From Halovenus rubra (GTDB lineage Archaea; Halobacteriota; Halobacteria; Halobacteriales; Haloarculaceae): 64,000 nucleotides of DNA. Both the position numbers and the translations under genes were made by a program. Every line of letters starts with the position of its first letter. Within the stretch, counting starts at the first letter, position 1. The DNA is taken from assembly GCF_026586665.1 (NCBI RefSeq), contig NZ_JAODIY010000008.1, positions 1-64,000 on the forward strand, given 5' to 3'. Below are positions 1-64,000 of the stretch, piece after piece. The notes below the pieces were generated by a model. It made no database searches. It was not told the origin of the DNA and worked only from the letters and a program-made list of their open reading frames with translations.

Positions 1-103
1 ACTCCATTTGGCCTTGCCATATCTAATATACCCAAGTCAGATAACTCTTGTGACGTGAGGTATTCAGCAGGGAGAAACCAAGTGGTTCGTTGCACAGAGC
101 TTA

Positions 104-130
104 CGGGATTCTCTCGCTGAATCAAGATAG
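104..130. repeat. solitary 27-bp repeat arm
   Basis: This 27-base stretch differs at one position from the terminal arms of the palindromic element at 24369-24480 (C here, T there, in CTGAAT(C/T)AAGATAG). No inverted partner is visible nearby, so it looks like a single leftover end of the same mobile or repeat family. It lies 60 bases before the first gene. Confidence 0.6.
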
Positions 131-191
131 CAGGTTGGTCAACGGTATGGACCGACACAGCAAAGTCACCGGCGCATGATAATCGACCCGT

Positions 192-512
192 ATGGTCAAG
201 ATAGTCGACTTTCTCCATCGGAAAGATGGATACAGCCACGATGAGTTCGTCGAACGCTGGCGGGGCGAACACGGCGAGCTCGCTCAAGAACTGCCGGGGC
301 TGCAGTATTACAGCACGTCAGTCCCGACGGACCCAGAAAAGGCCGCGTACGACGGCGTGCTCGAACTCGGTTTCGAAGATATGGAAGCGCTGGGTGCAGC
401 GTTTGAGTCCGAAGTTGGGCAGGAGGTCCAAGCCGATGCAGCGGAGTTCATCGATGTCGATGCCGGACCTCGCATGATTGTCGAAGAACACGTTCACGTG
501 GATAAAGAATGA
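192..512 (+). CDS. EthD-like dimeric alpha-beta barrel protein
   Basis: This 106-residue acidic protein begins MVKIVDFLHRKDGYSHDEF and shows the EthD/ferredoxin-like pattern: a first beta strand, an amphipathic helix with DEFVERWRGEHG, then a central strand region containing LPGLQYYSTSV. EthD-family proteins are small dimeric barrels that accompany oxidative or hydrolytic degradation enzymes; their chemistry is often unproven. The stop codon overlaps the start of the following ThDP enzyme by four bases (ATGA), so the two are almost certainly co-translated and may act on the same substrate. The substrate cannot be told from sequence. Confidence 0.8.
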   Translation: MVKIVDFLHRKDGYSHDEFVERWRGEHGELAQELPGLQYYSTSVPTDPEKAAYDGVLELGFEDMEALGAAFESEVGQEVQADAAEFIDVDAGPRMIVEEHVHVDKE

Positions 513-2206
513 CCTCAACAGCAGCCTCACTCGTCGCGACCCTCGAAGAGCTAGATGTCGAGTACGTCTTTGGCTACCCCGGTGGCCGAGTTATCGAGTT
601 GCTAGAATACCTGCCGGAGTCTGATGTTGACGTAATTCGACCACGTGACGAGCGAGAAGCCAGTGTGATGGCTGAGATGTATGGCCGTCTGACCGGCAAG
701 CCCGGTGTACTGACCGGTCAGGGACCGTGGATTGGGAGCCTCGGTATGATGGGGCAGATGGAGGCACGGCTCGCTTCCTCACCACTGGTTGCACTGACAG
801 AGGCTTCAGAACGCGGCGAGTACTCGACGCTTGCCCCGTACCAACAGGCACGAGGCGACTACGGTGGGTTCAGTCTGCCGAGTATTCTCGACGGTGTCTC
901 CAAAGAGTGGTGGTTCCCTCGGACGCCGACCGAAACACTCCGTTCGACGCAGCTGGCGTTTAAACACGCTGTGTCGGGCCGACCCGGCCCCACAGCAGTC
1001 ATCCTTGATGGCGACGCAATCAACGAAGAGATGCCCGAAGAATCCGTCCCGACAACGTGGGACTCTGTCGAGCAGACACGGACGTGGGACTCGGCACCGA
1101 CGACGCCGGATGTCGAAGCGGCCGTCGATGCACTGGAGACGGCGGAGCGACCGGTCATCATCGCCGGCAACGGCGTTCACGCAGCCCAAGCGTACGACGA
1201 GCTGGCTGCCGTCGCCGATGCTTACGACTGTGCTGTTGCCACCTCGTATCTCGGGAAATCAACATACCCCGAGACTGACGAGCGTGCACTCGGTGTCATT
1301 GGCTCATTCGCTCATGAGGGCGCAAACCAGACTGTCAGCGAAGCTGACACACTTCTGGTGGTCGGCTGTCGCATGAATCCGATGGACGTGAACTGGCAGG
1401 CCCCGGAGTTTATCCGGCCTGACGAGCAGACAATCGTCCATGCCGATATCGACACGCGCAACGCCGGCTGGGTCTACCCTGCCGATGTCGGCCTTATCGG
1501 TGATGCAAAGGAAAGTCTGTCAGCGCTTGCTGGGGCTGGCAGCAGCGAGAACAGCTGGGCACTCGACCGGGCAGCGACGGCCCGGGAATGGTTTGAGTCG
1601 CCCAAATGTGATTCGGATTCTACACCGGTCAAACCACAGCGTGCGATCAAGGAGATTGAGGCAGTTGTTGACGAGGATACTATCGTAACAGCAGACTCCG
1701 GAAACAACCGGTTCTGGCTGCTATACTACCTCCAGACGCCTGCCGTCAGAACTTACTTCGGAAGTGGCGGCGTCGGCGGGATGGGTTGGTCTGTTCCCGC
1801 CGGCGTTTCGGCTGCATTGACGACAGAGAAAGATGTTATCTCCGTCGCCGGGGACGGTGGCTTTGCCATGACGATGAACAGCGTCGAGACAGCCGTTGAG
1901 TACGGGGTTGCACCGACGTTCGTCATTCTGAACGACACCAGCCTCGGGATGGTTCGCCAGATGCAAGACGACGACCACTCGATTGCAGGCGTCGAGTTCC
2001 ACGACACCGACTTTATGAAAGTCGCCGAGGCCTTCGGCGCAGTCGGGACCCGCACGACAACGGCAGACGAGTTCGCTACTGCGCTTGAGAACGGGAAATC
2101 CGCAGACAAGCCCCACGTCGTTGAGGTCCGTATCGACCGCGAGGAGGACATGGCCGAGACGCTGTCATCCTCGTTCTACGACTCGGTTGGTGGCCTTCAC
2201 GAGTAA
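509..2206 (+). CDS. thiamine diphosphate-dependent enzyme, acetolactate synthase-like
   Basis: The 565-residue product has the three-domain layout of the ThDP decarboxylase/acetolactate synthase superfamily. The N-terminal pyrimidine-binding domain has FGYPGGRVIELL and the conserved Glu in RPRDEREASVMAEMYGR. The central domain has ERPVIIAGNGVHAA. The C-terminal PP domain has the Mg/ThDP motif starting VAGDGGFAMT and reaching the Asn of ILNDTSLG. It is not in an ilv context: no regulatory subunit or ilvC lies nearby, and its translational partner is an EthD-like protein. A catabolic ThDP enzyme (2-oxoacid decarboxylase or carboligase) is therefore as likely as biosynthetic acetolactate synthase. 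Confidence 0.85.
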   Translation: MTSTAASLVATLEELDVEYVFGYPGGRVIELLEYLPESDVDVIRPRDEREASVMAEMYGRLTGKPGVLTGQGPWIGSLGMMGQMEARLASSPLVALTEASERGEYSTLAPYQQARGDYGGFSLPSILDGVSKEWWFPRTPTETLRSTQLAFKHAVSGRPGPTAVILDGDAINEEMPEESVPTTWDSVEQTRTWDSAPTTPDVEAAVDALETAERPVIIAGNGVHAAQAYDELAAVADAYDCAVATSYLGKSTYPETDERALGVIGSFAHEGANQTVSEADTLLVVGCRMNPMDVNWQAPEFIRPDEQTIVHADIDTRNAGWVYPADVGLIGDAKESLSALAGAGSSENSWALDRAATAREWFESPKCDSDSTPVKPQRAIKEIEAVVDEDTIVTADSGNNRFWLLYYLQTPAVRTYFGSGGVGGMGWSVPAGVSAALTTEKDVISVAGDGGFAMTMNSVETAVEYGVAPTFVILNDTSLGMVRQMQDDDHSIAGVEFHDTDFMKVAEAFGAVGTRTTTADEFATALENGKSADKPHVVEVRIDREEDMAETLSSSFYDSVGGLHE

Positions 2207-2273
2207 CCACCCTTTGTTTTTCTACGCGAACGCGACCATACCTTTCACTATCCCCGCGTTCTCACGGAGAGAT

Positions 2274-4214
2274 ATGGTAGTCGAATCGGTGTCGCGCGTC
2301 GGGGTTGTGGTCATGGTTCTCGTCGCCATCGGGTATCTTCTCTCGCTTGTGGGCCACCGGACGCTCTGGAACGTCCTCACGGACCGGTTCGCCTATGGGG
2401 TTCCGTGGGGAAGTCTGCTCGTCATTGGTGGTGTCTTCGCGTTCTATCTGTTTGCCCAGAGTGGTCTCCATCACTGGAACGACCCGGTAACGCTCGCGTT
2501 TCGGAACTGGGCATACCCCTACGCAGTTGGAATGCTCACCTCCGGATTCGCTCACGCATCGCCTTCACACTTGCTTGGTAACATGCTTGCGACGGTCGTT
2601 CTCGCACCACTGGCGGAGTTTATCTGGGGACACTATCCACACGATAACAGACAGACGGGGATGACGGAATTAGTACAGCAAGCAGAGATAACAGCCCCAG
2701 CAACGCCAGCGCCAACTGAGTTCGACACGGGACTCAGCGACAGCATTCCGTCGGATGGCACACGCAGTGAAACCGCCACAGACACCCCGGTGTCGGATGC
2801 CTCTAAACAGGAGGCCACACCAGCCAACCAGCAGTCGACGCGGCTCCGCGACCACCCTGCTGTGCGTGCGCTTGTCATTTTCCCGGGAGCGATAATCGCG
2901 GTCAGTCTGCTTACCTCGCTGTATGCCTTTGGCTGGTCACTTGGCTTCTCAGGGACAGTTTTTGCCTTCCTTGGGTTCGTCCTGCTGCGATATCCGATAG
3001 CAACGGCGGTTGGGATGCTTGTGATAAGCCTCCTGAGCACACTGTTGGATGCGCTTTTTACGCCAGTACTCAGAGTGACAGCAGCGAATGGTCTATCGGA
3101 GCCGCCAGCGTGGGCCGGGGTCAACGTGCAGGCGCATATGCTTGGCTTTCTTAGTGGCGTCTTGCTTGCATTGGCGCTGCTCTGGGCACGAGATGAGATT
3201 CCAGACCCACGGCGGTTATTCGTCGCGACAGTGCTTGTAACAACTGTCCGGGGACTATGGCAACTGTCGACGGCCAATGACGGTGTGTTCGTTCGGTATC
3301 AGGGTATCGGTGTTATCTTCATTCTCTTGTTAGCAGTGTTGATTTCTTACATTGCAGTGTGTGATGATACCGCCCTCACAGGGTACACGCCGATAGTGAT
3401 TCGGGGTATCGGTGCTCTCTGGGTGCTTGGAGCGCTTGGCGTCGGTATCGGAGCCATCCTCATCAATGGGACAGCAACGATGACCGTGCTTGCGGTTGCA
3501 GCACTAACGGCTCTTGTGGTGCTTCCAGGTACGGTACTCGTCGTCCCAGACAGTGTGTTCAACTGGTCGATTACCCCCCGTCGACTGCTGTTTGCCTCGC
3601 TGTTGCTCATCACAGTCGTGATTGCTCTCCCCAGTGTGGGGGGGAATTCACTTGGGATGGATAGCGATGCCGTTCCTGAAGGTGCGCTCAGTATCGATGG
3701 ATATCATGTTAGTTACGCAGAAAATATACAACACGGACGGACTAATTCGACCGATAGCGGGCTTGTCGTCTCAAACGACCAGCGGTACGTCTGGAGTGTC
3801 GCTGTCGATTCGGACACACTCGCACACGACAAGACAACTACCGTTCCAGTCGGCGGTATCGGCTGGCGTGAAACAGTCACGGCAGAGCGAACCGGGTGGA
3901 ACGTCGTCGGAAACGATTCAGTGTACATCGTTGATCTCAACGCCGGTGAGAAAAGTATTCAATCTTTTACATCTAACTCATCGCAGGCGACAGTTAAGCT
4001 GGACGGGAGTCGGTTCACAGTTGTCCCTGCCGACAACAGCTTCCGGCTCAACATCACCCGGGGAAGCAAACACGTTGGCTCGACGCTACTCCCGGACACA
4101 AGCGAAAGTGTGACCCTCGATAAGTTCACTATCTCAGCACTGGAACAAGGCGGGACAACAACGCTGTTCGTCTCGACTGATAACTCACAGGTGATTCTTG
4201 CTCAAAAGGAGTGA
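2274..4214 (+). CDS. rhomboid-family intramembrane serine protease with C-terminal extracytoplasmic domain
   Basis: The start at 2274 (MVVESVSRVG) was chosen because the open frame upstream lies inside the previous gene. The 646-residue protein carries rhomboid marks: HLLGN with His99 and Asn103, GFSGT with nucleophile Ser226, and AHMLGFLSG with catalytic His288. A Ser/Thr/Pro/Asp-rich insertion (about residues 121-195) separates the second and third hydrophobic blocks. Further membrane segments follow, and the last 190 or so residues are soluble, beta-rich and rich in Asn and Thr, suggesting an exposed domain outside the cell. The natural substrate is unknown. The next genes (4313, 5692) also encode exported or membrane proteins. 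Confidence 0.85.
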   Translation: MVVESVSRVGVVVMVLVAIGYLLSLVGHRTLWNVLTDRFAYGVPWGSLLVIGGVFAFYLFAQSGLHHWNDPVTLAFRNWAYPYAVGMLTSGFAHASPSHLLGNMLATVVLAPLAEFIWGHYPHDNRQTGMTELVQQAEITAPATPAPTEFDTGLSDSIPSDGTRSETATDTPVSDASKQEATPANQQSTRLRDHPAVRALVIFPGAIIAVSLLTSLYAFGWSLGFSGTVFAFLGFVLLRYPIATAVGMLVISLLSTLLDALFTPVLRVTAANGLSEPPAWAGVNVQAHMLGFLSGVLLALALLWARDEIPDPRRLFVATVLVTTVRGLWQLSTANDGVFVRYQGIGVIFILLLAVLISYIAVCDDTALTGYTPIVIRGIGALWVLGALGVGIGAILINGTATMTVLAVAALTALVVLPGTVLVVPDSVFNWSITPRRLLFASLLLITVVIALPSVGGNSLGMDSDAVPEGALSIDGYHVSYAENIQHGRTNSTDSGLVVSNDQRYVWSVAVDSDTLAHDKTTTVPVGGIGWRETVTAERTGWNVVGNDSVYIVDLNAGEKSIQSFTSNSSQATVKLDGSRFTVVPADNSFRLNITRGSKHVGSTLLPDTSESVTLDKFTISALEQGGTTTLFVSTDNSQVILAQKE

Positions 4215-4312
4215 ACAGCAAAACAAGTACCCGAGAACGAACAGTGATACTATATTGATATCATGATTTAATCGAACATTTTACGTTGGATACCGTATAA
4301 CACACAGTATCA

Positions 4313-5617
4313 ATGGTCGACCGCTACCGTCTGGGACTGTTGGTGTTGGTTGTGGCCCTCGGGGTCGCCCTCATCGCCAACGCTGGAACGACGACTGGTG
4401 AGCCGGATCCGGAGGTGTTGGTAGAGAAGGCGGTCGACTCAATGGAAAATCAATCAATCGATGCTATTCACACGCAGCGAATCACTCGTCCGGGTGGCGA
4501 GATTACGCAAACTGTACACGTCCAGCAACACAGGTCGGCTGGGCAGTATATCGAAGTTGTCGGCGAGAGTGGAGAAATACAACAGCAACTTGCGTTCAAC
4601 GACTCCGTTATACTACAGCGCAATAGTAACGGAGAGTTAGTCCAGTATGCGGGACCCGGTGAGTATCTATTCGACGAGTTCAGCACTCTCGGAGCAGCAC
4701 CCGAAGAGGTACTTGAGAACTATGACGGGGATTTTGAGGGGACAGCAACAGTCAGCGGTCGTGAGTCATACGTCGTTTCACTTAGCCCACCAAAAGAGAC
4801 GACAGCAGCAGTCACACTAGGGATTCATGCAGGCAATGTCAACTACGAACTGCCCCTCCACGAAGCAAAAAAGACGGAGTGGTATCTCTCAGAGGAGACA
4901 TGGTGGATCGATAAAGAGACATTCTATCCGATTAAGCAAACGGTCACGTGGACCGATAAAGACGAGAAGACAATCGCAACAGCAACCCGTGAGTACGAAA
5001 AGCTTGAGGTTGGATTTGGAACACGTGACCTACCGTTTACCGCAAGGTTGCCAAGCGAGACGGAGTTGGATTCGTCGGCCAAAGACACAGTCACAGGCCG
5101 GAATGCAGACAGCAATAAGACAAACACACCACCAGAGACAGAGTCGGACAACACGACCAAGTCAGCAGACACAGAACCGGACGACACGACCGGGTCGGCA
5201 AACAGCAAAGAGACAGATTCTTCTCAGAGAGCAGTCTACGAACCGACTGTATTTGAAACACGCGCTGGGGTAAACGTCTCTGTCCCGTTTCAGCTACCGA
5301 CGCTCACCATGCCGTCGATCTATACCTTCAACCGCGGCATCGTGCAGTCCCACGCCAGAAACCACAGCGTCATGCTGCTGTACTCGAAAAACGGCACCGA
5401 CGAGACACTCGCCGTCGAAATCGTCAACAGCGAGCGTTCGCTGTTTCAGTATAGCCTCGTTATTCACTCCGAGAGTGTGTCTGGGTTCGATGGAGAAGTT
5501 GTCATTACCAATAGCGGCACCGAAGTTGTTCGAGAGTGCAATGGACGCACGTACCGGGTCCGGGGACCACCGGACGCTGAGACACTTATCCAAGTAACAG
5601 AGTCAATGCAGTGTTGA
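4313..5617 (+). CDS. exported LolA-like (outer-membrane-lipoprotein-sorting-like) protein
   Basis: This 434-residue protein opens with one hydrophobic signal or anchor segment (about residues 5-24). A LolA/MucB-like beta domain follows, recognisable by tandem strand pairs and the late segment WWIDKETFYPIKQTVTW. A Ser/Thr/Asp-rich linker of about 65 residues (near 245-310) joins it to a second, smaller beta domain ending in a Cys. Haloarchaeal proteins of this kind sit on the cell surface; their lipid or peptide ligand is not established. A TATA-like stretch (TATTGATATCATG) lies near 4252-4264, so it may be transcribed separately from the rhomboid gene 98 bases upstream. Confidence 0.65.
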   Translation: MVDRYRLGLLVLVVALGVALIANAGTTTGEPDPEVLVEKAVDSMENQSIDAIHTQRITRPGGEITQTVHVQQHRSAGQYIEVVGESGEIQQQLAFNDSVILQRNSNGELVQYAGPGEYLFDEFSTLGAAPEEVLENYDGDFEGTATVSGRESYVVSLSPPKETTAAVTLGIHAGNVNYELPLHEAKKTEWYLSEETWWIDKETFYPIKQTVTWTDKDEKTIATATREYEKLEVGFGTRDLPFTARLPSETELDSSAKDTVTGRNADSNKTNTPPETESDNTTKSADTEPDDTTGSANSKETDSSQRAVYEPTVFETRAGVNVSVPFQLPTLTMPSIYTFNRGIVQSHARNHSVMLLYSKNGTDETLAVEIVNSERSLFQYSLVIHSESVSGFDGEVVITNSGTEVVRECNGRTYRVRGPPDAETLIQVTESMQC

Positions 5618-5691
5618 GTTCCCACTCGAAGCAAACATGGGAAGACAGTGTTTAGTGTGCTGGCTGTCAACATGCATGTCGACTCGCGATA

Positions 5692-6549
5692 ATGGTCCGC
5701 CTACACGAAGATGTCGACGGCTGTAGCTGCCTCCGCTGCCAGAATATCGATGTCGATGTTCTCCAACGGTCGCTCACAGATATTGCCTACTGGAGTGGGA
5801 AGCTTCCGTTCAGACATCCCACCATCTGGCTCGTTCTCGGTGTTGTTGGTCTTATTCAGCTTGCTGTCCTTGTAACACCGACAACAGTATCGCTGCTGCT
5901 TATCGGTGTAAGTATTCTTGGAGCGTTTATCGGCCGAGGATATATTGGCGTTGTCGGCCTAGCGGAGGTCGGACACAGCAAGCAGCCTCCCAGGTGCGCT
6001 GTTCGTACTGTTTTCCGTCGACTTCCCTTATTTTTGGGAGCAGTCATCACGGTCGTGTTGTTAGTGGTCCTATCAATAGCCGTCACAGTACGTGTCCTCT
6101 CGCCAAGTGGTCAGTGGGTTGCGACAGTCGCTGGAGTCGACCCAGATATCGCCGGCGTTGGAGTTGTTATGTTGCTCTCTGGCTCTATTGTCTATATTCT
6201 CCTCAAATCCGTGTTCGTTCCAGAGGCCTGTTTCATTGGTGGTTACGGGCCACTGTCGGCTGTTAGGGTGAGCTGGCAAATTACGAGTTTCCACCGTCGT
6301 AAAGTAGTTGGCATCTTGCTTGGTTTCATCGGACTGGCCGTTCTGGGAGCCGTTCTCGATACCCAAGTGGCGGGTACGGGTGCGCCCGTGGCACTCTCGT
6401 TTGAGTTGGCTGATACGACAGTCGTGTTGCGGTCGTTTGGTCTTTCGCTGTCCGGGTTGTTCCGATTCGTGTTCGACCTACTCGTAACTGGGTTCTATTC
6501 GGGGATGTTCGTCCATCAGTACGTCGAGAGCACTGTCAGCGCTCGATAA
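5692..6549 (+). CDS. polytopic membrane protein of unknown function
   Basis: The 285-residue product starts with a soluble stretch containing three cysteines (CSCLRC, residues 11-16), followed by about five or six hydrophobic segments separated by short loops. I do not recognise a family with confidence. The Cys cluster could bind metal or form disulfides. It follows the LolA-like gene on the same strand, and its 3' end overlaps that of the convergent regulator gene by 14 bases, so the two 3' ends are in antisense contact. Confidence 0.75.
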   Translation: MVRLHEDVDGCSCLRCQNIDVDVLQRSLTDIAYWSGKLPFRHPTIWLVLGVVGLIQLAVLVTPTTVSLLLIGVSILGAFIGRGYIGVVGLAEVGHSKQPPRCAVRTVFRRLPLFLGAVITVVLLVVLSIAVTVRVLSPSGQWVATVAGVDPDIAGVGVVMLLSGSIVYILLKSVFVPEACFIGGYGPLSAVRVSWQITSFHRRKVVGILLGFIGLAVLGAVLDTQVAGTGAPVALSFELADTTVVLRSFGLSLSGLFRFVFDLLVTGFYSGMFVHQYVESTVSAR

Positions 6550-6997
6550 GTGGGCGAATGAACTGAGAAAGTGAACTCCAAGCCGCAAGCGCAACTGCAG
6601 GAATCCCAACTGTACCCGCAAGTGCGGTGAACGCACGACGAATCTTCCCCGGATTGTCTTCCGTTCCGAGAATCAATACTTTCGGCTCGCTCGTGACCGC
6701 ATAGATTTCCATCTCGCGGCCCTTCTCGGAATAACACGTGTCGATAACCTCGATAAGCTCTGCCTCTTGGAGGTTCTCCAAGTGGTAGCTGGCATTTTGT
6801 ACGGAGAGGTCGAGTCGGTCTGCGATCTCGGAAGCAGTCAGTGCCTCGTCGTTTAGCATCCGGAAAATGGTTAACGCCGTCTCGCCGGACAGCGTCGAAA
6901 TCATCTCTGCGGTCCGGTCGTCGTCGACGTACAGGACGGAGGGATCACGTTCTCGCTCCACGGAAGAATCCGTTCGCGAGGGAAGTAGTCGTGCCAT
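6536..6997 (-). CDS. winged-helix ArsR-type regulator with C-terminal membrane segment
   Basis: The 153-residue protein has a winged-helix domain (about residues 35-90) with LTASEIADRLDLSVQNASYH, typical of haloarchaeal ArsR-like regulators. A short beta region follows, then a hydrophobic segment near the C terminus (GTVGIPAVALAAW) that could anchor it in the membrane. The start at 6997 is preferred over the ATG at 7039 because the likely TATA box (7041-7050, TAGTATTTTA on this strand) would place transcription initiation downstream of 7039. It converges on the membrane protein gene, a possible target. Confidence 0.8.
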   Translation of the reverse strand: MARLLPSRTDSSVERERDPSVLYVDDDRTAEMISTLSGETALTIFRMLNDEALTASEIADRLDLSVQNASYHLENLQEAELIEVIDTCYSEKGREMEIYAVTSEPKVLILGTEDNPGKIRRAFTALAGTVGIPAVALAAWSSLSQFIRPLIER

Positions 6998-7040
6998 AGT
7001 TCGAAACGGGCCGCTACCAATGTACTGTGTCCGGCACACA

Positions 7041-7050
7041 TAAAATACTA
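7041..7050 (-). promoter_or_regulatory. TATA box of the winged-helix regulator gene
   Basis: TAGTATTTTA on the minus strand lies 44 bases before the chosen ATG at 6997. With initiation about 25 bases downstream this leaves a leader of about 20 bases, and it argues against the alternative start at 7039. Confidence 0.45.
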
Positions 7051-7132
7051 CGGATAGCTCAAAACCGGTTTTGGGTTACCGGTGAGGTCGTTATAATACT
7101 GTTTGAGTTACCGCGTCTGTGGTGATTGCTAT

Positions 7133-8842
7133 TTACAGCACTGTCCCGTGTTTCTTGTCCGGCAAGTCTTTGTCGACAGTCTCGTAGAACTCGAATCGTG
7201 CTTTGAGTTCTTTCCGAAGGGTGCTCGGCGGGACAATCTCATCGATAACCACTTCGCTGGCCATCCGGTGAACGTCAATATCCTCGCGGTACTCCTCACG
7301 GAGTTCTTGCTCACGTTGTTTGCGCTCTTCGGGGTCGTCGATTTCGGCGAGTTTTCGGGCATAAACGGCGTTGATTGCGGCCTCTGGCCCCATGATGGCT
7401 ATTTCGCCGGACGGAAGCGCGATTGTCGACTCCGGTTCGTAAGCTGGCCCAGACATCGCGTAAATACCTGCACCGTACGCTTTCCGGGCCACGACACACT
7501 GTTTTGGGACGGTTGCCGAAGAGGTCGCGTAAATCATTTTCTTGCCTTTTTCGAGAATGGCATCTTTTTCGACCTGTGAGCCGGCCATAAAGCCCGGTGT
7601 ATCACAGAGATACAACAGTGGGACGTTGAATGCATCGCATTTCCAGATGAACTCGGCTGCCTTCTGTGCAGCGTCAGGGAAGATAGCACCGGCGCGCTGT
7701 GCAGGCTGATTGGCGACGATACCGACGGGACGGCCGTCGATGCGTGCAAACCCGGTAAGCATCTCCGGGCCAAACTCAGGCTGGAGTTCAAACCACGACC
7801 CAGCGTCGACCACGCTGTTAATAAGATCTGTCATGTCGTAGCCGCGGTTTGGGTCCTGTGGAATGATGCTATCGATGTCTTTTGGCGACGTTGCCGGAGG
7901 GCGGCCGTCAGTCTGTGGCGGTTGTTTGTCGCTGTTATCAGGGAGGTAGCCGACAAGTTGTGCAACCAACTCGCGGGCGTGTTCCTCGTCATCGGCGACC
8001 AAGTCGGCGCTCCCAGAGTCCTGTGAGTGAACGTCGGGACCGCCTAGGTCATCCATCGAAATTTCTTCGCCTGTCACCATCTCTACCATCCGTGGACTGG
8101 CAATTGCCATTGCAGACATGTCCCGGACCATGATGGTGAAATCCGCGAAAACTGGCGTGTATGCGGCGCCAGCAATACATGGCCCGTAGAGAACACATAT
8201 CTGTGGAACGCGACCGGAGAGCATCGAATGATTATAGTAGTACTTGCCGATACCCTCCCGGTTGGCAAAGAAGCCAGTCTGCTGGTCGATACGACCGCCC
8301 GAAGAGTCCATCAGGTAGAGCACTGGGCGAGCAGTCTTCAGAGCGCGCTGTTGCATCCGGAGGAACTTCTCGACACCCTTGCCAGCCATACTGCCGCGCT
8401 TGACTGTGTAATCGTTGGCCATGAAGTGGATGTCACGGCCCTCGAACTCAGCCCCACCAGTGATGAGGCCGTCGGCCGGAAGTTTGTCGTCAGCATCGAA
8501 CTCAGCGAACCGACCATCCTCAAAAAGAAAGCCGTCCTCGAACCATAGGTCGATTCGGTCTCTAACAAACTCTTTGCCTTGGTCAGGGAGCTGTTCTTTG
8601 TACTTTTTGGGGCCGCCCTCATTGATTTCGGCAATCTCTTTCCAGAGCTCCTCTTCGCGCTCGGTCGGGCCCATCTCCGGTTCGGGCCCCGGAACGTGTC
8701 CGGGCCCATAGTACGGAACCTCAACGAGTTCCTCACCACCGGTAGTCACCACCGTGACGTTATCATAATACTGCGAGGCGAGTGCCTCACCGATAATCTC
8801 GGCCTGTTCTTCGGTCGTGCCCTCGGAGACGTGTACTTTCAT
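7133..8842 (-). CDS. pccB: acetyl/propionyl-CoA carboxylase, carboxyltransferase subunit with N-terminal extension
   Basis: The 569-residue protein is an acyl-CoA carboxyltransferase that moves CO2 from carboxybiotin to acetyl- or propionyl-CoA. It shows YGPCIAGAAYTPVFADF and MVRDMSAMAIASP in the N half, and LLYLCDTPGFMAGSQVEK and CVVARKAYGAGIYAMSG in the C half. Known archaeal PccB proteins are about 510-520 residues. The first 50-60 residues here are additional: a compact beta-alpha-beta-like stretch with TEEQAEIIGEAL followed by a Pro/Gly linker. It starts four bases after the biotin carboxylase subunit stop, so the subunits are co-translated. In haloarchaea this enzyme feeds PHA precursor supply or propionate metabolism. 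Confidence 0.9.
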   Translation of the reverse strand: MKVHVSEGTTEEQAEIIGEALASQYYDNVTVVTTGGEELVEVPYYGPGHVPGPEPEMGPTEREEELWKEIAEINEGGPKKYKEQLPDQGKEFVRDRIDLWFEDGFLFEDGRFAEFDADDKLPADGLITGGAEFEGRDIHFMANDYTVKRGSMAGKGVEKFLRMQQRALKTARPVLYLMDSSGGRIDQQTGFFANREGIGKYYYNHSMLSGRVPQICVLYGPCIAGAAYTPVFADFTIMVRDMSAMAIASPRMVEMVTGEEISMDDLGGPDVHSQDSGSADLVADDEEHARELVAQLVGYLPDNSDKQPPQTDGRPPATSPKDIDSIIPQDPNRGYDMTDLINSVVDAGSWFELQPEFGPEMLTGFARIDGRPVGIVANQPAQRAGAIFPDAAQKAAEFIWKCDAFNVPLLYLCDTPGFMAGSQVEKDAILEKGKKMIYATSSATVPKQCVVARKAYGAGIYAMSGPAYEPESTIALPSGEIAIMGPEAAINAVYARKLAEIDDPEERKQREQELREEYREDIDVHRMASEVVIDEIVPPSTLRKELKARFEFYETVDKDLPDKKHGTVL

Positions 8843-8846
8843 GTTA

Positions 8847-10655
8847 TCACTCCAAAACGATTAGGGAGTCACCCATATCAACGGCGTCACCCGCCTCAAC
8901 CTCAACGCCTTCGACAGTTCCTCCCTGTGGCGCGGCTACATCGTTTTCCATCTTCATCGCCTCTAACACGCAGATGATATCACCCTTTGCAACCTCGTCA
9001 CCTTCGGCTACCTCGATCGAAAGGATTGTCCCCTGCATGTCGGCCGTGATAACACCGTCGGTGACTGATGCGGCTTCGGTGTCGTCTTCGTCACTTCCGG
9101 AACTGCTTGTGGCACTACTCTCACTTGCCGTGTCGTTGTCCGCCTCGGTGTCGCTCTCTGTCACGTCTCCACCGGCACTCTGGGGCAAGTCTTCGAGGAC
9201 AACATCGTGGCGTTGCCCGTCAACCTCGACTGTGAGTTCGTGAGTATCGGTACCGTTGTCGGTTTCAGCTGAAGGTTCAGTTCCCCAACGGTCGACTGCC
9301 TCGGCAATGGCTTCCTCGGCAAGTTCCTCATCGAGATACTTCGTGGTGTGGCTCCCAGTTACGAATGCCTCGTCGGTGAGCATCAACCGGTGGAACGGGA
9401 TTATTGTGTGGACCCCCTCGATATCGTAATGTTCGAGCGCCCGCTTCGAACGCTTGATACACTGCTTGCGGTCGTCGGCGCTTACGATGAGTTTTGCAAT
9501 CATCGAGTCGTAGTCGCCGCCAATTTCGTCACCCTGGTTGACGGCATGGTCGAGACGGATACCAATACTCCCTGGCGGGTCGTACGTTTCCAGTGTTCCG
9601 GGCGTCGGCGCAAAGTCGTCGGCTGGGTTTTCGGCGTTGATGCGGAACTCGATTGCGTGCCCCTCAATCTCGACATTATCCTGCGAGAAGTCGAGTTGTT
9701 CGCCCGCAGCAACTCGAATTTGCCAGCGGACAACGTCGATACCCGTCACCTCCTCGGAGGCAGTGTGTTCGACCTGAATTCGCGTGTTGACCTCCATGAA
9801 GTAGAACTCACCATCCTCGACGAGAAACTCGACGGTGCCAGCGTTGGTGTAGTCGGCCTCGCGAACCCCACGCCGGGCAGCATCGCCAATCTCTTGACGG
9901 AGTTCCTCGTCAAGCACCGGACTGGGAGCCTCTTCGATAACTTTCTGGTGGCGGCGCTGAAGTGAACAGTCTCGCTCGCCAAGGTGGCGGACGTTTCCGT
10001 GTTCGTCGGCAAGAATCTGGACCTCGATATGTTTGGGTGCCGCGAGATACTTTTCGACGTAGACTGAATCGTTGTCGAAGTATGCCTTTCCTTCACGCTG
10101 TGCAGTTTCTAGAGCGTCGTCGACATCTGCGGAATCATGGACAATCTGCATTCCGCGGCCACCGCCGCCACCCTCTGCTTTGATTGCGACCGGGTAGCCA
10201 AACTCTTCGCCGACTTCACGGACCTCTTTGGCCGACTCGACAGGTTCCGTTGTTCCGGGAACGACAGGGACATCAGCCGCCTGCATCGCCTGCCGGGCAC
10301 GTGTTTTCTCACCAAGTTGTGCCATCGCATCACTTGGTGGGCCAACCCATGTTAACTCCTCAGTCTCCTCGATTCGGCTGGCAAATTCGGCGTTCTCCGC
10401 TAAAAAACCGTAGCCGGGGTGGATAGCGTCTGCTCCGGCCTCTAGGGCCGTCTCGACAATCGTTTCTTGGTCGAGATAAGAGTCACTTGCCGGCGCAGGG
10501 CCGACATTGTAGGCTTCATCAGCGTACTCGACGTGTCCGTTGTTGCGGTCCGCTTCGCTGTAAATTGCGACCGTGTCGATACCGAGCTCCTCACAGGCAG
10601 CCATGACGCGAACAGCGATTTCGCCTCTGTTCGCGACCAGAAGTTTATCGAACAT
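8847..10655 (-). CDS. pccA: acetyl/propionyl-CoA carboxylase, biotin carboxylase plus biotin carrier subunit
   Basis: The 602-residue protein has an N-terminal biotin carboxylase domain (residues 1 to about 445) opening with [14 protein letters not shown], with the ATP-grasp glycine loop [12 protein letters not shown] and the [12 protein letters not shown] motif. A low-complexity Ser/Asp/Glu linker follows, then a biotinyl domain with EAMKMEN, whose Lys568 is the biotinylation site 34 residues from the end. It carboxylates biotin using ATP and bicarbonate. It lies between the acyl-CoA dehydrogenase gene (24-base gap) and pccB (4-base gap), forming one operon on the minus strand. Confidence 0.95.
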
Positions 10656-10679
10656 AGTTGTGAGCTGTGAATTGGGTAA

Positions 10680-11846
10680 TTAGTAGGACTTAGGGAAACC
10701 AATCTCCTGTCCAATGTGATTGTATGCCATCTGCTGAGTGACCGGCGCAAGCCGAGTGAGGTTGACCTCACGCCACCAGCGTTCGACGTCGTACTCCTTG
10801 GCGTAGCCCCAGCCACCGAAAGCCTGCATCGACTGTTTTACGGCCTCGATACCGGCCTCGACAGCGACTGATTTGGCGACGTTCGTTTCGTACCCGCACT
10901 CTTCTCCCTGGTCGTAGAGCCAAGCAGCCTTCTGGCGCATCAGTGACGCAGTTTCCATCTGTGCGTAGGCTTTGGTAATCGGGAACGAGACTGCTTGGTG
11001 GGTCCCGATTGGCGAGCCGAACACTTCCCGTTCGTTCGTGTAGTCGATAGCTGTGTTGGCAGCCAGTTTGCCGATACCGGTCGCAGCCGCAGCGAATCCG
11101 ATGCGTTCCGGATTGAGCGTGTCGACCAGTGCCCACCAGCCGTCACCCTCCTCGCCGAGCAGGTTCTCTTCGGGGACACGTAGGTCTTCCATGAAGACTT
11201 CACACGACTTCGAGTAGTTGATGCCGTGTTTGGGAATCGGTGAGACCTCGATGTTAGGGTCGTCCATATCCAGAACGAACAGACTGATTCCGTCAGTCGG
11301 CTTCTCAACCTCCTCACGTGGCGTCGTTCGCGTAACCAGAATCATGTTGTCCGCACGATCGGAAAACGTAATCCACGCCTTATCTCCGTTGAGGATGTAC
11401 TCGTCGCCGTCTTTTCTGGCTTGCGTGGCAATATTGAGCGTATTTGTCCCGGCTGCTGGCTCTGTGATGCCGATTGAGAAGTTGCGCTTACCATCCGCAA
11501 TATCTGGGAGATATCGTTCTTTCTGTTCTTCAGTGCCGTGTTTTTGTATACCGACGGCGGCCATGCCTGCGGTCAACACAAGATACCAGGTGCCAGCCAT
11601 ACCACACCCTTGGGCACAGAGCGTTTCCATGGCGATACCCATCTCTTGCATCCCCATATCTGCACCACCGTACTCCTCGGGAATCAGTAGTCCGTGGAAA
11701 TCAGCATCGGCAAGTTCGTCCCAGAAATCCTCGCCAAACTCGCCTTTCTCTTCTTTTTCTCGCCAGTACGCCGGCCCGTATTCCTCTGCAATTTCTGTCG
11801 CAGTGGACCGAATAAGCGAGTGTGTCGGGTCATCACTGAAATTCAT
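10680..11846 (-). CDS. acyl-CoA dehydrogenase
   Basis: The 388-residue protein fits the acyl-CoA dehydrogenase family, FAD enzymes that introduce the alpha-beta double bond into acyl-CoA. Visible marks are the N-terminal helical domain, FSIGITEPAAGTNTLNIAT in the middle beta domain, and the C-terminal signature region QAFGGWGYAKEYDVERWWRE with VERWWRE replacing the usual VERxxRD. It is the first gene of the operon with pccA and pccB, which suggests a branched-chain or short-chain acyl-CoA route leading to propionyl-CoA. The exact chain length preferred cannot be read from sequence. Confidence 0.9.
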   Translation of the reverse strand: MNFSDDPTHSLIRSTATEIAEEYGPAYWREKEEKGEFGEDFWDELADADFHGLLIPEEYGGADMGMQEMGIAMETLCAQGCGMAGTWYLVLTAGMAAVGIQKHGTEEQKERYLPDIADGKRNFSIGITEPAAGTNTLNIATQARKDGDEYILNGDKAWITFSDRADNMILVTRTTPREEVEKPTDGISLFVLDMDDPNIEVSPIPKHGINYSKSCEVFMEDLRVPEENLLGEEGDGWWALVDTLNPERIGFAAAATGIGKLAANTAIDYTNEREVFGSPIGTHQAVSFPITKAYAQMETASLMRQKAAWLYDQGEECGYETNVAKSVAVEAGIEAVKQSMQAFGGWGYAKEYDVERWWREVNLTRLAPVTQQMAYNHIGQEIGFPKSY

Positions 11847-11923
11847 GAGTCAGTATGTATGTATGATGGGGTAAGTATCTTAGTAGTTGCCATGTCACAC
11901 ACCAGAAGACGGTTCCTATCGAG

Positions 11924-12649
11924 CTATTCTCTAAGAGAGCGCAACCGACCACCAGAAGGAAACTCAAGGTTGAGTTCAATGTCGAGCAACGCTTCGACAG
12001 CCGTTGCAACAGCAGGCGCAAACGCTTCGTCGGGACTCGCACAGGCGGGTGCCGCTGCTGGTGTCGTGACAGCACTCTCCGGTATCGGGACGCCGTCGGA
12101 GAGATTGTCAGTCGCTCGGTTCCGCAAGACAGCGTCCGGTTTCTTGCCGATATCTGCTAGTCAGCCACGCATCATCGCAAGCGAGTCCCTGCCACGCGAG
12201 GTGTCAGCTGTAACGAGACCGACTTTTTCTGCTGTGTTGACCGCAGCGATAGCATGGTTTCCGTTAAGTGGTGGTGTATCCACCAAAACCACATCGTATG
12301 AAAGTGACGAAGCAGCGAGTTGGCGTTCCAAGTGACGTGCTGCACCTATCGTCTGAGCTCTGGCCAGACGTTCGAGCGGGGCACGGACAGGTGCGACTGC
12401 GAGCCGTCCGGGAGTATCAACTGGGAGATCGTATAGCACATCGCCAAGCGATGCCTCCTCGGTCAGCAACGCCGTCACGTCGGCAGTAATATCACTCTCG
12501 ATGTAGGAACGAAGACCCTGAGTCCCAAAGGCTACGTCGACGACAGCAACGTCGTGTCCTGCTCGGGCAAGCGTCGCCCCGCACTCGACGGTCACCCGTG
12601 TCGTTCCGACCCCACCAGCAGCGCCAACGACCGTCGCGATTCGTGTCAT
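11924..12649 (-). pseudogene. MinD/ParA-family ATPase gene interrupted by in-frame TGA
   Basis: Codons 1-162 encode a MinD/ParA-like P-loop protein: the deviant Walker A reads GAAGGVGTTRV, and VVLVDTPPL is the Walker B-like strand. A TGA at 12161-12163 then interrupts the frame. Reading continues in the same frame without another stop for 78 codons (LADIGKKPDAVLRNRATDNL onward), ending with a TAA/TAG/TGA-bounded tail near 11924. The downstream part has the expected MinD-like content (rnRA..., then a C-terminal helix). A single C-to-T change in CGA (Arg) explains the stop. A good TATA box remains upstream (12671-12680). It is either a recent nonsense mutant, a sequencing error, or read through. 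Confidence 0.8.
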
Positions 12650-12670
12650 ATCTTGTGGTGGTTGTGGTTT

Positions 12671-12680
12671 CGTATAAAAA
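12671..12680 (-). promoter_or_regulatory. TATA box of the interrupted ParA-type gene
   Basis: TTTTTATACG on the minus strand begins 22 bases before the ATG at 12649, the spacing expected for a leaderless haloarchaeal transcript. The promoter of the broken gene thus looks intact, which fits recent inactivation. Confidence 0.5.
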
Positions 12681-12723
12681 TATGGGCCTTCCCGACGTTT
12701 GCAACAGTCGTTCTGGGGTCGCG

Positions 12724-15084
12724 TTACCTCTCAGTTGGCGAGAGGTCGTCTGCTTGTCTGTCTTCGGATTCGACGACAAACTCGTCAGTTATCTCCTGGA
12801 GTGTCGCTGCCCGGTCGGAGAGGCCTTGTATCTGACTGTTAACCTCGGAAACGGCACTTGTCTGTTCCTCAACCGCCGCAGCAACGTCGGTTGCATTTGC
12901 GGTCGTTGCCTCGCTGACATCGCCGATATCTTGTACGAGTGCCTCGATTTCTTCAGCTGCATCGGCTTGGTTGTCGACGGCACCGCTTATTGACTGGATT
13001 GTCCGGTCAACCTCCTCAACAGCTGTTGCAATCTCTTCAAATACGTCGACAGTTTGCTCGACAGTCTCGGTCCCAGTTTCAACACTTTCGCGCATCCCCT
13101 GGATATCCGTCACGACGTCTTCGGTCGAGTCCTGTGCATGGGTGACGAGTTGCTCTATCTCATCGGTCGCGGCCTGAGTTTCTTCGGAGAGACTCTTGAT
13201 TTCGTTGGCTACAACGGCGAATCCTTCGCCGGCTTCGCCAGCACGGGCTGCCTCGATAGACGCGTTCAACGCAAGCATGTTCGTCTGCTCGGCAATCTCC
13301 TCGATGAGTTCCACGATGTCGCCGATTGCACCGACTTCGTCGTCGAGGTTCTCGACTTCCCGAACCATTTCTTCTGTGCGTTGCTCGATTGTCGCCATCT
13401 CACTGGTTGTGTTATCAGCGTACTCCTGTCCATCGGCACTGAGTTTGGCTGCGCGTTGTGACTGTGTTGTCGCTTCGTCTGTCGAGGCCGCGACCTCCTC
13501 AATAGACGCAGATTGGTCGATAACTCGCTGGGATGCGCGCTGGATATCTTCGTCTTGTCGGTCAGCGTCCTCGGCGGTCTCCTGCATCGACCGACTCACG
13601 TCGTCGCTGGTCTGTTTGATTTCTCCGGCGCTTGCCGATATCTGGTCGCTTGACTCGCTGACATCAGCGGCAAACTCCCGAATATGGACAATCGTCTCTT
13701 CGAGGTCGCCCGCCATCTCGTTGAACGAGGTTGCAATGCGAGCCAACGCCGCGTTGTCCGTCTCGGTATCCATTCTGACAGTTAGGTTGCCATCAGCGAA
13801 CTCTGCAAGTACGTCGGAGTACTCCTCGGCCTGTTTTTCAAGCTGCTTACTGACGGCTTCGGCCTCGCGCCGTGCTTGTTCGGCCTCATTTTGTGCCTGT
13901 TCGGCGTCTTCCCGCGCAGTTTCGGTCTCTTCGATCGCGGCCTGTGCCTCCTCGATACGCTCGCTCAATGCATCTCGCATCGCTCCAACAGAGCGATAGA
14001 GGACACCAATCTCGTCGTCCCGGCCCGAGGAGACATCGACATCGAAGTCTCCCTCACTAATCTGCTGTGTGCGTCCAGAAAGGTCGTCGATAGCGGTCGT
14101 AACAGACCGCATTGAGACAAGTGCGGTCCCAATAAGCAACACGAAGGTGAGACCAAAGGCGAGCAGGATGTCATTCGAAATATCCTCGCCAAGCGCGAGG
14201 GCCTTGTCCTCCGGAACAGAATGAACGACAACTGTTCCAAGTGTCTGTTCGGGAATGTACTCCTGTTGAGAGAATCCACCAGTAGCAGAATGAGAGAGGG
14301 TACGAGTACCGCGTATCTTCCCGCCTCCGTGAGTCATCTGCGTTATGGATGTGTCAGGCTCGAAGTCGGCAACAGCCTCCTGGGAGCCATCTGAACTCGG
14401 GCCGAGAATTCGCTGTCCATCGACCGTTCGAAGCACCGTTGTACTCCCGTTGAACGTCTGGGATGGGACAAGCGTCGTATTCGTCGGGACACCGGCAATG
14501 ACGAACTTATTACGGAGTCCTTCGTATCCCAGGAACGTTATCTTTTCATCCTTGTTAGGGAGCATGATCGGTTCAGAGATGAAGATGCCAGATCTAACAG
14601 CCTCCTTTGAGAGACCGTGTTCATAGAGGTTTATACCGTAGTTACGTCTGACTGAACTACCGATTATCTCGCCGCTTTCTTTATCAACAACGTACGTGCT
14701 ATCAACTTCTTCACTGAGGTCGCGTGTCAACTCATCGAGCCACGAGTTGAGTTCCTGTCGGTCGCTTGTGAGAAGGCCACCGTCGGAGCTTTTCGTACTC
14801 ATTGTCGACCAATGTTCCTGCAGCCAGTCATCGTAGAGCTCCGCATACAGGGTCGTGTCTGACTCTACCTGTGAATCGACCTGTTTGGTCAATCCGTCGT
14901 CAATCTGACCGTAGAGTACAAACACGGACAGACCACTTACCAGTGTGCCAAGCAACAGGATAGTGAGGAGTTTGCCAGTGAGGTTTTTTCTGATAAATGC
15001 TGGCGTGATAGTCGAGATGCCGTTCCGAACGTTTCGAAGGATTTTCCGGCTAGGTAATATGTCAGTTATGTCCTTATCCGACAT
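12724..15084 (-). CDS. methyl-accepting chemotaxis transducer (halobacterial transducer type)
   Basis: The 786-residue protein has TM1 (about 39-58), an extracytoplasmic sensor domain of about 245 residues resembling a double Cache domain, TM2 (about 304-325), a HAMP domain, a long Glu/Ala/Gln coiled coil, a second HAMP-like unit, and the cytoplasmic signalling hairpin. The hairpin tip has [19 protein letters not shown] and [16 protein letters not shown], the near-invariant CheA/CheW contact region. It senses an external ligand that cannot be predicted. The start at 15084 is preferred over the GTG at 15105 because a strong Shine-Dalgarno, GGAGG, lies nine bases before it. Confidence 0.92.
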
Positions 15085-15093
15085 AAGAGACGG

Positions 15094-15098
15094 CCTCC
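15094..15098 (-). promoter_or_regulatory. Shine-Dalgarno of the transducer gene
   Basis: GGAGG on the minus strand lies nine bases before the ATG at 15084. Most starts in this window have no such site, so it decides this start and implies a real 5' leader. Confidence 0.6.
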
Positions 15099-15227
15099 AA
15101 GACACAGTTATGTTTGTAACGGGGTACCATACAGACAGGTCAAGTATAACTCTGATAAGTGTTCCTTCCGGATATCACTCAGAAAAACAGCAGTGTCAAT
15201 GAATTAGAAATTCGGACAACAAAAAGT

Positions 15228-15305
15228 TAGACTCAAACTAGTAAGTGCCACAGGACAGCAGTCGCTAGACTCAAACTAGTAAGTGCCACAGGACAGCAGT
15301 CGCTA
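15228..15305. repeat. tandem duplication, 38-bp unit x2
   Basis: Two identical 38-base units (15228-15265 and 15266-15303, beginning TAGACTCAAACTAG) follow each other head to tail, with two more matching bases after the second. They lie between the transducer start and the Sec61-beta stop. Perfect identity points to a recent duplication by slippage or unequal exchange. Confidence 0.9.
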
Positions 15306-15336
15306 TATTGTGTCCGCATTCAGGCGGACGTAGGCA

Positions 15337-15498
15337 TTATGCGAACGCGTTGAGCATCAGGACGAACGTCCCGAGCAGTGCGCTAAAGGCAACGACACTT
15401 TTCGGATCGAAAACCGGGCCCTGGTCTTTCTCGGAGTCGAAATACCGGACAAGGCCGGCACTCGACATGAGGCCAGAGCCACTTTCTTGTGAACTCAT
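15337..15498 (-). CDS. secG: preprotein translocase subunit Sec61-beta (SecG)
   Basis: This 53-residue protein, easily missed because of its length, reads MSSQESGSGLMSSAGLVRYF at its N terminus. It continues with FDPKSVVAFSALLG and ends in a single hydrophobic C-terminal segment (about residues 34-52). This is the standard archaeal Sec61-beta form: a Ser/Gly-rich flexible cytoplasmic tail, the AGLVRYF motif and a tail-anchored helix. It is the small accessory subunit of the SecYE translocon. An AGGAG Shine-Dalgarno (15509-15513) lies ten bases before the ATG. Confidence 0.92.
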   Translation of the reverse strand: MSSQESGSGLMSSAGLVRYFDSEKDQGPVFDPKSVVAFSALLGTFVLMLNAFA

Positions 15499-15561
15499 AT
15501 CTCATATTCTCCTGCCAGTCCTCCTAAACGTTTCGACAGCGAACGACGTGACCGAACGAAC

Positions 15562-15569
15562 CTTTAAAC
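15562..15569 (+). promoter_or_regulatory. TATA box of the hel308 operon
   Basis: CTTTAAAC lies 26 bases before the ATG at 15595, as expected for a leaderless haloarchaeal transcript covering hel308, cgi121 and probably the following oxidoreductase. Confidence 0.5.
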
Positions 15570-15594
15570 AGCACGACGACCCAAACAATCGTCA

Positions 15595-17898
15595 ATGGAC
15601 GTTGCGGACATCCCGAACGTTCCGAATTGGCTTCCGGAGCATCTCGGGGCAGAGGGTATCGAGTCGTTGTATCCACCACAGGCAGCAGCCGTCGACTGCG
15701 GCGTGACGAACGGTGACAACCTTGTCGCCGCAATCCCAACAGCCAGTGGCAAGACCCTTGTCGCCACGCTAGCGATGCTGTCGAGCATTGCTGGCCCCAA
15801 CGGAGACGGGGGGAAAGCCCTCTATATCGTACCGTTGCGGGCGTTGGCAAGCGAGAAAGAAAAAGAGTTCGCCGAGTTCGAAACTCACGGCCTTGATGTC
15901 GGTGTTTCGACGGGCAACTACGAGTCAGATGGTGGCTGGCTTGCCGGGAAAGATATTATCGTCGCAACCAGCGAGAAGGTGGACTCGCTGGTTCGCAACG
16001 ATGCGCCATGGCTCGAAGACCTCTCGTGTGTTGTCGCCGACGAGGTTCACCTTGTCGACGATAACCAGCGCGGCCCGACACTCGAAGTGACACTTGCCAA
16101 GCTCCAGTCACTCAACCCAACACTACAGACCGTAGCACTCTCGGCAACTATCGGGAACGCCGACGAACTCGCCGACTGGCTCGATGCGGACCTCGTCGAC
16201 TCGACGTGGCGGCCAATCGACCTCAAAAAGGGAGCGCACTTTGGCGATGCACTCCATCTTGAAGATGGATCACAGTCTCGCGTTGCAGTCAGCGCCGACG
16301 AGAACCAGCCTGCGGCTATCGTCCGGGATACGCTCGAAGACGAAGGGTCAACGCTCGTGTTCGTTAACTCCCGTCGCAACGCCGAATCAGCGGCCAGACG
16401 ACTCACGGACACTGCCGAACCGTTTCTCTCGCCCGAAGAGCAGACTGAGCTCGCCGATATCGCCACAGAGATACGAGAGGTAAGCGATACAGACACGAGC
16501 GCGGACCTCGCCGACGCGGTCGAACAGGGTGCAGCCTTCCACCACGCGGGTCTTGCCCGGGACCACCGTACCCTCGTCGAAGAGGCATTTCGTGACCGAC
16601 TCGTGAAAGTGGTCTGTGCGACACCGACGCTCGCGGCCGGTGTCAACACCCCCTCTCGGCGGGTTGTTGTCCGGGACTGGCGGCGGTACGACGGGACTGC
16701 CGGTGGAATGCAACCCCTTTCAGTACTTGAGGTCCATCAGATGATGGGCCGGGCAGGACGTCCCGGCAGGGACCCCTACGGCGAGGCGGTACTGGTCGCA
16801 AAGAGTCACGACGAGCTTGACGAGTTGTTCGAACGATACGTCTGGGCTGAGCCGGAACCGGTTCGCTCGAAGCTCGCCGCCGAGCCCGCACTGCGCACTC
16901 ACATTCTCGCTACCGTCGCGTCCGGATTCGCTAGCTCTCGGAGCGGTCTGCTTACGTTTCTCGAAAGCACACTCTATGCCGAACAGACTGCTGACAGTGG
17001 CCAACTCGAAACGGTGGTTGACGACGTTATCCAGTATCTTACCGTGAACGACTTTCTCGACAGTGAGGGCTCTGCCCACGACAGCGAGGGTTCTACCCTC
17101 GACGGCGAGGAAGAAACGCTTACAGCGACGAATCTTGGCCATACGGTCTCCCGGTTGTATCTCGACCCGATGAGCGCCGCCGAGATTCTACACGGGCTCG
17201 AAGAAACAAAAGAGCCGAGCGCACTCGGGCTATATCACCTCGTAAGCCGAACGCCCGATATGTACGAGCTATACCTGCGCTCGGGCGATGAGGAGGAGTA
17301 TACAATGGAAGCCTACGAGCGCGAAGATGAGTTACTGGGGACAGCACCGTCGGAGTTCGCGGAAGGGTTCGAGGATTGGCTGTCGTCGCTGAAGACGGCA
17401 CGCTTGCTCGAAGATTGGTCGAGCGAAAAAGAGGAAGAAACAATTACCGAGCGATACGGTGTCGGCCCGGGAGATATCCGCTCAAAAGTCGACACTGCAC
17501 AGTGGTTACTCGGGGCCGCCGAGTCACTGGCCACCGAGCGTGACCTCGGTCTGGGGCCGGATATCCGTGAGGCACGGACTCGTGTTGAACACGGCGTCAG
17601 GGCAGAGCTGGTCGACCTTGCAGGCGTTCGCGGGGTCGGTCGCAAGCGTGCCCGTCGGCTGTTCGGTGCCGGCATCGAGACGCGTGCTAGTCTCCGGGAG
17701 GCCGACAAATCAACGGTACTGGCTGCCCTCCGTGGACGAGAAAAAACCGCCGAGAACATCCTCGAAAACGTCGGCCACCGTGAACCCTCGATGGAGAATA
17801 TCGAGCCGGCTACTGATGTGACAGTCGACGCTGATGACGACAGCGAGGAAACAGCTGAGGCGACAGCACAGAATCAGTCGAATCTGGGTGATTTCTGA
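15595..17898 (+). CDS. hel308: ATP-dependent DNA helicase Hel308
   Basis: The 767-residue superfamily 2 helicase matches Hel308/Hjm, which unwinds forked DNA and lagging strands during replication restart. Seen here: a Q-motif region ([12 protein letters not shown]), Walker [16 protein letters not shown] as the DExH box, SATIGN as motif [17 protein letters not shown] as motif IV, and [13 protein letters not shown] as motif VI. After the winged-helix and ratchet regions comes a C-terminal HhH ([13 protein letters not shown]), and the extreme C terminus ends QSNLGDF, a PIP-like tail that could bind PCNA. Its stop overlaps the start of cgi121 (TGATG). Confidence 0.95.
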
Positions 17899-18386
17899 TG
17901 CAGGTAATCGAAGGGATTGTCCAGCTTAGTGATGTCGAACAGTTTGTCGAACGGCTCGATGAGGTGGCAGACGACCATGACTCGACGGTCCAAGCGTTCG
18001 ATGCTCGCTACGTCGTCGACCGTACGCATCTCAAACGTGCCGTCGAGACTGCACGCCGCGAGCGCGAGCGTGGAAACGAAATTGCTCGTGACCCCGGTGT
18101 CGAGATACTGTTGTATGCGGCTGGGCGGCGGCAGATACAGGATGCACTGGAGATGGGTGTCTCAGAAGGCAAAAACAGAGTCGTCATCGTTGTCGTTGGC
18201 GGAGATGAACAGGCAGCTGTGTCAGCTCTTGAAGAGATAGTCGAACCGGCCAAGACGCTGGGCACGTACGACCCCGAGATTGTCCAGTCGTTTTTCGACG
18301 TGAGTGAAAAAGAGCAAGCCGCGACAGACGGGACTCTCGCAGCTAGCGTCCGTGAGCGTGTTGGGCTGCTCGTCGTTGACCGATAG
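17898..18386 (+). CDS. KEOPS complex subunit Cgi121
   Basis: The 162-residue protein matches Cgi121/TPRKB, the KEOPS subunit that binds the tRNA CCA end and assists t6A37 formation by Kae1 through Bud32. It shows the N-terminal strand-helix segment VQAFDARYVVDRTHLKRAVE, then EILLYAAGRRQIQDALEMGV, the most conserved part of the family. Coupling to hel308 by a one-base stop/start overlap is known in haloarchaea. The other KEOPS genes are not in the window. Confidence 0.88.
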   Translation: MQVIEGIVQLSDVEQFVERLDEVADDHDSTVQAFDARYVVDRTHLKRAVETARRERERGNEIARDPGVEILLYAAGRRQIQDALEMGVSEGKNRVVIVVVGGDEQAAVSALEEIVEPAKTLGTYDPEIVQSFFDVSEKEQAATDGTLAASVRERVGLLVVDR

Positions 18387-18389
18387 GAT

Positions 18390-19700
18390 ATGACAGAGAC
18401 AGCACCAGAGACAGCGTTGACAGACGCTGTCAGTATCGGAAACGTCGACCTGCCAAACCGGCTCTACCGTGCACCACTGCTAGAGTGTGCCGGCAACGGC
18501 CCCGATGCTGTCAAGACATTAATCGACGAACTTGAACCGACAGCGGCGTCGGGGGTCGGACTCATTTTTCAGGGCGCAAGTATCGTGACGGAGTCAGGAG
18601 GCTGTGCCGCACCCAATATGACACGGTTTCACGACCCCGAGTTTGTCACGAAGCTGTCTCGGTTGACCGAGCGGATTCACGATCACGGGTCAAAGATATT
18701 TGTTCAACTCGCAGAAGGCGGCCTCCGGAGCATGAGTATGTGGCACGCGGAGTACCGGGACCGTCACCCGGAGGCAGTCCAGAAAGCCGTCTCACGCCCG
18801 CCATGGCAGTTGCGCCTTGCCGACCGAGCTGGGATCATTAATCTGCAGACAGAGGTGTTGTCGACCCCAGAGGTCAGGGAGCTAGCGGAGGCGTTCGGCC
18901 GGGCAGCGGGCTACGCTGTCGATGCGGGATACGACGGAGTTCACCTTTCGGGGGCAAATATGGGAATTATCCAGCAGTTCCTCTCCCCATACTACAACGG
19001 CCGTGACGACGAGTTCAGTGATGGCGTTCAGTTTCTGCTGGCAGTCCGCGAGGCAGTACGAAAACACGCCGGCGACGTTCCACTGGTTACGAAAGTCCCA
19101 GTCGAAACGGCATCGCCACCGTTTGTCCGTCGGCATCTGACCCGTGAGGACAGTCTGGGTATTGCACGCCGGCTGGCCACAGCCGGGTACGATGCCCTCG
19201 TTCCGGTCGACGTGTCTGTCTACTGGGATATGAGCGTTGTCCGGGGTGCATATCCACAGCGCGCATGGAAAGCATCAGAGCTACAGACAGAGTACGCGAC
19301 TGTCTTCGGCGGGCGCTGGCGTGCTCGGGCGGTGAGTTTCCTCAACCGTCTTGAATCCATGTGGTATGACCGTGATCCCGGCTGGAACGCCGATTTGTGC
19401 CGGGCAGTCCGCGAGGCGGTAGATATTCCGGTGCTCTGTGAAGGCGGAATACGCAAACGGAGTCATTGTGACCGACTGCTCGGCGACAGCTGTGACCTCG
19501 TTGGAATGGCCCGTCCGTTTTACGCTGAGCCACGGTTGGGAGCACGTTTGCTGGATGGCAAAAAGCGCGCGCTCTGTGAGAGCTGTAACAACTGCGCTAT
19601 CCCGCAGGCGACCGGAGAGCCGGGTCGGTGTCGAACTCCATCAGTCGTCCGCGAGCGAGCGCGCCTCGAAAAAGAGGGCGTTTACGACCGAGACGAGTGA
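18390..19700 (+). CDS. NADH:flavin oxidoreductase (old yellow enzyme family)
   Basis: This 436-residue protein is an FMN TIM-barrel ene-reductase of the old yellow enzyme type. Marks are the N-terminal NRLYRAPLLECAGNG, the barrel strand GYDGVHLSGANMGIIQQFLS (the family's HxAxGYLxxQFLSP region, here HLSGAN) and VLCEGGIRKRSHCDRLL near the phosphate site. Near the C terminus is a Cys cluster, CESCNNC followed 11 residues later by Cys, which resembles the 4Fe-4S site of 2,4-dienoyl-CoA reductase-like members. No C-terminal NAD(P)H/FAD domain follows, so a partner would have to supply electrons. It starts three bases after cgi121. Confidence 0.85.
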   Translation: MTETAPETALTDAVSIGNVDLPNRLYRAPLLECAGNGPDAVKTLIDELEPTAASGVGLIFQGASIVTESGGCAAPNMTRFHDPEFVTKLSRLTERIHDHGSKIFVQLAEGGLRSMSMWHAEYRDRHPEAVQKAVSRPPWQLRLADRAGIINLQTEVLSTPEVRELAEAFGRAAGYAVDAGYDGVHLSGANMGIIQQFLSPYYNGRDDEFSDGVQFLLAVREAVRKHAGDVPLVTKVPVETASPPFVRRHLTREDSLGIARRLATAGYDALVPVDVSVYWDMSVVRGAYPQRAWKASELQTEYATVFGGRWRARAVSFLNRLESMWYDRDPGWNADLCRAVREAVDIPVLCEGGIRKRSHCDRLLGDSCDLVGMARPFYAEPRLGARLLDGKKRALCESCNNCAIPQATGEPGRCRTPSVVRERARLEKEGVYDRDE

Positions 19701-19791
19701 CTGGCCCTCAGAATGGCTAGACCGTACTGAAAAGAGGGGAGAGCAGGCGAAAGACAGGGCAACACGGCAACGCAGTTCGTAATCGAGCGAT

Positions 19792-20406
19792 TCACTCGGT
19801 ATCAGGTGCTTCGTCGATGAGGATAACAGCTTCACCGTCAATGACAACATCGCTATTCTCGTTGTGAACCTGTGTCGTCAGGCGGAACTGACTGTTGCCG
19901 AGTTCCTCAACGATTTTACAGGAAGCAGTCAGTGTCGAGCCGATGCGGACAGGGTTGTGGAATTCGAGATCTTGTGAAAGGTAAACAACAAGCCCCGGAA
20001 TGCGTGCGAGTGCAGCACTGATGAGACCGCCAACAAGTGTGCCATGAGCGATGCGGCCCTGGAACCGCGTCTCCTCGGCGTACTCATCGTCGAGATGTAG
20101 CGGGTTCGTGTCGCCGCTCGCAGCGGCAAACTCCTGTACGTCGTCATCGGCGATTGTTTTCGTGAACTCAAACATGTCCCCGACTTCGATATCTTCCGGT
20201 GAGGAGGCTGTCGTATCGGCGTCCCACTCCGGAAGATCCTCGTCAGGTTCGATACGGTCTGTCGTCTCTACTGCTTCCGTACCGTCCGTTTCAAGCCCAA
20301 ACGCTGCAAGTGCCGCCCGGTTAGCCGCGACGACGCTCTCGAACATATGTACGGATGTATCTGTCCAGGTATCGAGAAATGCATTCTGCTGAGATTCTGA
20401 ACTCAT
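19792..20406 (-). CDS. phaJ: MaoC-like (R)-enoyl-CoA hydratase for PHA synthesis
   Basis: The 204-residue protein has an N-terminal helical region of about 75 residues, then a MaoC hot-dog domain with the hydratase signature ASGDTNPLHLDDEYA (catalytic Asp and His) and GRIAHGTLVGGLISA. R-specific hydratases of this kind turn enoyl-CoA from beta-oxidation into (R)-3-hydroxyacyl-CoA for polyhydroxyalkanoate (PHA) synthase. It is divergent from the phaR-phaE-phaC cluster, as commonly seen in haloarchaea, and its TATA box is at 20431-20439. The extra N-terminal part could serve granule attachment, which is inference. Confidence 0.85.
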   Translation of the reverse strand: MSSESQQNAFLDTWTDTSVHMFESVVAANRAALAAFGLETDGTEAVETTDRIEPDEDLPEWDADTTASSPEDIEVGDMFEFTKTIADDDVQEFAAASGDTNPLHLDDEYAEETRFQGRIAHGTLVGGLISAALARIPGLVVYLSQDLEFHNPVRIGSTLTASCKIVEELGNSQFRLTTQVHNENSDVVIDGEAVILIDEAPDTE

Positions 20407-20430
20407 TACACCACGTGCTAGGGGACATCC

Positions 20431-20439
20431 CTTTATAAA
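20431..20439 (-). promoter_or_regulatory. TATA box of phaJ
   Basis: TTTATAAAG on the minus strand lies 25 bases before the ATG at 20406. The 220 or so bases between it and the phaR promoter are AT-rich and free of genes, and are the natural place for regulation by PhaR. Confidence 0.55.
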
Positions 20440-20630
20440 CTTCGAGGCTAGTTATCGAACAGAATAATTATCTATTGAGAATGTCTGATTCTGTGACAGT
20501 ATCATATACCCCAAATAGCGTTTAAAACGGGCCAAAGAAGCAGTACGCACGTCACCGGCTACACAGAGGAGACCCAATCTGTTGGCTCGCCATTGTACAG
20601 CAAGACACCCGCAGCCGCCGGCTCCCAATG

Positions 20631-20636
20631 TTTATA
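20631..20636 (+). promoter_or_regulatory. TATA box of phaR
   Basis: TTTATA lies 25 bases before the ATG at 20662, the normal distance for a leaderless transcript. It supports 20662 over the longer in-frame start at 20593. Confidence 0.55.
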
Positions 20637-20661
20637 CGTCGAGCGAGGCAATTTTCGACCG

Positions 20662-20964
20662 ATGACAGACGACAGTGACGTGCCGACTGGTCCACAGGAT
20701 TTCTTCAAGATGTTCACCGAGACAAGCGAGCAGGCTGTCGAAACCCAGCAGGATCTGTTCAGACAGATGCTCGGTGCTGGGATGTCCGGTGGGATGGACA
20801 TGAATCAACTCGGTGCGATGAGCCAGACAGCCACGTTCAAAACCCGCGTCCAGAGTGGCGGTCGTATTTCTATTCCGGACGCCGAGCGAGAAGCACTGGA
20901 TATCGAAGAAGGGGACATTGTTCAGGCAGTTGTCGTCCCGGTCAAGCGTGACCGCGACGAGTGA
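20662..20964 (+). CDS. phaR: PHA-linked SpoVT/AbrB regulator PhaR
   Basis: The 100-residue protein has an N-terminal amphipathic, phasin-like stretch rich in Met, Gln and Phe (PQDFFKMFTETSEQAVETQQ) and a C-terminal SpoVT/AbrB domain (about residues 58-98) with FKTRVQSGGRISIPDAERE. This layout matches haloarchaeal PhaR, described in Haloferax mediterranei as both a granule-associated protein and a repressor of PHA genes. It lies in front of phaE and phaC. A separate phasin gene (phaP), which commonly follows phaR, is not present here, so the N-terminal stretch may do part of that job. Confidence 0.82.
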   Translation: MTDDSDVPTGPQDFFKMFTETSEQAVETQQDLFRQMLGAGMSGGMDMNQLGAMSQTATFKTRVQSGGRISIPDAEREALDIEEGDIVQAVVVPVKRDRDE

Positions 20965-21183
20965 GAACGGCTGTTCTGCCCACAGTTACGCCCAAACTGT
21001 AATAGAAGAGTGTCACACTACCACAGCCTGAGTGTCATAACTGCTGAGCCACAGCACCTCGCGTGTTGCCTTCTCCTGACGAACAAAAACAATCTGAGGA
21101 GCTGGTTGGATGTAAATGGTTACAAATGGTATATAATGAAAATCGCTGGAGTCTTGTGTTATGTCCACGTATAGAAGAGTACG

Positions 21184-21720
21184 ATGAGCGAACAGCAATC
21201 CCAGGATTGGGGACAGATGATGGAACAGATGAACGAGGCTATCGCTGAGTCCATCGAGCGGAATGTCGAGGCTCAGACGGCCATGATGGAGTCGTGGACC
21301 GGTGCTTTCGACGAGACGGGCCTCTCGGAAGACGAGATGGACGACGGTATCGACGGCTATCGTCAGGCCTACCAGGTATGGATGGACACCGCCGAAGAGA
21401 TGGTTGAACGAACCGAAGATGCCTTCGAAGGCGAGGATGTCAAGCCACAGGAGTTCCGTGACCTCTGGCTGCAGTCAGCAAACGAATCGTTCAAGGAGAT
21501 TATGTCGACAAGCGCCTTTGCCTCAGCGAACGGCGAACTCGTCGAGATACTGATGGAGGCCCAACAGGAGATGGACGAAGTCACGCAGGATAACCTCGCC
21601 CAGTTTGGGATGGCGACGCGAGACGACGTAGTCGAAGTCGGCGAGCGACTGGTCGAACTTGAACGCCGCCAGCACGCAGTCGAACAAAAGCTCGACCGCA
21701 TCCTCGAAGAACTCGAGTAA
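21184..21720 (+). CDS. phaE: PHA synthase subunit PhaE
   Basis: The 178-residue acidic, helical protein matches haloarchaeal PhaE, the non-catalytic subunit of class III PHA synthase. Visible features are many Met/Gln/Glu, the segment FRDLWLQSANESFKEIMSTS, the conserved-type GMATRDDVVEVGERLVELER, and a C-terminal coiled coil. It binds and activates PhaC. Three bases separate its stop from the phaC start. A 219-base gap separates it from phaR, holding a TATA-like ATGGTATATAATG (21127-21139), so it may have its own promoter. Confidence 0.88.
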   Translation: MSEQQSQDWGQMMEQMNEAIAESIERNVEAQTAMMESWTGAFDETGLSEDEMDDGIDGYRQAYQVWMDTAEEMVERTEDAFEGEDVKPQEFRDLWLQSANESFKEIMSTSAFASANGELVEILMEAQQEMDEVTQDNLAQFGMATRDDVVEVGERLVELERRQHAVEQKLDRILEELE

Positions 21721-21723
21721 CAC

Positions 21724-23019
21724 ATGCCTTTCAACCCATTCACCGCCGCGCTTGACGCCCAGTCCGCCACGGTCGAAGCGATGGCTGATGCCACGACAAA
21801 ATCGCAGATTGCTCCGGAGCGGGCTGTCGAGATGGAGACAATCGAAGTAGGCCAGACGCCCAGCGACGTTGTTTACGAAGAGAACAAGCTCGAACTACTC
21901 CACTACGAGTCACAGACCGAAGAGCAAAACGAAGTTCCGATTCTCGTTGTCTACGCGCTCATCAACAAACCGTACATTCTTGATTTGCAGCCCGAACGCA
22001 GCGTTATCCGCCAACTGCTCAATGCCGGCCACGATGTCTATATGATTGACTGGAACGAGCCCTCCCGGCTCGATCAGCATATCGGGCTTGATGACTATGT
22101 CAACCGCTACATCGACAACTGTGTTGATGTCGTCCGTGACCGCTCTGAGCAGGACGCAATCAACATCCTTGGCTACTGCATGGGCGGCACGATGACCACG
22201 ATGTACACCGCACTCAACGAGGAGAAAATAAACGCGCTTGGCCTGATGGCTGCAGGGCTGTGCTTCGAAAAGACAGGTGGTATTCTTGAAGAATGGGGCA
22301 GTGAGGAGTATTATGACCCAGAGTCTGTCGTCGATACCTACGGCAACGTTCCCGCAGAGTTCCTTGACACTGGATTTGCGCTGATGGACCCTGTCGATAA
22401 CTACGTCAGCAAATACATCACGCTCTACGAGAACATGGACAGTGATGCCTTCGTGGGTAATTTCTCGCGCATGGAGAAATGGCTCGACGAAGGAATTGAC
22501 CTCGCCGGAAAAGCTTACGTGGAGTTCATCGAAAAAATCTACCAGAACAACGAACTCTACCGCAACGAGCTTGAGGTCGGTGGCGAGACAGTTGATATCG
22601 AAGATATCACCGTCCCGATTCTCCAAATTCTCGGCGAATACGACCACCTCATTCCAACGAGCGCCTCCAAACCGTTCAATGAGGCCGTCGGCAGCGATGA
22701 TATCGAAACAATCGAATACCCCACCGGTCACATTGGTCTCTCCGTGTCGTCATCCTCTCACGAAGAAGTCTGGCCAGAGGTCTGTGACTGGTATCACCGC
22801 GTTTCCAACACCGACGAGACAACAGAGGATGTGGCAACGACCGACTCGACAGAAACGAATATTAAATCGGTCGATGGTATCGGCCCGACCTACGCCGAGC
22901 GGCTCCAAGACGCGAATATTGAAACTGCAGAAGACCTTGCCACCCACGATGCTAGCGAACTCGCTGCTATCGCGGAAACCACCGAGAACCGAGCGGCGGA
23001 ATGGCTCGACCAGTTGTAA
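21724..23019 (+). CDS. phaC: class III PHA synthase PhaC with C-terminal helix-hairpin-helix domain
   Basis: The 431-residue protein polymerises (R)-3-hydroxyacyl-CoA into PHA. Its alpha/beta-hydrolase core has the lipase-like box GYCMGG with catalytic Cys152, Asp307 in LGEYDHLIP and His336 in TGHIGLS. The N-terminal domain is short, as in class III enzymes. After residue 370 comes an acidic linker, then about 50 residues that read as a helix-hairpin-helix unit ([20 protein letters not shown]). HhH units often bind nucleic acid. Haloarchaeal PhaC proteins are known to have extended C termini; what this extension does is not settled. Confidence 0.93.
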
Positions 23020-23020
23020 C

Positions 23021-23581
23021 TCAGGTCTCTCGTTTTTGTGTTTCCCACTCCTCACGGAGGAGTCCGTACTCAATCATGTCGCGGTGTTCGCCGTCAACGA
23101 ACATGAACTTGCGTCGCCGCCCTTCTTCAACGAAGCCAAGCGACGTAAGTAGACCGCGTGACGCCTCGTTGAAATCATAGGCGACAGCCCCCACTGCGGG
23201 CGTATTGTACTCCCGAAAGACATAGTCAACGAGCAGTGAAACCGCCTCTTTCCCGTAACCCTCCCCGTGAACCGCCGGAATAAGCCAGTAGCCGATTTCC
23301 GGACGCTTGTACTCCATATCACTTGCCCCGACCCAGCCAATACGTCGCACGTCGTCTTCCGCCGGGGCTGCCGGCCCGACATCGGCACGGTCTCGACAGA
23401 CCAAAAACTGGTCCGAACCGTCGTCTTCAGCTCCCGCAATCTGTTCTTGGCTCCGTACCGGGTTGCCCGTCGGATACCGGATAGCAGGGTTTGTAAACGT
23501 GCGCTGAATGAACGGAGTATCCTCTTGCTCGACTGTCCTGAACGTGAGCCGCTCACCTTCAAGAATACGTGCACCTGGCAT
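23021..23581 (-). CDS. GNAT acetyltransferase (RimJ/RimL type)
   Basis: The 186-residue protein follows the RimJ/RimL-like GNAT pattern: the opening GARILEGERLTFRTVEQED, the central IGYWLIPAVHGEGYGKEAV (acetyl-CoA pyrophosphate loop, VHGEGYGKEA) and a C-terminal FNEASRGLLTSLGFVEEGR. Members acetylate N-terminal amines or small amines. It converges on phaC, with one base between the stop codons, and has no evident functional link to it. Confidence 0.85.
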   Translation of the reverse strand: MPGARILEGERLTFRTVEQEDTPFIQRTFTNPAIRYPTGNPVRSQEQIAGAEDDGSDQFLVCRDRADVGPAAPAEDDVRRIGWVGASDMEYKRPEIGYWLIPAVHGEGYGKEAVSLLVDYVFREYNTPAVGAVAYDFNEASRGLLTSLGFVEEGRRRKFMFVDGEHRDMIEYGLLREEWETQKRET

Positions 23582-23697
23582 AGATACAGCAAGCCCAAGA
23601 GAGACAATACATGTTGTGGCTGAATATGACCAACATCAGTACTGGAATCTCAGAACAACAAAAGATTCAGGATGTGACCCCCCACAAATAGGGTACG

Positions 23698-24096
23698 ATG
23701 GACACGTGTCGCGAGTGTGATGCCCAGATACCCGACGGTGCGAACTTCTGTCAACAGTGTGGAGCACCGCAAAACGAGGCCGCCGCACAAGCGCTCCACC
23801 AGTACACCGAGCGCCACGCACAGGAACTCATCGAGACAAACGAGGTTGCGGGTAACAGCAGTGGCAAGTTGTCCGAGCGTCTGGGCTACGCGCTGGGCTG
23901 GATACTCGTCGTTGCTGGACTCGCAGTGGCTCCCAATCCTGCGAGTGGCTTTTTTGTCTTTGGCGGCGTTGTCGCGTTGCCACCAATCCGTCGCCTTCTT
24001 GGGAGACAACTCGGCTACACTCCAAGGATGTCACAGATGTTGCTCATCTCGCTAACCAGCAGTGTGATTGGCGTCGGGTTGTTCGTGCTGGCGTAG
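23698..24096 (+). CDS. zinc-ribbon membrane protein
   Basis: The 132-residue protein starts with a one-domain zinc ribbon, CRECDAQIPDGANFCQQCG (Cys-x2-Cys, then Cys-x2-Cys). A helix with QALHQYTERHAQELIE follows, then two or three hydrophobic segments in the C-terminal half. Haloarchaea have many such zinc-ribbon/membrane proteins of unknown role. The start codon follows a GC-poor stretch with no obvious Shine-Dalgarno. Confidence 0.75.
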   Translation: MDTCRECDAQIPDGANFCQQCGAPQNEAAAQALHQYTERHAQELIETNEVAGNSSGKLSERLGYALGWILVVAGLAVAPNPASGFFVFGGVVALPPIRRLLGRQLGYTPRMSQMLLISLTSSVIGVGLFVLA

Positions 24097-24160
24097 AGGT
24101 ACCAGCAGGTTGACTACTGTCTGACGAGTGTTTTTCAGGATAGACTGATTGCAGTCATGC

Positions 24161-24475
24161 ATGGCAACAAGCAAGCAACAAGGCATCCTGTCAGGGCGGG
24201 ACTGGAGTCGGAGCGCGCTCGTTCGGGCAGTCCTCTTTGTCATCGCCTCGACCATCGCACTGACCGCAAGTTTTCTTGGCGTCGTCGGCCTGCTTACCGG
24301 CGAGGTAACTGGGCTTAATAGCCGACTACCACTGTACGTGTTGGTGATGGCGCTTGCATTCGTCACCGCTATCTTAATTCAGCGAGAGAATCCCGTCCTT
24401 TCGGCGAAAGACGAGTGTTCCGACCGTCTGTCGGAACCGAGGACTGAGCAGGGCGGGATTCTCTCGCTGAATTAA
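24161..24475 (+). CDS. small two-helix membrane protein with element-derived C terminus
   Basis: The first 69 or so residues (MATSKQQGILSGRDWSRSAL...) hold two hydrophobic segments, the normal pattern of a small haloarchaeal membrane protein of unknown role. From position 24369 on, the reading frame runs into the palindromic element (24369-24480), so the last third or so (about 35 residues, from ILIQRENPVLS) is encoded by the element. The original C terminus is lost or altered. The protein may still be expressed, since both membrane segments are kept. Confidence 0.55.
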   Translation: MATSKQQGILSGRDWSRSALVRAVLFVIASTIALTASFLGVVGLLTGEVTGLNSRLPLYVLVMALAFVTAILIQRENPVLSAKDECSDRLSEPRTEQGGILSLN

Positions 24476-24480
24476 GATAG
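24369..24480. mobile_element. 112-bp element with perfect 27-bp terminal inverted repeats
   Basis: Bases 24369-24395 and 24454-24480 are exact reverse complements over 27 bases (arm CTATCTTAATTCAGCGAGAG...), around a 58-base core with smaller hairpins such as GTTCCGACcgtcTGTCGGAAC. It encodes nothing by itself. One arm recurs with a single change at 104-130. The form resembles a non-autonomous miniature element; short palindrome-ended derivatives of IS200/IS605-type elements are known in haloarchaea, but the parent is not visible here. Both flanking genes are broken at its edges. Confidence 0.7.
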
Positions 24481-24569
24481 TCTTCGGCCATCTCATCATA
24501 CGCGTCGCGGACGGCGCGGCGTTCGTTCACAGTGGCTGTTTTGGGAGCCAAAATTAAATCTGCTGTCAT
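24481..24569 (-). pseudogene. N-terminal remnant of a probable SAM-dependent methyltransferase
   Basis: On the minus strand an ATG at 24569 opens a frame with TVNERRAVRDAYDEMAEDY, which resembles the first helix of haloarchaeal class I methyltransferases (the RxxYDxxAxxY pattern). After about 30 codons the frame enters the palindromic element and ends inside it. It lies 11 bases after the Taw2-like gene stop on the same strand, so it was probably a second gene of that operon before the insertion or deletion. The family assignment rests on one short motif. Confidence 0.4.
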
Positions 24570-24580
24570 CCACCGTTTAG

Positions 24581-25612
24581 TCAGGCGACCACGGCGTCGA
24601 CAACGACATGGGAAACACCTTCGCTGTATCCCTTTATCTCTCGCAGAGCGTAATCTTCGACCTGCCGGTCAGTTCGCTTGGCGGCCGTGTGGAGACGGTC
24701 GACGGGGCGGTCTGGAATCGCTGCCTCAGGCGTGGCCGCGTGCATGTGAACTGTCCCGCCAGACTCCAGTGCGGTCAGCCCACTATCGAGGTACTCGTAG
24801 GCGTCGTAGTACCCCATAACGACCCGTTCAAACACGAACTGGCTGTTGGCTTTTTCGACCCCACGAGCGACGACATCCCGACAGTCTGCCCGGTATGTCT
24901 CAACAGCCGCCTGAACACCGTTATTGACGACGTTCTCGACGAGGTACTGAAACGAGGTCGGGTTGTGCTCAACGGCAGTCACTTGTGCACCACCCCGGGC
25001 CATCGGGAGGGTAAAATACCCGATGCCAGCGAACATATCAAGCACGCGCTCGCCGTCAGTGACAACTTCGCCCATGTGTGCGCGTTCGGCTTTGTTTCCC
25101 GGCGAGAACATGACCTCTGCAAGGTCGAGGGCGTAGGTTGTCCCGTGTTCACGGTGAACTGTTTCGGTATCGCCAACCCCGGCAACGACGTCGACAGACG
25201 GTTCCCGGTGTTGCCCAGAAATTCCCTCTCGTGCAAGGACCGTATCCGCATGCCCGTGCATCGCCAGCAGGGCTTTACCTACCTCACCGGGACGTGGTAC
25301 GTCAGCGAGGTCGACCAAAATGACACTGCCGATGACAGCCCACGACCCCGGTGCGTCATCGATTTCACTCTCGTTCCAGCCCCGCTTGCGCAGGTGATCA
25401 GCCAGTGTCTGGAGCCGCTGTTCCCCGCGTTGTTCGACGACTTCGAGTACAGCCGTCTGTTGGGGTGGTTCAGTGATTGGAATCGAAACGGTACCGTCTT
25501 CGAATGCTGCGATATGGCGACTGTCGTCGTAGACACCTTCAGACTTGAGCGAGGCGAGTGCTATCTGTGTCTCGGTCTCTTCGACGACGGCCGCGAGTGA
25601 CTGCTCACTCAT
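24581..25612 (-). CDS. class I SAM-dependent tRNA enzyme, Taw2-like (Trm5 superfamily)
   Basis: The 343-residue protein belongs to the Trm5/Taw2 superfamily acting at tRNA-Phe G37. The SAM site is MFSPGNKAERAHMG followed by VLDMFAGIGYFTLPMA. Trm5 normally has an N-(L)-P-P-like motif at the catalytic strand; here the strand reads ERVVMGYYDAYEYL, as in Taw2, which transfers the aminocarboxypropyl group in wyosine synthesis. I therefore prefer Taw2, with Trm5b as the alternative. The start at 25612 was chosen because the TATA box at 25641-25648 leaves no room for the upstream ATG at 25636. Confidence 0.75.
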   Translation of the reverse strand: MSEQSLAAVVEETETQIALASLKSEGVYDDSRHIAAFEDGTVSIPITEPPQQTAVLEVVEQRGEQRLQTLADHLRKRGWNESEIDDAPGSWAVIGSVILVDLADVPRPGEVGKALLAMHGHADTVLAREGISGQHREPSVDVVAGVGDTETVHREHGTTYALDLAEVMFSPGNKAERAHMGEVVTDGERVLDMFAGIGYFTLPMARGGAQVTAVEHNPTSFQYLVENVVNNGVQAAVETYRADCRDVVARGVEKANSQFVFERVVMGYYDAYEYLDSGLTALESGGTVHMHAATPEAAIPDRPVDRLHTAAKRTDRQVEDYALREIKGYSEGVSHVVVDAVVA

Positions 25613-25640
25613 TCCCGTCGCGGTGTCGGAGTGCAACGGC

Positions 25641-25648
25641 TATATATC
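25641..25648 (-). promoter_or_regulatory. TATA box of the Taw2-like gene
   Basis: GATATATA on the minus strand lies 29 bases before the chosen ATG at 25612 and only five bases before the alternative ATG at 25636. It supports the shorter protein. Confidence 0.5.
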
Positions 25649-25666
25649 CTCTCTTCGGGGCACCAG

Positions 25667-26080
25667 TCACTCGTCGGAAGTGTCTTCGCCTGTAACGACA
25701 ACTGGCCTGTCCGTGTTGAGGATGACTTTCTGCGTGACGCTGCCAAAGAGCGCCTTGCCTGCCGGAGAGCGCTTCCGACCGCCCAGAACAATGGAGTCAA
25801 CGTCGTACTCCTTGGCGTTGCGAATGATATTGTCGACAGCCTCCAAGCTATCTTCGAGAATCGTGACTTCGACCCCGGCATCTTCGAGGTGTTCACGCGC
25901 TCGCCTGACCGAGCTGACCCGCGTTACGGACCGCGGAACGTCTCCCTCCGAATCATCAGTGAAGACAAACAGAATAATTGCTTCGACTTCTTCAGCCGAT
26001 TTCGGAAGTGAGCTTACGTAGTCCGCCTGTGCCAGTGCCCGTGATTCGCTGTCGTCAACCGGTAGCAGTACGCGATGCAT
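25667..26080 (-). CDS. universal stress protein (UspA family)
   Basis: The 137-residue UspA protein begins MHRVLLPVDDSESRALAQA and has the nucleotide-loop region DSIVLGGRKRSPAGKALFGS and a following VTQKVILNTDRPVVV. The G-x2-G-x9-G(S/T) ATP motif is present in modified form (GGRKRSPAGKALFGS), so ATP binding is possible. The start at 26080 was chosen because the product then begins directly with the first UspA strand; the ATG at 26098 would add six non-conserved residues. Confidence 0.85.
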   Translation of the reverse strand: MHRVLLPVDDSESRALAQADYVSSLPKSAEEVEAIILFVFTDDSEGDVPRSVTRVSSVRRAREHLEDAGVEVTILEDSLEAVDNIIRNAKEYDVDSIVLGGRKRSPAGKALFGSVTQKVILNTDRPVVVTGEDTSDE

Positions 26081-26261
26081 ACCACCTCTTGGGAACAATT
26101 GCCAATAAAACCAGTGCGTCTTCCTACTGGATGGGCATCAATGAGGCGCTGCTATCGATACTCCGACAAACCAACCAGCTGTGTCCGTATCGCCGGTGTA
26201 CTAACGCCACACATTCTCTATCGAGGAGAATGTTTTTCTTTTCTGTCCTCCCAAATCCGAT

Positions 26262-26792
26262 ATGAACATCCGCCGTGGGGACCCATCGGACAGCGAACGA
26301 ATCCGGCGGGTGTCAGCCCGGTCCTGTCGTCTAGCGTACGAGGAGATTCTCGACGACAAGACGCTCATCGAAACGATAGAAGACCCCGAGATGACCGAGA
26401 CCATTCGGGAGTGGCTCGACGAAACGCACGACGACGACCGCGTCATCTATCTTGTGGCCTGTGGCGATGGGGAGATATGGGGCTTCGCACAAGTGTTGAC
26501 CGGCGAGCGAGCACCCGGGCGGGTCGACGACGAGGAGGCGTACCTGAAATCGCTGTACGTCCATCCCGACCGCTGGGGGAGTGGCGTGGGAAGCGAGTTG
26601 CTGTCGACAGCCATCGACCGACTCTCCGACAGGATAACCAGGCTCTCGCTGGATGTCCTCGTCGACAACGATATCGGTCGGAGATTCTACGAGAAACACG
26701 GCTTCAAGCAGGTCGGTACTGGCGGGTACGAGGTCAGCGGTGTCCGTTACGACACCGTCATCTACGAGAAGTCACTCGTCGGTCGCCCGTGA
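26262..26792 (+). CDS. GNAT acetyltransferase
   Basis: The 176-residue protein is a GNAT N-acetyltransferase: the opening MNIRRGDPSDSERIRRVSAR, the central KSLYVHPDRWGSGVGSELL (acetyl-CoA loop, RWGSGVGS) and the C-terminal VDNDIGRRFYEKHGFKQVG. The substrate is not predictable. Its last 21 bases overlap the 3' end of the convergent erythromycin-esterase-like gene. Confidence 0.88.
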   Translation: MNIRRGDPSDSERIRRVSARSCRLAYEEILDDKTLIETIEDPEMTETIREWLDETHDDDRVIYLVACGDGEIWGFAQVLTGERAPGRVDDEEAYLKSLYVHPDRWGSGVGSELLSTAIDRLSDRITRLSLDVLVDNDIGRRFYEKHGFKQVGTGGYEVSGVRYDTVIYEKSLVGRP

Positions 26793-28085
26793 GGTGACCA
26801 TCGACAGTGGTTCTGCCGCCTCTATCTCCGGAACGAAGAACAGCCCGTCGAACTCCCAGGTGAAATCGACGCGGTAGTCTGATTCGAGTCCAGTCTTTAT
26901 CTCGGGGTCGTACGTCGGCCCAAATGCGCGTGTCTGTGCGTCTTCGAGCCACTCGGTGAGGTCGTCTCCCTCTGTAACAGCGCTCAGGTCGAGATACTGT
27001 GGCTCGGAGAACAGCTCGAACAGCGCGCCAACCAGCGTGTCCGTCGCTGGCGCACGAAGCTCTTTGGCTGGAAACTCGACCGAGGCGTCCCGCGTGTCGA
27101 CGGTTCGGACGGTCCCACGCCCGAACTCAATCCCAAACGCACAGTACTCGTCTCCGAAGCGCTGGTCGAGATGGTAGCCAAGCGGCCCGCAATCCGGCGG
27201 GTCCTCGGGGTGTGCATTCCCCTTCTGGAGGTGGCCGTTTGCCGCCCAGATTGCGAGACGGTCGCTCTCTTCGAACTCCCGTATCCACGCGACGTTCTCA
27301 GCCATGTACTCGTCGCGCCGCCAGCCGTACTCGTGGCCATATCCAGCTTCGAGGACGACCGCCGCTAACTCGGTCGCCTGTTCGAGCAACTGGACGTGCT
27401 GTGACGCCATCCGGTAAGCACGCTTGTCGGTCGCCTCGACGTACTCGTCTTTGCGAGCGTCGAATCTGTCGCCGAGGTCCTCAACCAGTTCTTCTACCGT
27501 ATCAATCCGGTTCCGGACTTCCTCCTCGGAGGCGTCCTGCTCGCCGTCGCGGTTAGTGGGCTTGATGCCCTTGCGGGCAACGTCGAGTGCACCCCCAATC
27601 TCGTCGCCGAATGCCGGGTCGACCTGTTCGAGGAACCCACCGAGTTCGGCTGCCGGGGCCTTCGTCGATTGCACATCGAACCCGTAGAACCGGATGCGGT
27701 CCGCCATCGGTCGACCGTCGTTGAACTCTCGCATCCACTCGATGAGCGATTTGACCGCGTCTGTCTGCCATACCCAGAACTCAAGCGCTTCAAGTGCGCT
27801 TTCGGCGTCGCCTTCGCCGTGAACGACGTACTCGTTGATTGGGAGTGCCTCTGCCAGGTGGGTCTCAATCCCGAACAGCCTGAAGTCGTGTTCGGTGACG
27901 AGTCTGGCGAACAGCCGGTGTTTGAGCGTGTAACAGTCTCTGAGTCCGTGGCCGGCTTCGCCAAGACCGATAATACTCGCCTCGCTAACCTGGTCGTCGA
28001 TAACAGCCAGGTCCCTCGTGTCGCCAGTGAATTCGGTGGTGTCGATTGAGTCGTCTATACTAACAGGCAATGCGTGTCGTGACAT
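26772..28085 (-). CDS. erythromycin esterase family protein
   Basis: The 437-residue protein matches the erythromycin esterase/succinoglycan biosynthesis family. It shows the early SIIGLGEAGHGLRDCYTLKH (GE..HG motif), FGIETHLAEALPINEYV, IRFYGFDVQ, and the late WAANGHLQKG. The conserved His and Glu residues of the proposed active site are present. In bacteria some members hydrolyse macrolide lactones; a haloarchaeon has no evident need for this, so the real substrate is open. Confidence 0.85.
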   Translation of the reverse strand: MSRHALPVSIDDSIDTTEFTGDTRDLAVIDDQVSEASIIGLGEAGHGLRDCYTLKHRLFARLVTEHDFRLFGIETHLAEALPINEYVVHGEGDAESALEALEFWVWQTDAVKSLIEWMREFNDGRPMADRIRFYGFDVQSTKAPAAELGGFLEQVDPAFGDEIGGALDVARKGIKPTNRDGEQDASEEEVRNRIDTVEELVEDLGDRFDARKDEYVEATDKRAYRMASQHVQLLEQATELAAVVLEAGYGHEYGWRRDEYMAENVAWIREFEESDRLAIWAANGHLQKGNAHPEDPPDCGPLGYHLDQRFGDEYCAFGIEFGRGTVRTVDTRDASVEFPAKELRAPATDTLVGALFELFSEPQYLDLSAVTEGDDLTEWLEDAQTRAFGPTYDPEIKTGLESDYRVDFTWEFDGLFFVPEIEAAEPLSMVTSRATDE

Positions 28086-28321
28086 GTGTTGTCCTCGTGT
28101 GTATCGTCGGACGGTCGGTTATCGATGCGTCGTACCGGACGGTGGGCCAGGGAAATCCAGCCACGAGGATTATCGAATCTGTTTCATGATCGAAGACAGG
28201 TGCGCCGAGAGTCGTCACACCGATGACAGTGCAGTCGATTACCACACTATTAGAGCTTTTCAAAGGAAAACGGCTCGTGCGCGTACGGCGAAAAGAAACC
28301 AGTCAAGCCTGCAAGGAGTAG

Positions 28322-29308
28322 TTACGACTCGCTGCCAATCATGTCGAACTCGGAGCCGACACCGCCGTCAACGGCATCCTCGTAGACAACGTGGGCGGCG
28401 GCAACGTCCTGAATCGCCAGCCCGGTCGAATCGAAGATTGTTACGCCGTCCTCAGGCGTCCGAGCGTCGATTTTACCGGCGACCACGTCGCCGATTTCGC
28501 CGTGGATGTCGTCGTCGTCAAGAACGCCGTCGTGCCACGGGACGTTGATTTCGCCCGAGTGTGTACACTGCTCGTGGTCGTCGATGACGAGCTTTGCTTC
28601 CTGAAGAATCTCGTCAGCAATCTCGTGTTTGCCTTCGGCGTCGGCACCCATTGCGTTGATATGGGTCTCGTCGCCGGCTTCCTCGACAATTGGGTCACGG
28701 ACGGGTGTTGTCGTCGACACAACATCACAGGCAGCCGCTTCAGCAATAGAGCCCTCCTGTACGTCGAAATCATCGCCATATTTGTCGATGAACGCAGCCC
28801 GAATGTCGTCGTCAAGGTCACTGATTACAACCGTCTCGATGTCGCGCACCTGAGAAATAGCGTCGAGTTGCGAGTGAGACTGCACGCCCGCGCCAACCAG
28901 GCCAAGCGAGGTGGCGTCCTCGCGAGCGAGGTGGCGGGTTGCAACCGCTGCGGCTGCGCCGGTCCGAAGCCGTGTCAGGTCCGTTGCGTCCATCACAGCC
29001 AGCGGGAAGCCGGTGTCTGGGTCGGAGTAAATAAGCGTGCCCATCACCGTCGGCAGCCCCTCTTCGTCGGGGTTATTCGGGTGAACGTTGACCCACTTGA
29101 CCGCTGAGGCGTCCCAGTCGTCAGTCTCGATGTACGCTGGCATCGACCGGAAGTCGCCGTCGTACTGTGGGAGGTCAACATATGACTTTGCAGGCATCTG
29201 TACGTCGCCCCGTGCGTATGCCCCGAATGCCCCTTCAACAGCGTCGATTACTTCCGCAATCTGTGTGCTTTCTGTTACGTCTTCCGCGTCAAGGATTACC
29301 GTCTGCAT
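28322..29308 (-). CDS. ornithine cyclodeaminase/mu-crystallin family dehydrogenase
   Basis: The 328-residue protein is of the ornithine cyclodeaminase/alanine dehydrogenase/mu-crystallin family. The Rossmann fold has SLGLVGAGVQSHSQLDAIS, the substrate region has MPAKSYVDLPQYDGDFRSMPAYI, and TDLTRLRTGAAAAVATRHLA carries the conserved Arg and Thr. Members deaminate ornithine to proline or reduce ketimines such as pyruvate to alanine. In haloarchaea alanine dehydrogenase of this type is well known, so ornithine versus alanine cannot be decided by eye. It stands alone on the minus strand. Confidence 0.85.
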   Translation of the reverse strand: MQTVILDAEDVTESTQIAEVIDAVEGAFGAYARGDVQMPAKSYVDLPQYDGDFRSMPAYIETDDWDASAVKWVNVHPNNPDEEGLPTVMGTLIYSDPDTGFPLAVMDATDLTRLRTGAAAAVATRHLAREDATSLGLVGAGVQSHSQLDAISQVRDIETVVISDLDDDIRAAFIDKYGDDFDVQEGSIAEAAACDVVSTTTPVRDPIVEEAGDETHINAMGADAEGKHEIADEILQEAKLVIDDHEQCTHSGEINVPWHDGVLDDDDIHGEIGDVVAGKIDARTPEDGVTIFDSTGLAIQDVAAAHVVYEDAVDGGVGSEFDMIGSES

Positions 29309-29393
29309 ATTTGGTGTATGGCAGGGGGTCCCACTTAGCAGTTGATGTATCGATTCGCCATGTTACTCTCTCTACTAACTCTTCACGCAGGTG

Positions 29394-29939
29394 TTAGGTC
29401 TGTGCCGGATACGGTCGTTGTCGCACCTCTTCATAGAGGACAGTCGACGGAGGAACCGAAAACCACCCAATGTCGGCTATTTCGCCATCTTTGGCCCGAA
29501 CAGCACCGTCGACGTACTCGCCATCGAAGACGGCGATAACCTCGAAAATAGACGCCGGATGGCTGGCCGTGATGTTCTCGATTTTGTGTAGTTCACGGAG
29601 GCCAGTGAGCGTACAGTCAATGCCAGTCTCTTCACGTACTTCTCGTTTGGCAGCGGTCGCATACTCCTCTCCGACTTCGACTTTTCCGCCGGGGTCGGCC
29701 CAACCGTCCTCACCTTCGTTCCGGACGAGGAGGACTTCACCATCGTCGTTGGTTATCCAGACACCGGCACCATCTAACCGACCCTGTTCGAACTGCGTTA
29801 GGAGGCGGTCGAACGCCACTTCCGAGCGTTCCCATCTCTTTTTGACAACCTCGAAAGAACCGTATTGCTGTTCGAGATCCGCCAAGATGTTGTCGACTCT
29901 GGTTTTGCTCCGTGCAGTGATAGAATGTGTATCGTCCAT
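29394..29939 (-). CDS. NUDIX hydrolase
   Basis: The 181-residue protein has an N-terminal helical extension of about 60 residues, then a NUDIX fold with the full box GGKVEVGEEYATAAKREVRE followed by ETGI (G-x5-E-x7-R-E-x2-E-E-x-G). It would hydrolyse a nucleoside diphosphate-linked compound. The ATG at 29939 was chosen over a much longer upstream frame because that lies inside the threonine aldolase gene. Seven bases separate it from the aldolase stop, so the two are one operon. Confidence 0.9.
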   Translation of the reverse strand: MDDTHSITARSKTRVDNILADLEQQYGSFEVVKKRWERSEVAFDRLLTQFEQGRLDGAGVWITNDDGEVLLVRNEGEDGWADPGGKVEVGEEYATAAKREVREETGIDCTLTGLRELHKIENITASHPASIFEVIAVFDGEYVDGAVRAKDGEIADIGWFSVPPSTVLYEEVRQRPYPAQT

Positions 29940-29946
29940 TGCTTGG

Positions 29947-30957
29947 CTAGGCAACCGCGCGCTCGACAGCATCAACAGCCGTCTCGATGTCTCCGTCATC
30001 GATATCCCAGTGTGTACAGAACCGGACGACGTGATCGTCGAAGGGAACGCCACGCACGCCCTCATCCTCACAGGCATCAAGGAACGCCGCTGCTGGTGTG
30101 TCAGTTTCGATAAGGACGATATTCGTCTCGGGTTCGTGGGCAGTGAGACCGGCAATGTTGTCCAGCGCCGCAGCGAGTCGTTCGGCTCGCTCATTGTCCT
30201 CAGCGAGACGGTTTCGGTTTTCCAGTGCACACAGTCCCGGCGCAGCGATGAGACCAGCCTGCCGCATCCCACCGCCAAAGAGTTTCCGCACACGAGTTGC
30301 TGCCTCAATGAACTCCGCTGAGCCTGCAAGTATCGAGCCGACCGGTGCACCCAATCCCTTCGAGAGACAACACATCACCGAATCAACTGGCTCGACGATG
30401 TCGGCAACGGGCGTTTCGAGCGCTGCTGCGGCGTTGAATAGTCGCGCACCGTCGAGGTGGACCGGCACATCGAGGTCGTGGGCTGTGTCGGCAGCTGCTG
30501 TGATTGCCGCCGGCGAGATTGCCGTCCCGCCCTTGCTGTTGTGGGTGTTTTCGAGCGTGAGCAGCCCTGTTCCCGGCCGGTGGAGATCCGTCTCGACGTA
30601 CCCCTGTCGGACCTGTTCAGGGGTGATGACACCGCGGTCGTCACCTGCAATGATTCGTGGCTGGACCTCAGCGTGCTGTGCGAGGCCGGCAACCTCCCAC
30701 TTGTAGATATGGCTCTCCTCTTCACAGAGGAGTTCTTGGCCGCGCTCGGTGTGAGTCCGGGCCGCAATCTGGTTGCCCATCGTTCCGGAGGGAACAAAGA
30801 GTGCAGCTTCCATCCCGAGTACCTCGGCGGCTTGGGTTTCGAGGTCGTTAACTGTCGGGTCCTCACCGTACACGTCATCGCCCACGTCTGCGTCCCGTGC
30901 CGCGTCACGCATCTCATCGCTTGGCAGTGTGACTGTGTCGCTTCGGAGATCTATCAT
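29947..30957 (-). CDS. ltaE: low-specificity L-threonine aldolase
   Basis: The 336-residue PLP enzyme cleaves threonine or allo-threonine to glycine and acetaldehyde. It starts [20 protein letters not shown], the hallmark opening of the family, and has [14 protein letters not shown]. The PLP lysine lies in [13 protein letters not shown], and [16 protein letters not shown] follows it. The start at 30957 fits the family N terminus better than the ATG at 30972. It is co-transcribed with the NUDIX gene. Confidence 0.92.
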
Positions 30958-31059
30958 GCCTACAACTATCATCCCATGCTTCTAAATAACGTGGTCTTGC
31001 TCTTGACACAGAGACACTGTCCCTGAACAACCAAGTCATCAGGCTGTTTTGGGTCTGGT

Positions 31060-31539
31060 ATGGTCTCTGATATCGATGACACGGCACGGCTCGTCGAAAC
31101 CACCGTCGGTAACTCGGACATTCGAGAGTTCGTGACAATCCATGACTCTGAGATAGGTGACGGCTGCAAGATTTACGAGCGCACCTCAATCAAGAAATCA
31201 ACCGTCAGCGACAACGTCGATATCAACGCAGGCAGCTACGTCGAGAACGCAACAATCGAGAGCAACGTCCAGATTGGGCCAAATAGTACCGTTGCGGGCG
31301 TGACCCACGAGCTAACTGAAGACGGGATGACGTTCCGCAACGACGTATTCGAGCCAATTGTGCTTCGCGAGGGTGTCTTTCTGGGTGCGGGAACCGTCGT
31401 CGGTCCCGGCGTCGAGGTTGGGAAAGACGCGATTATCGCGGCAGGTGGGACTGTCACAGATACTGTCGCTGCCAGAACAGTCGTGCTCGGTTCCCCACCA
31501 GACCAGCAGCGTCTGCGACTCGATGAGTGGCGGCGTTGA
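31060..31539 (+). CDS. hexapeptide-repeat acyltransferase (left-handed beta helix)
   Basis: The 159-residue protein is built from isoleucine/valine-stepped hexapeptides (IGDGCKIYERTSIKKSTV, VQIGPNSTVAG, VFLGAGTVVGPGVEVGKDAI), folding as a left-handed beta helix that forms trimers. Family members are acyl- or acetyltransferases, and nucleotide-sugar acetyltransferases are the closest common type. The region between helix turns (about residues 75-105) holds an external loop with THELTEDGMTF. No sugar-biosynthesis neighbours are in the window, so the substrate is unknown. Confidence 0.85.
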   Translation: MVSDIDDTARLVETTVGNSDIREFVTIHDSEIGDGCKIYERTSIKKSTVSDNVDINAGSYVENATIESNVQIGPNSTVAGVTHELTEDGMTFRNDVFEPIVLREGVFLGAGTVVGPGVEVGKDAIIAAGGTVTDTVAARTVVLGSPPDQQRLRLDEWRR

Positions 31540-31588
31540 CCGTTCGAGCAAGCAGGGCCACTCACATAGCACGGTCCAGTAGCGCTCT

Positions 31589-32656
31589 TTATTCGGCGAC
31601 CGTAAGTTCGTTCTCGTCAATTGGGTCTTCAATATCGCCCATAATCGTCTCAAGCAGATCGGTTATAGTTACCATTCCGACAACAGCACCGTCTTCGATG
31701 ACGAGCGCGATTTCTTGGTGTTCGGTCTGGAACTGGTCGATAGCATCGCTCACGTCAGTATCTGGAGAGAGTGTCATCGTCGGTGCCGCCACCTCAGTGA
31801 AATTAAGCGATTCGGCCGCCAATTCGTCGCGACGGCGGAGAAGAACCGGTGTGTACACGATACCCTCGAAATCAGTCAACGACTCACCGACAAGCGGGTA
31901 CCGCGTGTGTGGCGAGTCCTCTAACTTCTGGATATTCGCTTCTGGAGAATCGGCAGTCGAAAGCGAGACAATGTCTTCTGGCGGGACCATGACATCTCCA
32001 ACGGACTGCTCACCGATTGTGAGCGCGTTCATAATCTCGTCGCGGCGTTCCTCGGGAAGGTCGCCTTCTTCGAGGACTGATCCAAGTCGGTTCCGGAGGT
32101 CTGCCCGCGTTTCGATGACTTCCTGTTCGGCTTCTGTCCACGACTGCGTCATCTCGACGCCGAACAAGCCGAGCGTTCCCTTCGCAACCGAGTCACCGAC
32201 CCAAATAGCCGGTGCAAGAATCTTTGCAAACCAGTACAGTGGCCGCGAGCCGTAGCGACAGACCTGTTTGGATCGTTCGACGCCAAGATACGTCGGTGTC
32301 TGCTCACCGTGTGTGAGATGGACCAGATTGATAATCAAGAACCCAAGAAGAGAACCGGCTCCGACAGACGCGAGCGTCGTATTCTCAAACAACGGCTCAA
32401 AGAGTGCTGCAAGTCCCGGTTCGGCGATAATTCCCAGCGCAATACTCGTGGCAGAAATCCAGACTTGACACGTCGTCAGATAGAACTCCAAATCATTCGT
32501 CATTTCCCAAGCGAGTTCGAGCCCTGGCGTGTCGAACTCCGATTTAGGATACTGTCTAGCGCGTGTCAAGCCAAACTCAATTGCGACAAAAAACGCGTTT
32601 ATCGCGATAAGAGTGATCCCACCGAGGAGCCGTAAGCCAATCTCAAGCGGTTCCAT
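31589..32656 (-). CDS. CNNM/DUF21-type membrane protein with CBS pair
   Basis: The 355-residue protein has the DUF21 transmembrane domain (residues 1 to about 190): NAFFVAIEFGLTRARQYP with the conserved ExxxxxxR element, then three further hydrophobic segments. Two CBS domains follow (about 205-345), with DVMVPPEDIVSLS and TRYPLVGESLTDFEGIV. These proteins are related to hemolysin-C/CorC and to Mg2+ exporters such as CNNM/MpfA. The C-terminal CorC_HlyC domain seen in longer relatives is absent, so it is the short form. Confidence 0.88.
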   Translation of the reverse strand: MEPLEIGLRLLGGITLIAINAFFVAIEFGLTRARQYPKSEFDTPGLELAWEMTNDLEFYLTTCQVWISATSIALGIIAEPGLAALFEPLFENTTLASVGAGSLLGFLIINLVHLTHGEQTPTYLGVERSKQVCRYGSRPLYWFAKILAPAIWVGDSVAKGTLGLFGVEMTQSWTEAEQEVIETRADLRNRLGSVLEEGDLPEERRDEIMNALTIGEQSVGDVMVPPEDIVSLSTADSPEANIQKLEDSPHTRYPLVGESLTDFEGIVYTPVLLRRRDELAAESLNFTEVAAPTMTLSPDTDVSDAIDQFQTEHQEIALVIEDGAVVGMVTITDLLETIMGDIEDPIDENELTVAE

Positions 32657-32917
32657 AGATGCCCGCTACCGACGGCCGACTGAAAAAAGTACAGGACTGG
32701 TTTAGACGCTTGGAACACGACACCGACGACAAAATTCTCTGTAAAGTGTAATTCAGCATGCCCCTAGAGCCGGTATAGAACTAGAAGAAGCATAATCAAC
32801 AGGTTGCTGTTTTTTATAGTAGTAGAATTTCACAGCTAGTTTAGATGTCACCAGTACGAAGATAGCTTCAGAAATGAAAGAGGTGATATATTAAATGAAT
32901 GAAATATAGAATGGTTG

Positions 32918-32925
32918 TTTATTAT
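32918..32925 (+). promoter_or_regulatory. TATA box of acs
   Basis: TTTATTAT lies about 23-30 bases before the ATG at 32948 and supports that start over the ATG at 32915, which would precede initiation. The 290-base region upstream (32657-32947) is AT-rich and shows no gene. Confidence 0.5.
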
Positions 32926-32947
32926 GCTGGTGTGTGCAGTAGTACCT

Positions 32948-34909
32948 ATGACCGAGGAGACTCAACTAGAGGCACGGCTCGAAGAGCAAGACACGTTCGA
33001 ACCGCCAGAATCGTTCGTCGAGCAGGCAAACGTCTCTGAGGAGGAAATTTACGAAGAGTTCGATGAGCCGGAGGCATGGGAGCGCGCAGCCGAGTTACTG
33101 GAGTGGGAATCCGGCTGGGACGAGGTACTAGATGATAGCGACGAGCCGTTCTACGAGTGGTTCTGTGGTGGAGAGGTAAATGCCTCGTTCAACTGCGTTG
33201 ACCGCCATCTTGCGGACCGTGGTGACGAGACAGCAATCGACTGGGTCGGTGAGCTTGGCGAGACACGGACCTACACATACGAGGAACTGCACCGCGAGGT
33301 CAACGAGTTCGCCGCGGCACTCCGGGCACAGGGCGTCGAGGAAGACGATATTGTGACGCTGTATCTGCCAATGGTCCCCGAGCTCCCAGTCGCAATGCTG
33401 GCATGTGCTCGTATCGGTGCGCCACACTCCGTCGTCTTCGCCGGCTTCTCGGCGGACGCGCTCGCCGAGCGGATGAACGCTGCCGACTCGGAGACGCTGG
33501 TTACCTGTGACGGCTACTACCGTCGCGGTGACGCACTCGACCACCTCTCGAAAGCCCGTGATGGACTGGCAGCTACTGAGAATGATGTAACCACCATCGT
33601 TGTCGACCGACTCGGTGACGAGGCCGACACCACAGTTGCCGACGACGAACACGTATACAGTGACCTCCTCAACGCTCACGAGGAGACAACAGTGGAACCG
33701 GTCACACGCGACGCCGAAGATATGCTCTTTTTGATGTACACCTCGGGGACAACAGGCAAACCCAAAGGGGTAAAACACACGACCGGCGGCTACCTCTCGT
33801 ATGCTGCCTGGACGAGTCACGCAGTGCTCGATATCAAACCCGAGGATACGTACTGGTGTTCGGCCGATATCGGCTGGATTACCGGACACTCCTATATTGT
33901 CTATGGCCCGCTCGCGCTCGGCACGACGACGGTTATGTACGAAGGAACACCGGATTACCCTGAGAAGGACCGACTGTGGGACATCGTCGAGGAGTACGAC
34001 GTGACACAGCTGTACACTGCGCCAACAGCCATTCGGGCATTCATGAAGTGGGGACCGGAGTACCCTGACCGCCATGACCTTTCTTCGCTTCGATTGCTCG
34101 GGACAGTAGGCGAACCAATTAACCCCCGTGCCTGGAAGTGGTATTACACACATATCGGGAGCGAAGAGTGTCCCGTTGTGGACACGTGGTGGCAGACTGA
34201 GACGGGCGGGATGATGATAACAACGCTGCCGGCAGTTGGGACGATGAAACCCGGCTCAGCAGGACGACCCCTGCCGGGAGTCAGCGCCGACATCGTCGAT
34301 GCTGCCGGTGAGCCAGTCGAGGCCGGTCGTGCGGGCTATCTCGTCGTCAACAAACCCTGGCCCGGAATGCTCCGGACACTGTACAACAACGACGAGCGTT
34401 TCATCAACGAGTACTGGGACGAGTACTCCGTCCGTGAGCGCGACCAGTGGGTCTACTCACCCGAAGACGGCGCAAAAATCGACGACGACGGGTATATCAC
34501 GATTCTTGGCCGTGTCGATGACGTGCTCAACGTCTCCGGGCACCGGCTTGGGACGATGGAAATCGAGTCAGCAATCGTTGGCGTCGAAGGGGTTGCCGAG
34601 GCCGCCATTGTCGGCGGCGACCACGAAATGAAAGGCGAGGCTGTTTATGCCTACGTCATCACCGAAGAGGGACAGACCGAAAACGAGTCATTCCGAGCAG
34701 AGATTGTCGAAGCTGTCGAGAGCGCCATCGGCCCGATTGCCCGCCCCGAAGCGGTTGTATTTACGCCAGAGTTACCCAAAACCCGCTCGGGCAAGATTAT
34801 GCGCCGCCTGCTGGAAGATATTGCAAACGGCGACAGCATCGGGAATACGAGTACACTTCGCAACCCCGATGTCGTCGACGACATCCAGCACAAAGTACAG
34901 CACGACTAA
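32948..34909 (+). CDS. acs: acetyl-CoA synthetase (AMP-forming)
   Basis: The 653-residue adenylate-forming enzyme makes acetyl-CoA from acetate, ATP and CoA. It has the P-loop-like MYTSGTTGKPKGVKHTTGGY, the core YWCSADIGWITGHSYIVYGP, TWWQTETGG (the A5 motif with the Acs-type Trp), the hinge ILGRVDDVLNVSGHRLGTME and the C-terminal PKTRSGKIMRR, whose Lys is the acetylation-sensitive catalytic residue. Length and motifs match Acs rather than a medium-chain enzyme. It sits before a stress protein gene on the same strand. Confidence 0.93.
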   Translation: MTEETQLEARLEEQDTFEPPESFVEQANVSEEEIYEEFDEPEAWERAAELLEWESGWDEVLDDSDEPFYEWFCGGEVNASFNCVDRHLADRGDETAIDWVGELGETRTYTYEELHREVNEFAAALRAQGVEEDDIVTLYLPMVPELPVAMLACARIGAPHSVVFAGFSADALAERMNAADSETLVTCDGYYRRGDALDHLSKARDGLAATENDVTTIVVDRLGDEADTTVADDEHVYSDLLNAHEETTVEPVTRDAEDMLFLMYTSGTTGKPKGVKHTTGGYLSYAAWTSHAVLDIKPEDTYWCSADIGWITGHSYIVYGPLALGTTTVMYEGTPDYPEKDRLWDIVEEYDVTQLYTAPTAIRAFMKWGPEYPDRHDLSSLRLLGTVGEPINPRAWKWYYTHIGSEECPVVDTWWQTETGGMMITTLPAVGTMKPGSAGRPLPGVSADIVDAAGEPVEAGRAGYLVVNKPWPGMLRTLYNNDERFINEYWDEYSVRERDQWVYSPEDGAKIDDDGYITILGRVDDVLNVSGHRLGTMEIESAIVGVEGVAEAAIVGGDHEMKGEAVYAYVITEEGQTENESFRAEIVEAVESAIGPIARPEAVVFTPELPKTRSGKIMRRLLEDIANGDSIGNTSTLRNPDVVDDIQHKVQHD

Positions 34910-34991
34910 GCGCAAGCGACTCAGTATCGACGACCGAACACGATAGTGCGAAGAAACAAATCAGTCGACTTCATCATTGCCATTAGACACG

Positions 34992-35498
34992 ATGTACGAC
35001 CGTATTCTCATCCCGACCGACGGTAGCAACGTTGCACAAGCAGCAGTCGACCACGCGCTCAGTATCGCAAAGCAGTATGACGCCGAGGTTCACGCGCTGT
35101 TCGTCGCTGACACAGATGCAATTGCGTACGGGCTGGGCGCTGAAGAAGTTGACCGCGTTCGTGCCGGAGAGTTCGACGGCATGGACGATCTTGATGAGGA
35201 TGCCACGGCAGCAACAGGCCACGTCGCAGCGCTGAGCGAAGAACATGGGCTTGTGGTTCACGAGCACCACGCCGGCGGGAAACCGCATCGAGTAATTAGC
35301 AACCACGCCGAAGATGAGAATATCGACCTTGTCGTCATGGGAAGCCACGGCCGCGCTGGTGTTAGGCGTGCCCTCCTTGGGAGCGTAACCGAACGGACGC
35401 TTCGCTCAACGGACGTACCAGTTCTTGTTGTCGATTATCGTGGTGTAGAAGACGACGAAGAAGCTGAGCACAGCGAGAGCGACAACGTCGAAAGCTAA
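34992..35498 (+). CDS. universal stress protein (UspA family)
   Basis: The 168-residue protein begins MYDRILIPTDGSNVAQAAVD and has the complete ATP-binding UspA signature VVMGSHGRAGVRRALLGSVT followed by ERTLRSTDVPVLVV. The C terminus is an acidic tail. The start at 34992 was chosen over 34977 because the core strand begins directly after it. It follows acs by 82 bases and may be co-expressed with it; Usp genes next to acs genes are frequent in haloarchaea. Confidence 0.9.
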   Translation: MYDRILIPTDGSNVAQAAVDHALSIAKQYDAEVHALFVADTDAIAYGLGAEEVDRVRAGEFDGMDDLDEDATAATGHVAALSEEHGLVVHEHHAGGKPHRVISNHAEDENIDLVVMGSHGRAGVRRALLGSVTERTLRSTDVPVLVVDYRGVEDDEEAEHSESDNVES

Positions 35499-35512
35499 CC
35501 GGATACGGGGAC

Positions 35513-35677
35513 TTACTCGGCCCGGTCGATGTCGAGTTCGTCTTCGATATCACGTACCCACTCGGATTCTGAGAGCTCTTCCATTTGCTCACGGAAGTGG
35601 CGCTCACAGACGCCGACACGGATACCTTCCCGCTCGACGACGATATCTGCACTCGACTCACAGTAGTGACATTCCAT
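35513..35677 (-). CDS. small zinc-binding protein
   Basis: This 54-residue protein, too short for many gene finders, starts MECHYCESSADIVVEREGIR and continues VGVCERHFREQMEELS. Cys3-x2-Cys6 and the later Cys-x2-His (CERH) form a plausible zinc site, and the rest is a Glu/Asp-rich helix. Short proteins with this CxxC...CxxH layout are conserved across haloarchaea with no known function. It converges on the UspA gene, with 14 bases between stops. Acidic composition and clean codon use support it as real. Confidence 0.75.
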   Translation of the reverse strand: MECHYCESSADIVVEREGIRVGVCERHFREQMEELSESEWVRDIEDELDIDRAE

Positions 35678-35794
35678 ACAGGTACCTATACGGGTTCCGC
35701 ATAATTGAACCCTGCGGCTTTGCCGCTACTTACGAGATATTCTCCAGAACCCCGGACCGGGACATTTTACTCGTTGCTGTTCCGTCGTCAGTGT

Positions 35795-36382
35795 ATGATA
35801 CTCTCAGATGGGGATATCCTCAGTCGGCTCGAATCAGGGGAGCTAGTTATCGAACCGCTCGACGACATCGATCTGCAGGTACAGCCTGCAAGTGTCGACC
35901 TCCGGCTTGGAAGAGAGTTTCTGGAGTTCGAACACACGAACATCCCCTGTATCCATCCCCAGAGTGAGTCGGAAATCGCGGAGTACGTTACCGAAACGGT
36001 CGTCGACGAGGACAGCGATTTCATTCTTCATCCCGGTGATTTCGTGCTTGGGACGACAAAAGAACGCGTCGAGATACCAGCGGACCTTATTGCTCACGTC
36101 GAGGGTCGTTCCTCGCTTGGCCGTCTTGCTATTGTTGTCCACGCCACCGCCGGACTCTGTGACCCTGGGTACAAAGGACAGATTACGCTCGAACTATCCA
36201 ACTTGGGCGCGGCCCCAGTCGCACTCGAACCAGGCATGCGCATCTCACAGCTGACGTTTACAGAACTGAGTTCAACAGCGGAGCGACCCTACGGTGAGGA
36301 ACGTGGGTCGAAGTATCAGGACCAATCCGGCCCACAGGCCTCGCGTATCGGCGGCGACCGCGAGTTTGGCGGCGACCAGTAA
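35795..36382 (+). CDS. dcd: dCTP deaminase
   Basis: The 195-residue protein deaminates dCTP to dUTP for dTMP synthesis. It begins [20 protein letters not shown], typical of the family, and has [19 protein letters not shown] (the loop with catalytic Ser/Arg and the trimer core) and [14 protein letters not shown] (catalytic Glu). The C-terminal [14 protein letters not shown] is the nucleotide-closing tail. The ATG at 35795 was chosen over the longer frame from 35705 because a TATA-like ATTTTAC (35763-35769) lies 26 bases before it. Confidence 0.92.
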
Positions 36383-36552
36383 GTGCTGGCAACCTCAATC
36401 GGGGTCACCGTCTCATTGTCGGGGCCAGTTTCTGGACGGAACGGAGCGATAGCGCTGTACCGAAAACAGCTATCAGTTGGCTGGACGGAAAGTATTCTCA
36501 TGCATGATATTTTGGACCATACATATATGTTGGACAGAGCGAACTGAATACC

Positions 36553-36945
36553 ATGGGGCAAGCGAGTCTACCGCCATCAGTGACCTACGAAGAGCGGGGA
36601 AATGTCGGTGTCTGGAACATCACGTCTGCAGCGTCGTATCTGTCAGACACAGAAAAGCGAGAACAAGGTGAGATTCATTTTCGAGAACAGGCGTCACGTT
36701 CAGAGATGAACGGAACGGTAGTCAAATTCGAGAACGCAGAGAAACTCGGCTCAGAGATTCGCGGTTCACTTGACCACATCAACGAGGAATGGTCGCGATT
36801 AGCAGAAGAAGTAGACATCGAACGGCTGGCTTACGTCGCTGATGGCATGATGGCAACAACGGTAAAAATGAATATCGAAGCGGATGTTTCGACTGAGTCT
36901 TTTGACTCGATCGAGGATGCTGTCTCATGGTGTGAGAGTGAGTAA
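36553..36945 (+). CDS. SpoIIAA/STAS-like protein
   Basis: The 130-residue protein has the strand/helix rhythm of the SpoIIAA-like STAS family: NVGVWNITSAASYLSDTEKR, then MNGTVVKFENAEKLGSEIRG, RLAYVADGMMATTVKMNIE and a C-terminal FDSIEDAVSWCES. Such proteins are small cytoplasmic units in regulatory or lipid-binding contexts. The match is by pattern, not by a diagnostic motif. The next gene encodes a regulator 209 bases downstream. Confidence 0.45.
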   Translation: MGQASLPPSVTYEERGNVGVWNITSAASYLSDTEKREQGEIHFREQASRSEMNGTVVKFENAEKLGSEIRGSLDHINEEWSRLAEEVDIERLAYVADGMMATTVKMNIEADVSTESFDSIEDAVSWCESE

Positions 36946-37021
36946 GACAGGGGCGATTAGCAGGAAATCTTACGGAGTAAGGCGGCAGAACGAAACGATT
37001 CACGTAAATTGGGACCATCGA

Positions 37022-37061
37022 ACGGCCGAGAACGGGCCGTAATAGGTCTGACGCGTTTTTT
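37022..37061 (+). terminator. hairpin followed by T-run, possible terminator
   Basis: ACGGCC (37022-37027) and GGCCGT (37035-37040) can pair around a seven-base loop, and a T-rich run (TTTTTTGTGTTT) starts about 15 bases later. It lies about 75 bases after the 36553-36945 gene. A T-run alone is often enough for archaeal termination; the hairpin could instead be an operator. Confidence 0.3.
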
Positions 37062-37074
37062 GTGTTTGTTTCGA

Positions 37075-37093
37075 GTTGGTTAGCTAGACCAAC
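37075..37093. promoter_or_regulatory. interrupted palindrome upstream of the ThiR-like gene
   Basis: GTTGGT and ACCAAC flank a seven-base spacer (TAGCTAG). The site lies about 25 bases before a likely TATA element (AATTAATAAG, about 37120-37129) and 62 bases before the ATG at 37155, a suitable place for a regulator dimer, possibly autoregulation by ThiR. Confidence 0.4.
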
Positions 37094-37154
37094 GTAGGCC
37101 ATCCGTGTGCACAAGAACCAATTAATAAGGGGGTTGCCACGGAACAAGTACCAA

Positions 37155-38057
37155 ATGAAATTCATCGAGGAACTCGTCGTTGAAGAGTTTCTGCCGACCT
37201 TCCGATCAATGTTGGCCGAGGACCTCAGACAACGAGGACGCACGCAAAACGAAGTCGCAGACTTGCTCGGGATCAGCCAGAGCGCCGTCTCGAAGTACGT
37301 ACACGGCGAAGTCGACCGGAACGAGACACTTCTTAACGAGCCACAGGTTGAAGAACTCGTCGAGCGGTTGGCGGCGGGACTTACCACAGGCGACCTGACA
37401 CCAGTAGATGCACTTGTTGAGGCAGAGGTATGTATCCGGCAGCTCGAACGGGGCGGGAGGCTGGCCGAACTCCATGCGGAAGCGGTTCCCGGCCTCGCTG
37501 ACGAGGGGCACTTCGATATCCACGACCCCGATAGCCGGCTTCGAGAAGCCGGGCAAGTCCGGGCATCAGTTCGCCATGGCTTGCGCGTCATCCGAAATAC
37601 CGAGGGGTTCGCCCGTCTGATTCCGGCTGTCGGGTCGAACCTCGTTGAGTCGCTTTCCTCAGCCCAGACTATCGAAGACGTGGCGGCCGTGCCAGGGCGT
37701 ATACTCGATGTACACGGTGAGATTACGATTCCGGGTGAGCCTGAGTTCGGTGTCAGCCAACACGTTGCAAGCGTCCTTCTCGCGACCCTACAACACGGGA
37801 GCGGCCTGCGAGCGGCAGTGAACGTTACGTACGACGAATCGCTTCTCGATGAGCTTGCCGACGCTGGTGCTGTCACCGCCGAGTTCGACGCCGAGGCAGA
37901 CCGAGACGAAGCAATCGGGGCTGCACTCGAAACGACACCTGAGGCGGACGTGCTTTACCAGACAGGCGGGTACGGTATCGAGCCAATTATCTACGTTCTC
38001 GGGACGGATGCGCCGGCCGTCGCGACGCGGCTCCGAGAGGTTACCGGCCACCAGTGA
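37155..38057 (+). CDS. ThiR-like regulator: HTH plus ThiN domain
   Basis: The 300-residue protein has an N-terminal Cro/XRE-type helix-turn-helix (TQNEVADLLGISQSAVSKYV, about residues 35-55), and a C-terminal ThiN-type thiamine-phosphate synthase domain (about 130-300) with the late GGYGIEPIIYVLGTDAPAVA. Proteins of this HTH-ThiN layout have been proposed as ThiR, the regulator of archaeal thiamine genes, with ThiN as ligand sensor. The methyltransferase gene follows after three bases. The start at 37155 begins directly with the conserved MKFIEELVVEEFLP. Confidence 0.8.
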   Translation: MKFIEELVVEEFLPTFRSMLAEDLRQRGRTQNEVADLLGISQSAVSKYVHGEVDRNETLLNEPQVEELVERLAAGLTTGDLTPVDALVEAEVCIRQLERGGRLAELHAEAVPGLADEGHFDIHDPDSRLREAGQVRASVRHGLRVIRNTEGFARLIPAVGSNLVESLSSAQTIEDVAAVPGRILDVHGEITIPGEPEFGVSQHVASVLLATLQHGSGLRAAVNVTYDESLLDELADAGAVTAEFDAEADRDEAIGAALETTPEADVLYQTGGYGIEPIIYVLGTDAPAVATRLREVTGHQ

Positions 38058-38060
38058 AAC

Positions 38061-38726
38061 ATGGCGGAGCCGGAACTGAGTGCTAGCTTCTATGGCACCG
38101 CTGCAGGTCTGTACGACCTCGTGGCGACAGCGCCGGGTGTCATGTCTTGGCGGCGGCGTACCGTCGAAACACTTGGTGTATCAGCCGGTGATACGGTCGT
38201 CGAGATGGGCTGTGGAACCGGTGCAAACATGCCATTCTTGCGCGAGCAGGTCGGCAGCGACGGACGCGTTGTTGGTGTTGACCTCGTTCCAGCGATGCTC
38301 CAAGAGGCACAGAACAGAATCGAGCGTGCAGGCTGGAAAAACGTCCACGTTGTCGAAGGCGACGCGACGCAGCCACCGGTCGACACAGCAGACGCGCTCG
38401 TTTCGACGTTCGTTGTCGGGATGCTCGATGACCCGGCCGGAGCTACCAGAGAGTGGCTTGACTGTGTCTCACCGGGCGGTCGCGTGACGTTGCTGAACGC
38501 GGGACGGAGCCCGCGAGCAGTTACAGCGCCGCTCAATCTGGGACTCCGACTGTTCGTCAGAGTTGCCGCCCCCGGCCGTCGGCTCAGCCTTACGTCCCCA
38601 ACCAGAGAACTCGAACGTCGATGGGCGGAGGCTCGGGACGCACTGTTCGAAGCCGGTATTGACCAGCATGAGGAACGACTCGGCCTCGGACTGGTTCCGT
38701 TGATGAGTGTACGCGTCCCCGAATAA
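38061..38726 (+). CDS. class I SAM-dependent methyltransferase
   Basis: The 221-residue protein has the Rossmann SAM site VVEMGCGTGANMPFL, the acidic strand-end VVGVDLVPAMLQEAQ, and the motif IV-like VSTFVVGMLDDPAG. These fit UbiE/COQ5-like or phospholipid methyltransferases. The C-terminal half is more hydrophobic. It starts three bases after the ThiR-like gene and is probably in the same transcript, yet nothing else ties it to thiamine. The substrate is unknown. Confidence 0.85.
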   Translation: MAEPELSASFYGTAAGLYDLVATAPGVMSWRRRTVETLGVSAGDTVVEMGCGTGANMPFLREQVGSDGRVVGVDLVPAMLQEAQNRIERAGWKNVHVVEGDATQPPVDTADALVSTFVVGMLDDPAGATREWLDCVSPGGRVTLLNAGRSPRAVTAPLNLGLRLFVRVAAPGRRLSLTSPTRELERRWAEARDALFEAGIDQHEERLGLGLVPLMSVRVPE

Positions 38727-38774
38727 GCCAACTCTTTTGCTCCGAGAGATTGCTGGACAACGACAACGAACAGC

Positions 38775-39857
38775 TCAAACAGTGAGCGACACGTCTGACA
38801 TGTCCAAAAACGCGGTTTCATAGCCAGAGTGACGTGCAACTTGTGGCGGTGAGTCGACAACAATTGTCAGGTCATCACCAGACATGATACTGTCAACAGT
38901 CGCGCCGTAGTGATAACCACGGTCCGGACCAACGGCCGTCGATAGCGGCCCATCGAAGACGGTGGTTCCGTCGCGTTCGATGGTCGCCGAGAGCGACATG
39001 AGAGGCAAGAAGTACTGGTTGTATGGGGTCCGTGGAGAGACGGTCAGATACGTTCCGTCGGCGTTTTCGCTAGCTGTGAAGACAACCACGGCGTCGGCAT
39101 TCGTCCCCGTTCCGAGAAGTTGCCCCGGCAGTTCGTCTTTCGGTGGAGCGACTGCGACTGGCTGCATCGACATCTCCATTGGGGGGAGTGCATCCGGTTC
39201 GCCACGACTTTCGAGCGGTTGTGCACCACGTGGTTCAATGGGGATTTCGTTGCGCGTGCTCCGTGTGAAATCGAGTGAAAATTGTGCCGTAATAGGGTCT
39301 TTCGAGCGGTCCTCAAGTGCACCAAGCCGTTGTACAGTTGGTTTCCCGGAATCGATAACGAAAGAGTACTCTTCTTGGCTCGGCAGAAGAAAGTTATCGC
39401 CGAAATGGATACCCATCTGCTGTGAGAGCATTGGCCACATCGCTCGTTGTGTGAGTTTTTCGTCATCACGTTTGACAGTAACCTGCAGCCCGGAATCGAC
39501 TGGCAGCACCGTTCCTGTTTCGGTATCCCAGACGGAAGCCATCAAGTGAATTGAGTTGTAACTGTCTTCGACTGCCACCCGCTTTGTCTGATTGCCAGTT
39601 ACTGTCCAGAATCGCTTTGCGTACGTATATGAGAGTCCGATGGTTCTGTCGCCCTTCTGTGCAGTGCCAATCATCGCCATACCCTTGCGATGTGCCTGAT
39701 GATAGACAGCATTGGAACGACTCCACGGAGGAGACGGCGAATCAAACTGTGAGTCAGAGTCTGCATCCGAATCTCCAGAGGAACCTCCAACGAGACACCC
39801 AGACAGCGCGCCAGCGGCTGCGACGCCGCTGGCTCGTAACAGGTCTCTCCGATTCAT
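38775..39857 (-). CDS. Tat-exported lipoprotein related to P19/Tp34 iron-transport proteins
   Basis: The 360-residue precursor starts MNRRDLLRASGVAAAGALSG then Cys21: a twin-arginine signal and a lipobox (LSGC). After an acidic linker comes a beta-sandwich with HLMASVWDTETGTVLPVDSG, then a Met-containing segment and IHFGDNFLLPSQEEYSF, which parallels the P19/Tp34 family motif where Met, Asp and His residues bind metal (HxGDN...L). Such proteins take part in ferrous iron uptake with FTR1 permeases. Its neighbour upstream is a DyP-like exported protein, the pair recalling EfeO/EfeB partners. Confidence 0.7.
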   Translation of the reverse strand: MNRRDLLRASGVAAAGALSGCLVGGSSGDSDADSDSQFDSPSPPWSRSNAVYHQAHRKGMAMIGTAQKGDRTIGLSYTYAKRFWTVTGNQTKRVAVEDSYNSIHLMASVWDTETGTVLPVDSGLQVTVKRDDEKLTQRAMWPMLSQQMGIHFGDNFLLPSQEEYSFVIDSGKPTVQRLGALEDRSKDPITAQFSLDFTRSTRNEIPIEPRGAQPLESRGEPDALPPMEMSMQPVAVAPPKDELPGQLLGTGTNADAVVVFTASENADGTYLTVSPRTPYNQYFLPLMSLSATIERDGTTVFDGPLSTAVGPDRGYHYGATVDSIMSGDDLTIVVDSPPQVARHSGYETAFLDMSDVSLTV

Positions 39858-39933
39858 ATACTTGAGATACACAACGCTTCACATTAACAACTCTGGTATA
39901 GCCCTCGAATGACAGCAGAGTGCCGACCGCATC

Positions 39934-41187
39934 TCAAATCGCCGGGAGCGCGCGCATGTCGCGCGGTGGCACCAGAAAGTTCCCCCGTCTGCGGACGAAA
40001 ATGTACTGCAAAATCCCGTTACCGTGATTTTGCCCGACGCCGTTGCCAGCAAGCGCCCCGCCGGCCATCGCTTTTCGGGTTCGCACGAAGTCGGCTATTG
40101 TCTGCTGGTGTGAAAGGAAGTGAACGCCCGGTCTGTCGCCGTCAACCGTATTGAAGTCTCGACGAAGCAACAGTGGTTCGCCATCTTCGCGTGCCCGTGC
40201 TGCTTTCTGTGCGTGGCCAATGACACCCTCGTTTCGGGCATCTGTCGAGGTCTGCTGGGCAATGTCACCTGCGACACCCGTTGATGTCCCAAGTTTCTCG
40301 CCAATGTTGCCAACCAGTTCGTCGCTTGCGTGCTCGGGGCTAAACAGCTTTGCGACCCGTTGGAAGTGATTATCTTGTTCGAACCACGTCTTTAGCTGAA
40401 CAGTTAACGATTCGACGTGTGTCGTGGTGCCACCCTCGTACGGGCCTGAAGCAACCGTGACACGATCTTCGGACGCCTGACTCTCCGCAAACCCAGATTT
40501 GAATCCCATAAAGAAGGGGGCGTCTTCTGGCAGTTCATCGGGAACACCACCAACTGCTTTGCCTTTCGATTTGGGCAGACCGGGACCGACGAAGCCGGTA
40601 CGTCGTGGCTCACCACGTTGAAAAATTCCGTCGAGCGTCGCTTCCATTTCGACATCGTTTGGGGCCGAAACTGCACCGAGCAGTGCTTCTTCAGCTTCGA
40701 GGACAACATCTGGTCTGTTACTGGCGAGGTGAACCATCGCATCGAAAGAATCGAACGCGGGATCCTCGTCACTCGTCAGCGCTGTCGGTGCAGGAATCGG
40801 TGACTCCGCTCCCACCGTCTCGAAGTACGATGGCGTGTAGCCGACAGTAAATAACAATCCTTCAGAGTCGTATGCGTACGCAGATTCGAGCGACCGAAAT
40901 GCCGATTCGACAGTCGCGCTGTCGTCTTCGTTGGGGTCGGTGACAAGATTCAGCGGGACCAAGACTCGGTGTGCCGGCGGACGGAGGTTTCCGTGCTCGT
41001 CTTCGCCGAGAACAGCATTCCACGCGTGTTGTCGGGCCGGTCGCTTGGCAGGGTCACCCTGTGGAACCGCCTGCGTCTCGGTCGACTCCTGTTCGTCGAG
41101 ACAGGCCGAAAGCGCTGCCATTCCACCCGTCGCAACGAGCATTTGGAAGTACTCGCGTCGGGAGAGTTCTCGGGCCTTGTCGGTCAT
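39934..41187 (-). CDS. Tat-exported DyP-type peroxidase-like protein with altered GXXDG motif
   Basis: The 417-residue precursor carries a Tat-like signal (SRREYFQMLVATGG, with Cys29 as a possible lipidation residue). The rest follows a DyP peroxidase plan: an N-terminal ferredoxin-like domain (LLFTVGYTPSYFETVG), then FFMGFKSGFAESQ (228-232 is GFKSG where DyP enzymes have GXXDG), GPYEGGTTTHVESLTVQLKT, a His (His325 in VIGHAQKA, the heme-ligand place) and LLLRRDFN with Arg342-Arg343, ending FLVPPRD. The distal Asp is replaced by Ser231, so heme binding may persist while peroxidase activity is doubtful. The upstream ATG at 41211 is an alternative start. Confidence 0.7.
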   Translation of the reverse strand: MTDKARELSRREYFQMLVATGGMAALSACLDEQESTETQAVPQGDPAKRPARQHAWNAVLGEDEHGNLRPPAHRVLVPLNLVTDPNEDDSATVESAFRSLESAYAYDSEGLLFTVGYTPSYFETVGAESPIPAPTALTSDEDPAFDSFDAMVHLASNRPDVVLEAEEALLGAVSAPNDVEMEATLDGIFQRGEPRRTGFVGPGLPKSKGKAVGGVPDELPEDAPFFMGFKSGFAESQASEDRVTVASGPYEGGTTTHVESLTVQLKTWFEQDNHFQRVAKLFSPEHASDELVGNIGEKLGTSTGVAGDIAQQTSTDARNEGVIGHAQKAARAREDGEPLLLRRDFNTVDGDRPGVHFLSHQQTIADFVRTRKAMAGGALAGNGVGQNHGNGILQYIFVRRRGNFLVPPRDMRALPAI

Positions 41188-41329
41188 CCTGTCTCGTGAG
41201 ACGGCTTCCATCTATTTTCGGCTTCTGGTGTGTGTATCGAATGCCCGCTGGTCGTATCGGGGGGGTAGTTCCCCACCGGCCGCAGTTCGATTGGGAGCAA
41301 TTTTGAGTGCCGAGATAGAAGTAATTCGT

Positions 41330-41752
41330 ATGGGAATTGCGGTTACGGGCCATGAGGACGCGACGGTCACACTTGCAGTGGCACTGTCGGCGCTCAGGGA
41401 ATGCACTGACCCCAAAGCAGTTATCGACGACGCACAGGAGTGGAGCCGTCACCTCGTCATCGTCGACCGGAGCCCGATGGCTGTAAAGGAGTTTGCTGAG
41501 GACCACAACATCGACTGGGAGTTCGAATACGATGGTGACAAATGGGAGACGATGGAGCGCCTTCGAACGACGACAGAAACTTCGAGACACGTCTTTGTTG
41601 GCGTGACCGATGGCGACCGCTCGGTTGCGATGCATCTCGACTGGGAGTACCAACCCCTCGAAGAGGCCGCTGCCGATGCGGACTGGGAACTGAAGCGAAA
41701 CGCCTCTGTGGGCGGGCTCGGGGAGCGCCTCGCCGAACTCTGGCCGTTTTGA
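41330..41752 (+). CDS. haloarchaeal protein of unknown function
   Basis: The 140-residue acidic protein begins MGIAVTGHEDATVTLAVALS and contains HLVIVDRSPMAVKEFAEDHN and RHVFVGVTDGDRSVAMHLDW. It looks like a small alpha/beta domain, and I recognise no catalytic motif. It is divergent from the DyP-like gene (143 bases apart) and precedes an alcohol dehydrogenase on the same strand. Conservation of a DUF of this kind in haloarchaea is my impression, not shown here. Confidence 0.7.
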   Translation: MGIAVTGHEDATVTLAVALSALRECTDPKAVIDDAQEWSRHLVIVDRSPMAVKEFAEDHNIDWEFEYDGDKWETMERLRTTTETSRHVFVGVTDGDRSVAMHLDWEYQPLEEAAADADWELKRNASVGGLGERLAELWPF

Positions 41753-41848
41753 GCCGTCAAGAACTGCTTTCCTCCCAGTGAAAACGCGTTTCTCGGCTTC
41801 AGCCCTAGTAACGGACTGCTCTGTCGCTGCTGGCAGTTCCGCACTGTA

Positions 41849-41857
41849 ATATATATG
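41849..41857 (+). promoter_or_regulatory. TATA box of the alcohol dehydrogenase gene
   Basis: AATATATAT lies about 25-30 bases before the ATG at 41881, indicating a leaderless transcript starting at this gene and not an operon with 41330-41752. Confidence 0.5.
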
Positions 41858-41880
41858 TGTGCCGGTCCGTGTGAACACCC

Positions 41881-42936
41881 ATGCGCGCAGCAATCCTCCG
41901 TGAGTACGGGGAGCCACTCGATATCACGACAGTCCCGAAACCAGAGCCGGACACAGATGGTGTAGTCGTCGAAGTCAAAGCCTGTGGGCTCTGCAGGAGC
42001 GACTGGCACGCTTGGCAAGGGCACGGAGAGTGGAACAACGACCGTGTGCCAACGGGGCAGATTCTCGGACACGAACCCGCAGGAACGGTCGTTGCTGTCG
42101 GCGACGACGTTGAACGAGTCTCGCAAGGCGACAATGTGGTTGTCCCCTTTTCGCTTGGCGACGGTACCTGTCAGCACTGTCAGTCAGGTCACGGCAACGT
42201 CTGTGCTGATGGACTTGCGCTGGGGTTCGAACCTGACGCCCCTGGCGCATTCGCCGAACAGGTTCCAGTTCCGGCCGTCGACTACAACGCTGTCGACCTA
42301 CCCGATGGACTCAGCCCACGGGATGGGGCCGTTCTGGGGTGTCGATACATGACCGCGTACCACGGTCTCGCCGACCGTGTCGCCCTTACTGGCGGCGACT
42401 GGCTCGCAGTTCACGGCTGTGGTGGTGTTGGTCTCTCAGCCGTGCAACTTGGCGACGCCATGGGTGCACAAGTACTCGCCGTCGACCCGAACGAGAGCGC
42501 TCGGGAGCGGGCGACCGACCTCGGTGCGACCGCAACGGTCGACCCCTCGAAGCGAGACCCAGTGACAGCAATTCGCGAGCGAACCGGCGGGGCGGACGTC
42601 TCGGTCGATGCACTCGGTGTCGCAGAAACGTGTCGGAACTCAGTCCGCTGTCTCCGGAAGCGTGGCACGCATCTCCAACTCGGGTTGACGACAGACAAGG
42701 AACGTGGTGTGGTGTCCCTGCCAACGGACTGGATGACCCGCTGGGAGATTACGTTCGTCGGGTCTCGTGGGATGCCTCCGACACGCTACGGCACATTGTT
42801 CGAGTTCATTACGACAAGCGATGTCGACCCCGGTGCGCTTGTCGGTCGTGAGGTGACACTCGAATCGGTATCCGAACGGCTGGCCGCGATGGGCACCTAC
42901 GACACCGATGGGGTCGAAGTCGTGACCGCGTTTTGA
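41881..42936 (+). CDS. zinc-dependent alcohol dehydrogenase family protein
   Basis: The 351-residue medium-chain dehydrogenase has the catalytic-zinc segment CGLCRSDWHAWQGHG and GHEPAGTVVAVGDDV, a structural-zinc region CQHCQSGHGNVC, and the Rossmann motif GCGGVGLSAVQLGDAMG. The structural-zinc loop has three of the usual four Cys; the first position reads as Asp or Gly (LGDGTC), so that zinc may be absent or differently held. It probably oxidises a primary or secondary alcohol with NAD(P). The convergent NYN gene follows after nine bases. Confidence 0.88.
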   Translation: MRAAILREYGEPLDITTVPKPEPDTDGVVVEVKACGLCRSDWHAWQGHGEWNNDRVPTGQILGHEPAGTVVAVGDDVERVSQGDNVVVPFSLGDGTCQHCQSGHGNVCADGLALGFEPDAPGAFAEQVPVPAVDYNAVDLPDGLSPRDGAVLGCRYMTAYHGLADRVALTGGDWLAVHGCGGVGLSAVQLGDAMGAQVLAVDPNESARERATDLGATATVDPSKRDPVTAIRERTGGADVSVDALGVAETCRNSVRCLRKRGTHLQLGLTTDKERGVVSLPTDWMTRWEITFVGSRGMPPTRYGTLFEFITTSDVDPGALVGREVTLESVSERLAAMGTYDTDGVEVVTAF

Positions 42937-42945
42937 CCAACCACG

Positions 42946-43443
42946 TTAGAGCAGATACTGGTCGGTGTCGGCACTCATATCGGTAAACTCGTCAGCAGCG
43001 TCAGCGAGCGTATCGGCCGTCGATTCCTCGAAGCAGTATACCTCCACGCGGACCCCTTCGTGCTGAAGGTGACGGATTAGACGGGTGAAATCACCATCGC
43101 CGGTACAGAGCGCGATGGTGTCAACGTGGTTTGCGAGCGTAATTGCATCAAGGCTGATACCAACATCCCAGTCTGCCTTTTTCGACCCGTCAGCAAAAGT
43201 TCGTATTTCCTTGATTCGTGTCTCAAAGCCAATATCGACAAGAGCATCGAAAAATGACTCTTCTTCGTCAGCGTCGGCGCGGATGACATACGCAATAGCG
43301 CGGGTCAAGCGCCGGTCGTCGACTGCTGACTCAAGTAGTGCAGTATAATCGATATTCCGAGTGTAGATACTCTGTGCGGAATGATAGAGGTTCTGCGAAT
43401 CCGCAAGAACCGCCACCCGCTGTGCAGGGTGAATCTCTGCCAT
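42946..43443 (-). CDS. NYN-domain (LabA/DUF88) protein
   Basis: The 165-residue protein has the NYN PIN-like nuclease fold: RVAVLADSQNLYHSAQSI with the first conserved Asp, a central KKADWDVGISLDAI, and IALCTGDGDFTRLIRHLQHE with the acidic GDGDF motif. These acidic residues form the metal site of RNases of this group (LabA, MARF1, VPA0982-like). It likely acts on RNA, but the target is unknown. It is convergent with the alcohol dehydrogenase gene and 63 bases after htpX on the same strand. Confidence 0.88.
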   Translation of the reverse strand: MAEIHPAQRVAVLADSQNLYHSAQSIYTRNIDYTALLESAVDDRRLTRAIAYVIRADADEEESFFDALVDIGFETRIKEIRTFADGSKKADWDVGISLDAITLANHVDTIALCTGDGDFTRLIRHLQHEGVRVEVYCFEESTADTLADAADEFTDMSADTDQYLL

Positions 43444-43506
43444 ACACAGGTATTAACGGGCCAGCGTGAAAGTAATTGGCTAACTTCTCTTGGCTCAGAA
43501 ACGAGA

Positions 43507-44361
43507 TTACAGCGAACGGAGCCGTTCAATGCGTTTCTCAGTTGGCGGGTGGCTGGCAAAGAGCGTCCCGAGAAGGCCGCGCTCGCCGCCGAAAATACAC
43601 AGTGCACTGACGTTCTCTTTGGCCTGCATTTCGTTACCCTTGGCACCGGCACTGATTTTCTCAAGCGCGCGGGCCATTGCATCGGGATTGCGGGTGTACT
43701 CTGCGGCTTCCTCGTCGGCAACGTACTCACGGTACCGTGAGATAGCCATCAGGAAGACCGTTACAATCATCTGGGCGACCATGCTGGCGACCCAACCGAC
43801 CATGATGCTCGCGATGTCACGCTCACCGCGGAACGCGACGACGAGGTAGACAATCCAGCCGACCATGGCCGCGAGTGACTGACCCATTACCATCATAACC
43901 GTATCGCGGTTCTTGATGTGGGCAAGTTCGTGAGCGATGACGCCTTCGAGTTCGTCTTGTTCGAGGATATCAATAATCTCACTCGAGACGACCACGATAC
44001 CGTCCGCCTTGCGACCGACAGCGAAGGCATTTGGCACGCCCATTTCGGCGACCATTAGTTTGGGTTTCTCTATCCCCATCTCGTCACAGAGTCGTTCTGT
44101 CGAGCGATGGATTTCGTCAAACCGATACCCTGCCTCTCTCCGTTCGGGCATCTCTTCGGCCCCAACACCACGGACCGCAGACCACCGACCGAACTTATAG
44201 AGGATGAACGGATAGCCGACCATCCCCAGACTCAACAGAATAAGTACTGTTGGCCCTGTACCAAACGACGTCAGGACGAATCCGGCGACAGCCAAGTAGA
44301 GACCAAAGAGAAAGGTCCCGACGACTGCCATCCGAACTTTTAGTTGTGTGTGTCCAACCAT
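43507..44361 (-). CDS. htpX: M48 zinc metalloprotease HtpX
   Basis: The 284-residue membrane protease degrades misfolded membrane proteins. It has two N-terminal membrane helices, the zinc motif HELAHIKNRD (HExxH), two further membrane segments after it, and YVADEEAAEYTRNPDAMARA with the third zinc ligand Glu and ASHPPTEKRIERL near the end. The start at 44361 (MVGHTQLKVRM) matches homologues with about 10 residues before the first helix; an ATG at 44385 would add eight residues. Confidence 0.92.
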   Translation of the reverse strand: MVGHTQLKVRMAVVGTFLFGLYLAVAGFVLTSFGTGPTVLILLSLGMVGYPFILYKFGRWSAVRGVGAEEMPERREAGYRFDEIHRSTERLCDEMGIEKPKLMVAEMGVPNAFAVGRKADGIVVVSSEIIDILEQDELEGVIAHELAHIKNRDTVMMVMGQSLAAMVGWIVYLVVAFRGERDIASIMVGWVASMVAQMIVTVFLMAISRYREYVADEEAAEYTRNPDAMARALEKISAGAKGNEMQAKENVSALCIFGGERGLLGTLFASHPPTEKRIERLRSL

Positions 44362-44560
44362 CAGGGTAATATAGGATGTCATCACTCAAAAAGTAACCGT
44401 TCGAACACCCACGAAACGTAACCAGTTGCCGACAGCAGGCGGCCGGTTACCAGTAGTAGCGGGACGTGATATTTGCATTAAATATGTGCGAACAGGCAAG
44501 ATTGTTCCGTCGAGAGATAAGCCACAACAGATAAGTTCAGCGAGTTTCTGTACAGTAAAT

Positions 44561-44641
44561 ATGAGCCGCACCCTGTCGTCCCGAGATAGCAAAACAGGGA
44601 GCCTTGCGGCCGTCGACTCGAAAGCTAAACGCCCGCAGTGA
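44561..44641 (+). CDS. candidate 26-codon leader ORF before the lysine operon
   Basis: An ATG opens a 26-residue frame ending in TGA, about 100 bases before dapA. Its product starts MSRTLSSRDSKTGSLAAVDS and carries three Lys codons, all AAA, two of them near the end (SKAKRPQ). An AT-rich CAGTAAAT immediately precedes the ATG. A short Lys-containing leader before lysine genes recalls leader peptides of bacterial attenuators; no such case is established for archaea, and the ORF could be chance. Confidence 0.3.
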   Translation: MSRTLSSRDSKTGSLAAVDSKAKRPQ

Positions 44642-44653
44642 GTCGGTTCGCGG

Positions 44654-44689
44654 CAGGTCTGGCGCACCTGTCACGGGTCATTTTCTTTT
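44654..44689 (+). promoter_or_regulatory. hairpin plus T-rich tract before dapA
   Basis: CAGGT (44654-44658) and ACCTG (44666-44670) can pair around a seven-base loop, and TTTTCTTTT follows at about 44681-44689, which ends 51 bases before dapA. It lies right after the Lys-containing leader ORF. It may be a terminator or attenuator-like element, or the T-tract may belong to a promoter. Confidence 0.3.
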
Positions 44690-44740
44690 GCTTCGAGACG
44701 ACCAGTCTTCGAACTATCCAGACACACACCATAGAGACAG

Positions 44741-45655
44741 ATGACACAATCCACTGCGGACCCATTTGCCGGCGTATACCCGGCGATGTGCACGCCGTTT
44801 CACGACGACAGGAGTATCGATTTCGAAACACTGCGGACCGACGCTCGGCGACTCGAATCGGCCGGCGTCGACGGCCTCGTCCCGATGGGGTCGACAGGCG
44901 AGTCCGCCACCGTCAGCCACGACGAGCATATCGAGGTCATCGAGACAGTCGTCGATGCTGTCGACGTGCCCGTCATCGCCGGCACAGGCTCGAACAACAC
45001 CGAGGAAGCCCTTTCACTCTCTCAGCGGGCAGCTAGCGCTGGTGTAGATGCGCTCTTGCTCATCGCTCCGTACTACAACAGACCCCAACAACGCGGCCTC
45101 CAAGAGCACTACAGAACAATAGCCGATGCAGTCGACTTGCCACAGATTATCTACAACGTCCCCTCCCGGACTGGTCGCAACATCGACGCCGATATTGTCG
45201 TCGACCTGGCCAGCCACGAGCACATTCAGGGGTACAAGGCCGCCGGCGGAGACCTCGGACAGATAGGTGAGATTATTGAGCGGACCCACAACGAGCAGTT
45301 CGCTGTGCTCTCAGGAAACGACAGCGAGACGCTTCCCATTCTCTCGGTTGGTGGCACCGGCTGTATCAGTGTGGCCGCAAACATCGAGCCCCGGCGGATG
45401 TCCGCACTTGTTGGGGCCGCGTTGGCGGGCGATTTTGCCCGCGCACGGCAACAACATCAAGAACTTGGCCCACTTTTCCGGACGCTTTTCGTCGAGACAA
45501 ATCCCGTCCCAGTCAAGACAGCAATGGAGCTACGGGGAGACGGTCACGGAAGGCTTCGTCCACCGCTTGCCCCGCTCAGTGAGGAGCACAGAGCTCAGGT
45601 CGAATCGGTCCTTTCAGCGTATGACCAACCCACACAGGAGGCGGTGAGCGACTGA
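44741..45655 (+). CDS. dapA: 4-hydroxy-tetrahydrodipicolinate synthase
   Basis: The 304-residue (beta/alpha)8 enzyme condenses pyruvate with aspartate semialdehyde, the first step of diaminopimelate-lysine synthesis. It shows GSTGES (carboxyl-binding loop), IYNVPSRTGRNID with the catalytic Tyr, and IQGYKAAGGD with the Schiff-base Lys. It is the first of four genes on the plus strand, and its stop overlaps the dapB start by one base (TGATG). Confidence 0.93.
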   Translation: MTQSTADPFAGVYPAMCTPFHDDRSIDFETLRTDARRLESAGVDGLVPMGSTGESATVSHDEHIEVIETVVDAVDVPVIAGTGSNNTEEALSLSQRAASAGVDALLLIAPYYNRPQQRGLQEHYRTIADAVDLPQIIYNVPSRTGRNIDADIVVDLASHEHIQGYKAAGGDLGQIGEIIERTHNEQFAVLSGNDSETLPILSVGGTGCISVAANIEPRRMSALVGAALAGDFARARQQHQELGPLFRTLFVETNPVPVKTAMELRGDGHGRLRPPLAPLSEEHRAQVESVLSAYDQPTQEAVSD

Positions 45656-46437
45656 TGACACAGACACAACTCGCCGTCAACGGCGCAGTCGGGCGGATGG
45701 GACAAACCATCAGAGACACAGCAACAACCCGCGATGACGTTTCGGTGGCTCTTGGGGTTAGTCCAACCACCGACACAGAGAGTGACCATCCAATTGTTGC
45801 TCCCACAGACCGTCAGGATGCACTCAAGACACGCGACATCGACGTAGTCGTGGATTTCTCGACAGCCGATGCAGTCGAACCGCTCGCCAGAGACTGTACC
45901 GCAACCGACGTTGCCCTCGTAAGCGGAACAACCGGGCTAGACGAGGAGACACGCGAGGTCCTTCAGGCGGCAAGTGAGGAGGTACCGGTCCTGCATGCGA
46001 CGAACTTCTCCCGGGGCGTGGTTGCACTGCAACGCGCACTTGATAGCGCCCTCGCCGCGCTGCCAAGCTACGATATCGAACTACTCGAAACCCACCACTC
46101 AGGCAAGCAGGATGCACCAAGCGGGACCGCGACGACGCTACTGGAGACAGTCGCTGACCACCGTGACGTGGCGTCGGTCCACGGTCGAAACGGGGAGCAA
46201 CAACGCGAGGACGGTGAAGTCGGTGTCTTTTCTCGTCGAGCGGGAACCGTCCGCGGCGAACACGAGATACTGCTGGCCGATAACGACGAAGCCCTCACAC
46301 TTACCCACCGCGCGGAGTCCCGGGGTGTCTTTGCTGTGGGTGCTCTCGACGCAAGCCACTGGCTTGCCGGTCGGCTGGCTGGCAGGTATAGCGTTGTGGA
46401 CGTATTTGCTGACACGACAAACGGAGACGAAACATGA
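45655..46437 (+). CDS. dapB: 4-hydroxy-tetrahydrodipicolinate reductase
   Basis: The 260-residue reductase uses NAD(P)H to convert the dapA product to tetrahydrodipicolinate. The Rossmann motif is VNGAVGRMGQTIRDT and the substrate motif ETHHSGKQDAPSGTA has the His-His...Lys set of the family. It overlaps dapA by one base and dapD by four bases (ATGA), so translation is coupled in the operon. Confidence 0.94.
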   Translation: MTQTQLAVNGAVGRMGQTIRDTATTRDDVSVALGVSPTTDTESDHPIVAPTDRQDALKTRDIDVVVDFSTADAVEPLARDCTATDVALVSGTTGLDEETREVLQAASEEVPVLHATNFSRGVVALQRALDSALAALPSYDIELLETHHSGKQDAPSGTATTLLETVADHRDVASVHGRNGEQQREDGEVGVFSRRAGTVRGEHEILLADNDEALTLTHRAESRGVFAVGALDASHWLAGRLAGRYSVVDVFADTTNGDET

Positions 46438-47273
46438 CAACACTACAATCAGATATCGACGACCGCTGGGAGCAGTACCGTGATGATGACCACGAAATAG
46501 ATGTCACCCATGAGGACCAAGCCATGCTTGAAACATTCCTCGACGCGCTCCAGACGGGCGAGGTCCGGGCCGCCAAGCGGGTCGACGGCGAGTGGCAGGC
46601 AAACGAGTGGGTAAAGCGGGGTATCCTGCTCAACTTCGCGCTGCGGTCTATCTCGCAGTGGGAGTACGGGAATGTCACCTACAATGATGTGTTACCGCTT
46701 GCCGACACAGCCGCGTTAGCGGACCGAGGGACGCGAAATACACCAGATGGGACGGTTCTTCGGCGCGGAGCACATATCGGAAGTGACGTTATACTGATGA
46801 GTCCGGCGTTCGTCAATATCGGTGCGTTCGTCGGCAACGAAACGCTTGTCGACTCCTGTGATACTGTCGGCTCCTGTGCACAGATTGGGGAAGGTGTGAA
46901 ACTCGGCGCGAACACACTGGTCGGCGGTGTGCTCGAACCAGTCGAAGAGTCACCAGTTATCATCGAAGACGGTGTCACACTCGGCGCAGGCTGTCGCGTG
47001 ACGTCAGGATTTGTTGTTGGTGAGAACTCGGTTGTCGGCGAGAACACGCTGTTGACGCCCCGCATCCCGGTGTACGACCTCGTCGAAGAGGAGATTCAGT
47101 ACGGTCACCTCCCCCCCGAACGCCGAGCGTTCAGTCGGTACGTCGAATCCAGTATTGGTGAACACGAACTCTTCGATGGCGGTGCATACAAGCCGGCAGT
47201 CGTCGCGACCCATCTCGAAGACGAAACTGTCGACGCAGTCGAACGGGAGGGTGCCCTCCGCGACCAACAATGA
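46434..47273 (+). CDS. dapD: tetrahydrodipicolinate N-succinyltransferase
   Basis: The 279-residue protein is a hexapeptide-repeat succinyl- (or acetyl-) transferase that blocks the amino group of tetrahydrodipicolinate. The N-terminal helical domain is followed by a left-handed beta helix: FVNIGAFVGNETLVDSCDTV, then VGSCAQIGEGVKLGANTLV and PVIIEDGVTLGAGCRVTSG. It tells that the succinylase branch, not the aminotransferase or dehydrogenase shortcut, is used. It overlaps dapB and lysA by four bases each. Confidence 0.93.
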   Translation: MTTLQSDIDDRWEQYRDDDHEIDVTHEDQAMLETFLDALQTGEVRAAKRVDGEWQANEWVKRGILLNFALRSISQWEYGNVTYNDVLPLADTAALADRGTRNTPDGTVLRRGAHIGSDVILMSPAFVNIGAFVGNETLVDSCDTVGSCAQIGEGVKLGANTLVGGVLEPVEESPVIIEDGVTLGAGCRVTSGFVVGENSVVGENTLLTPRIPVYDLVEEEIQYGHLPPERRAFSRYVESSIGEHELFDGGAYKPAVVATHLEDETVDAVEREGALRDQQ

Positions 47274-48505
47274 CCGGGTCGTCGCCGGCAGTTCGCCGTC
47301 TCTCTGACTGGGACCACGACAAGCTGCTAACCCTGGCCGACGAGTACGGCACGCCGTTGTACGTGCTCGACGAGAACCGCGTCCGTGCAAACTACCGTCG
47401 GTTTACGAAGGCGTTCCCCGACGCCCACGTCATGTACGCCGCAAAAACCCACACTGGCCGGGCAGTACTCTCGACGCTCCTCGACGCCGGCGCAGATATC
47501 GAGTGTGCTGCACGCGGGGAACTGCAACGAGCAATCGACGCCGGCGCAGACCCGAACACAGTGCAGTACACCGCAGTCAACCCGCCAGATATTGACCTGT
47601 CGTATGCCGCCGACCTCGGGACCGATAATCCGGGACTGACGATTACCGCCGGCGCTCAGGACACCTTTGATCGGCTCGCTGAACGTGGATACAACGGTCG
47701 TGTCGCAATCCGTGTCAACCCGGGTATCGGAACGGGCCATCACGAAAAAGTTGCTACCGGCAAGGATGCAAAGTTCGGGATTCCAGCCGACCGTGTTCCC
47801 GAAGTCGCTGCTGCAGTTGCCGAGCAGTTCGACCTCGTTGGTGTCCACGCTCACGTCGGCAGTGGCGTCCTTCACGACGACCTCGACGACCATTGCCGCG
47901 CAATCGAGAGTATCGCTGCTATCGCACGGGATGTGGAGGCAGAAACTGGCCCGCTAGAGTTTGTCGACATCGGCGGTGGTTTTGGCGTCCCATACCGTGA
48001 GGAAACTGAACCGTTAGAGATGGACACTGTGAGTGAGCGTGTCCGGGCCGCAGTAGGAGACATCGATGCGACATTGAAGCTCGAACCCGGGCGGTATATC
48101 GTCGCAGACGCCGAACTCATCTTGACGCGGGTAAACACCCGAAAGGAGACTGAGTCGGCAACGGTGATCGGGGTTGATGCATCACTGGCGACGCTGATTC
48201 GGCCTGCAATGTTCGACGCGTACCATCCGATTCGGAACGTCAGCGCCCCCGATCGCGGAGATGAGTCGGTGTCAGTCGGTGGCCCGTGCTGTACGAGCGC
48301 GGATGTGTTCTGTACGGATAGGCCGGTCTCACAGCCCGAACGTACTGATGTGCTCGCTGTCGGAAACGCCGGCGCGTATGGCTATGAGCTAGCAAATCAG
48401 TTCCACTCTCAGCCACGTCCGGCCGAAGTAGCTATCGATGGGGATGACCACCGCGTTGTCCGCCGTCGGGAGACATTAGCGGACGTGACGAAACTGGAAC
48501 AGTGA
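47270..48505 (+). CDS. lysA: diaminopimelate decarboxylase
   Basis: The 411-residue PLP enzyme makes lysine from meso-diaminopimelate. It has the PLP-lysine region HVMYAAKTHTGRAV, GVHAHVGSGVLHDDLDDH, the phosphate-binding FVDIGGGFGVPYREE, and the dimer-interface VGGPCCTSADVFC. It is the last gene of the coupled set dapA-dapB-dapD-lysA. The desuccinylase (dapE) and epimerase (dapF) genes, which in other haloarchaea lie in the same operon, are not next to it. Its last 74 bases overlap the 3' end of the convergent membrane protein gene. Confidence 0.94.
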   Translation: MTGSSPAVRRLSDWDHDKLLTLADEYGTPLYVLDENRVRANYRRFTKAFPDAHVMYAAKTHTGRAVLSTLLDAGADIECAARGELQRAIDAGADPNTVQYTAVNPPDIDLSYAADLGTDNPGLTITAGAQDTFDRLAERGYNGRVAIRVNPGIGTGHHEKVATGKDAKFGIPADRVPEVAAAVAEQFDLVGVHAHVGSGVLHDDLDDHCRAIESIAAIARDVEAETGPLEFVDIGGGFGVPYREETEPLEMDTVSERVRAAVGDIDATLKLEPGRYIVADAELILTRVNTRKETESATVIGVDASLATLIRPAMFDAYHPIRNVSAPDRGDESVSVGGPCCTSADVFCTDRPVSQPERTDVLAVGNAGAYGYELANQFHSQPRPAEVAIDGDDHRVVRRRETLADVTKLEQ

Positions 48506-48890
48506 ACGAGAGCGCGATGATACCGACAATGAGGTTGTTCAGGACAATAACTACCCCGAGAACGACAACCCCGACCAGCCAGAGCCGCCAGCCAGGCGTG
48601 CGCTGAACGAGATTACGGTACTCCAGAAGAATAACACCGACATAGAGCACAACTGCCCCCTTCACAACGGCAATTAGGACGGGGTTGTGCGAGAGTAACA
48701 ACGCCATCCAAGGGTTCGTCTCACCGGCGGCTGTCCCAACCGCAGCGTACGCGAAATACGTCGAGAGTACGTCACCGAGTCCCCACAACAAAACGAGCAC
48801 GTAGACCATGCTGATGTATTCCTTTGATGCGTCGGTGGTAAACACGTCAAGGGCAGACGACTCCTCGATGAGATCCATGTTGGCTTGCAT
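48432..48890 (-). CDS. small membrane protein, DUF5658-like
   Basis: The 152-residue protein has about four hydrophobic segments: VYVLVLLWGLGDVLSTYFAY, then VLIAVVKGAVVLYVGVILLE and WRLWLVGVVVLGVVIVLNNL. The WGLGDVLSTYFAY...TNP pattern recalls DUF5658-type proteins of haloarchaea; function is unknown. Its C-terminal 24 codons are antisense to lysA; a hydrophilic tail (SSRPLMSPDGGQ...) comes from that part and may be an artefact of a lost earlier stop. The start could also be at 48878. Confidence 0.7.
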   Translation of the reverse strand: MQANMDLIEESSALDVFTTDASKEYISMVYVLVLLWGLGDVLSTYFAYAAVGTAAGETNPWMALLLSHNPVLIAVVKGAVVLYVGVILLEYRNLVQRTPGWRLWLVGVVVLGVVIVLNNLIVGIIALSFTVPVSSRPLMSPDGGQRGGHPHR

Positions 48891-48926
48891 AATAGTGTCT
48901 TCGAGCAGTCATAAGTCTATCCCGCC

Positions 48927-49739
48927 TCACTCAGGAATAGCACACTGACCGGTGTACTCAACCTCCGAGACTGATTCAATGTGGGCGTCGTCACGGCAGA
49001 CAGGACACTCTGAAGACGGAGCAATCGGGACTGATTCCGTATCGAGCGAGCGGCCGTCGTAGGCAAGTAGCCGGCCATCGAGCGTTTCCCCCTCGTCAAG
49101 TAGTAGTTTTACAACCTCGGTGGCCTGCATCGCGCCGACTGTCCCTGGAAGGATACCAAACACGCCAGCAGTCGCACAGTCGGGGACAGCCCCCTCCGGC
49201 GGCGCTTCCGGGAACAAACAGCGATAACAGGGTTGCCCGCCAGTAAACGTCGTCACCTGTCCCTCGAAGCGGTACACCGCGCCGTGGCTGAGTGGTACGT
49301 TAGCGAGAACACAAGCGTCGTTGAGCAGAAATCGTGTTGGAAAGTTATCCGAGGCGTCGACGACTACGTCGTGGTCGGTAATCAGTTCTGTCACATTCTC
49401 ACGTGAGGCACGTGTTTCTCGCCGCTCTACGTCGATATCAGGGTTCAATGAGTCGATGAACTCGGCGGCACTGTCGACTTTCGGCCGGCCTACGTCGTCA
49501 GTTCCGTGGATAACCTGTCGCTGGAGGTTGCTTAGCTCTACTGTGTCGTTATCGACGATAGTGAGGTGGCCGACACCCGCCGCTGCGAGATATTGGAGCA
49601 CCGGTGAACCGAGGCCACCTGCACCGACAACCAGCACGGACGCATCGAGAAGCGCAGCCTGCCCGTCCGGGCCCACATCGTCCATGATAATGTGACGGGA
49701 GTACCGGTCGAGTTGCTCGGGAGTGAGGTCGAGATTCAT
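48927..49739 (-). CDS. ubaA: SAMP-activating enzyme E1 (UbaA/MoeB/ThiF family)
   Basis: The 270-residue E1-like enzyme adenylates the C-terminal glycine of ubiquitin-like SAMP proteins, for protein conjugation and for sulfur transfer in tRNA thiolation and molybdopterin synthesis. It has the ATP loop VVGAGGLGSPVLQYLAAAG (residues 37-55), zinc pairs CYRC (Cys171, Cys174) and CPVC (Cys245, Cys248), and catalytic Cys188 in VPDCATAGVFG. In Haloferax volcanii a single UbaA serves all these roles. It stands alone here. Confidence 0.92.
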   Translation of the reverse strand: MNLDLTPEQLDRYSRHIIMDDVGPDGQAALLDASVLVVGAGGLGSPVLQYLAAAGVGHLTIVDNDTVELSNLQRQVIHGTDDVGRPKVDSAAEFIDSLNPDIDVERRETRASRENVTELITDHDVVVDASDNFPTRFLLNDACVLANVPLSHGAVYRFEGQVTTFTGGQPCYRCLFPEAPPEGAVPDCATAGVFGILPGTVGAMQATEVVKLLLDEGETLDGRLLAYDGRSLDTESVPIAPSSECPVCRDDAHIESVSEVEYTGQCAIPE

Positions 49740-49900
49740 ACCCGAGTGTTATTGTTACCGGTCTAAAGAAACGTGGATTCGGACAGAGACAGGACAAAGC
49801 GGCAGCTGACTTCTCATGAGTCGTCGCTGACGAGGGTGAGAGTCGTTTTCCTCGCAAATGGTCCCGATACACATACGTAAGCGGCCGTCGAATGCGGTGT

Positions 49901-50368
49901 ATGAACGAGCGTGTGGCTGCATTCGGCGAGCGAGCAGCAACCGAGTACGGACTGGATATCGAGGCCGAAGAGTTTCCCGAGGGGACAAAAACTGCACAGG
50001 ACGCGGCCACTGCCATCGACTGCGAGGTCGCCCAGATTGCGAGTTCAATCGTCTTCATGGTCGACACTGTCGTCGTGGTGGTCACAAGCGGTGCGAACAC
50101 GGTTGATACACGAAAGCTATCGGCGCTACGAGGCGTCCACGACGCGCGGATGGCCGAACCTGAAGAGGTCCGGAAGGCAACGGGGTACGCTATCGGCGGC
50201 GTCCCGCCGTTTTGCCACGACGAGGAGCTTCCTGTCTATCTTGACGAAGAACTTACCGACTTCGAAACGGTATGGGCTGCCGCGGGTACGCCCGAAGCTG
50301 TCTTTCCCATCACACCCGAAGAAATTATCGAGGATGCAGGGGCCAAGGTTGTCGATGTGACAGAGTGA
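49901..50368 (+). CDS. YbaK/EbsC-family aminoacyl-tRNA deacylase
   Basis: The 155-residue protein fits the YbaK/ProX/INS editing family, which hydrolyses mischarged aminoacyl-tRNAs such as Cys- or Ala-tRNA-Pro. It has EEFPEGTKTAQDAATAIDCE, the conserved-Lys region of the family (EVAQIASSIVFMVD where others have the QIvKslvf pattern) and GYAIGGVPPFCHDEELPVYL, the glycine-proline loop. The usual catalytic Lys position reads Ser here (AQIASSIVF), as happens in several subgroups. The ATG at 49892 is three codons upstream. Confidence 0.85.
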   Translation: MNERVAAFGERAATEYGLDIEAEEFPEGTKTAQDAATAIDCEVAQIASSIVFMVDTVVVVVTSGANTVDTRKLSALRGVHDARMAEPEEVRKATGYAIGGVPPFCHDEELPVYLDEELTDFETVWAAAGTPEAVFPITPEEIIEDAGAKVVDVTE

Positions 50369-50373
50369 GTACG

Positions 50374-51561
50374 TTAAGACTCAACAGCCATCCCTTCACG
50401 AACCTCGAACGATTCGTCGCCGTCGAATCGCGACGGGTCAAACGCCTCGATACCGTCGCCGCCGAGCACCTCGTCGGCCAGCCGGCGGCCGATTGCTGGC
50501 GACCGCATAAACCCCTGCCCCTGGAAACCGGTTGCGACGTAGACTCCATCACGAACTTCCCCAACCAGCGGGTCTCTGTCCGGTGTGGCCGTACAGAGGC
50601 CGGCCCACGCGCGGTCCACCTCAAGCCCACAGTCAGGAATCCTGTGAGTCACGCGTGCGGCGAGGTTTTCGGAGAACTCAGCGTTGGCATCTCGCTGGTA
50701 GTTGTCGGGGTTGGCCTCACACTCTTCGGTGCCGTCACCAGCAAGGAGTCCCTCGGCATGGGGCCGGAGGTAACAGTCTGCACTCGTATCGTAGACAATC
50801 GGTTCCCAACCAGCCGGCTTCCCGCCGACAGATACCTCGCCAACGAGAGCCTGAACACGGTATGGCTTCATCGGAATCGACACGTCAACAGCCGCAAGCA
50901 GTTCCTTCGAGTGGGCGCCGGCCGCAACGATAACAGTGTCGACCACTCGACGGGAATCCCCTGAACCAGCGAGCCTGACCGCTGGCGGTTCGGTTTCGAT
51001 ACTGACAGGCGTCTCCTCCTCGATACTGACACCAGCGTCGCGTGCGCGGTCTGCCAGCCAGGCCGTGTACTTCCCAGCATCAGTGTATCCACCGCCAGCA
51101 GTCACACCCCCAACAGCTACGTCGTCGGTTCTAAGCGCTGGGAACCGCTCAGTGAGTGTTGCCGCATCGAGTTCCTCAGCCTCGACGCCAAGCTCTTGCA
51201 TCCGCTGGATACCCTCTCTGACAAGGTCGACTTTTGTATTGTCTCCGGTCTGGGCCAGCCAGACATACGGACATTCCGTAAATGGGGCACCATCCGCTTC
51301 GAAGGCCCGAAATCGGTCGATTGCTTCCTGGCCGAGCGTGGCGTTTGGCTCGGCAGCGAACGCGTTGTAGCAGACACCAGCGGCCCGTCCGCTTGACCCG
51401 CCGGCAACCGTGTCAGCTTCGTACACTGTTACGTCTGTTCGCTCGCTGGCGAGGTCGAGTGCCGTAGTGAGTCCGACCGCGCCAGCCCCAACGACGGCAA
51501 CAGTACAGTCGGTGCCGCGATTGCCTGACTGATCTAACAGTGACGAATCAATATCGGTCAT
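50374..51561 (-). CDS. FAD-dependent amino acid/amine oxidoreductase (DAO family)
   Basis: The 395-residue protein is a DAO-family flavoenzyme, related to glycine/sarcosine oxidase. It has the dinucleotide fold VAVVGAGAVGLTTALDLASE near the N terminus, VIVAAGAHSKELLAAV in the middle, the substrate-proximal CTATPDRDPLVGEV and the C-terminal ATGFQGQGFMRSPAIGRRLA. The start at 51561 is supported by a TATA box at 51581-51590. Whether it releases H2O2 or passes electrons on cannot be told. The convergent YbaK gene is five bases away. Confidence 0.87.
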   Translation of the reverse strand: MTDIDSSLLDQSGNRGTDCTVAVVGAGAVGLTTALDLASERTDVTVYEADTVAGGSSGRAAGVCYNAFAAEPNATLGQEAIDRFRAFEADGAPFTECPYVWLAQTGDNTKVDLVREGIQRMQELGVEAEELDAATLTERFPALRTDDVAVGGVTAGGGYTDAGKYTAWLADRARDAGVSIEEETPVSIETEPPAVRLAGSGDSRRVVDTVIVAAGAHSKELLAAVDVSIPMKPYRVQALVGEVSVGGKPAGWEPIVYDTSADCYLRPHAEGLLAGDGTEECEANPDNYQRDANAEFSENLAARVTHRIPDCGLEVDRAWAGLCTATPDRDPLVGEVRDGVYVATGFQGQGFMRSPAIGRRLADEVLGGDGIEAFDPSRFDGDESFEVREGMAVES

Positions 51562-51580
51562 ACCAGTCACTCTGTCTGGC

Positions 51581-51590
51581 ACAATAAAAA
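51581..51590 (-). promoter_or_regulatory. TATA box of the DAO-family gene
   Basis: TTTTTATTGT on the minus strand is 20-29 bases before the ATG at 51561, supporting that start against the upstream ATG at 51582, which would precede initiation. Confidence 0.5.
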
Positions 51591-51603
51591 ACGTCGCCAG
51601 AGT

Positions 51604-52839
51604 CTAGTCGAACTCCTGCCAGTTTGTCAGCATGACAGCTCCTGTGAGGAAAACAACAGCAAGGACGGCGAGGAAACCGAACGTAAACGCCACCCCGCTC
51701 GTCGAATCGAGTATCATCAGCTCGCGGAGCCCCCGGTGGAAGTGAGTCACGGGACTGAATTCGGCGACAGTCTGCAAGGTTGGCGGCATCAAGTCAAGCT
51801 CCCAGAAGATACCAGAGATAAACATCAACGGAAGTGCAATAGCCCCACCAAGGCTGATTGCTGACCCGGGGTCCTGAATAACACTCCCCACAATCATGCC
51901 AAGCGAGGTGAACGCGACTGTTCCCAAGAGGAGCAACGCGAGCGCAAGCGGTCCTGGAGTCGCAGTGACGCCAAAGGCCAGCCACGCAACAGCAATCAGT
52001 ACAAGCGTGATTGCGACCGCAAGAATAGACTGTTGAAGCACGTTCGCAAGGACCCACTCGTGTTTTCGAAGCGGTGTGACTGCCAGTCGTTTGAGTGTTC
52101 CGTCGCGTTTGAGTTGTGCGACAGCCGACGGAACTGTCATCACACCGTTTATCAGCACCATCGCCACGATGAACGCTGGAAGAAAATAATCTGTCGCGCC
52201 GAGACCCTCTTGTCCCCGCTGTTCGGTCTGAATCGCTACTGTCGGGTTCTCAATCCCGAGAGCACGGTCGTTGAATGTCGCAACAACACTATCGACGATA
52301 CTCTCGACGGCACCAGCCCCCTCATCGTCAGGAACAGTCAACAGCACCACCTCGGCCCCGTCGCGTTGTGTCCCGTTAGCCGCGCCTAAGGCGGCCTGAA
52401 TATCTTGTTGCTGGGACGCGGAGATGTTTCCCTGAAAGCGCTCAGTCGTATCCTGAATAACAGCCATTCTGACCCTCGCGCTCTCGTCTCGAACGCGCTC
52501 GCTAAACCCCTTCGGGATAATAAGTACCCGCTTCCGGTTGGTCGCATCTTCGATGTTCTCGACTTGGGTGAGGTTCTGTGTGGCATCAAGCTGGTCAACT
52601 GCGAGCGGTGACGCCTCCTCGATAGCGCCGACAAGTTCAGCTGAGAGGGCAGTTGGCTCGCCGTCGGCGGTCAGGTCGTTGTTCTGGACGCCAACGTCGA
52701 ACTCGGTGGGGCCGCCAGCGAAGACGAAACTAAAGATAATGAGCAAGATTAGTGGGAACAGGACTGCGAAAAACACTGCTTCTCGATTCCGCACCCAATC
52801 ACGTAACAGCGTTACCGTCAGCCGAACGACTCGCCTCAT
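51604..52839 (-). CDS. ABC-2 type transporter permease
   Basis: The 411-residue permease has one N-terminal membrane segment (EAVFFAVLFPLILLIIFSFVF), a large extracytoplasmic domain of about 180 residues, then five membrane segments in the C-terminal half, as in ABC-2 exporters of the DrrB/YhfT type. The late IALPLMFISGIFWELDLMPP is the recognisable ABC-2 signature stretch. It pairs with the ATPase gene by a four-base overlap. Such pairs export drugs, lipids or polymers; the cargo is unknown. Confidence 0.87.
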   Translation of the reverse strand: MRRVVRLTVTLLRDWVRNREAVFFAVLFPLILLIIFSFVFAGGPTEFDVGVQNNDLTADGEPTALSAELVGAIEEASPLAVDQLDATQNLTQVENIEDATNRKRVLIIPKGFSERVRDESARVRMAVIQDTTERFQGNISASQQQDIQAALGAANGTQRDGAEVVLLTVPDDEGAGAVESIVDSVVATFNDRALGIENPTVAIQTEQRGQEGLGATDYFLPAFIVAMVLINGVMTVPSAVAQLKRDGTLKRLAVTPLRKHEWVLANVLQQSILAVAITLVLIAVAWLAFGVTATPGPLALALLLLGTVAFTSLGMIVGSVIQDPGSAISLGGAIALPLMFISGIFWELDLMPPTLQTVAEFSPVTHFHRGLRELMILDSTSGVAFTFGFLAVLAVVFLTGAVMLTNWQEFD

Positions 52840-53795
52840 TGAAGCTCACCGCCCGGAGAGAGCGTCGAATCTGCTAATGTCAAAAAGACATCCTCCATAT
52901 CCGGACTCACAAGGTCAATCGAGTGGCCAGTCCCAATGTCGTGTAGCTCGCTGTAGGTGTCCTGTGCTGCCTGTCTTTCGCCGAAGACGCCGATTAGCTT
53001 GTCTGCATCGGTCTTGTGGACGCTGTCTGCTGTCTCTCGCAGCGTTGCTTCGAGAGCGTCGGCTTCGGTGCCTGTCGTACTCTCATCGAGGTGTACAACA
53101 ACTTTTAGTTCACCGGCGTAGGTGTTGATGAGCGCGGGTACGGTGTCGATAGCTTTGACATGGCCGTCAACAAGCAGTGCGACGCGGTCGGCGAGATATT
53201 CGACTTCTTCCATGTAGTGTGTCGTCAAGACGACCGTCGTTCCCATGGCAGGGAGCTGTTCAATCTGTTCCCACGTGGCCCGTCTGGCGGCCGGGTCCAG
53301 CCCGGTCGTTGGTTCATCAAGAAAGAGGACATCTGGGTCGCCGACCAGTGCCATTGCGATACCGGTCCGGCGCTGGTACCCCCCAGACAACGAGTGAAAC
53401 GGGTCATCAGCCCACTCCCTAAGAGCGAGTTCGTCGAGTACATCGTCAACGGCAAGCGGTTCGGTGTGAAGGTTCGCAATGAGTGCAACATTTTCCCGGA
53501 CGGTCAACCGCTCGAAGGTGTGAAACGATTGTGGGACGACGCCGATACGGTCCTTGATTTTGTGTAGGTCGGTCTGAATGTCTAATCCAAGGACTGTCGC
53601 CTCGCCACTCGTCGGCGTTCTGAGACCCTGTATAATCTCGATTGCGGTTGTCTTTCCGGCCCCATTCGGTCCGAGCAACCCGAATATCTCGCCGTCTTCG
53701 ATTTCGAGAGAGATATCGTCGACTGCGACTGTCGACCCGTATTCCTTGCGGAGGTCTGTCGTCGTGATAACCGGCTGCGAGCGCTCGGAAGCCAT
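52836..53795 (-). CDS. ABC transporter ATP-binding protein (drug/lipid exporter type)
   Basis: The 319-residue ATPase has Walker A GPNGAGKTTAIE, the Q-loop IGVVPQSFHTFERLTV, the signature LSGGYQRRTGIAMAL, Walker B VLFLDEPTTGLDP and the H-loop TTHYMEEVEYL. The last hundred or so residues form the extra regulatory domain typical of DrrA/CcmA-like ATPases. It energises the permease encoded directly after it. An untranslated 265-base stretch follows on the other side, holding no gene. Confidence 0.93.
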   Translation of the reverse strand: MASERSQPVITTTDLRKEYGSTVAVDDISLEIEDGEIFGLLGPNGAGKTTAIEIIQGLRTPTSGEATVLGLDIQTDLHKIKDRIGVVPQSFHTFERLTVRENVALIANLHTEPLAVDDVLDELALREWADDPFHSLSGGYQRRTGIAMALVGDPDVLFLDEPTTGLDPAARRATWEQIEQLPAMGTTVVLTTHYMEEVEYLADRVALLVDGHVKAIDTVPALINTYAGELKVVVHLDESTTGTEADALEATLRETADSVHKTDADKLIGVFGERQAAQDTYSELHDIGTGHSIDLVSPDMEDVFLTLADSTLSPGGELQ

Positions 53796-54060
53796 CTGAT
53801 ATCCGCAATGACTCCACGCAGGTCAAAAAGTATTCTCCTAGTATATCATGGCTACCTGAATATTTCGCGGAGAGATACGGCTCGGTCCTGCCATGGGAGG
53901 ACACGACTGGGCCGACCACTCTCACCAGATAATCGTGGTGGTTGTTGCCATAGCTGTTTGTTGGTCACGGTGATACAGAAATGCCTCCACGGATATGTTT
54001 CTCGGCCAGTCGTTTCGAAAACCGATATCCCTTTGCTGGAAAGTCCGGAAACGTCACATA

Positions 54061-54918
54061 ATGGCTCTTTCTTTCGACGTACTGGTATTGCCAGCGTTCG
54101 ACGACCTTGAGGGGATTCCGGGCGAGTTAACGCCGTGGTACAATGCCTATGACTTCGACGAGACGGTACAGGTAGACGGCGTACCGACACCAGTCGCCTA
54201 CGCCGAGCAGGGAGTCGGTGTCGTCCCGACTGGCGTTGGTAAATCGGCGGCAGCAACAACAGTGACAGCCCTACTCGCAAGCGAGGCAGTTGATCTCACT
54301 GGAACGACGTTTCTTACTGTCGGAATCGCAGGTGGGCCACCCAACCTGCCAATCGGCTCCGTCGTCATCGGTAACAGTATCATTGACTGGGACGACAAAT
54401 GCCGGTTCGATACTCACGACGATGTCACACTCACAACGAATCCGTATACGGAAGGTCAGGGTGTATACACTCTCGACAGTTCACTCGTCGACAGGGCACT
54501 CTCACTGGCCGAGACAGCCGACCTCGCGACAGATAGCGATGTACCCGATCCAAAACAGTGGGGCGAACAGGGAGCCGACGAGCCAGTCGTTGTCAGCGGA
54601 GCAAACCTCTGTGGCGACGAACTCTGGCATGGTCGGGACCTCGCGGCCAAAGCAGAGTGGCTCGTCGACAACCACGACGTAGGCCCGTACCGCGTAACAG
54701 AGATGGAGGACGCGGGAACGGCGGCTGCACTGTCCCGGTTCGATGCACTCGATCGCTATCTAACCATTCGAGCCATCTCAAACTTCGATAGACCTCAGTC
54801 AGACACCGCCGGAGAAGAGAGTCTCTTTGGCGATGCGTTCGATGCCGGCTACGGGCTCGCGGTCGAGAATGCTGTGACCGTTGCCAAACACATCGTCGAT
54901 GACCAGTTAACACAGTGA
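54061..54918 (+). CDS. purine nucleoside permease (NUP)-like protein
   Basis: The 285-residue soluble protein has FLTVGIAGGPPNLPIGSVVI, with the glycine-rich phosphorylase-like phosphate loop, IIDWDDKCRFDTHDD, and TEMEDAGTAAALSRFDALDR, which matches the MEDxG element of nucleoside phosphorylase folds. It resembles the purine nucleoside permease family, which is structurally of the PNP type, so the protein may be a nucleosidase or phosphorylase and not a membrane carrier. The family name is by pattern. It precedes the photolyase genes by 125 bases. Confidence 0.65.
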   Translation: MALSFDVLVLPAFDDLEGIPGELTPWYNAYDFDETVQVDGVPTPVAYAEQGVGVVPTGVGKSAAATTVTALLASEAVDLTGTTFLTVGIAGGPPNLPIGSVVIGNSIIDWDDKCRFDTHDDVTLTTNPYTEGQGVYTLDSSLVDRALSLAETADLATDSDVPDPKQWGEQGADEPVVVSGANLCGDELWHGRDLAAKAEWLVDNHDVGPYRVTEMEDAGTAAALSRFDALDRYLTIRAISNFDRPQSDTAGEESLFGDAFDAGYGLAVENAVTVAKHIVDDQLTQ

Positions 54919-55043
54919 GGACAGTGTCCCGGTGAGACAGGAAATATCACTAGGTCTGTGTGTTGCGTGTGTCCCTGCGACCGAACCGTGGTGCTAAACA
55001 GTCTAATCCTCGGTTACTTGCCCGAGGAATCCATGGTATCCGT

Positions 55044-56465
55044 ATGGATACTGCTGTCGTCTGGTTCCGCGACGACCTCCGGCTCTCGGATAACCCCACA
55101 CTTGCCAATGCCGTCAACACGGCAACAGAGGTCATTCCGGTGTACGTTTTCGACCCACGCGACAGGCGAGAAACCCGCTACGGCGTCGAAAAGCTCGCGC
55201 CACACCGAGCCCGGTTCCGTCGTGAAAGCGTCCTGAACCTACAGGAGTCACTCCAGGACTGTGGTGGGGAGTTACTAGTTCGTGAGGGAAAACCCGAAAC
55301 CGTCATTCCCGACGTAGCGCGCCGGTTTGAGGCCGACGCCGTCTATGCACAGACGAAACCGGCGACTGAAGAGGTGTCCGTCGAGTACGGTGTCCGAGAT
55401 GCGCTTCCGGCAGCAGTATCGTTTCACCGACGTTGGACTCATACACTGTATCATATCAACGACCTACCGACGCGGTACGACCGCATCGACGACACGTTCA
55501 CACCGTGGCGGAAAGCAGTCGAAAGCCATGCCGACGTACGAGACCCGCTACCCGCCCCAAAGGCAGTTCCAACGCCAGCAGTAGACGGGATTGACGTGCC
55601 GACACCGTCCGACGAGGACATCGAGCAGCCAGACCACGACAGCCGTGCTGTGTTGCGTTTCGAGGGCGGAGAGACCGCCGGGAAACGTCGGGTACGCGAG
55701 TATTTTTGGGACAACGACCGGCTCCGAGAGTACAAAGAGACACGCAACGGATTACTAGGAGCAGATTACTCCTCGAAGTTCTCAGCGTGGCTCGCTACAG
55801 GCTGTCTCTCACCGCGATGGCTGCACGCCGAAGTTCAGCGGTACGAAAACGAGCGTGTCTCCAACGAAGATACCTACTGGCTTGTCTTCGAGTTGCTGTG
55901 GCGAGATTTCTTCCAGTTTCAGTTTCTCAAACACGGAGCCGACTTTTTTGCCCCGACTGGCATCCGAGATGTACACAAGGAGTGGAAACATGACCGCAAG
56001 GCATTCCGGCAGTGGGCTGACGGCGAGACGGGTATCCCATTCGTCGACGCGAACATGCGCGAATTAAACCGAACTGGATACATGTCGAACAGAGGACGGC
56101 AAAACGTTGCCTCGTTCCTGACCGACGCACTCGAAGTTGACTGGCGATGGGGCGCTGCTTACTTCGAGAAACAACTTGTCGACTACGACGTGGCGTCGAA
56201 CTGGGGAAACTGGGCGTACCAGGCTGGCGTCGGCAACGACTCCCGTGATAACCACTTCAACGTGCTCTCACAGGGAGAATACTACGACGATGACGCGGCA
56301 TACGTGACAACATGGTTGCCAGAGCTGAGTGAACTGCCAGCCGAGTACGCCCACCGTCCTTGGCGGATGAGCGCCGAGGAGCAGGCGACTCATAGCGTCG
56401 AACTCGGTAGTGATTACCCACGCCCGATGCTTGATATCGAGACGCGATACGACGAACTCGGCTAA
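55044..56465 (+). CDS. DASH-type cryptochrome
   Basis: The 473-residue flavoprotein begins MDTAVVWFRDDLRLSDNPTL and has the DASH set: DRFTPWRK-like FTPWRKAVES, GLLGADYSSKFSAWLATGCL (FAD loop, YSSKFS), WLHAEVQRYE, VFELLWRDFFQFQFLKHG, NMRELNRTGYMSNRGRQN and the closing NWAYQAGVGNDSRDNHFNVL. Cry-DASH proteins repair CPDs in single-stranded DNA and may signal blue light. The ATG at 55044 was preferred, as the longer frame from 54960 adds 28 non-conserved residues. It is followed by the FeS-type photolyase gene, convergent, 26 bases away. Confidence 0.92.
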   Translation: MDTAVVWFRDDLRLSDNPTLANAVNTATEVIPVYVFDPRDRRETRYGVEKLAPHRARFRRESVLNLQESLQDCGGELLVREGKPETVIPDVARRFEADAVYAQTKPATEEVSVEYGVRDALPAAVSFHRRWTHTLYHINDLPTRYDRIDDTFTPWRKAVESHADVRDPLPAPKAVPTPAVDGIDVPTPSDEDIEQPDHDSRAVLRFEGGETAGKRRVREYFWDNDRLREYKETRNGLLGADYSSKFSAWLATGCLSPRWLHAEVQRYENERVSNEDTYWLVFELLWRDFFQFQFLKHGADFFAPTGIRDVHKEWKHDRKAFRQWADGETGIPFVDANMRELNRTGYMSNRGRQNVASFLTDALEVDWRWGAAYFEKQLVDYDVASNWGNWAYQAGVGNDSRDNHFNVLSQGEYYDDDAAYVTTWLPELSELPAEYAHRPWRMSAEEQATHSVELGSDYPRPMLDIETRYDELG

Positions 56466-56491
56466 CGGCCGCTTGCTTCGCTTTTCTGTTT

Positions 56492-58051
56492 TCAGAGATT
56501 GTTATTTTCGGCCCGGACCCGAAACGTATCGACTTGCTCGCCCAAGTCATCAAGCTCACCTGCCTCTCGCTTGGTGTCGACATGGCTGTACATCAAACCC
56601 ATTCGGTGATTACTCCGCAATTTCGACTCGTTGCGGTCGAGAAAGTCCCAGTAGAGCGCATTGAACGGACAAGCGGTCTCACCGGTGTCGACCGACGGGT
56701 CGTACTGACAATCGGCGCAGTAGTCTGACATCCCGTCGATGTAGTTGGCAGAAGAGACATACGGTTTGGTCGCGAATACACCATGACCGTACTGTCCCAT
56801 CTCGATGACGTTCGGCGTCGTCACCCAGTGATATGCATCAACGTAGGTGGCGTGGAACCACTCGTTTAGCTGGTCCGGTTCGACGCCCCATAGTGTCGCA
56901 AAGTTCGCAAGGACCATCAGCCGCTGTATGTGATGTGAGTAGCCATGCGAGTGAACAGCATCAATCGTTTCGGCGAGGCAGTTCATCGCTGTCTCGCCGG
57001 TCCAGTACAACTCCGGCAGGGCTTGTGTGGCATCGAGTTGGTTTGCCGTCGCCAGCTCAGGCATCGAGTGGCGGTAGACATGACGCATAAACTCCCGCCA
57101 GCCGAGTAACTGCCTAATGCACCCCTCAGCAGAAGGTAAATCGACGGCTGGTCGGTTGTGGTATGCATCTTCAACGCCCGCGATTACCTCCATGGGATGG
57201 AGCAAACCGATGTTCACTGCACCACTCAACAGTGCGTGGGACATCGCCCACTCTTCGCTGCGCATAGCGTCCTGATACGGGCCAAACTCGGGCAGTCGAT
57301 GAGTCAAAAAGTGTTCCAGTTGGTCGAGAGCCTGCGCTCGCGTCACCGGCCAGTTGAATAGCTCGTTACTTCCCCACGTGTCGAACGTCGAAGAGACCCA
57401 TTCGGCCGTTTCAGTCGTCGAATCGTCGTAATCGTGTGTCGGGACCGGTGGAGCCTCCCACGAGTCGGGCGGGAACTCTCTGTTTTCGTCGTCATAGTTC
57501 CACTCGCCGCCAAGAGGCTCGCCGTCGTCGATCAACACGCCCGATTCGCGTCGCATCCATCGATAAAACGACTCGTGTTTGAACTGCTCGTCATCGCCGG
57601 CCCACCCGTCGAACGCTGCCCGTGTGCTAACGAACAACTCGTTCTCGACGAACCGAACTTCACCGCCGGCATCGTCAGCGATGTCGCGAAGTCGACGCTC
57701 GGAACCGTAGCTCGGCGAGCGCATCGTGACAAGCCTCGTATCGGGGTTCTCCTCGAAAAACGTCGACAGTCCCGCTTTGAATGTCTCCGCTTGGATGTAC
57801 GTTACATCGTATCCGTCGGCTTGTAGACGGTCTCGAAACTGGCGCATCGCGGCAAAGACAAGTGTGAGTTTCTGGCTATGGTAGGGCATCCGGCGAGCAA
57901 AATCGTGAGCCTCAATCAGCAACACCCGGCTACTGTCCGAACTGCGGGCAAGCGGTCCACACTGCGTGGTTAGCTGTGTGCCAAGAATCCAAGGCACCTC
58001 ATTATCGTCGATAGTGTACTCCGGTGGGGTTCCCACTGTCGGGCAGCGCAT
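56492..58051 (-). CDS. FeS-type (PhrB-like) cryptochrome/photolyase
   Basis: The 519-residue protein belongs to the FeS-bacterial cryptochrome/photolyase group (PhrB/CryB), which repairs (6-4) photoproducts using FAD and DMRL. The four cluster cysteines are seen: Cys311 in EGCIRQLLGWREF, Cys445 and Cys448 in DYCADC, Cys461 in TACPFN. The N-terminal domain starts PWILGTQLTTQCGPLARSSD, and YSHHIQRLMVLANF is the conserved FAD-side helix. The start at 58051 is supported by an AT-rich AATTATGATTA about 25 bases upstream; the longer frame from 58099 is less likely. Confidence 0.9.
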   Translation of the reverse strand: MRCPTVGTPPEYTIDDNEVPWILGTQLTTQCGPLARSSDSSRVLLIEAHDFARRMPYHSQKLTLVFAAMRQFRDRLQADGYDVTYIQAETFKAGLSTFFEENPDTRLVTMRSPSYGSERRLRDIADDAGGEVRFVENELFVSTRAAFDGWAGDDEQFKHESFYRWMRRESGVLIDDGEPLGGEWNYDDENREFPPDSWEAPPVPTHDYDDSTTETAEWVSSTFDTWGSNELFNWPVTRAQALDQLEHFLTHRLPEFGPYQDAMRSEEWAMSHALLSGAVNIGLLHPMEVIAGVEDAYHNRPAVDLPSAEGCIRQLLGWREFMRHVYRHSMPELATANQLDATQALPELYWTGETAMNCLAETIDAVHSHGYSHHIQRLMVLANFATLWGVEPDQLNEWFHATYVDAYHWVTTPNVIEMGQYGHGVFATKPYVSSANYIDGMSDYCADCQYDPSVDTGETACPFNALYWDFLDRNESKLRSNHRMGLMYSHVDTKREAGELDDLGEQVDTFRVRAENNNL

Positions 58052-58135
58052 ACGAGTTGAACGGACTGTGTAATCATAATTCTTGGCGGCCAGGGGCAAC
58101 CGGACGGTTTTGACGGTAGAACCCTATCTCCCGCT

Positions 58136-59414
58136 GTGACGGCAGACATCGTCGTCTGGCACCGTGACGACCTCCGTGTCTCGGATAATCCTGCACTCAG
58201 GGCTGCTGGCACCGACGGGCGCGTCCACCCGCTGTTTGTCTTTGATCCACACTTTTATCGGAGCACAAAGTTTGTGATGGCCGGCTGGCGTTTCTCCACG
58301 AGTCACTTGAGCAACTCGCTGAGGCATATCAAGAACGCGGCGGCGGCCTGACCTACCGACACGGTGACCCACGAGATGACCTTCACACACTTCTCACACC
58401 TCGTTTTTCGCTGACGACGCGATTGTCAGAGAGGGTGACTCGCGGAACGGCTGGCAGGAACAGGCCACGGAATATTTTGAGGGGGACCTGTATGCCCCAC
58501 CGTCGACAGTCAGTGGCGATATCGCATCGACAATCGATATCGAGGAGGTTGTTGACCGGTATGATGTCTCTTCGTCGAAAAGCCGTCGCCATCACGGCGG
58601 TTGCCAGCGTGCCCGCAAGCGACTGGCAACAGTTACTGGAAATATCGACAACTACGTCGGTGGTATCTCGCCGCCGGCCCTAGCCGAGCAATACACCGCG
58701 AACCTGTCGCCACATTTCAAATTTGGCTGTCTCTCGCTCGGTAAAGCGTACCAGTACATCAACACCAACAGTGACGACACACGGGCAGTCGATATGTTCA
58801 GCTCTCGGCTGTACTGGAACCGCCATTTCACACAGAAGTTAGCCGATAACCCGGATACAGTAGAACACGCCGTTAATCCAGTCTTTCGCGGGATGAATCG
58901 GAGCAGCCACGACCAAGCGCTTGCAACGGCTTGGAAAGAAGGCGCTGACTGGTTCTATCGACACCTCCTCGACGCAGAGCCGGGTATCAACTACCAACAG
59001 TGGCAGATACAGTCCGGGCTTGTCGGTGTTCATCCACTACGCATCTATGACCCGAGAAAACAGGTCCGTGATAATGACTCTGAGGGGTCGTTTATCAAAA
59101 CGTACGTCCCGGAGCTGTCTGCCCTTCCGGCAACATTTCTCGACGAGCCATCGAAGGCACCGCTGTCGGTCCAGAACGAACACGATGTTACTATCGGCGA
59201 AGATTATCCGTATCCGGTTGTCGATTTCGAGCGACGGCGGCAGGAAGCGCGTGATATCTGGGCGGCCCTCGACGATAGGGCGAAAGAAGCGCTCAATGAC
59301 CCAGAGAGACGTCGGCGTGTATCGCTTTCACAACGCTCTTGGAGTGACAAAGATAATACCGAGAGCAAGCCACAGCAAACCGGACAAACAAAACTGGGTG
59401 ACTTCGACGCGTAA
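58136..59414 (+). pseudogene. decayed class I-type photolyase/cryptochrome gene
   Basis: A GTG start at 58136 opens a photolyase N terminus (MTADIVVWHRDDLRVSDNPA, FDPHFYRSTKF), which is lost near 58280. The next piece (LAFLHESLEQLAEAYQERGG, GDPRDDLHTLL) reads in another frame, and from about 58413 a third frame continues to 59414 (DAIVREGDSRNGWQEQA, then SPHFKFGCLSLGKAYQYIN, SRLYWNRHFTQKLAD, INYQQWQIQSG). In the last piece about 45 residues are missing between AWKEG and ADWFYRHL, which removes the conserved GFPxxDAxMRxL...R region of the FAD pocket. Together these mean it cannot make a working enzyme. Confidence 0.88.
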
Positions 59415-59449
59415 AAACTCACCCTCGGGGTGAGACCACCAGTTGTGAG

Positions 59450-60874
59450 TCAGTTTCTGAAAAATCGCCCGTGAAAAGCGAATGGAATGGCATGAGGGAC
59501 TCGCGCCCGACCGCGTTCAGACAGCGTTTTGGCGTCGAAACAGAGCAGGATAGATTGTTCGGCAGCAACATCTAGCGCCGGTGCAAGAACGACTCCTTCG
59601 TCCTCGGTTTCGGCGTCAGGATGGGGGACCATCCATGGCTCCTCAACGTAGAGGTCTCGCTCCCAGAACTCACGGGCTGTCCCACGCTCGGTATCGACTT
59701 TCACGAGGCCGTTAGCGCCTTCCCTGTCGGTTGACTGTCCGTAGGCATACCGATATGAGTGTGTTTTTTTGTTTTTCGGGACTGTCGGAAGTTCGATACC
59801 ACCGTCGTACAGTTGTCGGGTTTGCACGCCGCCATCCAGAGAGAGATGGTAGCGGACCAGCCGACCGGGTGGGACCCCGGCAAAGCCATCCTCAGCGAGT
59901 AAATCGAGTCCAAGCGCCTCAACAATCTGGTCGTCCTCGAACGTAACCAAGTCAATGACGACGGCAGGGTCGTCGGTGTCAGTGTCTGTGGCGTCGAAGG
60001 CGTTGACAGTGTGGAACGTAAAAAATGGTGGGACAGTCGTTTCAGTGACGGTGGTACCTGTCTCGCGGGAGACAACGTAGATAGTGGTATCACAGTCTGT
60101 ATCCCACGTCAGCAGGTCGAAAAACCCCTCAGTGAATGGTGAAAGAGCCCGCAAGATATTGATTCGGAGTGGCGTCTCTACGAGGACAATATGGTCTTGG
60201 CTGACGCCAACACTGTGGACGTAGGCTGGGTTGTCAGTCGGGATAGCGGCAATCTCCTCTCGCCGTTGGGTTCCCTGTGGAATACGAAACAGACGGTACT
60301 CGTGGGTCCGACCGAACGAGACGGCGTGGCCGATGTGGTCACCAGTCTGTGGGTCCTCGACCAAGTGTGCAGAGATGATATCGTACTTCAAGAGATCTTC
60401 AAAGACGAACTCGCCGCGAGTCCCAAGCGTCTCGGCACAAAAGCTGGCCCAGCGTGGCACCTCGGTCAGCGCGACGTATTCGCCGTCGAGTTTGGCGACG
60501 TGGACGTTTGCGTTATCGGTTGGTTCCGGTGGCCCTAACCGTCGCAGCCATCCCAACAGCTTGCTGACCCCACGCTCCCCAGTCGCAAATTGGCCGGTCG
60601 GACGCCCCGCAATCGCGTTCTCGTAGCTCTCAGTTCGGAGAAACCGATTGGTGTAGCTGACCGCGCCATCGGAAAACTCGTATTTGCGTATCATTCCGAG
60701 CCCGTCAAACCAGTGAGCGAAGCGGTCGCCGTTGCCGTCCTCGAATTTTGCCGGTCCGTTTCGGAGAAGTCGTCCAGCGAGCCAAGATGGAAACTCGCCG
60801 TCAACCGGGAGCTGTTTGTCGCTAACCTCGTCGTCGAGCGAGCGAAGGCCAGGCATGTACTTGGCGTCTGACAC
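59450..60874 (-). CDS. carotenoid cleavage oxygenase
   Basis: The 474-residue protein belongs to the RPE65/apocarotenoid oxygenase family: non-heme Fe(II) enzymes that cut carotenoid double bonds. The four iron-binding His are visible in DIISAHLVEDP, PAYVHSVGVSQDH, FFTFHTVNAFDA and, at the end, IPFAFHGRFF. It starts YMPGLRSLDDEVSDKQLPVD and has LPVDGEFPSWLAGRLLRNGP, the family opening (PxWLxGxLLRNGP). It could make retinal or an apocarotenoid. It directly follows the photolyase pair, which is why a light-related island is proposed. Confidence 0.9.
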   Translation of the reverse strand: MSDAKYMPGLRSLDDEVSDKQLPVDGEFPSWLAGRLLRNGPAKFEDGNGDRFAHWFDGLGMIRKYEFSDGAVSYTNRFLRTESYENAIAGRPTGQFATGERGVSKLLGWLRRLGPPEPTDNANVHVAKLDGEYVALTEVPRWASFCAETLGTRGEFVFEDLLKYDIISAHLVEDPQTGDHIGHAVSFGRTHEYRLFRIPQGTQRREEIAAIPTDNPAYVHSVGVSQDHIVLVETPLRINILRALSPFTEGFFDLLTWDTDCDTTIYVVSRETGTTVTETTVPPFFTFHTVNAFDATDTDTDDPAVVIDLVTFEDDQIVEALGLDLLAEDGFAGVPPGRLVRYHLSLDGGVQTRQLYDGGIELPTVPKNKKTHSYRYAYGQSTDREGANGLVKVDTERGTAREFWERDLYVEEPWMVPHPDAETEDEGVVLAPALDVAAEQSILLCFDAKTLSERGRARVPHAIPFAFHGRFFRN

Positions 60875-60986
60875 GCTCTGGCATACGGACTACGGTTGCT
60901 TGTAGCTGAGGGTCAGTCGTGGTCTTTTGGGTGAGGTATCTACGGGAGCGAAACTGATTCACCGTCGTGAGACATATTTATAATAG

Positions 60987-61397
60987 ATGATGGAGATTTT
61001 GCAACGGTTCAAACGCCCACTACTGTTCGTGATGGGTCCGTTGTATATCGTCGCAGGCGTATTGCACTTCGTTGTGCCGGACCTGTTTGTCCAGATTGTG
61101 CCACCAATATTTCCTGCCGAACTCGCACTTGTCTACCTCTCTGGTGTGGCAGAAATCGCCGTCGGTATCGGGTTGTTGATTTCTCGGACGCGACAACTGG
61201 CCGCGTGGGCTACTGTCGCGTTGCTCGTTGCAATCTACCCGGCAAACATCTATATGGCGACGAGTGGCGTTACTATCGACGGGCTTGGCGGTGGCGATCC
61301 CTCCGAACTCGTTCGCTGGGGACGGCTTCCACTGCAAGGTGTGTTGATTCTACTGGCACTCTGGTATACACAGCCGCCAGCCGGAAGCGAGAGATAA
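60987..61397 (+). CDS. DoxX-type membrane protein
   Basis: The 136-residue protein has four hydrophobic segments and the DoxX/MauE-like pattern: LLFVMGPLYIVAGVLHFVVP, then ALVYLSGVAEIAVGIGLLIS and a late WGRLPLQGVLILLALWYTQP. Members are small quinone-linked or accessory membrane proteins. A TATA-like ATTTATAATAG ends directly at the first ATG (60976-60986), so initiation from it would start inside the gene; ATG 60990 does not help, and the next ATG (61032) would cut into the first helix. Confidence 0.75.
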   Translation: MMEILQRFKRPLLFVMGPLYIVAGVLHFVVPDLFVQIVPPIFPAELALVYLSGVAEIAVGIGLLISRTRQLAAWATVALLVAIYPANIYMATSGVTIDGLGGGDPSELVRWGRLPLQGVLILLALWYTQPPAGSER

Positions 61398-61887
61398 ATC
61401 AATTATCCGAATCGGCGTGAAACAGTACCCCACTGGATGCAATTGAGTCCCCGTCCCGCGACGCTGACTCGTGTTGGCTGTTCGATTATCTGAGAACTGG
61501 TCGTATTCCTCTTCTAGAGCATGTGCTTATCGAAATATCCAAGCACAGTGCTCGAATACCTGTTCGTCAGTCATTCAGGCAGTCTGTATTTGTATTGCCT
61601 TTCAGGTTCGGAGCTGAATCACCGTGACCACAGCTCTACGGGCCTCCACTCACTCTGCTGGTCGTTCATGGAGACGTGGTTACGGCCACCCAAAAGCCAG
61701 CGCTAGGAGCGCAAAAATGCGGGAAAAGTGGGCCGGCGCGAATTCGAATACAGACGAGACATTCCGGGTTGCTCCCTTCGGTCGCTTCCCGGGCGTGCGA
61801 CTCGTCGTTTCCCGTTCGCTTCGCTCACGGGAACGCGGTTACGGCCACCCAAAAGCCAGCGCTAGGAGCGCGAAAATGCGGGAAAAG
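61398..61887. other. intergenic region with tRNA-derived repeats
   Basis: No protein gene is evident in these 490 bases; frames crossing it are chance. Its right part holds a 72-base direct repeat copy and small hairpins such as TTCCCGT...ACGGGAA (61809-61833), described separately. Confidence 0.6.
61678..61749. repeat. 72-bp direct repeat, copy 1 (tRNA-Pro 3' parts)
   Basis: This copy matches 61837-61908 over 72 bases with one difference. Its ends are pieces of the tRNA-Pro gene (on the minus strand): GGTTACGGCCACCC is the anticodon-stem 3' side plus variable region, and the last 21 bases are the acceptor 3' side plus T arm. The pieces are joined by a non-tRNA stretch. Confidence 0.85.
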
Positions 61888-61908
61888 TGGGCCGGCGCGA
61901 ATTCGAAT
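61837..61908. repeat. 72-bp direct repeat, copy 2, overlapping the tRNA-Pro gene
   Basis: The second copy runs into the tRNA gene, its last 21 bases (61888-61908) being the real acceptor and T-arm of tRNA-Pro. The distance to copy 1 is 159 bases. The 17-base stretch CGCGGTTACGGCCACCC at 61834-61850 also recurs at 61909-61925 inside the tRNA. Such repeats of a tRNA 3' half are typical of integration sites. Confidence 0.85.
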
Positions 61909-61960
61909 CGCGGTTACGGCCACCCGAAGGCCGAAGGATACCAAGCTACCCCACCGGCCC
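61888..61960 (-). tRNA. tRNA-Pro (anticodon CGG)
   Basis: On the minus strand the 73 bases fold into a full cloverleaf. The acceptor stem GGGCCGG/CCGGCCC is perfect. The D arm is GGGT...TCCT with loop AGCTTGGTA. The anticodon stem CGGCC/GGCCG holds the loop TTCGGGT, giving anticodon CGG (positions 34-36). The variable region is TAAC, and the T arm CGCGA/TCGCG carries TTCGAAT. The discriminator is A and CCA is not encoded. It reads the Pro codon CCG. I saw no intron. Confidence 0.92.
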
Positions 61961-62010
61961 GCGCTTATCACGAAGCCAGCGTTCGATTTAACGGTTGCGA
62001 AATCCGACCC

Positions 62011-63516
62011 TTATAGGTCGTACAGGTCGCTGAACTTGTCGCGGATATACTCGACGAATGGTTCGGCCGACAATGACTGTCCGGTTGCTTTCTCGATGAG
62101 ATCCGGCGTTGTGTAGCGCTGGCCGTGCTGGTGGACGTGCTCGGTCATCCACTCTTGAATTGGGTCAAAGTTCTCCTCGCGAACGAGTGCGTCGACATCA
62201 AGTTCGTCGCGGATAGCATCGTTGAGTTGTGCGGCGACGACGCTACCGAGCGTGTAGCCGTGGAATGCCGCGAAACCGCTCGTCCAGTGAATATCCTGTA
62301 GACAACCTTCACTGTCAGTCTCGGGTCGAACGCCAAGGTACTCGTCCATCTTCTCGTTCCAGACGTGGGGAATCTCGTCTGCCTCGATGTCACCCTCGAC
62401 GAACGCACGGCCAATCTCACTCCGGAGAATAATGTGCATGTGGTACGTGAGTTCGTCGGCTTCAACCCGAATACGGTTGTTCGGGTTGATTCGGTTAGCT
62501 GCTTCATAGACCTCTTGAACTGTGAGGTCGTCGTGGCCATCGAGGTGGGATTTGAACGTTGGAAGGAACTGTTCCCAGAATGGTTTTGTGCGGCCAATGT
62601 GGTTCTCCCAGAACCGTGACTGAGACTCGTGGATACTCATCCGGGCTGACCCAAGCGGCGTGCCATACTCGTCCTGTCGAAGCCCAAGCTGATACGTGGC
62701 GTGACCAAATTCGTGGATGGTCGCAGTAAGCGCGTCCATTGGATCAGTCGGTTTGAACCGGGTGGTCACGCGAGCGTCGAACTGGTTGCCGGCCATAAAT
62801 GGGTGTGCAGCCGTGTCGAGCCGTCCACGGTTCCGGTCGTAGCCAAGGAAATCGAGTGCGGCTTCGCTGAGAGTCTCTTGATTTTCTTCGGGGTACTCGC
62901 CTTCCCACGGGTCTGCAATATCGCTTCCTTCGGTACGTATCTCGTCAATAATCGGCGGAATCTCTTCGCGGAGTGTTTCGAATATCTCTTCGATTGTCTC
63001 CAGAGAAATGTACTGGTGGTCTCCCTCGTACAACACCGTGTACGGACTCTTATCAGGGTCAATGTGCTGGGCCCTCTCGCGCTGGAGGTCACGCATCGTC
63101 TCAAGCCGGGGTGCGAACATCTCGAAGTCATTGTCGGCCTTGGCGTCCTGCCATATCTGCTGGTTTTCGGCCGCAGTCTGGGTGATTTTCTCGTTTAGCT
63201 CTCCAGGAACACTCGCCTCTCGCTCGTAGCTGTTCCGAATCTCGCGGACGTTCGCGCTCTGTTCAGCGTCTAGTTCAGCGTCTTCGAGAGCATCGAGCCA
63301 TTCGCGGACCTCGTCGTCGACAAGCAGTTCGTGACTCGTCGCTGACAACGCGGAAAGTTGCTGTGCTCGGCCTTGTGCGCCGTTTTCGGGCATCATTACC
63401 TGCTGGTCCCAGTTGAGATACATCGAGGCGTACTGGAGGTTCGTCAGCCGCCGGTTTCGTTCGAGCAGCTGATCGTAGGCGGGCAGGGTGTCGGCGTCCG
63501 TTTCGTGTGTCGCCAT
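62011..63516 (-). CDS. M32 family carboxypeptidase
   Basis: The 501-residue metallocarboxypeptidase (Taq-type) has the zinc motif HEFGHATYQLG (HExxH), the third ligand Glu and the family motif HESQSRFWENHIGR, and later YHMHIILRSEIGRAFVEGDI and HWTSGFAAFHGYTLGSVVAA. It trims C-terminal residues from peptides in the cytoplasm. The start at 63516 (MATHETDADTLP) matches the family's N-terminal length; the open frame upstream to 63537 adds only seven residues. It is the first gene after tRNA-Pro. Confidence 0.93.
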   Translation of the reverse strand: MATHETDADTLPAYDQLLERNRRLTNLQYASMYLNWDQQVMMPENGAQGRAQQLSALSATSHELLVDDEVREWLDALEDAELDAEQSANVREIRNSYEREASVPGELNEKITQTAAENQQIWQDAKADNDFEMFAPRLETMRDLQRERAQHIDPDKSPYTVLYEGDHQYISLETIEEIFETLREEIPPIIDEIRTEGSDIADPWEGEYPEENQETLSEAALDFLGYDRNRGRLDTAAHPFMAGNQFDARVTTRFKPTDPMDALTATIHEFGHATYQLGLRQDEYGTPLGSARMSIHESQSRFWENHIGRTKPFWEQFLPTFKSHLDGHDDLTVQEVYEAANRINPNNRIRVEADELTYHMHIILRSEIGRAFVEGDIEADEIPHVWNEKMDEYLGVRPETDSEGCLQDIHWTSGFAAFHGYTLGSVVAAQLNDAIRDELDVDALVREENFDPIQEWMTEHVHQHGQRYTTPDLIEKATGQSLSAEPFVEYIRDKFSDLYDL

Positions 63517-63762
63517 ATGAATGGTATGAGATAGCAACGCAATAACTTGGGTGGTTTGGTTTCACACCACAAGACAGTGCTGAGATGCAAACAGCGTGGT
63601 GTGTCTAGAAGCGCCAAATGGTTCGATGCAGTCGATTTAGGCATGGACAAACTACGAGAGTATAACTGCGGGCCAGGCTAGGAGGGAACACTCATCACAG
63701 ATAGCCCGCCACGGCGTGGTGCTCCGCAACCACTAAACACGGCTCACTACAAGTAGGTGGCA

Positions 63763-64000
63763 ATGACCGACTGGACGGAGAAATACCGCCCGTCGTCGCT
63801 TGCGGATCTCCGAGGCAACGACAAAGCCAGAGACGCGCTCCAGAAGTGGGCGAGGACGTGGAACGACCACCACGAGGCTGTCGTTCTTCACGGTCCACCC
63901 GGCATCGGGAAAACCTCTGCTGCTCATGCGCTTGCGACAGATCAAGACTGGCCGACCATCGAGTTGAACGCGTCAGATACCCGCACTAAAGACGTCATCG
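63763..64000 (+). CDS. rfcL: replication factor C large subunit (partial)
   Basis: The first 79 codons of an AAA+ clamp loader lie here and the window ends inside the gene. It begins MTDWTEKYRPSSLADLRGND and has Walker A GPPGIGKTSAAHALA and IELNASDTRTKDV, the RFC box pattern. The large subunit opens PCNA with the small subunits. About 245 bases of gene-free sequence precede it. Confidence 0.93.
   Translation, partial: MTDWTEKYRPSSLADLRGNDKARDALQKWARTWNDHHEAVVLHGPPGIGKTSAAHALATDQDWPTIELNASDTRTKDVI

Follow-up and report, generated by a model that had tools for sequence, protein, structure and literature searches.

The DUF7405 gene and its downstream neighbor

The window, a stretch of 64,000 nucleotides from Halovenus rubra (positions 1 to 64,000 of contig NZ_JAODIY010000008.1), contains an intact open reading frame that encodes 417 residues from its proposed ATG, with an alternative in-frame ATG upstream at position 41211 (Table 1). 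The product matches the Pfam family DUF7405 along the entire profile (PF24152, positions 1 to 347 of 347, E = 3e-139, 464 bits against a gathering cut-off of 27.1 bits), and no other Pfam family scores above its cut-off. A Tat signal and possible lipidation, which an earlier reading of the DNA letters (the sequence-only reading) took to place the protein outside the cell, recur across the family: the Tat RR motif is kept in all 83 homologs that cover the N terminus, and the lipobox cysteine, Cys29, in 80 of them. These motifs support the prediction of a Tat-exported, lipid-anchored surface protein. A decayed pseudogene is ruled out by the intact frame and the conserved pocket residues described below.

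The next gene downstream lies on the same strand and encodes a second lipoprotein, the sequence of which matches PF24041, DUF7350 (E = 1e-51), and PF10634, Iron_transport (E = 2.6e-5). In a structural model of this protein (pLDDT 84.5), residues 62 to 208 match FetP, FtrA, and P19; the superposition on FetP (3nrp) has a Z-score of 13.7 over 135 residues, indicating a P19 fold, and a profile of the protein finds FtrA in the PDB (8vv5, E = 1.2e-6). Conserved histidine and methionine residues in the P19-like domain are H109, M111, M148, M153, and H156. A stretch resembling a truncated photolyase copy was also seen in passing.

Table 1. Positions in the window of the DUF7405 gene, its motifs, and the partner gene
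Feature	Position	Strand	Basis
DUF7405 protein, 417 aa, DyP-fold lipoprotein	39934..41187	-	Pfam PF24152 and AlphaFold/PDB match
Tat signal and lipobox, SRREYF...ALSAC, residues 9-29	41101..41163	-	Motif only
GFKSG, residues 228-232, equivalent of DyP GXXDG; Ser231 for distal Asp	40492..40506	-	Profile alignment with EfeB GFKDG
His325, predicted proximal heme ligand (EfeB H329)	40213..40215	-	Alignment and conservation
R342-R343-D344: distal Arg (EfeB R347), second Arg, R+2 position	40156..40164	-	Alignment and conservation
Partner lipoprotein, P19/FtrA-like domain and second Ig-like domain (DUF7350)	38775..39872	-	Pfam and model

Fold and active-site residues

An AlphaFold model of the DUF7405 protein, calculated with 57 homologs in the input (pLDDT 86.4, pTM 0.87), has the two-domain ferredoxin-like fold of DyPs. 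Alignment of this model to the PDB with VIA-align gives DtpAa as the best match (Z 27.4, rmsd 2.8, 292 residues, 20% identity), with EfeB (6jbn) at Z 26.5; the matches listed are DyPs, and the match spans the mature protein. With Foldseek, the TM-score against single DyP chains is only ~0.5 of the query. Comparison of a DUF7405 profile built from 38 sequences with DyP/EfeB alignments gave probabilities of 97.7% and 97.8% (E = 2.5e-12 and 8.5e-13), and a control comparison with a neighboring, unrelated Tat lipoprotein family aligned 28 columns, covering the signal peptide only. The predicted structure therefore confirms the DyP fold that the sequence-only reading had recognized as a pattern.

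Standard DyP family models do not detect the protein, as none of PF04261, PF20628, and TIGR01412 matches it. A search of 94 related genomes with PF04261 found nothing, and the same search with TIGR01412 found no true member; a stray partial match in one relative covers only model positions 4 to 77 (E = 4e-5) and probably reflects the Tat signal. PF20628 matches the protein of one relative at E = 0.008, below its cut-off. Searching PDB sequences with the single DUF7405 protein gave zero matches, and searching with the DUF7405 profile gave only weak DyP matches, with E-values of 0.07 and above. NCBI annotation names some members 'Dyp-type peroxidase domain-containing protein', and the DyP link of the family is thus not new in itself; no mention of DUF7405 was found in the literature searched.

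The Asp of the GXXDG motif is the defining feature of DyPs. The profile alignment pairs GFKSG with GFKDG of EfeB, H325 with H329, and LLLRRDFN with LMLRRGYS, with His325 and the LLLRRDFN segment at the residues where they were first noticed. The replacement of the GXXDG Asp by Ser231, also proposed from the sequence, turns out to be family-wide: among 86 members this position is Ser in 67, Ala in 14, Thr in 2, and Asn, Gly, and Asp in 1 each, so that 85 of the 86 are non-Asp, and the homolog alignment does not place a true GXXDG Asp elsewhere. The sole member with Asp (L108; G007:C7, 4864-7062, + strand) is a 733-residue open frame with a divergent DUF7405 domain that reads GFNDQ and carries a long insert separating His325 from the LRR motif. 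A DyP on a plasmid of Streptomyces sp. NBC_01527 (591-1502) reads FTEG at the GXXDG equivalent, with Glu for Asp.

The other pocket residues are kept. His325 is present in all 87 sequences with a residue at that position; R342, the first Arg of the LRR motif and the residue aligned to EfeB R347, in 87 of 88 homologs; R343 in 88 of 88; and Phe357 in 87 of 88. The sequence-only reading held that the distal Arg had been lost from a GG(S/T)Y...R segment. An Arg is indeed absent from this segment, where the H. rubra protein has E259 and most members have Ser, but the absent residue corresponds to EfeB R273, a residue other than the catalytic distal Arg, and the DyP YfeX of E. coli, for which a structure is solved, has Gln at this position. 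The distal Arg is R342, and the claim that it is missing was wrong. By alignment, DUF7405 has lost one hallmark residue, the GXXDG Asp, and not two. The family resembles DyPs in its fold and most of its pocket; failing canonical DyP status by the GXXDG Asp and the family models, it is most aptly called a sister family of DyPs.

At position 344, two residues after the distal Arg (R+2), 68 of 88 homologs have Asp, 10 have His, and 9 have Ser, which is followed by Glu and accompanied by an insertion. The His group forms one clade (support 1.0), as does the Ser-Glu group (support 0.99). An association between Ala at position 231 and His at position 344 is real, but because the His residues are confined to a single clade of 10 it amounts to a single event and provides no evidence for covariation.

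Distribution and gene neighborhood

A DUF7405 homolog occurs in 77 of 97 related genomes, often in several copies. A phylum-wide sample yielded members only from the order of H. rubra, and the family is almost entirely haloarchaeal in the genomes searched. Most haloarchaea tested have both DUF7405 and DUF7350, including the genetic model Haloferax volcanii. A plasmid of Streptomyces sp. NBC_00503 carries a homolog (7992-9068, 37% identity) that retains GFHSG and RRD; it starts straight with the mature part and appears to lack a Tat signal.

The pairing of the two genes is conserved. Ranking loci as close or divergent by the similarity of their product to the H. rubra protein, we found a gene for a P19-like DUF7350 protein within 6 kb of the DUF7405 gene in 48 of 58 close-clade loci, representing 29 of 34 genera, where chance would give a DUF7350 neighbor at ~1% per locus assuming three copies per genome. 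It lies directly downstream on the same strand in 32 of the 48. These counts come from direct searches, as all-against-all BLAST of neighboring open reading frames loses overlapping genes. None of 22 divergent loci, which do not form a single clade, has a P19-like neighbor, and the partnership is therefore not universal. In raw counts that ignore kinship, 94 genomes comprise 71 with both families, 17 with neither, 5 with DUF7405 alone, and 1 with DUF7350 alone; the corresponding numbers for 57 near-complete genomes, likewise ignoring kinship, are 50, 6, 1, and 0. The FTR1 permease (PF03239) is absent from the H. rubra genome (98.7% complete) and from nine relatives, 10 of 10 in all, with positive controls.

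Other neighbors recur less often. A DsbD_2 gene lies near seven DUF7405 loci and a heavy-metal (HMA) P-type ATPase gene near two. A second DUF7405 copy in the H. rubra genome (contig C10, 2916-4157, - strand) is 66% identical to the first. It lies in a run of genes that also encodes a DUF7350 protein, another small lipoprotein, a protein of the metallo-beta-lactamase fold, and a membrane protein of the DsbD_2 cytochrome c biogenesis type. By all-against-all BLAST, divergent copies that do not have a P19-like gene (L097, L100, L102, and L104-L107) are recurrently found near a family of ~580-residue FG-GAP/CRTAC1-like proteins, and a CRTAC1 product is annotated beside a Halocatena copy. These copies possibly form a different functional branch.

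Possible functions and comparison with known systems

The sequence-only reading suggested that the protein, if it still binds heme, may have lost peroxidase activity. This suggestion is unsupported: DUF7405 retains the distal Arg, the proximal His, and the pocket Phe, and DyPs of solved structure still form Compound I when the Asp is mutated to Ala. Opinions differ on whether the formation of Compound I in DyPs is driven by Asp or by Arg (PMC8463360). In DtpB the Asp-to-Ala variant is equivalent to wild type, whereas an Arg variant is crippled, and the Asp of DtpAa makes zero catalytic contribution (PMC8463360). The D143A variant of KpDyP still forms Compound I, at 1.9e3 compared with 6.2e6 M-1 s-1 for wild type, and does so faster at higher pH (PMC6153280). 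With H325, R342, and Phe357 kept in DUF7405, a decayed pseudoenzyme is unlikely, and a natural family that has the His and the Arg without the Asp offers a ready-made test of the Asp-versus-Arg question. The protein could instead be a heme or porphyrin carrier, which would hold heme through H325, perform no redox catalysis after loss of the distal Asp, and store or pass on heme or iron. This possibility is consistent with the missing Asp in 85 of 86 members and with the proposal that EfeB itself is a heme/porphyrin-binding protein that removes iron (PMC9174327). However, the nearly invariant distal Arg and Phe357 would be unneeded for mere binding, and DyPs deprived of the Asp still react with peroxide (PMC6153280; PMC8463360), making a pure carrier rather unlikely in our estimation. 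Reuse of the DyP fold to hold a ligand other than heme, or in a subunit with a structural role, is less probable still. Just 4 of 23 structural families in the dimeric alpha+beta barrel superfamily are known heme binders (PMC7611857), but His325, R342, and F357 are kept in essentially all members of DUF7405 and align with the heme pocket of EfeB.

The residues following the distal Arg suggest how the lost Asp might be replaced. In DtpB, Arg243 and Asn245 contact the ferryl oxygen, and Asn245, at R+2, protrudes into the distal pocket (PMC8463360). An acid or base at or beside R+2 is a feature of the DUF7405 family and would be a plausible substitute. We tentatively extend this idea, with more doubt than conviction, to a relocation of the DyP acid-base catalyst, in which the GXXDG carboxylate would be replaced by Asp344 (His in one clade and Ser-Glu in another) at the place of DtpB Asn245. 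DUF7405 could then represent a second way of building an active site on the DyP fold, one that haloarchaea use alongside a P19-like lipoprotein to handle metals independently of FTR1.

For the function as a whole, we give an even chance to a surface-tethered, heme-dependent DyP-fold oxidoreductase that serves iron or copper handling outside the cytoplasm, a function like that of EfeB but without the FTR1 permease. The starting point is the computationally established fold with its proximal His, distal Arg, and distal Phe, and with the GXXDG Asp lost in nearly all members. Such a protein would bind heme b and react with peroxide or another oxidant through the distal Arg, possibly aided by the acidic or His residue at R+2 (D344 in H. 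rubra). Together with the DUF7350 lipoprotein it would oxidize or load iron (or copper) on the outer side of the membrane, in the manner proposed for bacterial EfeB with EfeO, and the permease of this pathway would not be FTR1. We infer metal handling by the two proteins from their conserved adjacency and co-occurrence, and since the conserved neighbor, which the sequence-only reading did not mention, is P19-like, a metal-related role becomes more likely: the DUF7405 protein probably helps to handle metals outside the cell.

The pair could handle either iron or copper, since both are bound by P19 proteins. The main alternative to iron is that DUF7405 and its partner deliver copper to, or mature, surface copper sites, in the way that Streptomyces lividans DtpA acts with Sco/ECuC for GlxA. 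A copper site is present in P19/FtrA folds (structure titles; PMC9174327), DtpA is a type A DyP encoded in an operon for copper chaperones and required for GlxA to mature (PMC4736821), and in Paenarthrobacter a DyP gene adjoins the gene for a PCu(A)C chaperone. The DsbD_2 and HMA ATPase genes point in the same direction, but these copper-linked neighbors are a minority and occur mostly within the genus of H. rubra, and the Pfam family that the partner matches bears the name Fe2+ transport protein, although this is a name only. We regard a dedicated copper role as improbable, at about the level of the heme carrier. The DUF7405/DUF7350 pair offers a way into the function of two uncharacterized families and suggests a metal pathway that operates outside the cytoplasm and does without FTR1.

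The P19/FtrA-FTR1, FetMP, and EfeUOB iron systems share the P19/FtrA/FetP fold with the neighbor of DUF7405, whereas at the haloarchaeal loci the adjacent position is taken by a DyP-fold lipoprotein, and the genomes tested lack FTR1. Relative to EfeUOB in particular, FTR1/EfeU is missing, and a DyP-fold gene does stand beside one for an extracytoplasmic metal-binding partner, P19-like instead of EfeO. The type B DyPs DtpB and DypB have a polar residue at R+2 (Asn245 and Asn246) where DUF7405 has Asp or His, and their Arg-driven formation of Compound I shows that the Asp can be dispensable; in contrast to DUF7405, they keep the GXXDG Asp, are cytoplasmic and shorter, and are ~15% identical to it. 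The closest functional parallel is EfeB beside EfeO, an iron-uptake pairing of a DyP exported by the Tat route with a metal-binding protein outside the cytoplasm (PMC9174327). DUF7405 differs from EfeB and other type A DyPs (E. coli EfeB, S. lividans DtpAa) in its Ser or Ala for the distal Asp, its lipobox, its P19-like partner, the lack of a detected FTR1, and its escape from DyP family models. It shares with them the fold, Tat export, the proximal His, the distal Arg in the LRR motif, the GF(K/R)xG loop, and a gene that adjoins one for an extracytoplasmic partner of the iron-binding type.
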